From Fibrobacter intestinalis (GTDB taxonomy: Bacteria; Fibrobacterota; Fibrobacteria; Fibrobacterales; Fibrobacteraceae), in contig NZ_FUWU01000023.1 in assembly GCF_900167415.1 (NCBI RefSeq), positions 1 to 38,553 on the forward strand: a stretch of 38,553 nucleotides of DNA. Direction: 5' to 3'. Positions 1 through 38,553 of this stretch are shown in pieces (the stretch's first letter is position 1; each line of letters starts with the position of its first letter). Below the pieces are notes generated by a model, which did not search any database, had not been told where the DNA came from, and worked only from the letters and a program-made list of their open reading frames with translations. The position numbers were made by a program, and so were the translations under genes.

Positions 1-1
1 G

Positions 2-313
2 ATCGTGATACCGGACGTCCCGAAGAAAAACGCGACTTACTACCAGAAGAAAAAGGCTCACAAGCTTTTTTGCAAGAGGGCAGGCATCGAGCCTATCAAC
101 GGCCACCTGAAAAGCGACCACCGTATGGGCAGAAATTTCTACAAGGGAATCTTTGGCGACATACTCAACGCAAAGCTTGCAGCAGCAGCGTTCAACTTCA
201 AGAGGGCCATGAGGCGCTTTTTTGCCCTGTTGGAATGGCTATACTGTTTTTGCCTTCTGTGGAACGGAATGAACAAAAAATGCGAACGTCCTTATCTTGC
301 GTTCGCAAAGTGA
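2..313 (+). CDS. DDE transposase, C-terminal part (cut by the window edge)
   Basis: Only the last ~103 codons are visible; the frame is open to the left edge, so the GTG at 5 is probably internal. The segment IEPINGHLKSDHRMGRN is the typical C-terminal signature of IS4/IS5-superfamily DDE transposases, where IEP carries the third catalytic acid (about residue 29 of the visible part). The usual GN-rich end follows, with FNFKRAMRRFF close to the stop. The sequence after the stop (about 314-345, containing AAGGGCTGACTATATAG) could hold the right IS end, but without the left end the terminal repeats cannot be verified. The element sits directly upstream of ftsX, where ftsE would normally lie. The family is clear; the exact IS group is not, and it is unknown whether the element is intact. 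Confidence 0.8.
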   Translation: MVIPDVPKKNATYYQKKKAHKLFCKRAGIEPINGHLKSDHRMGRNFYKGIFGDILNAKLAAAAFNFKRAMRRFFALLEWLYCFCLLWNGMNKKCERPYLAFAK

Positions 314-453
314 CTTTTTAAGGGCTGACTATATAGTCGTTTCAAAAAATCCTTTGAATTTGTTTCAGGAGCGTTTGCAAAATTTCCCATCTGCACATTT
401 TGTAGCTTTTGACTTTTCTCCGTTTGGGTTATCTCTAAAAATCGTGCATGGTG

Positions 454-479
454 TATAATCCCTTTCAAAAAACTATATT
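454..479 (+). promoter_or_regulatory. candidate promoter boxes upstream of ftsX
   Basis: Two -10-like boxes lie between the transposase and ftsX: TATAAT at 454-459, preceded by TG, and TATATT at 474-479. The second would start transcription near 486, leaving a ~13-nt leader without a Shine-Dalgarno sequence. No convincing -35 box was found at the proper distance from either. This would make ftsX the first gene of the ftsX-recJ operon. Confidence 0.3.
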
Positions 480-498
480 CTCTCTTGTGTTTAGCTTG

Positions 499-1371
499 AT
501 GCGTTATCTTATTTTTGAAGCTTTTCGCGGTTGGAAAGAACACCGGACTGTTGTATTTCCGTCCTTGGTGACGATTTTTCTCTGCGCCGTTCTTTTGGGG
601 CTTTCGGGCGCTTTTTTGATGGGCGCACATCGCCTTTCTCAGGTGGAAAATCGGCTTTATCGAATCGAAGCTTTTTTGAAAGATCCCGTTTCCGAAGATT
701 CCGCGATGAGTTTGCGCCGGCAGCTGCTGATGGTGAAGCAATTTGAATCTGTCGATTACAAAAGCCCAGACGCTGCGATGGAAGATTTTAAAACGCGGTT
801 TTCGGGAGACATGCTGGACCTGGTGACGGCAAATCCACTTCCGGCTTCTTTCATTTTCACTTTGTCCCCGCGTTATCAGGAACCGGTCATTTTACATGAA
901 TTAGTGAACCAGTTGAAAAAAAATCCGGCATTCGATGCGGTGGAATCGCCGACGGCTTTTGTGGACAGGATTGCGGAATGGAAATTCCCTTTGATTTTTT
1001 GGCCGATAGCGACGACGGTTCTGATTTTGGTGACGCTTTTTTTGATTATCGGAAATGCGGTGCGTCTTTCGCTTTTTTCGCGCAAGCTTCTGGTAGAAAA
1101 CATTAAATATGCGGGCGGGTCATCGTTTTTTATTGAATTTCCCTTTTTGCTGGAAGGAGTGATGCAAGGGGTTTTTGCCAGTGGCGCGGCGGTGCTGCTT
1201 TTGCTCTTTGCCGAAAAATCGCTTTGCCGTGAGCTTCCGGTTTTAGCGTATTATCTTTCGGGTTTCGGCTATCTGCTGCTTTTGGTTGTGGTGGCGGTGA
1301 CTTTGGTCTCTGTCTATTCGAGTTACCGGAGCGTTCGGGAATTTCTTCGGCGGGATGCTTTTGAAAAGTAG
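499..1371 (+). CDS. ftsX: cell division protein FtsX (ABC-type permease subunit)
   Basis: FtsX works with the ATPase FtsE at the division septum and passes conformational signals to periplasmic murein hydrolase activators. The 290-residue product has the FtsX topology: a cytoplasmic start (MRYLIFEAFRGWKEHRT), a first membrane segment around residues 22-45, an extracytoplasmic domain of about 120 residues, then three membrane segments in the C-terminal half, the last before SVYSSYRSVREFLR. The ATG at 499 is preferred over in-frame 448 because FtsX proteins start just before the first helix and residues before MRYL look non-native. The next gene, 12 nt downstream, encodes an EnvC-like protein, a known FtsX partner. 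FtsE is not adjacent; a transposase lies upstream instead. The identification is firm from topology and context, although overall sequence conservation in this family is low. Confidence 0.88.
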   Translation: MRYLIFEAFRGWKEHRTVVFPSLVTIFLCAVLLGLSGAFLMGAHRLSQVENRLYRIEAFLKDPVSEDSAMSLRRQLLMVKQFESVDYKSPDAAMEDFKTRFSGDMLDLVTANPLPASFIFTLSPRYQEPVILHELVNQLKKNPAFDAVESPTAFVDRIAEWKFPLIFWPIATTVLILVTLFLIIGNAVRLSLFSRKLLVENIKYAGGSSFFIEFPFLLEGVMQGVFASGAAVLLLLFAEKSLCRELPVLAYYLSGFGYLLLLVVVAVTLVSVYSSYRSVREFLRRDAFEK

Positions 1372-1383
1372 GCAAATGTTTTC

Positions 1384-2604
1384 ATGAGGTTCCGTTTTTT
1401 ATTCGTCGTTTTTTGGATTGTTCTTTTGGGAACGGTGCCTTTGTGGGCGGCGAAAAAATCGACAAGTTCGCAGCTCGCCAAGCAACGGGCGGAACTGAAA
1501 AATCTGGAAGCGAATCTGGCGAAGCAGCGCAAAAAAGTTCGGCTTTTGGAATCCGAAGAAAAGGGCGTTTTGAACACGATTGCCGTTTTGGACGAGAACT
1601 TGAACCGGACCAAGGAATATGTGCAGGTTCTCGCAAAAAATGAATCCACCATGAAGCAGCTCCTTGCGGAAATCGGGCATTCCTTGGATTCTTTGGACAA
1701 AGAAATCGCACGGCGCAATCGAGCGATGCAAAAGCGGATTCGCGAATTGTATATCCACGGAGATCGGGGAACGCCGGAAGAAATTCTGGCCATTTTAAAA
1801 GGCGAAACCTCGCCGGAGCGACAGATCTATTATGTGAACCGCATTTTGACCGACGACCGCGAAAAAATGGATCGGCTTTCTTGGCTTTTGCGGGAGCGGG
1901 CGCTGAAAAAGCGGGAAGCCTCGGGGCGGCTTTCGGAATTGCGCAGTCTGCAATCCAAAAAGACGGCAGAAGAAGAGGGGCTGAAACAGCAAATCCAGAC
2001 GCAGGGCGCCGTGCTGGCTTCGGTACAAAAAAGCAAAAGTTTGCAGACCAAAGCGATTCAAGAAATTGAACGAAACCAGAAAACAATGCTTTCGCTGATT
2101 CGCCAGCTGGAAAAAAAGCGGGAACAGGAATTGGCGCAGGCAAAGAAAAAAAAGAATTCCAAGAAAAAAGTAACAGGGAAAAATGCGCTTCCCCGTATTC
2201 CGGTCAAGCCGATCGGCCCGAAATGCTTGCCGCTGAACGGGAGCATCATCGCGGAATACGGCATGCACGAACATCCGGTTCTGCATATTATGACCCGGAA
2301 TCTGGGCGTTGAAATCCGAGGGAAAAAGGGCGACAAAATTAAAGCGGCGGCAGCGGGAAATGTGGTGATGGTTACGGAAATCGATGGGCGAGGACCTTCC
2401 GTTATTATTGAACACGAGGGGGGCGTTTATTCCGTTTATGGACACATGAGCTCTATTCGGGTAAAAGAAGGCGATCGGGTGGGAAATTGCGAAGATATTG
2501 GAACTGTCGGCGACCTCGCTTCGTTAAATGGAATTAAATTGTATTTCCAAATTAGCGAAGGAACCGATACCGTCGATCCTTTGAAATGGTTGAAGAAAAA
2601 ATGA
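1384..2604 (+). CDS. envC: EnvC-like murein hydrolase activator (coiled coil plus degenerate LytM domain)
   Basis: A 406-residue exported protein. Residues 1-22 are a signal peptide ending LWAAKK. Residues ~28-125 and ~155-260 are charged heptad-rich coiled coils, followed by a Lys-rich linker and a LytM/M23-like domain at ~283-406. An active M23 enzyme has four zinc ligands in HxxxD and HxH positions. Here the matching positions read N306-E310 and Tyr387 (LYFQI), and only His354 (YGHM) remains, so it should be non-catalytic. That is exactly the condition of E. coli EnvC, which activates amidases rather than cutting wall itself. It follows ftsX by 12 nt, and EnvC is recruited by FtsX. Its stop overlaps the holB start (ATGA). 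Nearly certain as a coiled-coil LytM protein; EnvC function is inferred from the pairing. Confidence 0.87.
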   Translation: MRFRFLFVVFWIVLLGTVPLWAAKKSTSSQLAKQRAELKNLEANLAKQRKKVRLLESEEKGVLNTIAVLDENLNRTKEYVQVLAKNESTMKQLLAEIGHSLDSLDKEIARRNRAMQKRIRELYIHGDRGTPEEILAILKGETSPERQIYYVNRILTDDREKMDRLSWLLRERALKKREASGRLSELRSLQSKKTAEEEGLKQQIQTQGAVLASVQKSKSLQTKAIQEIERNQKTMLSLIRQLEKKREQELAQAKKKKNSKKKVTGKNALPRIPVKPIGPKCLPLNGSIIAEYGMHEHPVLHIMTRNLGVEIRGKKGDKIKAAAAGNVVMVTEIDGRGPSVIIEHEGGVYSVYGHMSSIRVKEGDRVGNCEDIGTVGDLASLNGIKLYFQISEGTDTVDPLKWLKKK

Positions 2605-3722
2605 CGAAATTCTGCTTACACGGACCTGAATCCCAAAAGGCGGCCCGAAAGCGTTTGGAAAATGCTTACGCCGCCGGACGATTTCCTCAAGCGTTGCTGA
2701 TAGAAGGCAATCGGGGAATCGGAAAAAAGGCGCTGGCGATAGAAGTCGCCAGAATGCTTTCTTGCACGAATTCGGAACAGGTGCCTTGCGGAATATGTTC
2801 GGGCTGTAGTCTGGCGTCGAATCCCGGAAACACTCACGGTTGGATTATCCCTTTGGAAACAGCGGAAGCAAATGCCAAGTCGGCGACAGATGTCAGCGAA
2901 AATTCCAAAGCGAAAACCGTAGAAGATATCAAAGCGGGCTATATCGCAAAGATTTTTGAAAATCCCTATTCGGTATCCTATGTTTCTGGCATTGCGCAAA
3001 TCGCCGTGGAACAGATTCGCGGAATGACTTCGCAGTTCTCGCTGACGAGCGAAAATTCCCGGGTTGTCATTGTGGCGGAAGCGGACAGGATGAATGAATC
3101 GGCTGCCAACGCTTTGCTGAAAACGCTGGAAGAAGTTCCGCCCAATACCTATTTTATTCTCACGTCTTCGGCTCCGGGACGTTTGCTCCAGACGATTCGA
3201 AGCCGCTGCAATTCTCTGTGTCTGCCCTCGCTTTCCCTTGCCGAAACCGAAGAAATTTCTCGTACGGTCACGGGAGAATCTTTATCGCCCGATGCTTTGG
3301 GGATGGCTCTTGGCTCTCCGGGCATGGCGATGTATTACAACAGCGATATCGCCGAAAATGAAACGCGCGCTTTCCAATTTTTAAAGGACAGCGCAGCAGG
3401 CAATTATTCGGATTTGTTTTTTGATTTGGACAAGTATTTTGCGAGGGACGCATCCGCTGTGGATTCGGCCATTGTGATGCTGGACTTTGTGGAGTTTCTG
3501 GTGGGGGACGCTTTACGGCTTTTGGTGGGGGAAGCGTGCCGCTTGCCCGATCAGCGACAAAATCTGGAGACTTTGGATTTAGGGCGTTTTGGCTCTGTCG
3601 CTTTGGAAAAAGCGATTCTGGAAATCGTATCGGCATCGGAAAAAATCGCCAATCGGAAAAATTCGGTGATTGTCGCTCTGCAGACGCTCTCGATTGGACT
3701 TTTTGAAGGCTATAAAAAATGA
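2601..3722 (+). CDS. holB: DNA polymerase III delta-prime subunit (clamp loader)
   Basis: This is a clamp-loader AAA+ protein of 373 residues that takes part in loading the beta clamp. Residues 36-43 (GNRGIGKK) form a Walker A-like loop. A zinc module follows with Cys55, Cys63, Cys66 and Cys69 (PCGICSGC), as in delta-prime and gamma/tau. VIVAEADRM (156-164) takes the Walker B place and SRC (201-203) matches the clamp-loader arginine-finger motif. Compared with E. coli delta-prime there is an insert of ~45 residues between the zinc module and the central helix (about 85-130, rich in Ala, Lys and Ser). The ATG at 2601 overlaps the envC stop; the in-frame ATG at 2586 lies inside envC and is less likely. 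The 3' end overlaps recJ by ATGA. A short tau/gamma paralogue is the alternative, but the length and lack of a C-terminal tail favour delta-prime. Confidence 0.87.
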   Translation: MTKFCLHGPESQKAARKRLENAYAAGRFPQALLIEGNRGIGKKALAIEVARMLSCTNSEQVPCGICSGCSLASNPGNTHGWIIPLETAEANAKSATDVSENSKAKTVEDIKAGYIAKIFENPYSVSYVSGIAQIAVEQIRGMTSQFSLTSENSRVVIVAEADRMNESAANALLKTLEEVPPNTYFILTSSAPGRLLQTIRSRCNSLCLPSLSLAETEEISRTVTGESLSPDALGMALGSPGMAMYYNSDIAENETRAFQFLKDSAAGNYSDLFFDLDKYFARDASAVDSAIVMLDFVEFLVGDALRLLVGEACRLPDQRQNLETLDLGRFGSVALEKAILEIVSASEKIANRKNSVIVALQTLSIGLFEGYKK

Positions 3723-5410
3723 ACGACGAGTTGCTGGCAACATCCATCGCGCACCAGTTGCATGTGCCCCATCTGATCGCCCGGATTCTTGTCGCAAGGG
3801 GTTGCGGCTCGCTGTCTGCCGCGTATGAACGAATCCATTGTACGCGGGAACATATTTTGAATCCGCTGGACGAAAAAAGACCGATGCGAGGAATGGAAAA
3901 GGCTCTGGACTGGATTCTTGCCGCTAGAAAAAGCGGAGGAAAGCTGTGCATCTTTGGGGATTATGATATGGACGGCCTTACGGGAACCGCCCTTTTGAAA
4001 AGAGGCCTTTCGGAAATCGGCATTGACGCCTCCTGGCATTTGCCTTGCCGTTTTGGAGTCGGCTCTGGTTATGGACTTTCGACGGACATTGTGGACTTGA
4101 TGCTGTCGGAAAATGTCCAGCATCTTTTGACGGTTGATACGGGGATTACGGCGGTAGCAGAAATCGAGTATGCCAAATCCAAGGGCATGAATGTCATGGT
4201 GATTGATCATCATGAGCCTTCGGGGGATGGTCTTCCGGCGAGCGATGTTCTGCTCGATCCTTGTCAGGACGATTGCCCGTATCCGAACAAGGCTCTTTGT
4301 GGCGCGGGTGTTTCGTATAAATTCATCGACGCTTTGTTGAAGCAGGAAAATAAAGGTTCTGCGGACAAATATCTGGATTTGGTGGCTTTGGGAACGCTGG
4401 CGGATTTGGTCGAAATGACTCCGGAAAATCGCTACTTGACACGTCGCGGGCTTTCGATGCTTTTGGAAAGTCGCTGGCCCGGAGTGCGCGCACTGTGTCG
4501 TCGGCAATTGGAAAATGCGCCCTATGTGGGCGGGCAAGACGTGCTTTTTCGAATCGCGCCATTGATGAACGCTCCCGGACGAATGGACAAACCGGATGTC
4601 GCATTGGAACTTCTTCTTTGTGACGATACGTCAAAAGTTTCGTCGATTTTGGATAGGCTTCTCAAATACAATGAATTGCGCAAAAAAACGGAAGCCGATA
4701 TTTCCAAAGCGGCTGTAGATTGGGTTGAAGAACGTTACGGTTCGGAACTTCCCCCGGTGCTTGTCGTTGATGGTGAATCTTGGCATCCGGGAGTGATAGG
4801 CATTGTTGCGGCAAAGGTTGCGCAGACTTTTAATCGTCCTACCGCTGTTTTGACGGTGGAAAACGGCATTGCCCAGGCGTCGGCTCGGGCGATTCCGGGA
4901 TTCAACTGGCACAAGGCGCTTTTTGATGTCCGCGATCTTTTTTTGCGCTGGGGAGGCCATGCGAACGCCGCGGGATTCAGCTTGCGGGACAAGGATATTC
5001 CCACATTGCGGGAACGTCTGGTGACATGGGCGACCAGTCGAAAAGATTCCTGTTCCGGTGAACCTGTGGAAGAACATTCAGAACGGATTGCTGCGGCGTT
5101 GAATGAAATCAATGTGGATTTTATGAATGCTTTGCAAAATCTGGAGCCTTTCGGCGGGAAAAATCCTTATCCGGTTTTATTTGCTGAAAATGTACAGGTC
5201 GAAAAATTACGGGAATTGCACGGCGGCCATCTGCAATTGAAATTATCGCAGAGCGGCAGCTCGTCCTTTGCGGGCATTGCGTTCGGTATGGCGAAAGCCA
5301 AAAAAATCATTGAAGAAAAGCGGAAAAAAATATCTATCGCTTTTGAACCGTCCTGGAACGTGTTCAATGGGCGAAAAAGCATTCAGCTCTTGATCAAAGA
5401 GATTTGTTAG
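3719..5410 (+). CDS. recJ: single-stranded-DNA-specific exonuclease RecJ
   Basis: A DHH-superfamily 5'-3' exonuclease of 563 residues, close to the usual 560-580. Visible motifs are DYDMDG (81-86, motif I), VDTG (139-142), DHH (163-165, motif III) and LDLVALGTLADLVEM (motif IV), which together bind the two catalytic metal ions. The C-terminal DHHA1 motif GGHANAAGFSL and an OB-fold region follow. RecJ resects ends for the RecFOR route and for mismatch and base-excision repair; recR lies elsewhere in this window (10339). The start codon overlaps the holB stop. It is the last gene of the operon: the convergent gene at 5430 begins 19 nt after its stop, with no obvious terminator hairpin between. 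Confidence 0.95.
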   Translation: MNDELLATSIAHQLHVPHLIARILVARGCGSLSAAYERIHCTREHILNPLDEKRPMRGMEKALDWILAARKSGGKLCIFGDYDMDGLTGTALLKRGLSEIGIDASWHLPCRFGVGSGYGLSTDIVDLMLSENVQHLLTVDTGITAVAEIEYAKSKGMNVMVIDHHEPSGDGLPASDVLLDPCQDDCPYPNKALCGAGVSYKFIDALLKQENKGSADKYLDLVALGTLADLVEMTPENRYLTRRGLSMLLESRWPGVRALCRRQLENAPYVGGQDVLFRIAPLMNAPGRMDKPDVALELLLCDDTSKVSSILDRLLKYNELRKKTEADISKAAVDWVEERYGSELPPVLVVDGESWHPGVIGIVAAKVAQTFNRPTAVLTVENGIAQASARAIPGFNWHKALFDVRDLFLRWGGHANAAGFSLRDKDIPTLRERLVTWATSRKDSCSGEPVEEHSERIAAALNEINVDFMNALQNLEPFGGKNPYPVLFAENVQVEKLRELHGGHLQLKLSQSGSSSFAGIAFGMAKAKKIIEEKRKKISIAFEPSWNVFNGRKSIQLLIKEIC

Positions 5411-5429
5411 GCTGTGAAAAATTTCTGGT

Positions 5430-5870
5430 CTATTTGCCGGGAGTTCGCAAAATCTGAATCAATTTGTCTTTGCAAATGTCGATTAGAACAAATGCTTCGA
5501 ACATTCGAGCCTGACGCCATTTTTTTTCATATTGCTCTTCCCAATTGATGGCGACTTCCTGGGGATTTTCTTTTCCCTTTTGCTCTTCGTTCCGATACCA
5601 GACTTCCTTGTTGATTTCTTTAATCAAATCCGCCATGTCCGCTGCGGGCTGAAGGGAACCGCGAACAAGCAGATAGGCTCTTAGATTGTCCAGAAGGACT
5701 TCGTTACTCGGTTCGGAACTATCTTCTTTGGAAATAATCCAGACGCGGTTCTTGTGGCGTTCTGCAAAGCCCATCAAGCGTTCTTCCACTTTGGCAAGCT
5801 CGCCCTTCTTGTATTTGGCTTCGACCGTTTCACGGGGATAGTAGATGGAATCCGGATAGTATTCGATCAT
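5430..5870 (-). CDS. conserved-looking hypothetical protein, 146 aa
   Basis: I do not recognise a family. The product is soluble, highly charged (many Lys, Glu and Arg) and lacks a signal peptide or membrane segment. It starts MIEYYPDSIYYPRETVEAKY and is probably largely helical, with Trp and Tyr clusters (EVWYRNEEQK, WEEQYEKKWRQARMFEAF). Codon use and base composition match neighbouring housekeeping genes, and the gene fills the space between recJ and tRNA-Leu without overlaps, so I take it as real. The ATG at 5870 lies only 18 nt downstream of the tRNA gene 3' end on the same strand, so it may be cotranscribed with the tRNA. Confidence 0.65.
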   Translation of the reverse strand: MIEYYPDSIYYPRETVEAKYKKGELAKVEERLMGFAERHKNRVWIISKEDSSEPSNEVLLDNLRAYLLVRGSLQPAADMADLIKEINKEVWYRNEEQKGKENPQEVAINWEEQYEKKWRQARMFEAFVLIDICKDKLIQILRTPGK

Positions 5871-5887
5871 GGTTTTTCTAGTGGTAA

Positions 5888-5973
<86 letters not shown>

Positions 5974-6079
5974 TGTGAACGCACTTAATATAGAAAATTG
6001 AAAAGCGAAAAGAAGCGTCAAATGGCAAAAAGTGGTCGCCCTTTTCGTTTTTTTTATACAAAAAGGGAAGGTCAAAGGA

Positions 6080-7420
6080 TTAGCGGATCCTTTCTGCGAG
6101 AGCGCGCCCTTGAGCAATTCGCTTTGCCATGCCGATGCCGTCAATGCCGTTTCCGCCCATCAGAATTCCGGGGTAAGCCTGTTCGATTCCTTTGTAGGCT
6201 TTTTCTCGAAGAGGGGTTTTCTTGTCGTATTGGGGAATCGCATGCTCGTGCCGGGTGATTTCAAAAAGGTCGGGTTCAAAATGCGGAATCTGCATGATGC
6301 TTGCGACTTCTTTGCCGACCATTTCCCGGAATTGCCCATCGTTCAGGTTCAGAAATTCCGGATGGCGAAGCCCGCCGACAAAAACGGCGAGAAGCGCTCC
6401 CCCTTGCGGTGCGCGATTCTGGAACAGGGACGACATATACAGAATGCCCAGGATGTTTCGCTTTTCCTTGGAGGGCATCAAGGCTCCGAATCCGTTCAGC
6501 GGAAGACCTGTCCAATGATTGAAACCGATAGCCGCTTCGGCGACTTTGGCGTAAAGAACCTGCGAGGCGTTGGGAAATTTTTCTTGTGCAAAGGGCAGCG
6601 CTTCGAAAACGTGGTCTGCGCCCGCTGTGAAAATCACACGGTCGAAAGGTCCGAAATTTTTTTCGCCGACTTGAATTTGGTATTCTCCGGCGGCAGGGAT
6701 GACGATCGGATTGGCGTTCATCACAAAGTTCTCTTTGCCGATGTCTTTTTCGAGATGTTCCGCAAGAACGCTGAGTCCGCCTTTGGCTGAGAAAGTTTTC
6801 TTGGACGCTTTTTTGTCGCGATCGGTTTTGGGCTGTTTCATTTTGGCGATGGAGCCTCGAATAAAACTGCCATAATCCCTTTCCAGATTATAGAGCTTGG
6901 GCAATGCGTATTTGGGAATCATATCGTCCGGAGTGCCAGCGTACACACCGGAAACAAACGGATCAACGGCGTATTCTAGAATGGAATTCCCAAGCCGTCT
7001 GCGTACAAATGAAGTCAGATTTTCTTCGGGGTCAGTTCCGCGCGGACGAAATGGCTCTAGAGGCATTCCGAATTTGTCTTTCCAGGAGAAAAGAGGCGTT
7101 GCAAGTCCGCTCAAAGGTCCCGTTGGAATGGGGTGCAGTTTGCCGTTTTTTAAAATGAAACGATTGCCGGAAAGTCTTGGAGCCTCTTCGAGCAGATGAT
7201 GAATATTCAAATCTTCAAAAAGTTCGGTCACTTCGGGAAGGCTGACAACGCCTGTGCTGGGTCCGGTTTCATAAATGAATCCATTTTGGGAAAGCGTCTG
7301 CATAACGCCGCCGACATGGGATTTTTTGTCGAAAACAGTGACCGCGTTTCCCGCTTTTTTGGCGTAGAATGCCGCAGAAAGGCCGGTGATGCCGGCTCCG
7401 ATAATTGCAACCTTTTTCAT
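6080..7420 (-). CDS. hemG: protoporphyrinogen/coproporphyrinogen oxidase (HemY/HemG-type, FAD)
   Basis: A 446-residue FAD-dependent amine-oxidase-fold protein that oxidises a porphyrinogen in haem synthesis. Residues 1-35 form the Rossmann dinucleotide loop with GAGITG (8-13) and the DKK...GG pattern typical of the flavin family. Further hallmarks are ETGPSTG, the segment FVRRRLGNSILEYAVDPFVSGVYAGTP, and the C-terminal FAD motif YPGILMGGNGIDGIGM. Length and motifs fit the Bacillus HemY/CgoX type, which normally uses oxygen. The ATG at 7420 starts directly with MKKVAIIGAG; the further upstream start at 7465 would add unlikely residues. There is no Shine-Dalgarno sequence. A TACTTT box ends 9 nt before the ATG, and the dispersed promoter-like element lies further upstream (7486-7528). 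The substrate (proto- or coproporphyrinogen) cannot be told from sequence. The gene stands alone. Confidence 0.87.
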   Translation of the reverse strand: MKKVAIIGAGITGLSAAFYAKKAGNAVTVFDKKSHVGGVMQTLSQNGFIYETGPSTGVVSLPEVTELFEDLNIHHLLEEAPRLSGNRFILKNGKLHPIPTGPLSGLATPLFSWKDKFGMPLEPFRPRGTDPEENLTSFVRRRLGNSILEYAVDPFVSGVYAGTPDDMIPKYALPKLYNLERDYGSFIRGSIAKMKQPKTDRDKKASKKTFSAKGGLSVLAEHLEKDIGKENFVMNANPIVIPAAGEYQIQVGEKNFGPFDRVIFTAGADHVFEALPFAQEKFPNASQVLYAKVAEAAIGFNHWTGLPLNGFGALMPSKEKRNILGILYMSSLFQNRAPQGGALLAVFVGGLRHPEFLNLNDGQFREMVGKEVASIMQIPHFEPDLFEITRHEHAIPQYDKKTPLREKAYKGIEQAYPGILMGGNGIDGIGMAKRIAQGRALAERIR

Positions 7421-7485
7421 AGTGCTGCTAAAGTAGAAAAAATGGGTCGCGGTGACCGCAAGCAAAAATTCTGAATGAAAGTTTT

Positions 7486-7528
7486 GGGATTATATACAAT
7501 TCTTCACGAAATACCCGCAATTAAATTT
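7486..7528 (-). promoter_or_regulatory. dispersed promoter-like element, copy A (upstream of hemG)
   Basis: On the minus strand this reads AATTTAATTGCGGGTATT, then CGTGAAGAATTG, then TATATAATCCC. The same design recurs at 29786-29828 and 34643-34684 with identical spacing between AATTGCG and the TATATAATCCC-like end. A -35-like TTGCGG and a -10-like TATATA are 18 bp apart. It points towards hemG, whose start is 65 nt away. Function as a promoter is inferred. Confidence 0.5.
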
Positions 7529-7551
7529 AGTTCTCAGTTCCCAGTTCTCAG

Positions 7552-7628
7552 TTCCAACTCCCAACTTCCAACTCCCAACTTCCAACTCCCAACTTCCAAC
7601 TCCCAACTTCCAACTCCCAACTTCCAAC
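7552..7628. repeat. 14-bp tandem repeat, 5.5 copies
   Basis: Five perfect copies of TTCCAACTCCCAAC run from 7552 to 7621, followed by half a copy. The adjacent bases 7530-7551 are a degenerate purine/pyrimidine-biased stretch (TTCTCAGTTCCCAGTTCTCAG). A short inverted copy of the same unit lies at 29720-29740, again directly upstream of the promoter-like element. There are no spacers, so it is a simple minisatellite and not a CRISPR array. Confidence 0.95.
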
Positions 7629-8005
7629 AAATCCCTAACCCCTAACTCGAGAAATATGGACGAAAATGGAAAAGTTAATTTGTTTGGAAAATCAGATTAT
7701 CGAAGGCTTGGCGGAATGCTTAAAAGTTTGAATAATAGAATCGAAGGATTGATTTTTGCAAATTCGAGCAAATGTTTATAAGCGGGAGTCGCTATTGCAC
7801 AATCGGAAATCGTTTGCCAACGTCGCTTCAAATGAAGGAAGGGCGGATTGGCTTGCGATGGCGGGGCTTTGTTGCATTCCAAGTTCGGATTTTAAAAAAA
7901 ACGCTTGCTGCTTGGAACCGTATTCGGCTGGCTTTCTTTGGCGAAAACCTTTTCGGGAGCGCATTATTTGCTAATTTTGTGGCAAAATTCAAAATCGAGG
8001 TTCTT
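7629..8005. other. intergenic stretch before hisE
   Basis: About 375 nt without a convincing gene. It contains a possible 41-codon frame at 7656-7781 (+, starting [20 protein letters not shown]), with no clear ribosome site and no recognisable family, so it is noted only as a weak small-ORF candidate. The hisE promoter is likely near 7950-7975 (TAATTT at 7970), without a clear -35 box. Confidence 0.4.
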
Positions 8006-8266
8006 ATGACTTTTGAAGAAATGTATGCGCTCGCCTGTCAGCGAAAAAAGGAAATGCCCGAAGGCAAGGGCACGACTGAACTTTTCAAGAAAGGTCCCCA
8101 TGGAATCGGCAAAAAGCTTGTGGAAGAAGCTGCTGAATCTTGGATGGCCGCTCGATTTGAATCGCATGATGCTCAATGCCTGGAATTGTCTCAGGTGCTT
8201 TATTACGTCGCCGTGATGATGGCGGAAAAGGGAATTAAACTCGAAGAGGTGTATGCGAAATTATGA
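8006..8266 (+). CDS. hisE: phosphoribosyl-ATP pyrophosphohydrolase
   Basis: Second step of histidine synthesis: it hydrolyses PR-ATP to PR-AMP. The 86-residue product is a MazG-like all-helical hydrolase with the family elements GTTELFKKGPHGIGKKLVEEAAE, where the Glu residues bind Mg, and a C-terminal helix (YYVAVMMAEKGIKLEEVYAKL). Most HisE proteins are 85-110 residues, often fused to HisI; this one is free-standing. The ATG at 8006 is chosen because MTFEEMYALA begins the HisE fold and CGAGG (7996-8000) provides a ribosome site. A longer in-frame start at 7772 would add ~78 residues that look like translated intergenic sequence. It overlaps hisG by ATGA. Confidence 0.92.
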   Translation: MTFEEMYALACQRKKEMPEGKGTTELFKKGPHGIGKKLVEEAAESWMAARFESHDAQCLELSQVLYYVAVMMAEKGIKLEEVYAKL

Positions 8267-9102
8267 TTAAGGTGGCTCTCCCGAACAAAGGAATGCTCTT
8301 TGAACCGACTCAGGAGCTTCTTAAAGAATGCGGTTACAAGGCGACAAAGCCGTATAAAACGCTGACCCAGATAGACGCGAAAAATGATATCGAGTTTTTC
8401 TTTTTGCGTCCCAGCGATATTCCGATGTATGTCGGGCGCGGTATTATCGACGCGGGCATTACGGGAATCGATTTCAACGCCGAAGCGAAAAGCCCTGCGG
8501 TAAAAGTGTTGGATTTGCCTTATGGTGCATCGAAGATGTGCGCGGCGGTTCCGAATGCGAGTCCCGTCCAGACGTTGGAAGATCTCAAGGATGCGACGAT
8601 TGCGACCAGTTTTCCAAACATCGTGAGCGGCTACTACAAAAAGGACATGAATTTTGTCGTGCTGGAAGGCGCGGTAGAAATTTCCGTGAGCCTAGGGGTC
8701 GCCAATGCGATTGTCGATGTCGTGGAAACCGGGACGACATTGAAGCAGGCCGGACTTCGTATTGTCGGCGAACCTCTTTTCCGCAGCAACGCCGCGTTGT
8801 TCTGCCATCCGCAAAAGCAGGATTTGGAAGAAGTCCATACGCTGATTCGCCGGATTGAAGGAAAGCTCGTCGCCAAAAATTACATGATGATCGAATACGA
8901 TTGTCCTTCCGAAATTTTGGATAAGGCGTGCAGCTTGACTCCGGGGCTAGACGCGCCGACGATTTCCAAATTGCATGGACGCGACTGGTATGCGGTCAAG
9001 GCGATGGTTCCGCAGGACGAAGCCAACGCGATTATGGATAAACTTTGGGATGCCGGTGCCCGCAGCATTCTGCTCTTTGCCATCAAGTCCGCTCGGATTT
9101 AA
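8263..9102 (+). CDS. hisG: ATP phosphoribosyltransferase (long form)
   Basis: First, committed step of histidine synthesis: it joins ATP and PRPP. The product has 279 residues. The N-terminal periplasmic-binding-like catalytic domain starts MIKVALPNKGMLFEPTQELL and contains FLRPSDIPMYVGRGIIDAGITG and VDVVETGTTLKQAGL, the PRPP loop. Residues ~205-279 form the ferredoxin-like (ACT-like) regulatory domain, so this is the hexameric, histidine-inhibited long form that needs no HisZ. It is coupled to hisE by ATGA and followed 5 nt later by the EAL-HDOD gene. The other his genes are not in the window. Confidence 0.96.
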   Translation: MIKVALPNKGMLFEPTQELLKECGYKATKPYKTLTQIDAKNDIEFFFLRPSDIPMYVGRGIIDAGITGIDFNAEAKSPAVKVLDLPYGASKMCAAVPNASPVQTLEDLKDATIATSFPNIVSGYYKKDMNFVVLEGAVEISVSLGVANAIVDVVETGTTLKQAGLRIVGEPLFRSNAALFCHPQKQDLEEVHTLIRRIEGKLVAKNYMMIEYDCPSEILDKACSLTPGLDAPTISKLHGRDWYAVKAMVPQDEANAIMDKLWDAGARSILLFAIKSARI

Positions 9103-9107
9103 TTCGG

Positions 9108-10346
9108 ATGAGTCCAAAAGAATCTCCAGCTTATTTGGCGCGGCAGCCGATTTTGGATGCGCACCAGAGTATTTTCGCTTATGAACTTTTGTTTCGGGAT
9201 TCTCCGAACAACAAGGCGGTAATACACAATGGCGTTCGCGAAACGGCGCAGGTCTTGGAAAATGTCTTGAATAACATCGGGCTTTCCAAGTTGGTGGGAA
9301 ACCACAAGGCATTTATCAATTGCAGCCGAGAAATGCTTTTGGACGGAATTTTCAGTCCATTGGATACGGAGCGTTTTGTCCTTGAAATTTTAGAGAGCGT
9401 TTCGGCGGATAAAGAAATCGTTGCTGTCGTGAAAAAATACCATTCCCGCGGATTTGATTTTGCGTTGGACGATGTGGTTTTTGAAAAGGAAAATCTAAAA
9501 CGCCTGGAGCCGTTTTTTCCTTATGTGAAATATGTCAAGCTGGATTTGATGGAAAATTCTGCCGAAGCTTTGAAAGCGGCGGTGCCTTATTTTAAAAAGC
9601 GGGGCATTTTGCTTCTTGCCGAAAAGGTGGAAACCGAAGAGGATTTTCAGGAACGCTTGAAAGACGGCTACGACTATTTTCAAGGTTTTTTCTTTGCGCA
9701 GCCCGAAGTGGTTCAGGGCAAACGTCTGGACGGTTCGCTGGCCTTTATTTTGCACTTGCTGCAATTTTTGCGCGGAGAGCCTTCCTTTGCCGATATAGAA
9801 AAGGTCTTTTTGCAGCAGAGCGCCCTTTCGAAAAGTCTTGTCCAATACGCCAATTCCCAAAAATCGTTCCGCCGTCGTTCGATAGAAACCGTTCAAGATG
9901 CCATCGCCTGGCTGGGGATTCCCCAAATTCAGGATTGGTTGATGCTCTTGCTTTATGCTCAACCGGAAATGGAGCGCTTTGCCCAAGGGACGCCGCTTTT
10001 TCAGAATGTTTCGCAACGGGCGCGCTTTGTGGAATCGCTTGCCGAAATCATCGACCCGGACGGTCCTCTTCCCGCACAGGCTTTTATTACGGCGATTATT
10101 AGTCGGATGGACGCTCTTGTGAAAGCGCCGATGCCGACGATTCTCGAGGATTTGAAAGTCGATAAGGAAATTACCGGTGCGCTTTTGCACGGCTCCGGGA
10201 AATTGGGAACATTGCTGGCTTTGGCGGATGCTGTGGAAAACGATCGCAATGAACGGATTGGAACGCTCTTAAAAAGGCTTTCCCTTTCGGCGCAGAATCT
10301 TGCGGACTGCTTGAATGCTGCCTATGGATGGAACAGTCATGGTTGA
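9108..10346 (+). CDS. EAL-HDOD (YuxH-like) signalling protein
   Basis: A 412-residue cytoplasmic protein with an N-terminal EAL domain (~8-200) and a C-terminal HDOD domain (~205-400). The EAL signature is modified to ELL (E26), but residues at the metal- and c-di-GMP-binding positions look retained: N71, E93, D121-D122, K144, E172 and E175, plus the QGFFFAQP end. Loop 6 (DDFGTG in active enzymes) is altered to DDVVFE. HDOD domains lack a catalytic HD pair and act in signalling. Whether it hydrolyses or only binds c-di-GMP is open. The ATG at 9108 follows the hisG stop by 5 nt; an earlier in-frame start at 9045 lies inside hisG. It overlaps recR by 8 nt. A GGDEF cyclase is encoded at 27216. 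Confidence 0.87.
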   Translation: MSPKESPAYLARQPILDAHQSIFAYELLFRDSPNNKAVIHNGVRETAQVLENVLNNIGLSKLVGNHKAFINCSREMLLDGIFSPLDTERFVLEILESVSADKEIVAVVKKYHSRGFDFALDDVVFEKENLKRLEPFFPYVKYVKLDLMENSAEALKAAVPYFKKRGILLLAEKVETEEDFQERLKDGYDYFQGFFFAQPEVVQGKRLDGSLAFILHLLQFLRGEPSFADIEKVFLQQSALSKSLVQYANSQKSFRRRSIETVQDAIAWLGIPQIQDWLMLLLYAQPEMERFAQGTPLFQNVSQRARFVESLAEIIDPDGPLPAQAFITAIISRMDALVKAPMPTILEDLKVDKEITGALLHGSGKLGTLLALADAVENDRNERIGTLLKRLSLSAQNLADCLNAAYGWNSHG

Positions 10347-10932
10347 ATCGCCAAGTCTTGAAAAGCTGGTACAGGAATTTGCCGCCCTTCCCGGAATCGG
10401 AAAAAAGACCGCTCGCCGATTGGCTTACTTTGTACTGAATCGTCCACGTCAAAATATCGAACCGCTTTCGGCGGCGATTGCGGACGCCTGTGAAAAAGTC
10501 AAGCGTTGCAGCCTTTGCCATTCCTTTGCCGAAGAGGATCCTTGTCCGATTTGCCAATCGAGAAGAGGGGCGAAAACCATTTGCGTCGTCGAAAAATTTT
10601 CGGACATCTTGCCGTTTGAAAATGCGGGCATTTATCATGGGCTCTATTTCGTTTTGGGAGGAGTCCTTTCTCCGTTAGATGGTATCGGGCCTGAAAATCT
10701 GCACATCCCGCAGCTTATTCGTCGTATCGCGTCCGAGGGAATCGAAGAAATCATTTTTGCTTTAGGTTCCAGCCCCGAAGCGGATTCGACAATTCTTTTG
10801 ATTGACAAACTTCTTTCCGGCAGTCCGGTAAAACGTTCTAATTTGGCTCGGGGCATTCCGATGGGCAGCGAATTGGAATATATTGATGAAGTCACCGTTT
10901 TGCGTGCATTTGAATCGAGAACTGGATTATGA
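10339..10932 (+). CDS. recR: recombination mediator protein RecR
   Basis: RecR, with RecF and RecO, loads RecA onto SSB-coated gaps. The product is 197 residues, the normal size. It has a helix-hairpin-helix (ALPGIGKKTARRLA, 16-29), a four-cysteine zinc finger (C57, C60, C69, C72), a Toprim domain starting ICVVEKFSDI (81-90), and a C-terminal Walker-like ARGIPMGSELEYID. Of three in-frame ATGs, 10339 gives the standard family start (ESPSLEKLVQEF); it overlaps the upstream stop by 8 nt. The 3' end overlaps engB by ATGA. Its partner recJ is in the first operon of the window. Confidence 0.96.
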   Translation: MVESPSLEKLVQEFAALPGIGKKTARRLAYFVLNRPRQNIEPLSAAIADACEKVKRCSLCHSFAEEDPCPICQSRRGAKTICVVEKFSDILPFENAGIYHGLYFVLGGVLSPLDGIGPENLHIPQLIRRIASEGIEEIIFALGSSPEADSTILLIDKLLSGSPVKRSNLARGIPMGSELEYIDEVTVLRAFESRTGL

Positions 10933-11516
10933 TGGTAGAAGCGGAATTTATAACGGCAGCGACAAAACCGTCGCAGTTTCCTTCGGATGGACTTCCTCAG
11001 ATCGCCTTTTTGGGACGTTCCAATGTTGGCAAATCCTCTCTTTTAAACGCGCTTTCCGGGAAAAAGAAGCTCGTCCGGATTAGTTCTAAACCGGGAAAAA
11101 CCAAGGAAATCAATTTCTTTAAAATCAACCAGGCGTTTTATTTGGTGGACCTTCCGGGCGTTGGCTTTGCCGGCGTGAACTTTGAAAAAGTCCGGGAAAT
11201 GGAAGTCGGCATCCGATCATATGTGGAAAATGCCAAGGAGCTTCGCGGCATCATTTATTTAATCGATTCGAAAATCGGCCCGCAGCCCATCGACGTGGAA
11301 GTCATTGAAAATATTCGTTCTCTTGGCTGCCCCGTACTTCCGGTGATGAGCAAATGCGACAAGGCGAATCAGTCGGAACAGGCCAAAACTCGCAATGCCA
11401 TTTCTCGGATTTTTGGAAAAGATGTTCGCCCTGTTCGAATCAGCGTTCTCCGTAAAATCGGGCTGGATGAAATCTGGCAGGAAATTCTTTCGTCTGTTGC
11501 CGTCGAGGTAAAATGA
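10929..11516 (+). CDS. engB: ribosome biogenesis GTP-binding protein EngB (YsxC/YihA)
   Basis: An essential GTPase for 50S subunit assembly, 195 residues. G motifs visible: G1 GRSNVGKS (29-36), the G2 Thr in KPGKT (54-58), G3 DLPG (74-77) and G4 SKCD (141-144). The usual G4 is TKxD; Ser for Thr is a mild change. The N-terminal segment AEFITAATKPSQFP is typical of the family. Two ATGs (10929 and 10932) are possible; the first overlaps the recR stop. The 3' end overlaps mlaE by ATGA. Placement between recR and mla genes is a local arrangement I do not recognise as conserved in other phyla. Confidence 0.95.
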   Translation: MMVEAEFITAATKPSQFPSDGLPQIAFLGRSNVGKSSLLNALSGKKKLVRISSKPGKTKEINFFKINQAFYLVDLPGVGFAGVNFEKVREMEVGIRSYVENAKELRGIIYLIDSKIGPQPIDVEVIENIRSLGCPVLPVMSKCDKANQSEQAKTRNAISRIFGKDVRPVRISVLRKIGLDEIWQEILSSVAVEVK

Positions 11517-12385
11517 AAATCCACAGAACACTGGATGATTGGAGTTTTTTTGGCTCGGTGTTCAACAAGCTGGGACGCTGTTTCCTCTCGACCGTTTTTG
11601 GAAAACAGTTTTTTCTTTTTCTACAGACGATCCATTCGATTTTTGCAAAAGAACGCAATTTCAACAGGGACTTGCGGCGGATTATTCGACAGGTTTACTT
11701 CACTGCGGTTGAAATTTTTCCAGTCCTGTTTGTCGTCGCGGCTCTTGCGGGAACGATTACGATTGTCGAAGCGCTTACGGTAATGCCCCGTGTCGGCTTT
11801 TCAAGTTCTTTTGGCGGTTTGATGGTGGCGGTCATTATTCGCGAAGTCGGACCGATTTTGACCGCTTTTTTGATCGCGGGACGCAGCGGCTCGGCACTCA
11901 CGACGATGATAGGAACCATGGCCATCAATTCCGAAGTGGACGCCCTTTCGACTTTGGGAGTCAATCCCATTCGCTATCTTGTCATGCCCGCGCTCATTGG
12001 CGGCGTTATCGCCATGCTGATTTCCAATGTACTGTTTTCCGTGTGCGGAATTTGCTCTGGCTTTTTGATTACGAAATTTTTGATCGCCGTTTCTGGGGAA
12101 TCGTTGAATTTGAACATCTCTTGGCACTTTTTGTCCGGAGCGATTCTTTCTTCCCTCACTCTAACCGATTTTGTACTGGCAATAGTCAAACCGATTTTTT
12201 TCGGAATCATCATTTTTATCAATGCCTGCTATCGTGGGCTCACGATTCGACGGGATATTCGCCAAGTGCCCAAGGCGACCTCCTGTTCGGTCATCTATTC
12301 CTTTTTGTATGTGATTGTTGTTGATGTTCTGTTCTCGTTCTTTTACATCTTTGACTATGCGACCCAGATGTCGAGAATTATTTAA
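11513..12385 (+). CDS. mlaE: MlaE-family lipid ABC transporter permease
   Basis: Inner-membrane permease of a phospholipid transport system (Mla/Tgd type), 290 residues with about five hydrophobic segments. Characteristic is VVAALAGTITIVEALTVMPR followed by VAVIIREVGPILTAFLIAGRSGSALTTMIGTM, which contains the REVGP...AGR...A motif of MlaE proteins, then SEVDALSTLGVNPIRYLVMP. The N-terminal ~40 residues are amphipathic and soluble. The start overlaps engB. mlaF follows after 41 nt with GGAGAAAAG in front of its ATG. No STAS-domain MlaB or periplasmic MlaC gene is seen nearby. Confidence 0.94.
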   Translation: MKIHRTLDDWSFFGSVFNKLGRCFLSTVFGKQFFLFLQTIHSIFAKERNFNRDLRRIIRQVYFTAVEIFPVLFVVAALAGTITIVEALTVMPRVGFSSSFGGLMVAVIIREVGPILTAFLIAGRSGSALTTMIGTMAINSEVDALSTLGVNPIRYLVMPALIGGVIAMLISNVLFSVCGICSGFLITKFLIAVSGESLNLNISWHFLSGAILSSLTLTDFVLAIVKPIFFGIIIFINACYRGLTIRRDIRQVPKATSCSVIYSFLYVIVVDVLFSFFYIFDYATQMSRII

Positions 12386-12426
12386 GGATTGGGCGTGGAA
12401 ATGGCTGTGGACATTGCGGAGAAAAG

Positions 12427-13182
12427 ATGAATCAGGGCGAAGCTTTACGGATTGAAAACCTGCATTTTCGCTATCCGGGCGATTCGGAAGACTTGATCGA
12501 AGGTTTGAATATGCAACTGGGCCGAGGCGAAATCCTTTGCATTGCGGGCGCTTCCGGCCAGGGTAAAAGCATGCTTCTCCGTTTAATTGCGGGTCTGGAA
12601 ATGCCTAGCGATGGAGCCATCTATTATTTTGGCGAATATCTTCCCGCCTCTTTGCATTCGGCTTTGGAAGTCGCCGAGCGTGGCGTGGAATTGATTTTCC
12701 AGAATGCGGCCTTGATTTCGAACCTGAACGTTCGGGACAACATCTCGATGCCGTTATATTATCATTATCGGGGAACGGACGAAGAAATTGAAGCCCGCGT
12801 CAATATGGCTTTGGATTTGATGCGGGTTCGCAGTGTGCAGGATCGTTTCCCGCACATGTTGAGTTCGGGGGTCGCCAAACGTGTCGCTATCGCAAGGGCG
12901 TGGGCGATGGACCCGAGGCTTCTTTTGATGGACGAGCCGACATCGGGCCTGGACAATTATAATCGCAATACGCTGATACCATTGATTGACAATATGCAGG
13001 CGATGTTCAAAACGTCTTTGATCCTGGTGACGCACGATCTGCTGATTTCTAAGGAGCTGAATGCGGACTTGTGCTTTTTGGAAAATAAAAAACTTTCCAA
13101 GCGTTGCAAGTTTGACGAATGGCTTCGTTCGGATTTGCCGATTGCGCAAGAAATGTTTCGCAATCTGCGCGATTTTTTATAA
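12427..13182 (+). CDS. mlaF: MlaF-family lipid ABC transporter ATPase
   Basis: Cytoplasmic ATPase of the Mla transporter, 251 residues. Walker A is GASGQGKS (41-48), the Q-loop is IFQNAAL, Walker B is LLLMDEPTSGLD (165-176), and the H-loop His is in VTHD. The signature motif reads LSSGV (145-149) where MlaF proteins usually have LSGGM, so the second glycine position has become Ser. The middle GVELIFQNAALISNLNVRDN is typical of MlaF. A ribosome site lies 5-10 nt before the ATG. The mlaD gene follows 65 nt downstream. Confidence 0.94.
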   Translation: MNQGEALRIENLHFRYPGDSEDLIEGLNMQLGRGEILCIAGASGQGKSMLLRLIAGLEMPSDGAIYYFGEYLPASLHSALEVAERGVELIFQNAALISNLNVRDNISMPLYYHYRGTDEEIEARVNMALDLMRVRSVQDRFPHMLSSGVAKRVAIARAWAMDPRLLLMDEPTSGLDNYNRNTLIPLIDNMQAMFKTSLILVTHDLLISKELNADLCFLENKKLSKRCKFDEWLRSDLPIAQEMFRNLRDFL

Positions 13183-13247
13183 GCGGGAAAATTTTGAAAA
13201 TGAAAATTTTATTTTTGAAAACGTTGAATCGATAAGGAGATGGCAGG

Positions 13248-14213
13248 TTGTTAAAACCGGTGCGAAAGATCAACTGGATGGAAATGTCAGGCCTGCTGGT
13301 CGGCGTGTTCATTACTTTTGCGCTGATGGTCTTTCTATTTGTCTTTTATGCCCGCTTGACATCGGCCGGGGTCATCGGAGTCGAAGAATATAAACTCTAT
13401 AGCTTCTTTGAAAAAGCGCAGGGATTGCATCCGGGAACGGAAGTCCAAATCAACGGTGTCCGGGTGGGGCAAGTGTCGAATTTGAATATCGATGCCTCTG
13501 GATTGGTCCGCATGGAATTTACCATCCGGAAGGAATTCCAGCCGTGGATTACGGACAAGGCGATGATTTTTGCCATTCGCGACCAGAACGTGATTTCGGA
13601 ACGCGTCGTGAATATAGACGTTCGCAAGGGCGAAGGAAGGGTCTTGGAAGACGGCGACATGATTACCGGCGGGAAAGCGCAGGACATCGAAACGGTTTTG
13701 GAAACGCTGAACGAAGTGCTGGAACGCGTTACGGTTTTGATAGACGCCGCCGATACGCTTGTCGCATTGACCATGGACACCAACACGACAATTGGCGCGC
13801 TTCTCGGCTCCAAGCTGGTTTATGAAAAGTTGAACACCCAGCTGGATCGCCTTGACTATTTCTCGTATGAAGGCATTCGGCTTTTAGATGTCCTTTCGGG
13901 CGAAGTCCCTCGCATTTTGTACCGTACGGATTCCCTTACCCAGAAGCTTTTCTCCATGACGAACGAAATGGAAAACGTGCCGCAGAAAATCGACAACGCG
14001 TTCCTTTCTCTGGATCGCTTCTTTGGACAGATGAATGGGGCCATGGATTCGTTGAACCGGATGGTGGGTGGTGTAAATGGGCTGGTTTCGCAAGGCGAAG
14101 AAACGCTTTTGAATGCGGACAACCTGATTGAAGGCGCGTCCAATATGTGGATAATCCGCCGTTCATTGCCCAAGCGGGATTCCGTTCCGTTTGTTGCGGA
14201 GGACGTCTGGTGA
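13248..14213 (+). CDS. mlaD: MCE-domain protein MlaD, TTG start
   Basis: The substrate-binding MCE component of the Mla system: anchored in the inner membrane with the MCE ring in the periplasm. The 321 residues comprise a short cytoplasmic start, one membrane segment (~15-34, GLLVGVFITFALMVFLFVFY), an MCE domain (~45-125, with YKLYSFFEKAQGLHPGTEVQINGVRVGQV) and a long helical C-terminal part that may form a tube. TTG at 13248 is chosen because a strong AAGGAG (13234-13239) lies 8 nt upstream, and the next in-frame ATG would start right at the membrane segment. The stop overlaps the following start (TGATG). Confidence 0.92.
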   Translation: MLKPVRKINWMEMSGLLVGVFITFALMVFLFVFYARLTSAGVIGVEEYKLYSFFEKAQGLHPGTEVQINGVRVGQVSNLNIDASGLVRMEFTIRKEFQPWITDKAMIFAIRDQNVISERVVNIDVRKGEGRVLEDGDMITGGKAQDIETVLETLNEVLERVTVLIDAADTLVALTMDTNTTIGALLGSKLVYEKLNTQLDRLDYFSYEGIRLLDVLSGEVPRILYRTDSLTQKLFSMTNEMENVPQKIDNAFLSLDRFFGQMNGAMDSLNRMVGGVNGLVSQGEETLLNADNLIEGASNMWIIRRSLPKRDSVPFVAEDVW

Positions 14214-14980
14214 TGCGCCGCCTTTTCGTTGCGATTTGTTTCCTTTCCACTGCGCTCCTTGCCGCCGATTCTCAAAATTTCGCTTTCCGTGCGGACAAGG
14301 CTCTACAGGCGGGAAAGTTTGCCAAAGCAAATGGGTTGTACGAACGGGCGCTGCTTTCTTCTCGAAAGGAATCGGACATTGTTTCGGAAGGGCGCATTTT
14401 GATTTCGATGGCGATGCTCCGCGTGCAGAGTCTGGATTTGAACATGGCGAAGGATTTGCTGAAGCTGGTTCGTAAATCGGATTTGGATACCAATACGTTG
14501 GGCGCCTATTATCTTGCGTGGATGGAACTCTATCTGGAAGAGGAAAATTACGACAAGGTCATCGATATCAAATACTCGCTTTCGGAAAAGTTTTTGAAAG
14601 AAATTTCGGGCGGATTGCGAGGAGGCATTTTAAATGTGGCGGCGATGGCGTTTGCAGGAAAGGGAGACGCTCAAAACGCGCGGCTTTATTTGAAAGATGC
14701 GGATGACGCTTTGGATGGGGAAGCTCCGGGCAAGATGGCTTTCGCTTCGGCGCGGGTGGCGCATTTGCTGCAGGATGACGCTGCGGATTCCCTTTACAAC
14801 GAGGCTTTGCAATTTGCCGTTCGTGCCAATCGTCCGTTTATGTCCGCGACGATCCTCTATTACCGCGGCTTGAACGAAAAACGCCCGGACATCGCTCGGG
14901 ATTACTTTGTACGCAGCGCGAACGCTTTTGAATTGCTGGGCCTTCGTCGGAACAGCGAGCGGGCGAAGGCGGGACGGTAG
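14213..14980 (+). CDS. secreted TPR-like protein at the end of the mla run
   Basis: A 255-residue protein with a signal peptide (MRRLFVAICFLSTALLAADS) and then only helical repeats that look like degenerate tetratricopeptide repeats (FRADKALQAGKFAKANGLYERALLSSRKE, YLAWMELYLEEENYDKVIDI, GDAQNARLYLKDADDAL). I do not know a named family. It overlaps the mlaD stop by one base and has GCGGAGGA just upstream, so it is translationally coupled and probably belongs to the lipid transport machine as a periplasmic scaffold; that is inference from context only. After its stop the base composition changes sharply to AT-rich. Confidence 0.78.
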   Translation: MRRLFVAICFLSTALLAADSQNFAFRADKALQAGKFAKANGLYERALLSSRKESDIVSEGRILISMAMLRVQSLDLNMAKDLLKLVRKSDLDTNTLGAYYLAWMELYLEEENYDKVIDIKYSLSEKFLKEISGGLRGGILNVAAMAFAGKGDAQNARLYLKDADDALDGEAPGKMAFASARVAHLLQDDAADSLYNEALQFAVRANRPFMSATILYYRGLNEKRPDIARDYFVRSANAFELLGLRRNSERAKAGR

Positions 14981-15097
14981 ATTCGTAACGAGGCAAAAGG
15001 CGATTTTGTCGTTTTCAAAATGCAGCCTTTATTTTATAATCCGCTTGGCAGATAAAGTGTGCCATAAATAACAAATATTTTAAGTTGTATTGAGTTT

Positions 15098-16420
15098 ATG
15101 TACAGAATTTTTCTTGTTATTTTCTTATTTTTCCTTGTTTCTTGCTCCTCCGATGTCAAAATGGAACAGGATATTTTGGCGTATCATATATACAGCCAAA
15201 CAGATTTGGATTTAAATTCAAAGAATAAAGAAAATGTTGCGTTACTAGCAAAATCCTTTGGAATGGAGATGCCGGACGTTGTTGAAGTTTTAAATCATAT
15301 CCTTTCAAAAAAAACGGGTAGTGCTCTGCGGAGGGATTTTAAAACAGCCATAGAAGATAAAATGACTTTGCTTGAACGTCATAAGGTTAATGAAAAAAAT
15401 CGGAAGGATTTTGTTATCAATGTTTTAGGTCCCTATTTGAATCTTTTGTCTCGTAATGAACTTCAAAATGTGGGCTTGGAATCATTTGATTTTCAGAATA
15501 GAATTTGCAAATTGTTTGGAAAGTTCTTCCCTAATAAAATACATAATGCCTTGGATTTATTTATTGGCAATGTTCGGTTTTATTTTGATGGCGGTTCATC
15601 TTCGGTAAAATTCTTGCATATTCTTAATGAGACTATGATGTCGCAGGATTATTATGTGGATTTTTCTTTTAGAAGTTCTGCAAATATTTTGATAATAAAG
15701 GAAGAAATTCTTCCTGAAACTTGCTATGGAAAATTTTCCATTAGAATTTTGAATTTAAAACGAATTATGCCGGGACTATTGCAGCCTAAAACGGGGTATT
15801 TTAGAATCGGGAGCAATACCGTTATTCTTCTGGATGATATGATTGCTATTGAAGCGGAAGAACTGATGACGGAAATGAAAACGAAAGGCTTTGAAAAATA
15901 TGCAGATGTTCGTTTTACGAAATATTGGCGTTCTATAGGGTTGAATCTAGATGTGTCAAAAGCGAGCCAAAGTTATATGGATTTGATAAGGCGAGATTTA
16001 GAGGGAAAGAAATTTGCTTATATCAAAACCGCCCTTCAAATGGATGTGGCTATTCATGAGGCAAAGCATCTAGCAGATAACATTGAGCATCCCGAATTGA
16101 CGTTGAATATTGATCGTGAATTTTCAGCGCATATGACACAGGCTTATTTTAGCCCCATTCCTTATGTTGCCCTGTTTTCAGTAATCAATCGGATGCAGCA
16201 ATATGCAATGTTTCATAAAGTGTCTGCATTAAATGACGTTACTCGAAGATTGTGGCGGATGGCGATTCGTTCCGCAGAAGATTCAAACTATTCCATTCAA
16301 TCGCTCCGCTCTGATTTGATGAACTTGTACTTAGATTTCAGAACCATTCGCGAATACGCAAAGTTTGAAGCCTTAGACGACTTCGGAAAAATTGTCGAAA
16401 AAATGAAGTTTGGAAAATAG
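15098..16420 (+). CDS. predicted lipoprotein with HExxH metallopeptidase-like motif, 440 aa
   Basis: The N-terminus MYRIFLVIFLFFLVSCSSD is a lipoprotein signal with lipobox LVSC (Cys16). In the C-terminal third, VAIHEAKHLADNIEHPE contains HEAKH at 320-324, matching the HExxH zinc-protease motif, and DREFSAHM places Glu341 as a possible third ligand. Nothing else matches a peptidase family I know, so catalytic activity is unproven. The gene is AT-rich with many Lys, Ile and Asn codons, unlike the mla genes upstream, which suggests acquisition together with the restriction-modification pair that follows. It stands alone, 117 nt after the previous gene; a TTATAAT box near 15035 could be its promoter. 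Confidence 0.72.
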   Translation: MYRIFLVIFLFFLVSCSSDVKMEQDILAYHIYSQTDLDLNSKNKENVALLAKSFGMEMPDVVEVLNHILSKKTGSALRRDFKTAIEDKMTLLERHKVNEKNRKDFVINVLGPYLNLLSRNELQNVGLESFDFQNRICKLFGKFFPNKIHNALDLFIGNVRFYFDGGSSSVKFLHILNETMMSQDYYVDFSFRSSANILIIKEEILPETCYGKFSIRILNLKRIMPGLLQPKTGYFRIGSNTVILLDDMIAIEAEELMTEMKTKGFEKYADVRFTKYWRSIGLNLDVSKASQSYMDLIRRDLEGKKFAYIKTALQMDVAIHEAKHLADNIEHPELTLNIDREFSAHMTQAYFSPIPYVALFSVINRMQQYAMFHKVSALNDVTRRLWRMAIRSAEDSNYSIQSLRSDLMNLYLDFRTIREYAKFEALDDFGKIVEKMKFGK

Positions 16421-16862
16421 GCTTTGAACTCAGCTGTAATTCAATAAGCCTTTCGCGGGATTTTGGATTGGGGAATATGCCATGATTTTTTTCCTCCCCC
16501 TACTTTTCATTTGCTTTCGTACTTATTATAGCCGCTATATAATGAATCACAGGAAGAATGTTGTGTCAATGCGTTTATTGCCGTGTTAAAGAATGCTTCT
16601 TAATCGTCAAATAAAGGCCTGTCGCTGGTTTTCATTCTCATTTATTTATGAGATTTAGCACATTATGCAAAATTTCATCTATACGCTATAACCTTGCTTA
16701 AGGCTTTAAACCCAAATTTCTAAATGTTTGCGAGCGAAGCTGTTATGAAACTTGGCAATTTATTGACTTAGTCAAGTTCAGGGTGGCGGCTCGCATAGGT
16801 TGGTAGGCTTGCCGTACCGCTTTTAATTTTTCTTGACAGCCAAATTTTTTATATTTCACGTT
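16421..16862. other. AT-rich intergenic region before the restriction gene
   Basis: About 440 nt with no credible gene on either strand. Visible features: an imperfect hairpin near the left end (AGGCTT/AAGCCT), CCTTGCTTAAGG near 16692, and the palindrome TTGACTTAGTCAA near 16764, which resembles half of the GACT-N3-AGTC boxes bound by restriction-system controller proteins but with the wrong spacing. TTGACA is at 16833-16838 and TATATT at 16850-16855. They are only 11 bp apart, so they do not form a normal promoter pair, but TATATT alone would place the transcript start at or next to the ATG at 16863. Confidence 0.5.
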
Positions 16863-17753
16863 ATGAACGATATCGGCAAATTTAAAAAGTCATTTGAGAC
16901 GTCGCTGAATGAGTTTGTCGCTTCTTTATCTGAAGTTGTTGCCACTGAGGACGGAAGTTGGACGATAAAAGGATTTATTGATGCTTACAAAAACATTTAT
17001 ACCATTTCTGCTGATACGAAAATTATTTCTAAAATTTTAGAAATACATTTATTTCCTCAAATTATGGAATTTGCTCAACGATTCGGTTATAAAGTCGTTC
17101 TTGCCGATAAGCAAAACTGGTATCCTGATTTAACATTTGTCTGTGAAGAAAATGAAAGTATTAAATTCGCAGTGGATATAAAGACGACGTTTAGACGGAA
17201 TGGGAAAACTGCTGGCTTCACCTTGGGGAGTCATGGAAGCTATTTTAAGGAGAGAAACAAAAGTAAAAATATTCAGTTCCCTTACAATCAATATGCTGCA
17301 CATTATTGTCTCGGTATTGTTTATACAAGAAATGAAATTCCTGATTCGGAGCAATTAAATATCTATAAAACGGAAGAAATAGATGCTACACAATCTATGG
17401 TTGGCTATAGAAAAGTTACGCGTGTCAAAAAGTTGGAATCCATTGTTTCTGTCATAAAAGATTTTGATTTTTTTGTCGCTGAAAAATGGAAAATAGCAAG
17501 TGATAAACAAGGCTCTGGAAATACAGCCAATATAGGTTCTATAAGTGATATAGAAGATTTAAAAGAAGGGAATGGTGTATTTTCTTCTCTGGGTGAAAAA
17601 ATTTTTGACGAATATTGGATGAATTTTGGTACAGCGGTTTTGATAAAAGATGGAAAACCTCTAAAAATTAAGAACATCCGAGATTTTTTAGAATTTAAGG
17701 GGCGTTTGGACCTTCTCGAAAAAATTAATCCAAAATATTTGCCAAGGAACTAA
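16863..17753 (+). CDS. EcoRV-like type II restriction endonuclease (predicted GATATC)
   Basis: The 296-residue protein can be followed along EcoRV (245 residues, recalled sequence) with a constant offset in the catalytic half: E60, P88-D89, D105 and K107 correspond to EcoRV E45, P73-D74, D90 and K92, the metal-binding PD-(D/E)xK site. The Q-loop keeps Q84-N85 before WYPD. The recognition loop reads GSGNTANIG (217-225) against GSGNTTNIG (182-190) in EcoRV. YNQYAAHYCLGIVYTR and FTLG also match. The same target, GATATC with blunt cutting, is therefore expected. The longer length comes from an N-terminal extension of ~15 residues, a ~20-residue insertion before the R-loop, and a C-terminal extension. 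The start at 16863 (MNDIGKF) is preferred to 16833. The methylase gene follows after 2 nt. Confidence 0.92.
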   Translation: MNDIGKFKKSFETSLNEFVASLSEVVATEDGSWTIKGFIDAYKNIYTISADTKIISKILEIHLFPQIMEFAQRFGYKVVLADKQNWYPDLTFVCEENESIKFAVDIKTTFRRNGKTAGFTLGSHGSYFKERNKSKNIQFPYNQYAAHYCLGIVYTRNEIPDSEQLNIYKTEEIDATQSMVGYRKVTRVKKLESIVSVIKDFDFFVAEKWKIASDKQGSGNTANIGSISDIEDLKEGNGVFSSLGEKIFDEYWMNFGTAVLIKDGKPLKIKNIRDFLEFKGRLDLLEKINPKYLPRN

Positions 17754-17755
17754 AG

Positions 17756-18658
17756 ATGTCTGTTATAGTTCCACCAATAAAAAGTCAGGGAATCAAAACC
17801 AAGCTGGTTCCTTGGATAAAACAATGTCTGCCTTTATATAAAGGAAAATGGATTGAACCATTTATGGGAACGGGTGTTGTTGCTTTTAATTTAGCAGGAG
17901 AGCGCGCCGTACTAGCTGATACGAATCCCCATATCATCGGTTTTTATAAAAAAATTCAAAACGGGGAAATAACGGGAGGTAATGTTCGTTCTTATCTTGA
18001 ACAAGAAGATATTTTGCTGCGAAATTCTTCAAGTGAGGGCTATGATCATTATATTGAAGTTCGCAAAAGATTCAATTCCGGAGAATATTCGCCGTTCGAT
18101 TTTCTTTTTCTTTCTAGAGCAGGCTTTAATGGAATGATGAGGTTCGGAAAGAAAGGGAACTGGAATATTCCGTTTTGCAAAAAGCCAAACCGTTTTGCTC
18201 CTGCCTATATCACAAAAATTGTTAATCAGGTGAATAACGTTGCATCGATTATCAAACCCCAATGGAAATTTTTGAATCAGTCATTTGAAAAAACGATTCT
18301 TGATGCTCAAAAGGATGATATGATTTATTGCGACCCTCCCTATTATGGTCGTTCTGTAGATTATTTCAATACTTGGACAGAAACGGATGAAAAGAAATTA
18401 TTCGACTTGTTAAGAGAATTTAAGGGAAAATTCATTCTTTCTACATGGCATCACAGTGAATGGCGTGCAAATGAAATGATTGAAAAATATTGGAATCATT
18501 TTAACATTGTTACAAAAGACCATTTTTATCATAATGGTGCTCATTTGGAAAATCGCAGAAGTGTGGTGGAAGCGTTAGTTTGCAATTATGATGTGCCTAA
18601 AGTTATTGAATTTTCCAAAAAAATTTTAGAAAATGAACAATTAAGTTTGGCTTTATAG
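17756..18658 (+). CDS. EcoRV-like adenine-N6 DNA methyltransferase (D12/Dam class)
   Basis: The protective partner of the preceding nuclease: it transfers methyl from S-adenosylmethionine to adenine in the same site. The 300-residue product is of Dam/D12 class: motif I EPFMGTG (34-40) for SAM binding, motif IV DPPY (193-196) for catalysis, and LFLSRAGFNGMMRFGKKGNWNIPF between them, as in the M.EcoRV/Dam group. Length matches M.EcoRV (about 298). It is downstream of the nuclease in the same direction with a 2-nt gap. Its stop region overlaps the last 6 bases of the convergent gene at 18653, so the island ends abruptly there. No controller gene is visible. Confidence 0.93.
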   Translation: MSVIVPPIKSQGIKTKLVPWIKQCLPLYKGKWIEPFMGTGVVAFNLAGERAVLADTNPHIIGFYKKIQNGEITGGNVRSYLEQEDILLRNSSSEGYDHYIEVRKRFNSGEYSPFDFLFLSRAGFNGMMRFGKKGNWNIPFCKKPNRFAPAYITKIVNQVNNVASIIKPQWKFLNQSFEKTILDAQKDDMIYCDPPYYGRSVDYFNTWTETDEKKLFDLLREFKGKFILSTWHHSEWRANEMIEKYWNHFNIVTKDHFYHNGAHLENRRSVVEALVCNYDVPKVIEFSKKILENEQLSLAL

Positions 18659-19396
18659 TTTCTTCATCGAAAGCAGCTTGTTGAACGCATCGTTCGGATT
18701 CATGGAACGCTTGGAAAGCCTTTCCAGAATATTTTTGACTTCTTCTGCCGCGGAAGTATCCTGTTTTAAAACCCGCAAGGTTTTGGGAGTGAAGCCGTGG
18801 ACAAAATCGCTGTATTCCGGATTCATGACGTCGTTGATAATCATTTCGAGCGCCATTTCGGTCTGCATCGTGTTCAAGGCAAAATTGCGGTAGATGGAAC
18901 GGATATGTTTGGGAATCGTCGAGTCCGGGCTTGTCGAAAAAGGTTCCATGATTTTGGAAGCTTCTGCATAGTTGTGAGTCGGACCGTTTGCCAGCCGGAG
19001 CGCCAGATAAATCGCCAAACGCCAGTCTTCAGGATAAACCCGAGTGCCTCGCCGCATGACGATAAAATCGGTGGTGTCCGCTTCGTCGTTGTGCGTGATT
19101 CCGCCTACGACTTGATACGGCGTGTAGAAAAGGGAATCGAGCTGGGTCGAGAGGTTGCCGACATGGGAAAGCCAGGAGTAGGAATTTCCGGTGATATAGC
19201 TTTCGCCGAGATCGATGACCCCGCGAATCCAGAACAATCCGGCTGCGGTTACATTGTGCCCCATGGCGAACGCTTTCGCATAATTCGCCTTGGGCAGAAA
19301 TTCTTCTTTTTGCGGGAGTTGCGGCAGGGGCTTTGCAAAGTGGAATGCGCCCGCTACAACCAGACAGGAAAAAAGAATGCACACAATATATCGCAT
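18653..19396 (-). CDS. membrane-anchored or secreted hypothetical protein, 247 aa
   Basis: The N-terminus MRYIVCILFSCLVVAGAFHFA is a signal peptide or anchor. The rest is helical, with ANYAKAFAMGHNVTAAGLFWIRGVIDLGESYI, a block reminiscent of membrane-associated TPR-type proteins of unknown role, and later DWRLAIYLALRLANGPTHNYAEASKIMEPF, which resembles a TPR helix pair. I do not recognise a named family. It lies 25 nt downstream of pyrF on the same strand and is probably the last gene of the ispA-dxs-trmH-pyrF run. Its 3' end overlaps the methylase gene by 6 bases. Confidence 0.72.
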   Translation of the reverse strand: MRYIVCILFSCLVVAGAFHFAKPLPQLPQKEEFLPKANYAKAFAMGHNVTAAGLFWIRGVIDLGESYITGNSYSWLSHVGNLSTQLDSLFYTPYQVVGGITHNDEADTTDFIVMRRGTRVYPEDWRLAIYLALRLANGPTHNYAEASKIMEPFSTSPDSTIPKHIRSIYRNFALNTMQTEMALEMIINDVMNPEYSDFVHGFTPKTLRVLKQDTSAAEEVKNILERLSKRSMNPNDAFNKLLSMKKL

Positions 19397-19421
19397 ATCG
19401 GTAATGTATTTAATTTAGCCG

Positions 19422-20294
19422 TTAATGGAGGGCTTCCGCTAAAGATTCCATCGCATCGACGCAGGCGGCGGCGTATTCCGCTTCTTTTCCGCTTCGCTGC
19501 CAGGCGAAATTGAGCCCGCTGGAGCTGTTGAGCACGTGGAAGTGACGCTTGCCTCCGCCATTTGCAATGGCTTGCAGAACGGTTTTGGCGTCTCCGCCTT
19601 GCCCGCCAGGAACGCCGGGGATGGAAACTCCGGGAATCAGGAACGGGATTTCGTGCTGGGCCGCGACAAAGAACGAGGTGATTTTTTCGAGTTCTTCGGG
19701 GTGCGTGGCTCCGACGACGGCTCCCAGATTGCCATTGTCCCATTCGACGAGTTTTTGGGCGACTTGGAAAAAGGCTGTGCTGTCTTTGACAGGCATGTCC
19801 TGAAAATCGGCGGCACCTTTGTTGCTGGTGCGCAAGAGAGCGTAAACGCCTCCGTTTGCCGGATGTTCCAGAAATGGCCCGACGGAATCTTTTCCCATCC
19901 ACGGGCTGACCGTTACCGCATCGGCTGCGTAAATGCGAAAGGCTGCATCAGCGTAGGCGGCACTGCTTTTCCCAATATCCCCGCGTTTGGCGTCCAGAAT
20001 GACGGGAATCCCTGCGCTTTTGTAGGCGGTAATCAGGTCGTGCAGAACCCGCATTCCTTCAATGCTTACGCATTCGTAGTAGGCGCTGTTCGGTTTGACG
20101 ACGGCGGGCTTGACGTTCCGCTTTTCGCATTCTTCCAGAATATCCATATAGAAGAAGCGGATTTTGTCTTCTGGAGTATGGACTTGGGAATGCCTGCGTT
20201 CAACGGGCATCAAGGACAGCTTGGGATCCATGCCCAAGCAGATGGGATTTCCGCATTCGGCGATGCGAGCTTCAAGACGGTCGGAAAAAAGCAT
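19422..20294 (-). CDS. pyrF: orotidine 5'-phosphate decarboxylase
   Basis: Last step of UMP synthesis: it decarboxylates OMP. The 290-residue product belongs to the longer (type 2) OMP decarboxylase subfamily. The active-site signature is VILDAKRGDIGKSSAAYA, with the catalytic Lys and Asp network; substrate-binding parts include VKPNSAYYE and the phosphate loop region IPGVSIPGVPGGQGGDA. Upstream parts include CLGMDPKLSLMP. The ATG overlaps the trmH stop (ATGA). The other pyrimidine genes are not in the window. Confidence 0.95.
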   Translation of the reverse strand: MLFSDRLEARIAECGNPICLGMDPKLSLMPVERRHSQVHTPEDKIRFFYMDILEECEKRNVKPAVVKPNSAYYECVSIEGMRVLHDLITAYKSAGIPVILDAKRGDIGKSSAAYADAAFRIYAADAVTVSPWMGKDSVGPFLEHPANGGVYALLRTSNKGAADFQDMPVKDSTAFFQVAQKLVEWDNGNLGAVVGATHPEELEKITSFFVAAQHEIPFLIPGVSIPGVPGGQGGDAKTVLQAIANGGGKRHFHVLNSSSGLNFAWQRSGKEAEYAAACVDAMESLAEALH

Positions 20295-21622
20295 CAGGCG
20301 AGATCCTTTTGAATTTTTGCCATTTCGTAGGAGAGAATCCCGTGGGCCACGGAAACGTTCAGGGATTCCAAATCGCTGGACATCGGAATTTTCACGGTTT
20401 CATCGGAAATGTCGATCAGGTGCTGGTCGGTTCCTGCGCCTTCGTTTCCGACGAGGAAAGCGACTTTGCGGAGTTTGCGCGGTTCGATTTCGGCGAGACT
20501 CTGCTTGCCGTGTAAATCCGTAGCGATGATCGTGTAGCCAAAAGAATGCAGCTCGTTGATGGCTTCGATCAGATCCCTGTCCTTTTCAAATGGAACCCGA
20601 AGGAATGTGCCCGAGGAACCGCGGACGACTTTGGGGTTGAACGGATTGACCGAACCCTTGCCGATGATGATTCCCGACGAGTTGAACCCGAGGCTGGTGC
20701 GGAAGATGGCACCGAGATTGCCAGGATCTTGAACGGCATCGACGAGCGTCAGAATGCTGCGGCTCTTTTCGTAGTTCGGTTTGGTGCTGGCGGAGCGGCA
20801 AACGGCGACAACGCCTTGCGTGGTCACTGTCGAAGAGAGACGCTTCAGCTGTTCTTCGCTGATAACGTGGATGTCCACTTTTGCCGTGCGGGCCTTTTCG
20901 ATAGTGGGCTGCAGATTGGCAAGCGCTTCGTAGGTTTCTTCACCCAGGGAATTTAAAATCGCTTCGCCGTTTTCATCGACTTTTCTTTTTCCGGCGACGT
21001 AGATTCCGATAATCAAATCCAGATGGTTGGCGAGGATTTCTTCGACAACACGAACGCCTTCCGCAATAAATTTGCCTTCGCGTTCTCGCCCTTTTTCTGT
21101 AGTGAGAACGAGGAGTCGGCGGAACCACGGCGGATTTGAACCGGTGGATTCGGGAAGAATGTCCGGGGAGTCGGCGAAATTTAAAACGGCGTCTTCATCG
21201 CGGACGATTTCTTCGTCGTCAATGCTCTTGTTTTCGGGCTTTTGGCGGAAAATCGGACGGTCGTCTTCTTGGAACGGATTGTCTCCGAAGCGGCGTGGGC
21301 GTCTGGAATCCTTACCAAAGCTTCTTTCGCCGTCTCGGTTGAACGGTCTGCGTTCCCTGTCGCCGAAGGACCTGCGTTCGCCTCTGTCGAAGCTTCTTTC
21401 ACCGTCTCGGTTGAACGGTCTGCGTTCCCTGTCGCCGAAGGATCTGCGCTCTTGCGAACGTTCGTATGCGCGGCGTTCGCTGCGGGTTTCTTTTGCATCG
21501 GGATCGGGAACTTCGGGACGTCTGCCAAATCCATGGTCTGCGGGATCGTCGCTGACGCCGAATTTGCCTGTAAAAGTCTGCCGGACAACGTGTTTTGGGG
21601 AGTTGTTGTTTTCTTCTGTCAT
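20294..21622 (-). CDS. SPOUT (TrmH/SpoU) RNA 2'-O-methyltransferase with Arg-rich N-terminal tail
   Basis: A 442-residue protein. The C-terminal two thirds are a SpoU methyltransferase: a substrate-binding region (RRLLVLTTEKGREREGKFIAEGVRVVEEIL), then knot motifs NLGAIFRT (motif 1), LVGNEGAG (motif 2) and IPMSSDLESLNVSVAHGILSYEM (motif 3). It methylates a ribose in rRNA or tRNA; the target is not predictable. The first ~165 residues are disordered and dominated by Arg, Phe, Gly, Asp and Glu, with a 24-residue unit (ERRSFGDRERRPFNRDGERS plus four residues) present twice. Similar Arg/Phe/Asp-rich tracts end the DEAD helicase at 32335. The start overlaps the dxs stop (ATGA). Confidence 0.9.
   Translation of the reverse strand: MTEENNNSPKHVVRQTFTGKFGVSDDPADHGFGRRPEVPDPDAKETRSERRAYERSQERRSFGDRERRPFNRDGERSFDRGERRSFGDRERRPFNRDGERSFGKDSRRPRRFGDNPFQEDDRPIFRQKPENKSIDDEEIVRDEDAVLNFADSPDILPESTGSNPPWFRRLLVLTTEKGREREGKFIAEGVRVVEEILANHLDLIIGIYVAGKRKVDENGEAILNSLGEETYEALANLQPTIEKARTAKVDIHVISEEQLKRLSSTVTTQGVVAVCRSASTKPNYEKSRSILTLVDAVQDPGNLGAIFRTSLGFNSSGIIIGKGSVNPFNPKVVRGSSGTFLRVPFEKDRDLIEAINELHSFGYTIIATDLHGKQSLAEIEPRKLRKVAFLVGNEGAGTDQHLIDISDETVKIPMSSDLESLNVSVAHGILSYEMAKIQKDLA
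21321..21448 (-). repeat. 72-bp direct repeat inside the trmH tail
   Basis: Two near-identical stretches begin at 21321 and 21393 (offset 72 bp, in frame), matching over about 50 bp with one mismatch and diverging at the end. They encode the duplicated 24-residue Arg/Phe/Asp/Gly unit of the SPOUT methyltransferase. The tail could change length by slippage or recombination. Confidence 0.9.
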
Positions 21623-23487
21623 AGCTCTTTCAATAGTTTGTTTGCAATGGACGTGCCGTCAATGCCGAGCATCCGATACAAGTCCGGTATTTTTCCGTGT
21701 TCTACAAACGCATCGGGAAGTCCGAAACGCATCAGCCTGTGACCATCCAGATTCAAATCGGAAAGCAGCTCGGCAATTTCTGAACCGAATCCTCCGACGA
21801 TGGAATTGTCTTCCAGAGTGACGATGGTTTTGTGCGATTGGAACAAGGTGCGGTAGCTTTCCTTGTCGAGCGGTTTTACAAATTGTGCATCCACCAATGT
21901 GGGATTAAAACCGTGTTCGGCAAGAATCTTCGCCGTCTTTTCGAGTTCGTGCAGCATAAAGCCAACGCCTAAAAGCAGAATGTCTTTACCTTGCTGCAGG
22001 ATTTTGAATTTTCCAAAGGGTATGGGTTTTGTTTCTGCGTGGAGTTCCGGAGAAAGGGCGGAGCCTCGCGGGTAGCGGATGGCGACGGGGCCTTCCATGT
22101 CAATGGCTGCGGTCAGCATATCCCGAAGATTATTTTCATCGGAAGGAGCCATGATCGTCATGCCCGGAATGGAACGCAGATAGGTGAGGTCGAGTGCGCC
22201 GTGGTGAGTGGGACCGTCTGCACCGACAAGTCCCGCACGGTCAAGAATGAAGACGACGTGCAGATTTTGCAGGGCGACATCGTGAATCATCTGGTCGTAG
22301 GCGCGCTGGAGGAAGGACGAATAGATGGCGACGACGGGAATCAGCCCGCCGCAGGCAAGTCCCGCGGCAAAAGTGACGGCATGCTCTTCGGCGATGCCGA
22401 CGTCGATAATCCGGTCGGGCAATTCCTTTTGCATGATGTCCAGGCCGGAACCGTTCGGCATAGCTCCTGTAATGCCGACGATTTTTTCGTTCTTTCGGGC
22501 GAGTTGCAGAAGCGTATTTCCAAAGATGCTGGTTAAAGAAGGAAGCGGATTTTTTGGAGAAAGCACTTCGCCGCTTTTGGGATCAAACGGAGCGGAAGCG
22601 TGCCAATGACTCGGGTTGGATTCCGCGAGTTTCATACCGCGGCCTTTTTCCGTCATGACATGGATAAGGCATGGACCCGGAATGGATTTTACCCGCTCCA
22701 GAATGGAAACGAGTTCTCCCGTGTTGTGACCGTCAATGGGTCCGAAGTAACGGATTCCCAGATCTTCAAAAAATTGCCCCGGCTTTAAGGCGCTCTTGAC
22801 CGCTTTCTCGGTCATTTGGAAAAGCGAACGAAAATGATGCCCGATGATGCCCGGAATTTTCGCCATGACCTTGTCTATATCCGAGCGGAGCTTGTTGTAC
22901 ATCGGGTCGGAGATGACGCGGTTCAGGTATTTGGGAAAACCGCCGACGTTGGGCGCAATGCTCATCTTGTTGTCGTTCAAGATGATGGTCATGTTCTGCT
23001 GGGAAATGCCGGCGTTATTGAGTGCTTCGAAAGCCATCCCTCCAGTCATGGAACCGTCACCGATAATCGCGACGACGTTGTGATGCTGGTGCAGCTTGTC
23101 TCGGGCGACCGCATAACCCAAGGCCGCAGAAATCGATGTGGACGCGTGCCCGACGCCAAAAGCGTCATAGGGGCTTTCCGAACGTTTGGGAAAGCCGGAC
23201 AGTCCTCCTTGCTGACGAAGCGTTTCGAATTTGTCGTAACGCCCGGTGAGCAATTTATGGACGTAAGCCTGGTGACCCACATCCCAGACGAGAATATCTT
23301 CGGGAGCGTTGAATACGTAGTGCAGAGCCAAAGTCAGTTCGACAACGCCCAAGCTGGAAGCCAAGTGCCCGCCGTGAGTCGCCACCTGGTCAATGATTTT
23401 CTTGCGGATTTGTTCTGCAAGATTGTCCAGCTCGGAGATGGAGCAGCCCTTGATATCTTTAGGAGATTGAACGTCTTTGAGCTGCAT
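21619..23487 (-). CDS. dxs: 1-deoxy-D-xylulose-5-phosphate synthase
   Basis: First enzyme of the MEP isoprenoid pathway: it joins pyruvate and glyceraldehyde 3-phosphate using thiamine diphosphate. The 622 residues are the standard length. The thiamine diphosphate motif is GDGSMTGGMAFEALNNAG...NDNKMSI. The transketolase pyrimidine domain has GIAEEHAVTFAAGLA and FLQRAYDQMIHDVALQ with DRAGLVGADGPTHHG, and the C-terminal transketolase domain closes it. It sits between ispA (one-base overlap) and trmH (ATGA overlap), so the isoprenoid genes are cotranscribed. Confidence 0.97.
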   Translation of the reverse strand: MQLKDVQSPKDIKGCSISELDNLAEQIRKKIIDQVATHGGHLASSLGVVELTLALHYVFNAPEDILVWDVGHQAYVHKLLTGRYDKFETLRQQGGLSGFPKRSESPYDAFGVGHASTSISAALGYAVARDKLHQHHNVVAIIGDGSMTGGMAFEALNNAGISQQNMTIILNDNKMSIAPNVGGFPKYLNRVISDPMYNKLRSDIDKVMAKIPGIIGHHFRSLFQMTEKAVKSALKPGQFFEDLGIRYFGPIDGHNTGELVSILERVKSIPGPCLIHVMTEKGRGMKLAESNPSHWHASAPFDPKSGEVLSPKNPLPSLTSIFGNTLLQLARKNEKIVGITGAMPNGSGLDIMQKELPDRIIDVGIAEEHAVTFAAGLACGGLIPVVAIYSSFLQRAYDQMIHDVALQNLHVVFILDRAGLVGADGPTHHGALDLTYLRSIPGMTIMAPSDENNLRDMLTAAIDMEGPVAIRYPRGSALSPELHAETKPIPFGKFKILQQGKDILLLGVGFMLHELEKTAKILAEHGFNPTLVDAQFVKPLDKESYRTLFQSHKTIVTLEDNSIVGGFGSEIAELLSDLNLDGHRLMRFGLPDAFVEHGKIPDLYRMLGIDGTSIANKLLKEL

Positions 23488-24374
23488 TACTTAACCCGTG
23501 TGATGATGAATGCGGCAATGGCTTTAAGGATGGTTGTGTCCCCTTGCAGGCCTTCGAGCTGCTGGAGGGAATTTTCGTAGAGTTCCTGCGCTTTCTTCCG
23601 GGAGTTTTCCAACCCGATTAATGCGGGATATGTCGCTTTCCCGCTGGCGATGTCGGAGCCGGCGTCCTTGCCAAGGACTTCCGTTGTAGAAACGATGTCG
23701 AGAATGTCATCGACGATTTGGAAGGCTAGCCCGATAGCTTTGCCATAGGCTTCGACTTTTTTCACTGCGTCATCAGAAGCGTGGGCGAGTTGGGCCCCGA
23801 TGACGAGGGATGCTTCGATGAGCGCAGCCGTCTTGTGGTAGTGGATGTAATCGACGACTTCTAGCGAAACATCTTTTCCTTCGCTATCGATATCCGTCAT
23901 TTCTCCGCCGATCATACCGTAAGTTCCCAATTTATGGGCGAGGCTTTCCATGGCTTTCGGGTTGCCGGTTTTTGCCATTAATTCAAAAGCGAGAACGCAA
24001 AGGGCATCGCCGCTCATGACAGCGGTCGCTTCGCCGAATTGCTTGTGGGCGGTCGGTTTGCCCCGGCGAAAATCATCATTGTCAATGCACGGCAGGTCGT
24101 CGTGAATCAAGGAAAAAGTGTGCAAAAACTCCAGCGCGCTCATGGCGTACCAGATACTGTCGCCCTTGCCGCCAAAAAGTTCAAATGCCGCATACGCCAG
24201 AGCGGGGCGCAAACGTTTTCCGCCGGCGAAAATGGAATAGCGCATCGCTTTGTGCAGATTGCAGGGAAGATTCGTTTCGGGCGGAAGAAATTCGTCGAAT
24301 TTTTTTTCGGCGAGCTTGGCGATTTTGTCCAGATAGTTGCGGGCGATATCCGCTTCGTTTTGAAGAGTTTGCAT
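23487..24374 (-). CDS. ispA: (2E,6E)-farnesyl diphosphate synthase (polyprenyl synthetase)
   Basis: Makes C10/C15 prenyl diphosphates from IPP and DMAPP. The 295-residue product has GGKRLRPAL (51-59), the first Asp-rich motif DDLPCID (92-98) with the bacterial two-residue insertion, RRGKPTAH, and the second Asp-rich motif DDILD. Phe87, five residues before the first motif, is the size-limiting aromatic of type II FPP synthases, so C15 is the likely product. The ATG at 24374 is chosen because it gives the normal length; the frame continues upstream to 24626 without family resemblance. There is no ribosome site; a TACATT box ends 6 nt before the ATG, so a leaderless mRNA is likely. It overlaps dxs by one base. 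Confidence 0.95.
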   Translation of the reverse strand: MQTLQNEADIARNYLDKIAKLAEKKFDEFLPPETNLPCNLHKAMRYSIFAGGKRLRPALAYAAFELFGGKGDSIWYAMSALEFLHTFSLIHDDLPCIDNDDFRRGKPTAHKQFGEATAVMSGDALCVLAFELMAKTGNPKAMESLAHKLGTYGMIGGEMTDIDSEGKDVSLEVVDYIHYHKTAALIEASLVIGAQLAHASDDAVKKVEAYGKAIGLAFQIVDDILDIVSTTEVLGKDAGSDIASGKATYPALIGLENSRKKAQELYENSLQQLEGLQGDTTILKAIAAFIITRVK

Positions 24375-24409
24375 ATTTAAAATGTAGAAAATAGCCCGCA
24401 AAAAACAAC
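24375..24409 (-). promoter_or_regulatory. candidate promoter of ispA-dxs-trmH-pyrF
   Basis: On the minus strand, -10 TACATT is complementary to 24381-24386, and TTGTTT or GTTGTT lies 16-17 bp upstream (24403-24409). The predicted start falls on or next to the ATG at 24374, with no Shine-Dalgarno sequence. Confidence 0.5.
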
Positions 24410-24454
24410 GGCACCGTTTACAGGATGCCCTTGGATGTTTGGAATCGGGGATTT

Positions 24455-25702
24455 TTAGGGAAGATGCGTTCCGTAAAAGACAATGTCGTCCAGGCTGAGC
24501 TCTTGCCCGTTGATTCCAAAGAAATGGATGCGGGTGACGGTGGTCCGGACGCTTTCCCAACCGGTAGAGAGCGAGTCGTCTTGAGGCTGCAAAAAATCGG
24601 AAGGTTTGATGGAATATCGGCTCCATGTATTGGACAGGGGAATGTCCGCTGTCCAGGCTTTCAAATTGTCTGATGCAGAATTGTTCCAGCGTTCCAGGGC
24701 GAAACGCAGGGAACCCGTCCCTTTGGCAAAAAATGTTACGGAATCCAAGCCGCTTAAATCTACGCCTTCCGCAGAAATTCGCGAACCGAAAATGACGTAA
24801 TTATTGTTTTGCATGAGAGGCGAAGAGGAGTAGTAGCCGCTGAATACTTTTCCCTGGCGGTCGGCATTTTCGACGACTCCTTTCCAGGCGGAATCCGCAG
24901 GGAACGAGATTGTCGCCAGGGACGAGGAATCCGTACTGAAATACCAGGCCTTTTTGGCAAAAGATGCGGAATCTTCAAAGCTTTCCCAAAGTATTTGAAC
25001 GCTGGAATCTTGTGCGACCGTATCTTGAAACGAGGTGTCCGGTTGCAGTGTATCGGCGGGCAATGTGTCCGTCGGCGTGCGGGAAATATGAATCCATTCC
25101 GTGGTTGTCGCCGATTGAATGGATAGAAGCGTATCGGCGACGATGGAAAGCTGGGATTCATTGAGTGCGTAAAGCTTCAACGATCCTGCGGGGAGACCGT
25201 GCAGAACAAAATGGCCATTGGAATCGATTCGGGAAAGGATATCGAGCCCATAAACTCCAATCCATTTCGCTTTTTCCGGATCTTCTTGGTTCGCGATGGT
25301 TCCCAAAATGCTTCCCGGTTTTTTCAGGATGATTTGGCCCAAGTCCGCAAGGCTATCGGTGATGAAAATTTCTTGCGAGAAAATAAGGCTGTCAGATACA
25401 ACTGTCAGACGGTATTCGCCGGGTTCGATGGCGTTTATTTCCAGAAGCCCCGCAGAATCGGAGAAATAGTCCGCCGAAATTGCCGCTTGGGAAGAGTCTC
25501 GGGCGGTGAAGTCCGTTTTGCGGAGAGCGGCACCTATTGTGTGCGCGGGAATGCCTTCTTCGGTTAGAATTGTGGCGAAAATCCCGTTCGTCGTTTCGCT
25601 GCCGGGGCCGCTGGCCTGTGTCGAACTGTTGTCGCAGCCAGAAAACGTTATGGCAAGAATCGCCGGGAAAAGAAAGGTCGAAAAGAATCCCCGCATTTTC
25701 AT
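24455..25702 (-). CDS. predicted lipoprotein with carbohydrate-binding-like C-terminal domain, 415 aa
   Basis: Lipoprotein signal MKMRGFFSTFLFPAILAITF then SGC (Cys23). Residues ~38-215 look like one or two beta-sandwich domains of the carboxypeptidase-regulatory/CnaB kind (TILTEEGIPAHTIGAALRKTD...GEYRLTVVSDSL; GSILGTI...GHFVLHGLPAGSLKLYAL). A Thr/Asp/Pro-rich linker (~215-240) follows. The last ~175 residues are a jelly-roll-like domain (WESFEDSASFAKKAWYFSTD, GVDLSGLDSVTFFAKGTGSLRFALE, SLDDIVFYGT) that resembles CBM11/CIA30-type folds. It is probably surface-exposed and may bind a polysaccharide; no ligand is known. The start overlaps the stop of the TIGR02147 gene (ATGA), so the two are made together. 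Confidence 0.82.
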   Translation of the reverse strand: MKMRGFFSTFLFPAILAITFSGCDNSSTQASGPGSETTNGIFATILTEEGIPAHTIGAALRKTDFTARDSSQAAISADYFSDSAGLLEINAIEPGEYRLTVVSDSLIFSQEIFITDSLADLGQIILKKPGSILGTIANQEDPEKAKWIGVYGLDILSRIDSNGHFVLHGLPAGSLKLYALNESQLSIVADTLLSIQSATTTEWIHISRTPTDTLPADTLQPDTSFQDTVAQDSSVQILWESFEDSASFAKKAWYFSTDSSSLATISFPADSAWKGVVENADRQGKVFSGYYSSSPLMQNNNYVIFGSRISAEGVDLSGLDSVTFFAKGTGSLRFALERWNNSASDNLKAWTADIPLSNTWSRYSIKPSDFLQPQDDSLSTGWESVRTTVTRIHFFGINGQELSLDDIVFYGTHLP

Positions 25703-26541
25703 TTTCCGCTCCCTTTTTGCAACAGGGCGATGGGAAAAAATTGCACATTCAGCTGGTAAACGGTATCGTCTCCGGTTCCCTCGCTGGAAAGGCGCAAAAG
25801 TTCCCGCCGAAATTCCCGGATGCGCTCCCGCACAAGGTCTATGCTGTTCCTGTTGAATGTCATTGTGGCCGTGCTGATGTCTCGCAAGGGCGGCTTGTGC
25901 CTAGAAAGGGATTGCCCTGCCAAAGAAATCGTGTCTTCTTGAAAGCGTCGCACCGCTTCGGAACGCCAGTTTCCTCCTGTGCCGATGAATGTATCTGTCA
26001 CCGTCCATATTTTATTTTCGTCGAGACGGATCATTTTCAGGGATTTCAGGAGTTTTACCGCTTCTTTCGCTTCTTTCAAGGAAATTTCCGGAGTGCAGGA
26101 TTCCGCAAGCCGCCGGTAACTTTCCTCGTCGTCGCGGAAAGTGCCGATTCCCAAAAGAGAACGGATCGCGTTGGAATGCCAGTGCCTGTAAAATTCCAGT
26201 TCTTTGACGTCTAGCCGTTTGATGGTGACGCCTTTGATGGAAAGCATTTTTTCGTAGTGGTCCAGGGCTTCCTTGTCGCTCTTGGCGCGTCCGAAAAGAA
26301 CCAATTCCGTCCAGTAGGCACTTTGCTTTTCGTCTAGGGAAAAAAACTTGGCGATGGGCTGGATATATTTAATGGAAAGCTGGATTTTTCCTTGGGTCAC
26401 TCGAAGAAGATTTCCCGGATCGCCGCCGATTTTTGCCGCCAGGTAACGCCAGGAAACCGCACAATGTTCTTTCTTGAAGTTGTCGAATGCGTCTCGCAGC
26501 CAGGCATGGTAATCGGTATAATCAAAAATGGCGTTCATCAT
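25699..26541 (-). CDS. TIGR02147-family protein (HTH-like, Fibrobacter-type)
   Basis: A 280-residue soluble protein. MNAIFDYTDYHAWLRDAFDNFKKEHCAVSWRYLAAKIGGDPGNLLRVTQGKIQLS followed by a Tyr-rich helix (AYWTELVLFGRAKSD) is the pattern of TIGR02147, a family I know as greatly expanded in Fibrobacter and of unknown function. Residues ~30-55 look like a Cro-type helix-turn-helix, and the C-terminal part has a second winged-helix-like region (LAESCTPEISLKEAKEAVKLLKSLKMIRLDENK). A DNA-binding regulator is therefore likely, but unproven. Two adjacent ATGs (26541 and 26538) are possible. It is coupled by ATGA to the lipoprotein at 24455, which suggests a regulator-surface protein pair. Confidence 0.85.
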   Translation of the reverse strand: MMNAIFDYTDYHAWLRDAFDNFKKEHCAVSWRYLAAKIGGDPGNLLRVTQGKIQLSIKYIQPIAKFFSLDEKQSAYWTELVLFGRAKSDKEALDHYEKMLSIKGVTIKRLDVKELEFYRHWHSNAIRSLLGIGTFRDDEESYRRLAESCTPEISLKEAKEAVKLLKSLKMIRLDENKIWTVTDTFIGTGGNWRSEAVRRFQEDTISLAGQSLSRHKPPLRDISTATMTFNRNSIDLVRERIREFRRELLRLSSEGTGDDTVYQLNVQFFPIALLQKGSGK

Positions 26542-26636
26542 TTGAAAAATAACGTCAAAATGGGAAATGAATGCTCAAGGAAATGAAAATTTTGTTGTAA
26601 AGAATTACAATGTTCCTGCAAACCGCTACTTAAACA

Positions 26637-27086
26637 TCAGAAAATTTTCAGATTTTCAATTTTGCCTTCGGTGTTGCAGCGGGCGGTAAAATTGCAGTTT
26701 TTTCCGCTTGAAAGGGAAAGGGGCACTTTTTCCATGTCGAAGCTTTCTGTTTGGGCGGCACTTTGCCCGCGGAAAATCGCTTGCGTTTTGCCCTCTGTGG
26801 AAATGCCGAAATATTGAACGTGGTATTCCTGTACACCTGCGGAACATTCTCGCAGGGATTGGCTTTCCATCAATGCCCGGGTCATCGAAATCAGGCAAGT
26901 CTCTTCTTGGGACGAATCGATGACTGCGGATGGAGACTTTTCGCCGACGGATTGCAAATCGCCTTGGTATTCATACCAATTCAGCGAAATGGGAATGTAT
27001 TCCGGATTCTTTTGGGCGCATCCCGAAAAAATGAAAAGGATGACGGGCAAAAGCAGTGCGCGGAACAGGAAAATTCTGGACTTCAT
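26637..27086 (-). CDS. small predicted lipoprotein, 149 aa
   Basis: Lipoprotein signal with FSGC (Cys23) after a hydrophobic stretch. The mature part (NPEYIPISLNWYEYQGDLQSVGEKSPSAVIDSSQ) has no family I recognise and contains three further cysteines that could form disulfides (ETCLIS, RECSAG, KNCNFTARCN). It ends shortly before the divergence towards the TIGR02147 gene, with 95 nt between. A repeat (27104-27197) lies directly upstream. Confidence 0.7.
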   Translation of the reverse strand: MKSRIFLFRALLLPVILFIFSGCAQKNPEYIPISLNWYEYQGDLQSVGEKSPSAVIDSSQEETCLISMTRALMESQSLRECSAGVQEYHVQYFGISTEGKTQAIFRGQSAAQTESFDMEKVPLSLSSGKNCNFTARCNTEGKIENLKIF

Positions 27087-27103
27087 AAAAGATTTCCTTT
27101 AAA

Positions 27104-27197
27104 GTCGAAGCTCGGTTGCTGCCCTTCGATAAACTCAGGGACCGCCGGTTAGTGTGCTTCGACAAGCTCAGCAGCCGCTTGTCGAACTAGTCGAAGC
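27104..27197. repeat. intergenic repeat with palindromic CTTCGA boxes, copy 1
   Basis: Contains CTTCGATAAACTCAGGGA (27124-27141) and GCTTCGACAAGCTCAG, and ends CCGCTTGTCGAACTAG plus TCGAAG. Matching segments occur inverted at 29651-29720. Boxes of this CTTCGA...CTCAG type are a widespread class of bacterial intergenic repeats. It separates the lipoprotein at 26637 from the cyclase at 27216. Confidence 0.75.
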
Positions 27198-27215
27198 ATT
27201 CGATGTTGCCAAAAA

Positions 27216-28538
27216 TTAAACCCTCTTGATAGCTGCGGTCACGGTATTTCGACCGTTCTTCTTGGAACTGTAGAGAGCCTTGTCCATGCGTTCGAACACC
27301 GCTTTCGGGTCTTCGTTGGGTGCCATTTCTGCAACGCCGAAGGAGCAAGTAATCTGCTGCTGGGAAATCAATTGGGTGCTTTCCACATTTGTCCGGAGTT
27401 TTTCGGCGAGGAATTGCGCATTTTGCAGGGGAGTGTCGCTGCACAGAATGACGAATTCTTCGCCGCCCCAGCGAACCAGAGCGTCGGTTGTCCGGATTCG
27501 GCTGCGGATCAGTTTGGAAAGATTCACCAGGACTTCGTCGCCGACGCTGTGTCCCCAAGTGTCATTGACCTTTTTGAAAAAGTCGATGTCGAGCATGATG
27601 AACGAGAGAGCTCCTCCGCCGTTGTTCAAGTGTTCCTGCTCTTGGGTCAAGACGCTGGTAAAGCCCGCTCTGTTCAGGCAGCCCGTCAAAGCGTCCTCTT
27701 TGCTTGCCTTTTCGTAATCGGATTTTTCCACTTCGAGGATGACCAAGTTGTGTTCCAGCTCTTCGCGGCGTTTCCGTTCCACATTCCGTTGGATGCTGTA
27801 ATCGCGGAGCCGCAACATCAGGTAGAAGAAGAAAGTGAAGAACCAGAGCGCGATAAGTCCAAACATCAGCTTTTCGGAGGAGACGAGTTTTCCTTTAAAG
27901 GAAATCCCCATGATTTCCAAAGTGCCGTAGCCGAGCGGGGCGGCAGTTCCTGTCTGAATTTCTATCAAGGGGATGTTGGAAAAGTCCACTCGGGCGCGAT
28001 GGGCATTGACATTGTTTTGCGAAACCCACCAACCGGCGACCCGGAATTCCTGAGGGACAAAGACCGCCGGACTGGTTTCTTCCAACGGGAAAAATTCGAT
28101 CTCGTTGAACTTGAGAGTGGATTGCTCTCCCGGTTTGGAAATGGAATCGTCCCAGGCTCGCAGATAGAGGCGGACGGAGCCTTCGCCACGGGGCTTTATC
28201 CAGACATAGATGCTGTCGTAATGGGAAAGATCCTTGCCCCGGCTTTTGCCGTCTCCCAGATAGATTTGCAGATTGACGTAAGGATAGGGATAGCCTTCAC
28301 GAAGTTCGTAGTCCATGATGATGGACGAATCCGTGCGCGAGATTTCCAAAATGGAAGACCCGCCATCGACCGAATCGGTTTGCGCTATAATATAAGGATA
28401 ACTCGACGGAGAAATCGTGTAGATGTCGTCCATGCCGTACTGATACCCGAAGAAAGCGATGACTGTCACTGAGAGCAGGAACGCAATCATCAGGTTCAGA
28501 CGGAAAATGGACATCAATTTATGCCAGAAACTCTTCAT
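27216..28538 (-). CDS. membrane diguanylate cyclase with periplasmic jelly-roll-like sensor
   Basis: A 440-residue protein that should make c-di-GMP. TM1 is about residues 15-31, a periplasmic domain spans ~35-222, TM2 is about 224-241, then a short coiled coil (250-278) and a GGDEF domain (~280-440). The active site is GGEEF (358-362), with the Mg-binding Asp in LDIDFFK. An inhibitory I-site RTTD (349-352) lies exactly five residues before it, so product feedback is expected. The periplasmic part has beta-sandwich features (YPYVNLQIYLGDGKSRGKDLSHYDSIYVWIKPRGEGSVRLYLRAW) like those of the lipoprotein at 24455 and CBM/CIA30 folds, suggesting it senses a sugar polymer. The start is 18 nt after the upstream esterase stop, so the two may be cotranscribed. 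Confidence 0.9.
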   Translation of the reverse strand: MKSFWHKLMSIFRLNLMIAFLLSVTVIAFFGYQYGMDDIYTISPSSYPYIIAQTDSVDGGSSILEISRTDSSIIMDYELREGYPYPYVNLQIYLGDGKSRGKDLSHYDSIYVWIKPRGEGSVRLYLRAWDDSISKPGEQSTLKFNEIEFFPLEETSPAVFVPQEFRVAGWWVSQNNVNAHRARVDFSNIPLIEIQTGTAAPLGYGTLEIMGISFKGKLVSSEKLMFGLIALWFFTFFFYLMLRLRDYSIQRNVERKRREELEHNLVILEVEKSDYEKASKEDALTGCLNRAGFTSVLTQEQEHLNNGGGALSFIMLDIDFFKKVNDTWGHSVGDEVLVNLSKLIRSRIRTTDALVRWGGEEFVILCSDTPLQNAQFLAEKLRTNVESTQLISQQQITCSFGVAEMAPNEDPKAVFERMDKALYSSKKNGRNTVTAAIKRV

Positions 28539-28556
28539 ACCTTGTAATAAAATACA

Positions 28557-29549
28557 TTATAATACAATTTTTTTGCGGGAAAAACTTTGAATTTCCTGAA
28601 ACAATGCCTTGGCCATTTGCTCGTGGCGGGCAAAATGGGGGTGAAAATCCAGGCCGGCGTTGCGCGGAGTTTCTAAATACAGGTGGCGGACGTCTCGATT
28701 GCCTTTGGAAATTTCCCGGGCGCAAACGCTTTCCACCCGTTCCGATAGGCAATTTTGCGGATAGATGTCGGTAGAAAGCAGGACGAATTGCGGCGACTCG
28801 TAATGCGTGCGGAGAATGTTCAGAAAGTCGGCGTAGGCCGTATCGAAAAGCTGGGGATTGGGATGGCAGCATTCTCCTTGCCAGTCGTTGATGCCAATGA
28901 ACAGGCAGACGACGTCTGGCGAAAAGCGGGAAAAATCCCAAGGAGGAGAATTGCCCAGCATCGCTTCGCCGCCAAGAGCGTATTCGTAGAGTCTGGGGAT
29001 GTTCCAACGGGGAGCGATTCCCATATAATTCTGTACGAGACCGCGCCCGCTGTAGGCGTTGATCTGAAAATTGGCCCCGAGCTTTTGGGCGGTCAGCGCT
29101 CCGTAGCTGCGGGTGGCGTCCGTTGTCGTAAAGGCCGTTCCTGTAATGGGATCGCGCGCCATATTGCCAAAGCCTACGGTATATGAATCGCCGATAAATT
29201 CAAGTCGGGAGCGTGAATTCGGTTCGGACGGGGACCGGGGGACGGGTTCCGGTTGGATGCGAAACAGGGAAATGCAGCCTAGTTCGGTTTCGGTCTTTTT
29301 GACGATGCTCGCTTGATGAAGTCCCGCTTCCAGATTTTGGGCGACGACATACAGATTTCTTTCTCGGGTTCGGAGTTCGCCGGTTTCGACTCCGTCGATT
29401 TCGATGCGGAATCGCGCTTCCCCTTCGAGTTCTACAGCCAAAGAGCGGCCTTCAAAAGCAAAGCTGAAAGAGGTGGCGGGGGCGCTGGCTCTCGCCGCGG
29501 ACGGTTCTAGCAACCATCGTCCGTGGAAAGTGACTTCAGAAAATGGCAT
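28557..29549 (-). CDS. SGNH esterase of carbohydrate esterase family 2 type
   Basis: A 330-residue protein with the two-domain CE2 layout: an N-terminal jelly roll (~1-110; FHGRW..., SFAFEGRSLAVELEGEARFRIEIDGV) and an SGNH hydrolase domain from LEFIGDSYT. Ser122 in GDSYT is the nucleophile, IGIND (218-222) is block III, and DFHP (301-304) carries the catalytic His303. CE2 enzymes remove acetyl groups from xylan or other glycans. Unusually there is no signal peptide: the start is MPFSEVTF and an in-frame stop lies 8 codons upstream. It therefore looks cytoplasmic, perhaps acting on imported acetylated oligosaccharides. The diguanylate cyclase follows 18 nt downstream. Confidence 0.85.
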   Translation of the reverse strand: MPFSEVTFHGRWLLEPSAARASAPATSFSFAFEGRSLAVELEGEARFRIEIDGVETGELRTRERNLYVVAQNLEAGLHQASIVKKTETELGCISLFRIQPEPVPRSPSEPNSRSRLEFIGDSYTVGFGNMARDPITGTAFTTTDATRSYGALTAQKLGANFQINAYSGRGLVQNYMGIAPRWNIPRLYEYALGGEAMLGNSPPWDFSRFSPDVVCLFIGINDWQGECCHPNPQLFDTAYADFLNILRTHYESPQFVLLSTDIYPQNCLSERVESVCAREISKGNRDVRHLYLETPRNAGLDFHPHFARHEQMAKALFQEIQSFSRKKIVL

Positions 29550-29650
29550 GGAAAATAAAGAAAGAATTTTCTAAAAAATATAAAATGCGTTTTGGAAAAA
29601 AGGGGACATAAGTCTAAAGAAAGCGGAGCTTCCAATGCTCCGGTGATGAG

Positions 29651-29740
29651 TGCCCTTCGGCAGGCGGTTCCTGAGTTTATCGAAGGGCAGGGACCACCCT
29701 TCGGCTAGTTCGACAAGCGGTTGGGAGTTGGAAGTTGGAA
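29651..29740. repeat. intergenic repeat, copy 2, with inverted 14-bp unit
   Basis: Carries CTTCGGCAGGCGGTTCC and CTGAGTTTATCGAAGGGCAG, then CTAGTTCGACAAGCGG, which are inverted matches to the repeat at 27104. It ends in TTGGGAGTTGGAAGTTGGAA (29721-29740), the reverse complement of the 14-bp tandem unit at 7552. The promoter-like element copy B follows. Confidence 0.75.
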
Positions 29741-29748
29741 CTAATAAC

Positions 29749-29828
29749 TGAGTTCACCTTGCGAAAAGAAAGTACACGCTTGGAAAAATTTAATTGCGAG
29801 TATCTGTTGGTGGTTTGTGTATGATTCC
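29749..29828 (+). promoter_or_regulatory. dispersed promoter-like element, copy B (upstream of cytochrome c)
   Basis: TGAGTTCACCTT, then 31 nt, then AATTGCGAG (from 29792), then a TGTATGATTCC end (29818-29828). The same layout with the same 31-nt spacing is at 34604-34684, and the core from AATTGCG onward is at 7486-7528 (minus). A -35-like TTGCGA and a -10-like TGTATG are 18 bp apart. It points to the cytochrome gene, 22 nt downstream. Confidence 0.5.
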
Positions 29829-29850
29829 TCAAATTAGCTATGTTGAAGCT

Positions 29851-30405
29851 ATGAAACGGAGAACGTTGGGAAGAATACTTTGCGCTCTGCCTGCCGCTTA
29901 TGCGGTGGCTCTGTGGATGGATGTCTGTTTTGGAGATTCCTCTTTGCCGGAGCCGGGTTCTCGTGGCGATACGCTGACCGTTGAAGATCGCCGGATGGCT
30001 TACCTTGTTTACAATCTATTGGATTCCAACGGGATAATTTTGGGAGCTGATTTGGCGCGGGGCGAAAAATTGTTCATGCGCAACTGCCGACCTTGCCACG
30101 GAGACGACGGTCGCCGGATGAATTTGTCCGGAGATATGAGGCGTCCGCATTACATCGGAACGACGGCTCATGACGAGGCCCCCACGTTTTGGTTTATGAT
30201 GAACTTTGGGGATTCCATTCGGGGAATGCTGCCGTACATCGATGAGATTCCGCTTGCCGATATGGTGGATCTCGCCGGATTTGCGCAGACCTTGCCTCGG
30301 CTTCCGTGGACTCGGGAAGAACTTGCCGAAGTGGAAAAAGCGAACGCCCTTCGCAAGGAAGAGCGTGAAAAAGAAAGGCTGAAAGAAAAAGCAAGAAGTC
30401 CCTGA
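29851..30405 (+). CDS. class I c-type cytochrome domain protein, 184 aa
   Basis: A signal peptide or anchor (MKRRTLGRILCALPAAYAVA) is followed by a ~115-residue cytochrome c fold. The haem-binding motif CRPCH (79-83) and a likely axial Met126 in SIRGMLPYID are present, with the C-terminal helix DMVDLAGFAQTLP. The end is a charged Glu/Lys/Arg tail. It should be an exported, probably membrane-anchored, single-haem electron carrier; its partner is unknown. ATG at 29851 is chosen because it gives a clean signal peptide; 29821 is possible, but it overlaps the promoter-like box. No cytochrome maturation genes or oxidase are in the window. It is convergent with the gene at 30421. Confidence 0.85.
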   Translation: MKRRTLGRILCALPAAYAVALWMDVCFGDSSLPEPGSRGDTLTVEDRRMAYLVYNLLDSNGIILGADLARGEKLFMRNCRPCHGDDGRRMNLSGDMRRPHYIGTTAHDEAPTFWFMMNFGDSIRGMLPYIDEIPLADMVDLAGFAQTLPRLPWTREELAEVEKANALRKEEREKERLKEKARSP

Positions 30406-30420
30406 ATTCGGAAAAGCCTC

Positions 30421-30993
30421 TTAATTTGGCATCATATCGGAGAAGTCGTGCTTCTTTGCTTTTTTGGATGCGGACGGCTCTTTGGCGAATTTGCGGCTGG
30501 TGACGGAACCGACCGTATAGTAGCGCCCGTCCTTGTAAATAATCGCCGTATAGATATTGAGCGTCTTGTGGTTTGTCCATTGCTTGTAGAGGTTGTGGAC
30601 GCTGGGCTTGATGTCGGCTTCTTGCAGTTCCGTCGTGCGGATTTTTTTGCCGTACCTGTCTGCGAATTTATCCGACATATATTCCAACGCTTCGAAAACT
30701 TTGGGAAGCCGATCGACTTCCATGCGTCCCGTGCGGACTTCAAATGCGTAGAAGTGATCGTTTTTGTTGAAGAGAAAATCAACCTGAACAGGCAGTTCGT
30801 CCATCATATAGACGGGGATGACCACCCGGTCTGCTCCGTCCGACGAGCCTAGCGGGTCGTAGCCCAGTTTCATGATTTCTTCGATGACCCGCTCCCGATC
30901 CAAGCCAAAAACGATGCCGGCAAAACCTGCTGACGTTTGAGCCCAGAGCTGGACCGATAGAAATGCTAAAACAAAGAAGGTTATCTTTTTCAT
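30421..30993 (-). CDS. secreted hypothetical protein, 190 aa
   Basis: Signal peptide MKKITFFVLAFLSVQLWAQT with a cleavage site after WAQ or AQT. The mature part (SAGFAGIVFGLDRERVIEEIMKLGYDP; YMMDELPVQVDFLFNKNDHFYAFEVRTGRME; NIYTAIIYKDGRYYTVGSVTSRKF) looks like a compact alpha/beta periplasmic domain, then a Lys-rich end. I do not recognise the family. ATG at 30993 is used because it starts the signal peptide cleanly; 31017 is less likely. Confidence 0.75.
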   Translation of the reverse strand: MKKITFFVLAFLSVQLWAQTSAGFAGIVFGLDRERVIEEIMKLGYDPLGSSDGADRVVIPVYMMDELPVQVDFLFNKNDHFYAFEVRTGRMEVDRLPKVFEALEYMSDKFADRYGKKIRTTELQEADIKPSVHNLYKQWTNHKTLNIYTAIIYKDGRYYTVGSVTSRKFAKEPSASKKAKKHDFSDMMPN

Positions 30994-31190
30994 TATCACT
31001 CGATGGATAAACCACACTTGTAAAACATAGCAAACAAATGTTAAAATGGAAGTTGAAGAAAATCAAAAAAAAGGGAAAATCCGGATAAAATGGGCCTGGC
31101 TCGCTTTTTACAACGCAATTAAAAGAAAATTCATTTATCAAGGCGGAGAGATTGGCGATTTCGGCGTTCTTTTTGCGGCGGCAGCATTGC

Positions 31191-31206
31191 TATATTTGGC
31201 GCATCT
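31191..31206 (+). promoter_or_regulatory. -10 box just before aroC
   Basis: TATATT at 31191-31196 ends 10 nt before the aroC ATG, with no Shine-Dalgarno sequence between, so the predicted transcript starts about 4 nt before the start codon. No clear -35 box was seen. Confidence 0.4.
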
Positions 31207-32283
31207 ATGTCTAGTATTTACGGAAAGTTGTTTTCGGTTTCGACGTGGGGGGAATCCCATGGCGAAGCTGTCGGGGCGGTGATCGACGGCTGCCCAGCTG
31301 GAATTCCTCTTGATGCGGCAGAAATCCAGGCGGCCATGGACAGGCGGCGTCCTGGGCAAAATGCGCTGGTGACTCCTCGAAACGAAGCGGATTCGGTGCG
31401 CATCCTTTCGGGCGTTTTTGAAGGCAAGACGACGGGAACTCCCATTTGTCTCGCGGTCTGGAATCAGAACCAGCATTCGGGCGATTATTCCGAAATGGCG
31501 AACTGGTATCGTCCCGGTCACGCCGATTTGACTTATGATTTAAAATACGGCTTTCGCGATTATCGGGGGGGCGGGCGTGCGTCGGCACGGGAAACCCTCG
31601 CTAGGGTTGCGGCGGGCGCCGTGGCGAACAAGATTTTGAAAACCGCCTGCGGAACGGAGATTTTGAGCTGGGTGGAGTCCGTGGGCGAGGTGGATTCCCA
31701 TGTGGATTCTTCGCAAGTGACGGCAGAAGCCATAGAAGCTTCTCCGGTTCGCTGCCCGGATCCGGAAGCGAGCGCAAAAATGGAGGCGCGCATTCGCGAA
31801 GCGAAACTGGCGAAGGATTCCGTCGGCGCGGTCTTGGCCTTGGAAATTCGGAAACCGCCGGTGGCTCTCGGGGAGCCCGTGTTCGATAAAGTGCAGGCGG
31901 TTCTTGCCGGGGCGATGTTCAGCATTCCGGCGGTCAAGGGCTTTGAAATCGGCGAGGGATTTCGGGCGGCGAGAATGAAAGGTTCGGACCACAACGATAC
32001 GATTCGCTTTGAAAATGGAAAATTCCATACGCTTACAAATCATGCAGGCGGCGTTCTTGGCGGGATTACGAACGGGGAAACGATTCGCTGTCGTTTGGCG
32101 TTCAAGCCGACGGCGACGATTTTGCAACCGCAAGAAACGGCGGGCAGGGACAAACAGAACGGCATTCTCTCGGCGCGCGGACGGCACGACCCTTGCGTGG
32201 CGATTCGTGCTCCGGTTATCGTCGAGAGTATGGCGGCGATAGCTCTTGTCAACTTGTATCTGGAACAGAAAGCTCGCGGTTAA
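31207..32283 (+). CDS. aroC: chorismate synthase
   Basis: Last step of the shikimate pathway: it eliminates phosphate from EPSP to give chorismate, using reduced FMN. The 358 residues are standard. Signatures: STWGESHG (12-19), RPGHADLTYDLKYGFRDYRG, GGRASARET, the segment VLGGITNGE, and the C-terminal ARGRHDPC. The predicted transcript start is close to the ATG. It stands alone and ends at a strong bidirectional terminator (32302-32330) shared with the convergent helicase gene. Confidence 0.97.
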   Translation: MSSIYGKLFSVSTWGESHGEAVGAVIDGCPAGIPLDAAEIQAAMDRRRPGQNALVTPRNEADSVRILSGVFEGKTTGTPICLAVWNQNQHSGDYSEMANWYRPGHADLTYDLKYGFRDYRGGGRASARETLARVAAGAVANKILKTACGTEILSWVESVGEVDSHVDSSQVTAEAIEASPVRCPDPEASAKMEARIREAKLAKDSVGAVLALEIRKPPVALGEPVFDKVQAVLAGAMFSIPAVKGFEIGEGFRAARMKGSDHNDTIRFENGKFHTLTNHAGGVLGGITNGETIRCRLAFKPTATILQPQETAGRDKQNGILSARGRHDPCVAIRAPVIVESMAAIALVNLYLEQKARG

Positions 32284-32301
32284 AAAAGGACATTCAAAAA
32301 G

Positions 32302-32330
32302 AAAGGCAAAAGGAATTTCCTTTTGCCTTT
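32302..32330. terminator. bidirectional terminator between aroC and the helicase
   Basis: A perfect 12-bp stem, AAAGGCAAAAGG (32302-32313) with CCTTTTGCCTTT (32319-32330), around the 5-nt loop AATTT, with T-rich sequence on either side. It sits between the two convergent stop codons and can serve both genes. Confidence 0.85.
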
Positions 32331-32334
32331 TGCT

Positions 32335-34269
32335 TTAGTGTCTGCCGAATCTTCTGGTTTTGCGGAATGGCCTGTCGTCGCGTTCGCGGAAAGGTCTGTC
32401 GTGGGAATCCCGCTTTCCGTGTCGGCGTTCCTTGCGGCTGATGGAATCCCGATGGCGCTTCTCGCCAAAAGAAGGGCGCTCTTTGGGAAACGGCTTGTCG
32501 TCCGTCATCAGTCGGAATTTTGTCGGGTAGCCGCGGATAGTCATTTCTTCGAGAATGAGCTTGATTTCCGGAGCAAGGCCTTCGGGCAGTTCCACGGTAC
32601 TGAAGCGGTCGAACAGCTTGATACGTCCGATTTCCGAAGATTCCATTCCCGATTCGCCGGCAATCGCCCCGACAATATCCCGCGGGGAAACGTGATCCCT
32701 TTTTCCCACTCCCAAGTAGTAGCGTTCAAATCCGGCTTCGACGCCGTTTTCGTTTTCCTCTCGGCGGCCTCGTTCGGCTCTGTCTTCTTTAGGGCCGTTC
32801 CCGAATTTGTCTTCGCGCGCTTTTTTGCGTTCTTCGCGGAGGGGAACCGATTTGATGTCGGGAAGATCGGTGGGGAAAATGGGTTGCCCGGCCTGAGCCA
32901 GCTTGGTGACCGCTGCGGCGATTTCGAGTGCGGGGATGCCCTTTTCTTCTACCAGCTTTTCAATCAGGTTGCGGAATTCTTCCAGATTTCCCGCATCGAT
33001 GGTGTCGAACACTTTTTGCTTGAAAGCGTTTACGCGGTGTTCGCTAATCTGTTCTCCGGTCGGAACTTCCATCGGGTCGATAGCCTTGCGCGTCGCCTTT
33101 TCGATCATTTTGAGCAGACGTCTTTCGCGCGGAGTAATGAAAAGAATGGCATTGCCTTCGCGTCCGGCGCGGGCGGTTCTACCAATCCGGTGGACGTAAG
33201 ATTCCGTATCGTAGGGGATGTCGTAGTTGATGACATGGGAAATGCGTTCCACGTCCAGCCCTCGGGCGGCCACGTCTGTCGCGACGACAATATCGATTTT
33301 GCCTTCTTTCAAGCGGTTGATCGTTCTTTCCCGGAGGGTCTGCGCCAGATCTCCGCTGAGCGGGGCGGCATTGAATCCGCGGGCTTCCAGACGTTCGGCG
33401 ACTTCGGCAGTCGATTGCTTGGTGCGAACGAAAATAATCACACCGTCATAGGTTTCGCCCTCGAGAACGCGGGTCAGTGCTTCCATTTTCTGCTCGGAGC
33501 GGATGGTCAGGTAGCGTTGGCGCACTTTATCTACGGTTGCCGTCTTGGCTTCGATGCACGCCTCTTCGTATTTGCCGAGGTAACGTTCGATAATTTTTTT
33601 GACATTTGCCGGCATGGTCGCGCTAAAAAGTCCGCGCTGCGCTTCGGCGGGGATTTTGGATAGGATTTCTTCCACTTCGTCCATAAATCCCATGTCGAGC
33701 ATTTCGTCGGCTTCGTCCAGAACGACGGCCTGCACATTTTCCAGGCTGATGGTCTTGCGCTTCAGATGGTCGATAAGGCGGCCGGGAGTCGCAACGACAA
33801 TTTGCGGAGTCCTTTTCAGGGCGCGGAGCTGGATGCCGATGTCCTGCCCGCCATAAACGGGGACAATGTGCACTTGAGGCATTGCAACGGCAAAATGCTG
33901 GATGGCTTCGGCGACTTGGATGGCCAGTTCGCGGGTCGGCGAAAGAACGAGCATGGAAGTTTCGTTCTTTTTAAAGGCGATGCGGGAAAGGAGCGGGAGG
34001 GTGAAAGCGGCGGTTTTGCCGGTTCCCGTCTGCGCGGTTCCCAAAAGATTTTTTCCGGAGAGGAAAATAGGAATCGCTTTGGCTTGAATAGGCGAAGGCG
34101 TTTCGTAACCCGCCTTTTGAACCCCTTCCAATACTTCGGCGGAGAGTCCTAAATCGCTGAATTTCAGGCTTTTTTCGCTGGAATCCGAATTTTCTTGTTG
34201 AATGGCTGTGCTGTTTGGATCAAGGACTTCTTGACCGGGGAGATTATTGGGATTTTCAATTTGTGTCAT
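32335..34269 (-). CDS. deaD: DEAD-box ATP-dependent RNA helicase (DeaD/CsdA type)
   Basis: A 644-residue RNA helicase for ribosome assembly and RNA unwinding. The Q motif region is FSDLGLS...YETPSPIQ (37-62). AQTGTGKT (79-86) is motif I, followed by PTRELA, TPGRL, DEAD, SAT, and the C-terminal helicase motifs ARGLD and HRIGRTAR. Residues ~540-600 look like a DbpA-type RNA-binding domain (RYYLGVGKRDHVSPRDIVGAI...IGRIKLFDRFSTVELP). The tail is rich in Arg, Phe, Asp and Lys (DRPFRERDDRPFRKTRRFGRH), like the N-terminus of the TrmH-type protein at 20294. Promoter -35 TTACAA and -10 TATATT are visible with only 9 nt between -10 and ATG, and no ribosome site. Confidence 0.95.
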   Translation of the reverse strand: MTQIENPNNLPGQEVLDPNSTAIQQENSDSSEKSLKFSDLGLSAEVLEGVQKAGYETPSPIQAKAIPIFLSGKNLLGTAQTGTGKTAAFTLPLLSRIAFKKNETSMLVLSPTRELAIQVAEAIQHFAVAMPQVHIVPVYGGQDIGIQLRALKRTPQIVVATPGRLIDHLKRKTISLENVQAVVLDEADEMLDMGFMDEVEEILSKIPAEAQRGLFSATMPANVKKIIERYLGKYEEACIEAKTATVDKVRQRYLTIRSEQKMEALTRVLEGETYDGVIIFVRTKQSTAEVAERLEARGFNAAPLSGDLAQTLRERTINRLKEGKIDIVVATDVAARGLDVERISHVINYDIPYDTESYVHRIGRTARAGREGNAILFITPRERRLLKMIEKATRKAIDPMEVPTGEQISEHRVNAFKQKVFDTIDAGNLEEFRNLIEKLVEEKGIPALEIAAAVTKLAQAGQPIFPTDLPDIKSVPLREERKKAREDKFGNGPKEDRAERGRREENENGVEAGFERYYLGVGKRDHVSPRDIVGAIAGESGMESSEIGRIKLFDRFSTVELPEGLAPEIKLILEEMTIRGYPTKFRLMTDDKPFPKERPSFGEKRHRDSISRKERRHGKRDSHDRPFRERDDRPFRKTRRFGRH

Positions 34270-34278
34270 CGGGGGAGC

Positions 34279-34307
34279 AATATAGAAATAGATGGCTTTT
34301 TTTGTAA
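34279..34307 (-). promoter_or_regulatory. promoter of the DEAD-box helicase gene
   Basis: On the minus strand, -35 TTACAA (complement of 34302-34307) and -10 TATATT (complement of 34279-34284) are separated by exactly 17 bp. The predicted start is about 3 nt before the ATG at 34269, so the mRNA is probably leaderless. This is the clearest sigma-70-like promoter I see in the window. Confidence 0.65.
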
Positions 34308-34353
34308 GCCCCTAGGAATTTTTAAAAATTTTTGTAAATTTGGTTCTACCAAC

Positions 34354-34442
34354 GGAGAGATGTCGGAGTTGGTCGATCGAGACGGTCTCGAAAACCGTAG
34401 ACTCCTTTTCGGGGTCCGAGGGTTCGAATCCCTCTCTCTCCT
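34354..34442 (+). tRNA. tRNA-Ser (anticodon CGA)
   Basis: An 89-nt class II tRNA. The acceptor stem GGAGAGA pairs with TCTCTCC. The anticodon arm ACGGT, loop CTCGAAA, ACCGT gives anticodon CGA (UCG codons). A long variable arm is present (ACTCC...GGGGT), and the T arm is GAGGG/TTCGAAT/CCCTC. The base at the discriminator position (34442) is T, where bacterial tRNA-Ser normally has G, and CCA is not encoded. A strong terminator follows directly. Confidence 0.95.
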
Positions 34443-34445
34443 CGC

Positions 34446-34478
34446 AAAAAAGGTCCTGGATTCCGGGATCTTTTTTTT
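34446..34478 (+). terminator. terminator of tRNA-Ser
   Basis: An A6-GGTCC arm pairs with GGGATC-T8 around a short loop, ending in eight T residues (34471-34478). It begins 4 nt after the tRNA gene. Confidence 0.85.
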
Positions 34479-34603
34479 ATTGTTTTTAGAATGGGGGATG
34501 ATAACAAATTCTATTCGATTTGCTTGTAATCGCTTTGCTTATCCAAGTATCTCGCAGTCTGCAAGAAAAATTCACTGCATGAAGAAACATTTCATTTTGA
34601 AAA

Positions 34604-34684
34604 TGAGTTCACCTTGTGAAAGAAAATATCCCGTTTGAAAAAAAATAATTGCGAGCATTTGGTGGCAGATTGTATATAAATCCC
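34604..34684 (+). promoter_or_regulatory. dispersed promoter-like element, copy C
   Basis: TGAGTTCACCTT (34604), 31 nt, AATTGCGAG (34647), then TATATAAATCCC at the end: the same layout as copy B at 29749 without gaps. The nearest downstream reading frame on this strand is only a short remnant at 34701, so here the element may drive an unrecognised small gene or be left without a target. Confidence 0.5.
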
Positions 34685-34700
34685 ATTATTTTTCATTAAA

Positions 34701-34868
34701 GTGATTTTTTTAAGGAGACGATCGAATATTTTATTGGATAAAGATTTTAATCGTTACGCAAAATATCCTTGTTATGCAAGTGTCAATTTTAGGACTTGGG
34801 AACATTGGGGGAAACGCTCAAATAGGAAGTCAGCATTATTTCCGCTTGAGAGTTTCCACCCACTTTAA
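34701..34868 (+). pseudogene. short open frame, possible gene remnant
   Basis: From GTG 34701 to the TAA ending at 34868 the frame encodes 55 residues containing YAKYPCYASVNFRTWEHWGK and ending SALFPLESFHPL, which reads like part of a real protein (Trp, Tyr, Phe and Cys rich) rather than random translation. AAGGAG lies at 34712-34717 but no start codon follows at a proper distance. I do not recognise the family. It may be a decayed gene end or a small gene with an unusual start. Confidence 0.3.
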
Positions 34869-34878
34869 AAATCATCGT

Positions 34879-35229
34879 TTATTGGTGGAAAATTTTGGCG
34901 ACGATGGTCCATTTGCCGTCGATTTTTACAAGCGAATGGAAATCCGTGAATGATAATCCGTGCCAGTTTTCCAACACGACGCGCACCGTTGCCGCAGTGC
35001 CCACTATTTCAACGACATCCATTTGGGCTTTCGTTTCGGGTGCCGCGCCGAGCTGCCGGATAGCCTCGTAGAGATTTTCGATACTTCCCGCTGAAAGTTC
35101 TCCATTCAGGTAGCCGAACATGACAGCCTTCTTGTGAAAGGCTTTTTGTGCTTGTTCCACGTTTCCGGTGGCGCAGCCGTTCACATATTGCATGACGACT
35201 TCACGGATTTCTTGATAATCACGAATCAT
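34879..35229 (-). CDS. NTF2-like (lumazine-binding-2-type) protein, 116 aa
   Basis: A cystatin-like alpha+beta barrel protein: MIRDYQEIREVVMQYVNGCATGNVEQAQKAFHKKAVMFG at the start, and ATVRVVLENWHGLSFTDFHSLVKIDGKWTIVAKIF at the end, as in Lumazine_bd_2/SnoaL-like proteins. Function is unknown: small-molecule binding or an enzyme of secondary metabolism. A strong AAGGAG ribosome site lies 6 nt before the ATG. It is divergent from the HxlR regulator gene at 35382, and such neighbours are typically the regulator's target. Confidence 0.85.
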   Translation of the reverse strand: MIRDYQEIREVVMQYVNGCATGNVEQAQKAFHKKAVMFGYLNGELSAGSIENLYEAIRQLGAAPETKAQMDVVEIVGTAATVRVVLENWHGLSFTDFHSLVKIDGKWTIVAKIFHQ

Positions 35230-35381
35230 AGGTTACTCCTTTTGAATTTTGAAACTTGTCGTAAGACGCTTGCAAAATAGGTTGTGATGATTGTCCGCAC
35301 AAGTCTCGAAACTTTATTCCAATACCGAAAAATTATTGGAGGTATATGTTTTGCTTTAGGGTTATTCTATTTTAAGAATCC

Positions 35382-35732
35382 ATGTACGAAAGAAAAAATC
35401 CTATTGATTTGAATTGCCCCTTGCGATTGACCATGAGCCTGATGAACTCCAAATGGAAGACCTGTATTTTGGATGCTTTGCGAAACAGGACAATGCGACC
35501 AAGTGAATTGCACAAGACGCTGTCCGATGCCACGCCCCGGGTTCTCGATTTGCAATTAAAAGAATTGGTGGAAGACGGCTTGTTGCAAAAGACTGTTTAT
35601 CCTGAAGTGCCGCCACGTTCAGAGTATTCGATAACGCCGTTGGGAGCTACATTGTTTCCCATAATTGACGCGATGATTGCGTGGGGAGAAAATAACGCGG
35701 AATTTTTCAAAAAGAAATTTGGGAAGAAATAG
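35382..35732 (+). CDS. HxlR-family transcriptional regulator
   Basis: A 116-residue winged-helix (MarR-like) protein. The family pattern is clear: CPLRLTMSLMNSKWKTCILDALRNRTMRPSELHKTL then LDLQLKELVEDGLLQKTVYPEVPPRSEYSITPLG. It forms a dimer that binds DNA and usually responds to redox or aldehyde stress; Cys17 near the N-terminus is in the HxlR sensor position. It has a 152-bp intergenic region with the divergent NTF2-like gene. An inverted pair ACTTGT (35254-35259) and ACAAGT (35299-35304) could be an operator, but the spacing is wide. A TATTTT box lies 8 nt before the ATG. Confidence 0.92.
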   Translation: MYERKNPIDLNCPLRLTMSLMNSKWKTCILDALRNRTMRPSELHKTLSDATPRVLDLQLKELVEDGLLQKTVYPEVPPRSEYSITPLGATLFPIIDAMIAWGENNAEFFKKKFGKK

Positions 35733-35758
35733 CACTGCGCTCACAAACGTCCGACTTT

Positions 35759-36709
35759 TTACAACGACGTCAAATAGGCATACACGCTGGCTGATAGGCG
35801 GGAAATCGCTTCGGCGGCCAGGGTTTCGTTTCCTTGGATGTCTTTGACAAATACGGCGAGTGAGTAGTGGATATCGTTGGGCAGCTGGATATAGGCGATA
35901 TCATTGTGGGCAGCGAGGATTCCTTTTTCATTGGTATAGCCCGAACCTGTTTTGTGTGCGATGACGACTCCTTCTTTGTCCAATAACGGAGCGACGATTC
36001 GGTCTTTGCCGGTCGTGCATTCTTGCAGAGTATTTGTAATGAAATTTTGTTTTTCTCTGCTGACCAGAGAGTCGTTGAAAAGGCGGTTCATCAGCATGGC
36101 GGCACCGAGCGGGGACGTATAATTGGCGTATGCTTTGTCGTGATTTGCGGACATTTCCTTTTCGGTAAAGGCGATTTGGAAACTGGCGCGGGGAATGATT
36201 GAGGCGATGAAACTGTCTGTTTGGGAGACATCCACAAATTTTTGGAACAGGAGATTGCTGGCGTTGTTGTCGCTTTGCGTGAGAGTATAGCGCAAAAGAT
36301 TTTTCACCGTCAGAGAAAATTCGGGCTCGGGATGCTCTTTCAGCATGGGACTCCATGTGAGGGGATCGAGTTCTTCTCTTTGGATGGTGATGGATGAATC
36401 GAGGGAAAAATTTTGGCGGTCGAAAACGTTGCACAGGGCTAACGCTTGATGTACTTTGAACACGCTCATCATCGGGTAAACGGGCTTGTCGTGAACGGCG
36501 ATCGTGTCGGAGTTGTTGATGATGGCGGCCACGCCGATTTCTCCCGGATACTCCGAGGCGATTTTTGAAAGGGTGTCTGTCAAGCTCTGGAGCTGGAATT
36601 TCGAAGCGCTATTTTGTGCGGACCGGTGCTGTCTCCCTATTGCCGTGGCAATCAAAGCGATTCCGAGGATGCCGAGTATGAAAATCCAGAATTTCATTTT
36701 TTTTGTCAT
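35759..36709 (-). CDS. class A beta-lactamase (subclass A2-like)
   Basis: A secreted or membrane-anchored serine beta-lactamase of 316 residues. The N-terminal hydrophobic segment (residues 6-24) is a signal or anchor. Active-site motifs: SVFK (82-85, Ambler S70-x-x-K73), SDN (146-148, S130-D131-N132), EMSAN (185-189, E166 and N170) and KTG (253-255, K234-T235-G236). The context MMSVFKVHQALAL and the EKEM...HDKAYANYTSP block are like the CfxA/CepA-type enzymes of Bacteroidota, which hydrolyse cephalosporins. Spectrum cannot be predicted here. It is convergent with the HxlR gene, and no regulator or mobile-element sequence flanks it. Confidence 0.93.
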   Translation of the reverse strand: MTKKMKFWIFILGILGIALIATAIGRQHRSAQNSASKFQLQSLTDTLSKIASEYPGEIGVAAIINNSDTIAVHDKPVYPMMSVFKVHQALALCNVFDRQNFSLDSSITIQREELDPLTWSPMLKEHPEPEFSLTVKNLLRYTLTQSDNNASNLLFQKFVDVSQTDSFIASIIPRASFQIAFTEKEMSANHDKAYANYTSPLGAAMLMNRLFNDSLVSREKQNFITNTLQECTTGKDRIVAPLLDKEGVVIAHKTGSGYTNEKGILAAHNDIAYIQLPNDIHYSLAVFVKDIQGNETLAAEAISRLSASVYAYLTSL

Positions 36710-36958
36710 AGCCAGAAAAATAATGTTTATACGGATTTGAAAAAAGGCGAATTTTGATGGGTGAAAAATTTTGCCTGCGCTTGCGAGGTTTGTGGTCCGA
36801 TTTTAAAAGTGCCATTACGAGGGAGAGTGCCGCGTCTCCCCATTTTTCATTAACCTCTATTTTCTAATCACTAAAAATCATCAAGGCCATTTTCCGAGGT
36901 CGCCATAATGAAATCCTTGGCGTTCAAAAAATGGCGTCTGATATGAGTAGGGAAAATT

Positions 36959-38149
36959 CTAGACCAGCCTGCTCCCAAAGGATTCGTGCCAGGGAAGTCC
37001 CCATTTGCCGATTTCTTCCATAAACGGATCCGGGTCGAATTGTTCCATATTGAAAACGCCCTTGCCGCTCCACTTGCCGGAAAGCATCATGGCGCCGCCG
37101 AGCATAACGGGAACGCCTGTCGTGTAGCTGACCGCCTGGGCTTTGACTTCTTTAAAACATTCCGCATGGTCGCAGACGTTGTAAATGAAGTACGTTTGCG
37201 GCTTGCCGTCCTTGGTTCCGGTGAGCTGGCAGCCGATGCAGGTTTTTCCCGTGTAATTCTGTCCGAGGGTCCCCGGTTCCGGAAGCAAAGCTTTCAAAAA
37301 TTCCAGCGGGATGATTTTGTGCCCTTGGAACTCTACCGGATCAATACGGGTCATGCCCACGTCTTCGAGGACCCGGAGATGCGTCAGGTATTCCTGCCCG
37401 AAGGTCATCCAGAAGCGGGCCTGCTTGATTTCGGGAATGTGCTTTACCAGGGATTCCAGCTCTTCGTGCCAGAGCAAATAGCTTTCGCGCGGGCCGACTT
37501 GCGGATAATCGACGCTTTTATGCTCGGACATGGGCGGAATTTCGTGGAAGTCGCCGTCTTTGTAGAATTTGCCGTTCTGGGTGATTTCGCGGATGTTGAT
37601 TTCCGGGTTGAAATTGGTCGCAAAAGCCTGACCGTGATTGCCCGCATTGCAATCCACAATGTCGAGGGTGTCTATGGTGTCGAAGTGGTGCTTTTTGGCG
37701 TAGGCGGTATAGACGTTGGTAACGCCGGGGTCGAAGCCCGAACCGAGAAGCGCCATGATCCCGGCTTCCTTGAATCGGTCGTGATAGGCCCATTGCCAGG
37801 AGTATTCAAAGTGCGCTTTGTCTTTGGGTTCGTAGTTGGCCGCGTCGAGGTAATTGACGCCCTCGGCAAGGCAAGCGTCCATAATGGGCAAATCCTGATA
37901 GGGAAGCGCGACGTTCAGCACGAGTTCCGGATGGAAATCCCGGATGAGGGCGGCGACTTCTGCGGCGTTGTCCGCATCGACTTTTGCCGTGTGGACGGGT
38001 ATGTTTTTAATATCCTGGGCGATGGCGTCGCATTTGGATTTCGTCCTGCTGGCGAGAAGGATTTCGGAATAGACGGCGGAATTTTGCGCGCATTTACGGA
38101 CGACGACATTGGAAACGCCTCCGGCGCCGATAATCAATACCTTGGACAT
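36959..38149 (-). CDS. saccharopine dehydrogenase family, likely carboxynorspermidine dehydrogenase
   Basis: A 396-residue NAD(P)-dependent oxidoreductase with a Rossmann start (SKVLIIGAGGVSNVV, glycines 8, 10, 11). The segments LASRTKSKCDAIAQDI, LNVALPYQDLPIMDACLAEGVNYLDAANYEP and LLGSGFDPGVTNVYTAYA match the Lys9-like carboxynorspermidine synthases that make norspermidine or spermidine from aspartate semialdehyde and a diamine. A lysine-pathway role is the alternative. The decarboxylase partner is not in the window. ATG at 38149 is chosen because GGAGTG lies ~8 nt upstream; the frame reaches 38278 without similarity. A TATATT box lies upstream, near 38185. Confidence 0.85.
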   Translation of the reverse strand: MSKVLIIGAGGVSNVVVRKCAQNSAVYSEILLASRTKSKCDAIAQDIKNIPVHTAKVDADNAAEVAALIRDFHPELVLNVALPYQDLPIMDACLAEGVNYLDAANYEPKDKAHFEYSWQWAYHDRFKEAGIMALLGSGFDPGVTNVYTAYAKKHHFDTIDTLDIVDCNAGNHGQAFATNFNPEINIREITQNGKFYKDGDFHEIPPMSEHKSVDYPQVGPRESYLLWHEELESLVKHIPEIKQARFWMTFGQEYLTHLRVLEDVGMTRIDPVEFQGHKIIPLEFLKALLPEPGTLGQNYTGKTCIGCQLTGTKDGKPQTYFIYNVCDHAECFKEVKAQAVSYTTGVPVMLGGAMMLSGKWSGKGVFNMEQFDPDPFMEEIGKWGLPWHESFGSRLV

Positions 38150-38273
38150 TTTACACTCCATTGAAAGGGTTCCGGGAACAAATATATTATTTTCCGTTTT
38201 TTGCAAAATGGAAAATTTCCATTCGTAATCGTGTCCCGAGGGGAAAATTATGGCGACAATTCTTTGGATAGCC

Positions 38274-38396
38274 GTCATAGCGAACGAAGTTATATGACAG
38301 TTGCCGATTTAGTGGAGTTGGCCTCTATGGGGAGAAGCCATCTGTTTAGCCGGCGAGATTGCCGCGTCATTCACTACGTTCATTCCTCGCAATGAC
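38274..38396. repeat. two imperfect palindromes (GTCAT...ATGAC boxes)
   Basis: GTCATA (38274-38279) with TATGAC (38293-38298), and GTCATT (38366-38371) with AATGAC (38391-38396). The second, on the minus strand, contains GTCATTGCGAGGAATGA and GACGCGGCAATC, a common bacterial intergenic repeat sequence. Between them nothing coding is evident. Confidence 0.6.
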
Positions 38397-38406
38397 GGTT
38401 TTTTCA

Positions 38407-38553
38407 CTACTGGCCATCCTTCTTTTTTTCTGAAGACCGCTTCTCCTTTTCCTTTGCAAGGGAATCCAGATAGTTCCGCCGGTGCTTCTGGTAATAGGGC
38501 GAAAGGGAATCGATCAAATCCTTGAACTGGATTGTGTCCAGCGGATACTTGTA
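38407..38553 (-). CDS. unknown protein, C-terminal part (cut by window edge)
   Basis: An open frame enters from the right edge and ends with a TAG at 38407-38409. The visible 48 residues (YKYPLDTIQFKDLIDSLSPY...KHRRNYLDSLAKEKEKR) are charged and helical, with a Lys/Glu-rich end, and codon use like other genes here. There is no family assignment. It is upstream of the dehydrogenase at 36959 on the same strand, 257 nt away. Confidence 0.6.
   Translation of the reverse strand, partial: YKYPLDTIQFKDLIDSLSPYYQKHRRNYLDSLAKEKEKRSSEKKKDGQ

Follow-up and report, generated by a model that had tools for sequence, protein, structure and literature searches.

In a 38,553-nucleotide stretch of Fibrobacter intestinalis DNA (contig NZ_FUWU01000023.1; hereafter the window), we found a pair of adjacent genes which we read, with a probability of roughly 80%, as a horizontally acquired type II restriction-modification (R-M) system of the EcoRV family, belonging to a two-gene tandem branch of that family that lacks a controller (C) gene. 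Systems of this kind are already known, while EcoRV-type endonucleases (R) are rare in the phylum of the host: only three of its 168 genomes, that of the host included, encode one.

An EcoRV-type gene pair in a low-GC insertion

The assignment of R rests on concordant profile, sequence and structure matches. The Endonuc-EcoRV profile PF09233 covers the whole protein (345 bits against a curated cut-off of 25, E 2.3e-103), EcoRV chains are matched among PDB sequences at E 2.6e-36, and R shares 34% identity with EcoRV of plasmid pLG13 by tblastn and 36% in the alignment. The catalytic residues of EcoRV, D74, D90 and K92 (PMC4081073), align with D89, D105 and K107 of R at a constant offset of 15, and the GSGNT of the recognition loop aligns with residues 217-221 at an offset of 35, with 20 residues being inserted in R between the two sites relative to EcoRV. 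Catalytic and recognition-loop residues were found to be invariant in the 7 diverse and 20 close relatives aligned. When an AlphaFold model of R, which is of moderate quality (pLDDT 67) and adds confirmation of the fold only, was employed in a Foldseek search, the best matches were all EcoRV (E 4e-15, TM-score 0.76 by target), and EcoRV was the only PDB protein matched at E <0.001. An in-frame TTG at 16833 is a possible alternative start of R; the ATG at 16863 is preferred since both the relatives and a -10-like box upstream of it favour this codon.

The methylase gene (M) begins 2 nt after the stop codon of R and runs in the same direction. Its product matches the MethyltransfD12 profile (E 3.5e-44) and the Dam family TIGR00571 (E 5e-55) and is 54% identical to M.EcoRV in the alignment; among its PDB matches, Dam scores 25-30 bits lower than DpnM. 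An earlier note on this DNA had claimed an EcoRV-like active site and recognition loop at constant offsets, followed 2 nt downstream by a co-directional D12 methylase, and both claims are borne out by these results, to a degree well above chance. As judged from the sequence, R is predicted to cut unmethylated GATATC and M to methylate an adenine in the same site, and we infer that the system is active.

Table 1 Features of the R-M locus and its insertion, in coordinates of the window.
Feature	Positions	Strand	Evidence
Insertion of low GC content comprising R, M and the ORF 15098-16420; missing from four congeneric genomes	14981..18658		GC profile, genome comparison
Candidate -10/-7 box, TATATTTC, of a putative leaderless R mRNA; differs from TAnnTTTG by one mismatch	16850..16857	+	motif comparison
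R gene, ATG to end of stop codon: intact type II restriction endonuclease of the EcoRV family, 296 aa	16863..17753	+	PF09233, PDB EcoRV, invariant catalytic residues
Codons for D89, D105 and K107, the catalytic residues in R	17127..17183	+	alignments with EcoRV; PMC4081073
Recognition-loop codons of R, GSGNTAN (217-223); GSGNTTN in EcoRV	17511..17531	+	alignments
Candidate ribosome-binding site AAGGA, 7 nt upstream of the M ATG	17744..17748	+	SD-like motif check
M gene: adenine-N6 methyltransferase of the D12/Dam family, 300 aa; 54% identity with M.EcoRV	17756..18658	+	profiles, alignment
DPPY motif codons (residues 193-196) of M	18332..18343	+	alignment with M.EcoRV

Could the system be dead or dying, with M perhaps kept while R is inactive or no longer matters? 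Such a state occurs among relatives, as R has decayed with M kept in G022 and in L046, the R of the latter being interrupted by stops, and it would also fit the host genome, in which GATATC is not avoided (52 sites seen against 53 expected in the ~212 kb sampled). R of F. intestinalis, however, is full length and retains every invariant residue of the family, and we regard a dead system as improbable. Other sites stood out in the same ~212 kb of the host: GTCGAC occurs at 0.08 and GTTAAC at 0.15 of the expected frequency, compared to 0.69 for GTCGAC in the congeneric genome G144. This depletion suggests past exposure to another restriction activity, e.g. one of the GTYRAC kind.

The R-M pair is horizontally acquired. 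GC content falls from ~50% to 33-38% between ~15.0 and 18.7 kb, and the stop codon of M overlaps that of a convergent host gene (18653-19396). Homologues of this gene and of its convergent counterpart on the other flank (14147-14980) adjoin directly in four of the five congeneric genomes (G141-G144), indicating that the R-M pair together with the ORF at 15098-16420 constitutes an insertion of ~3.7 kb at a variable site. The fifth genome, G140, carries unrelated small ORFs on the same side of the 18653 gene, one of which appears KilA-N-like by eye. Both R and M are single-copy in the host genome, and no further defence gene was recognised in the flanks of the insertion. The ORF at 15098-16420, which lies within the same low-GC insertion, encodes a lipoprotein-like product of 440 aa with an HEAKH motif. 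It was considered as a component of the R-M system and rejected, given that it has no match in Pfam or NCBIfam, is sporadic in occurrence (7 of 61 genomes of the family) and is missing from G080, a genome carrying an EcoRV-type R of another branch without a homologue of this ORF. In addition, the host genome contains ~25 copies of a dispersed repeat, also present in G144, to which a 35-nt intergenic element upstream of R (16744-16778) is similar; the common form of this repeat is CACTTGTCAATTTATTGACTTAGTGGAGTT.

Gene order and controller genes across the family

To place the locus among its relatives, we compared gene order in the best 80 of at least 555 relatives in genome contigs and in members of the same branch from plasmids and viruses. 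Of the close relatives examined, 77 have M on the contig, and all of these carry R and then M in tandem without a C gene. The two genes overlap by 4 nt in 43 of 76 cases; spacing in the remainder ranges from -11 to +9 nt, with one exception at 179 nt. At the F. intestinalis locus, no C-like HTH frame was found between positions 11001 and 24000 of the window, and the 442 nt upstream of R contain only frames of at most 38 aa and thus no C gene directly upstream. A C-like gene directly beside R was found only in another branch, sampled through plasmids and viral contigs only, which is represented by plasmids of E. coli (EcoRV), Acinetobacter, Geobacillus and Leuconostoc and in which M is divergent or convergent.

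The R-first order without C is hence the normal arrangement in a large branch of the EcoRV family, the members of which are mostly Bacteroidota. The earlier note was right in seeing no controller gene here and in ascribing to EcoRV's own system another order with a controller, as M is divergent from C-R in pLG13. Its premise that R-M units usually require a leading M or a controller gene was too strong, because R-then-M is the order not only of the whole tandem branch (77/77) but also of EcoRI and Eco29kI. How a host survives entry of such a system, which the note had left open, is a real question, although not one peculiar to this locus: it belongs to the whole tandem branch. Since the R-first, C-less order is the rule there, the problem of safe entry concerns a conserved architecture and not a single odd locus.

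Protection might also come from a controller protein or a methylase encoded elsewhere in the genome, and C proteins of EcoRV-type systems, being small HTH proteins, could act in trans. Yet the linked C gene is missing in all relatives, and a trans-acting controller would therefore have to exist in every host; a search for a second GATATC or Dam-like methylase revealed no other homologue of M in the host genome at E 0.001. We consider protection from elsewhere in the genome highly improbable.

Several individual loci deserve mention. In L023, an HTH frame with a weak score lies ~400 nt upstream of R and may be unrelated. L004 (G022:C55, positions 1-1200), a tandem-branch locus from the same phylum as F. 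intestinalis, has lost the middle of R, including active site and recognition loop, in frame, and its overlapping M reads intact up to the contig end. In L051 (3022-4881), a single frame of 620 codons spans both R and M, with the junction at the position of the 4-nt overlap seen in relatives; either the fusion is natural, or a frameshift arose from sequencing, the genome being metagenome-assembled. EcoRV-like R genes were also observed in the archaeal Halogranum virus HGTV-1 and in viral contigs (L013, L110-L113), with no M found in the stretch examined.

In the phylogeny of R, the tandem systems all fall into a single clade (support 99.6) that excludes EcoRV. R.EcoRV (L009, pLG13) groups with the C-R type (support 99), and forcing it into the tandem clade was rejected (p-AU 0.009). 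M.EcoRV from the same plasmid, by contrast, nests within the tandem-type M sequences (support 98), with a borderline topology test (p-AU 0.051). In these trees, the EcoRV system looks as if it were a hybrid of two branches, the topology test being firm for R but only borderline for M.

The start of R and its possible control

How might R be held low without a controller? In 33 of the best 80 of at least 555 relatives, a Bacteroidota -7 box (TAnnTTTG) is found upstream of R, with its end 3-5 nt from the ATG (exactly 4 nt in 27), the R starts having been chosen by their distance to a conserved protein motif and not by the box. As a control, we inspected 199 other genes of the same loci, of which seven have the box 2-9 nt before the start (Fisher 2e-14 compared to R, a value serving as a guide only because relatives are non-independent); none of the M starts of the relatives has a box that close. 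The boxed upstream sequences form 27 similarity groups, so the box does not stem from one recent clone. The boxed relatives have a T tract before the box in common, and no SD-like 4-mer precedes their R. Such 4-mers precede 6% of R compared to 31% of M genes. The other 47 relatives lack a close box, with 20 of them having an exact box farther upstream, and a -33 element was not enriched upstream of R. In F. intestinalis, the candidate box, which has one mismatch, ends 5 nt before the R ATG, follows a T tract and is not accompanied by an SD sequence. In its favour, no upstream 6-mer is more over-represented in the genus than TATATT (5.1-fold). Taken alone, this box could be due to chance, since TATATT lies equally close to the ATG in 10 of 333 genus genes (~3%). 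A GATATC at 16869-16874 (R codons 3-4) was considered as an autoregulatory site and dismissed, as it is not common to the relatives.

A promoter abutting the ATG of R would cause transcription to start at or next to this codon, so that the mRNA of R would be leaderless. In the AhdI system, low translation has been linked to mRNA of this type (PMC5333194); weak translation of such an mRNA would keep R low, and M would be translated from a ribosome-binding site of its own within the same transcript. We put this forward, tentatively, as the most likely mechanism and our best lead. By extension, it is possible that the C-less tandem branch carries a conserved promoter abutting the start codon (T tract, TAnnTTTG, 4 nt, ATG), that weak leaderless translation of R thereby replaces a controller protein, and that this promoter travels with the system between hosts which read such promoters. 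If true, a leaderless R start would be a simple, protein-free way to hold R low while M is made.

A different type of control is found in the R-then-M operons of EcoRI and Eco29kI, which are regulated by reverse promoters and by a promoter of M located within R (PMC3874152). Applied to F. intestinalis, it would mean that M is expressed from within R, that reverse promoters in the operon restrain R and that the box before R plays no part in timing. The gene order is common to EcoRI and Eco29kI, where this control was shown experimentally (PMC3874152), and a sigma-70-like match at 17640-17668, ~90 nt before M, would be compatible with an internal promoter. Counts of simple motifs lend it no support: the region has 8 promoter-like matches compared to 7.5 in shuffles, and promoter motifs inside R and M of the relatives do not exceed synonymous-codon shuffles on either strand. 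Control of this type appears less likely, although promoters of other kinds may lie inside R, and the leaderless start of R stays our preferred, if tentative, explanation.

Comparison with known systems

The EcoRV system of E. coli plasmid pLG13 (NC_005019) shares the R family, the catalytic and recognition residues and an M with 54% identity. In pLG13, C and R are co-directional with M divergent, and control involves overlapping promoters and C (PMC5333194), whereas the F. intestinalis locus is an R-M tandem without C; moreover, EcoRV lacks the 20-residue insertion that precedes the recognition loop in the R studied here. The EcoRV-family pairs of pRMAR01 (Rhodothermus marinus) and pSMS3-1 (Antarctobacter) and the pairs of Bacteroidota and others (L014-L093, 57-68% identical) show the same R-then-M order, abutting or overlapping, without C. 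These tandem relatives differ from the locus only in sequence divergence and host phylum, and the gap is 2 nt in F. intestinalis compared to a mostly 4-nt overlap. The R families of EcoRI and Eco29kI are not known to be homologous to EcoRV-family R. Both systems have the same R-then-M operon (PMC3874152), but the internal M promoter and reverse promoters shown there find no support in the motif counts at the F. intestinalis locus. In the AhdI system, a leaderless transcript lowers translation of one gene (PMC5333194); there the leaderless gene is C, the product of which controls R, whereas in F. intestinalis it would be R itself, in a system without C.
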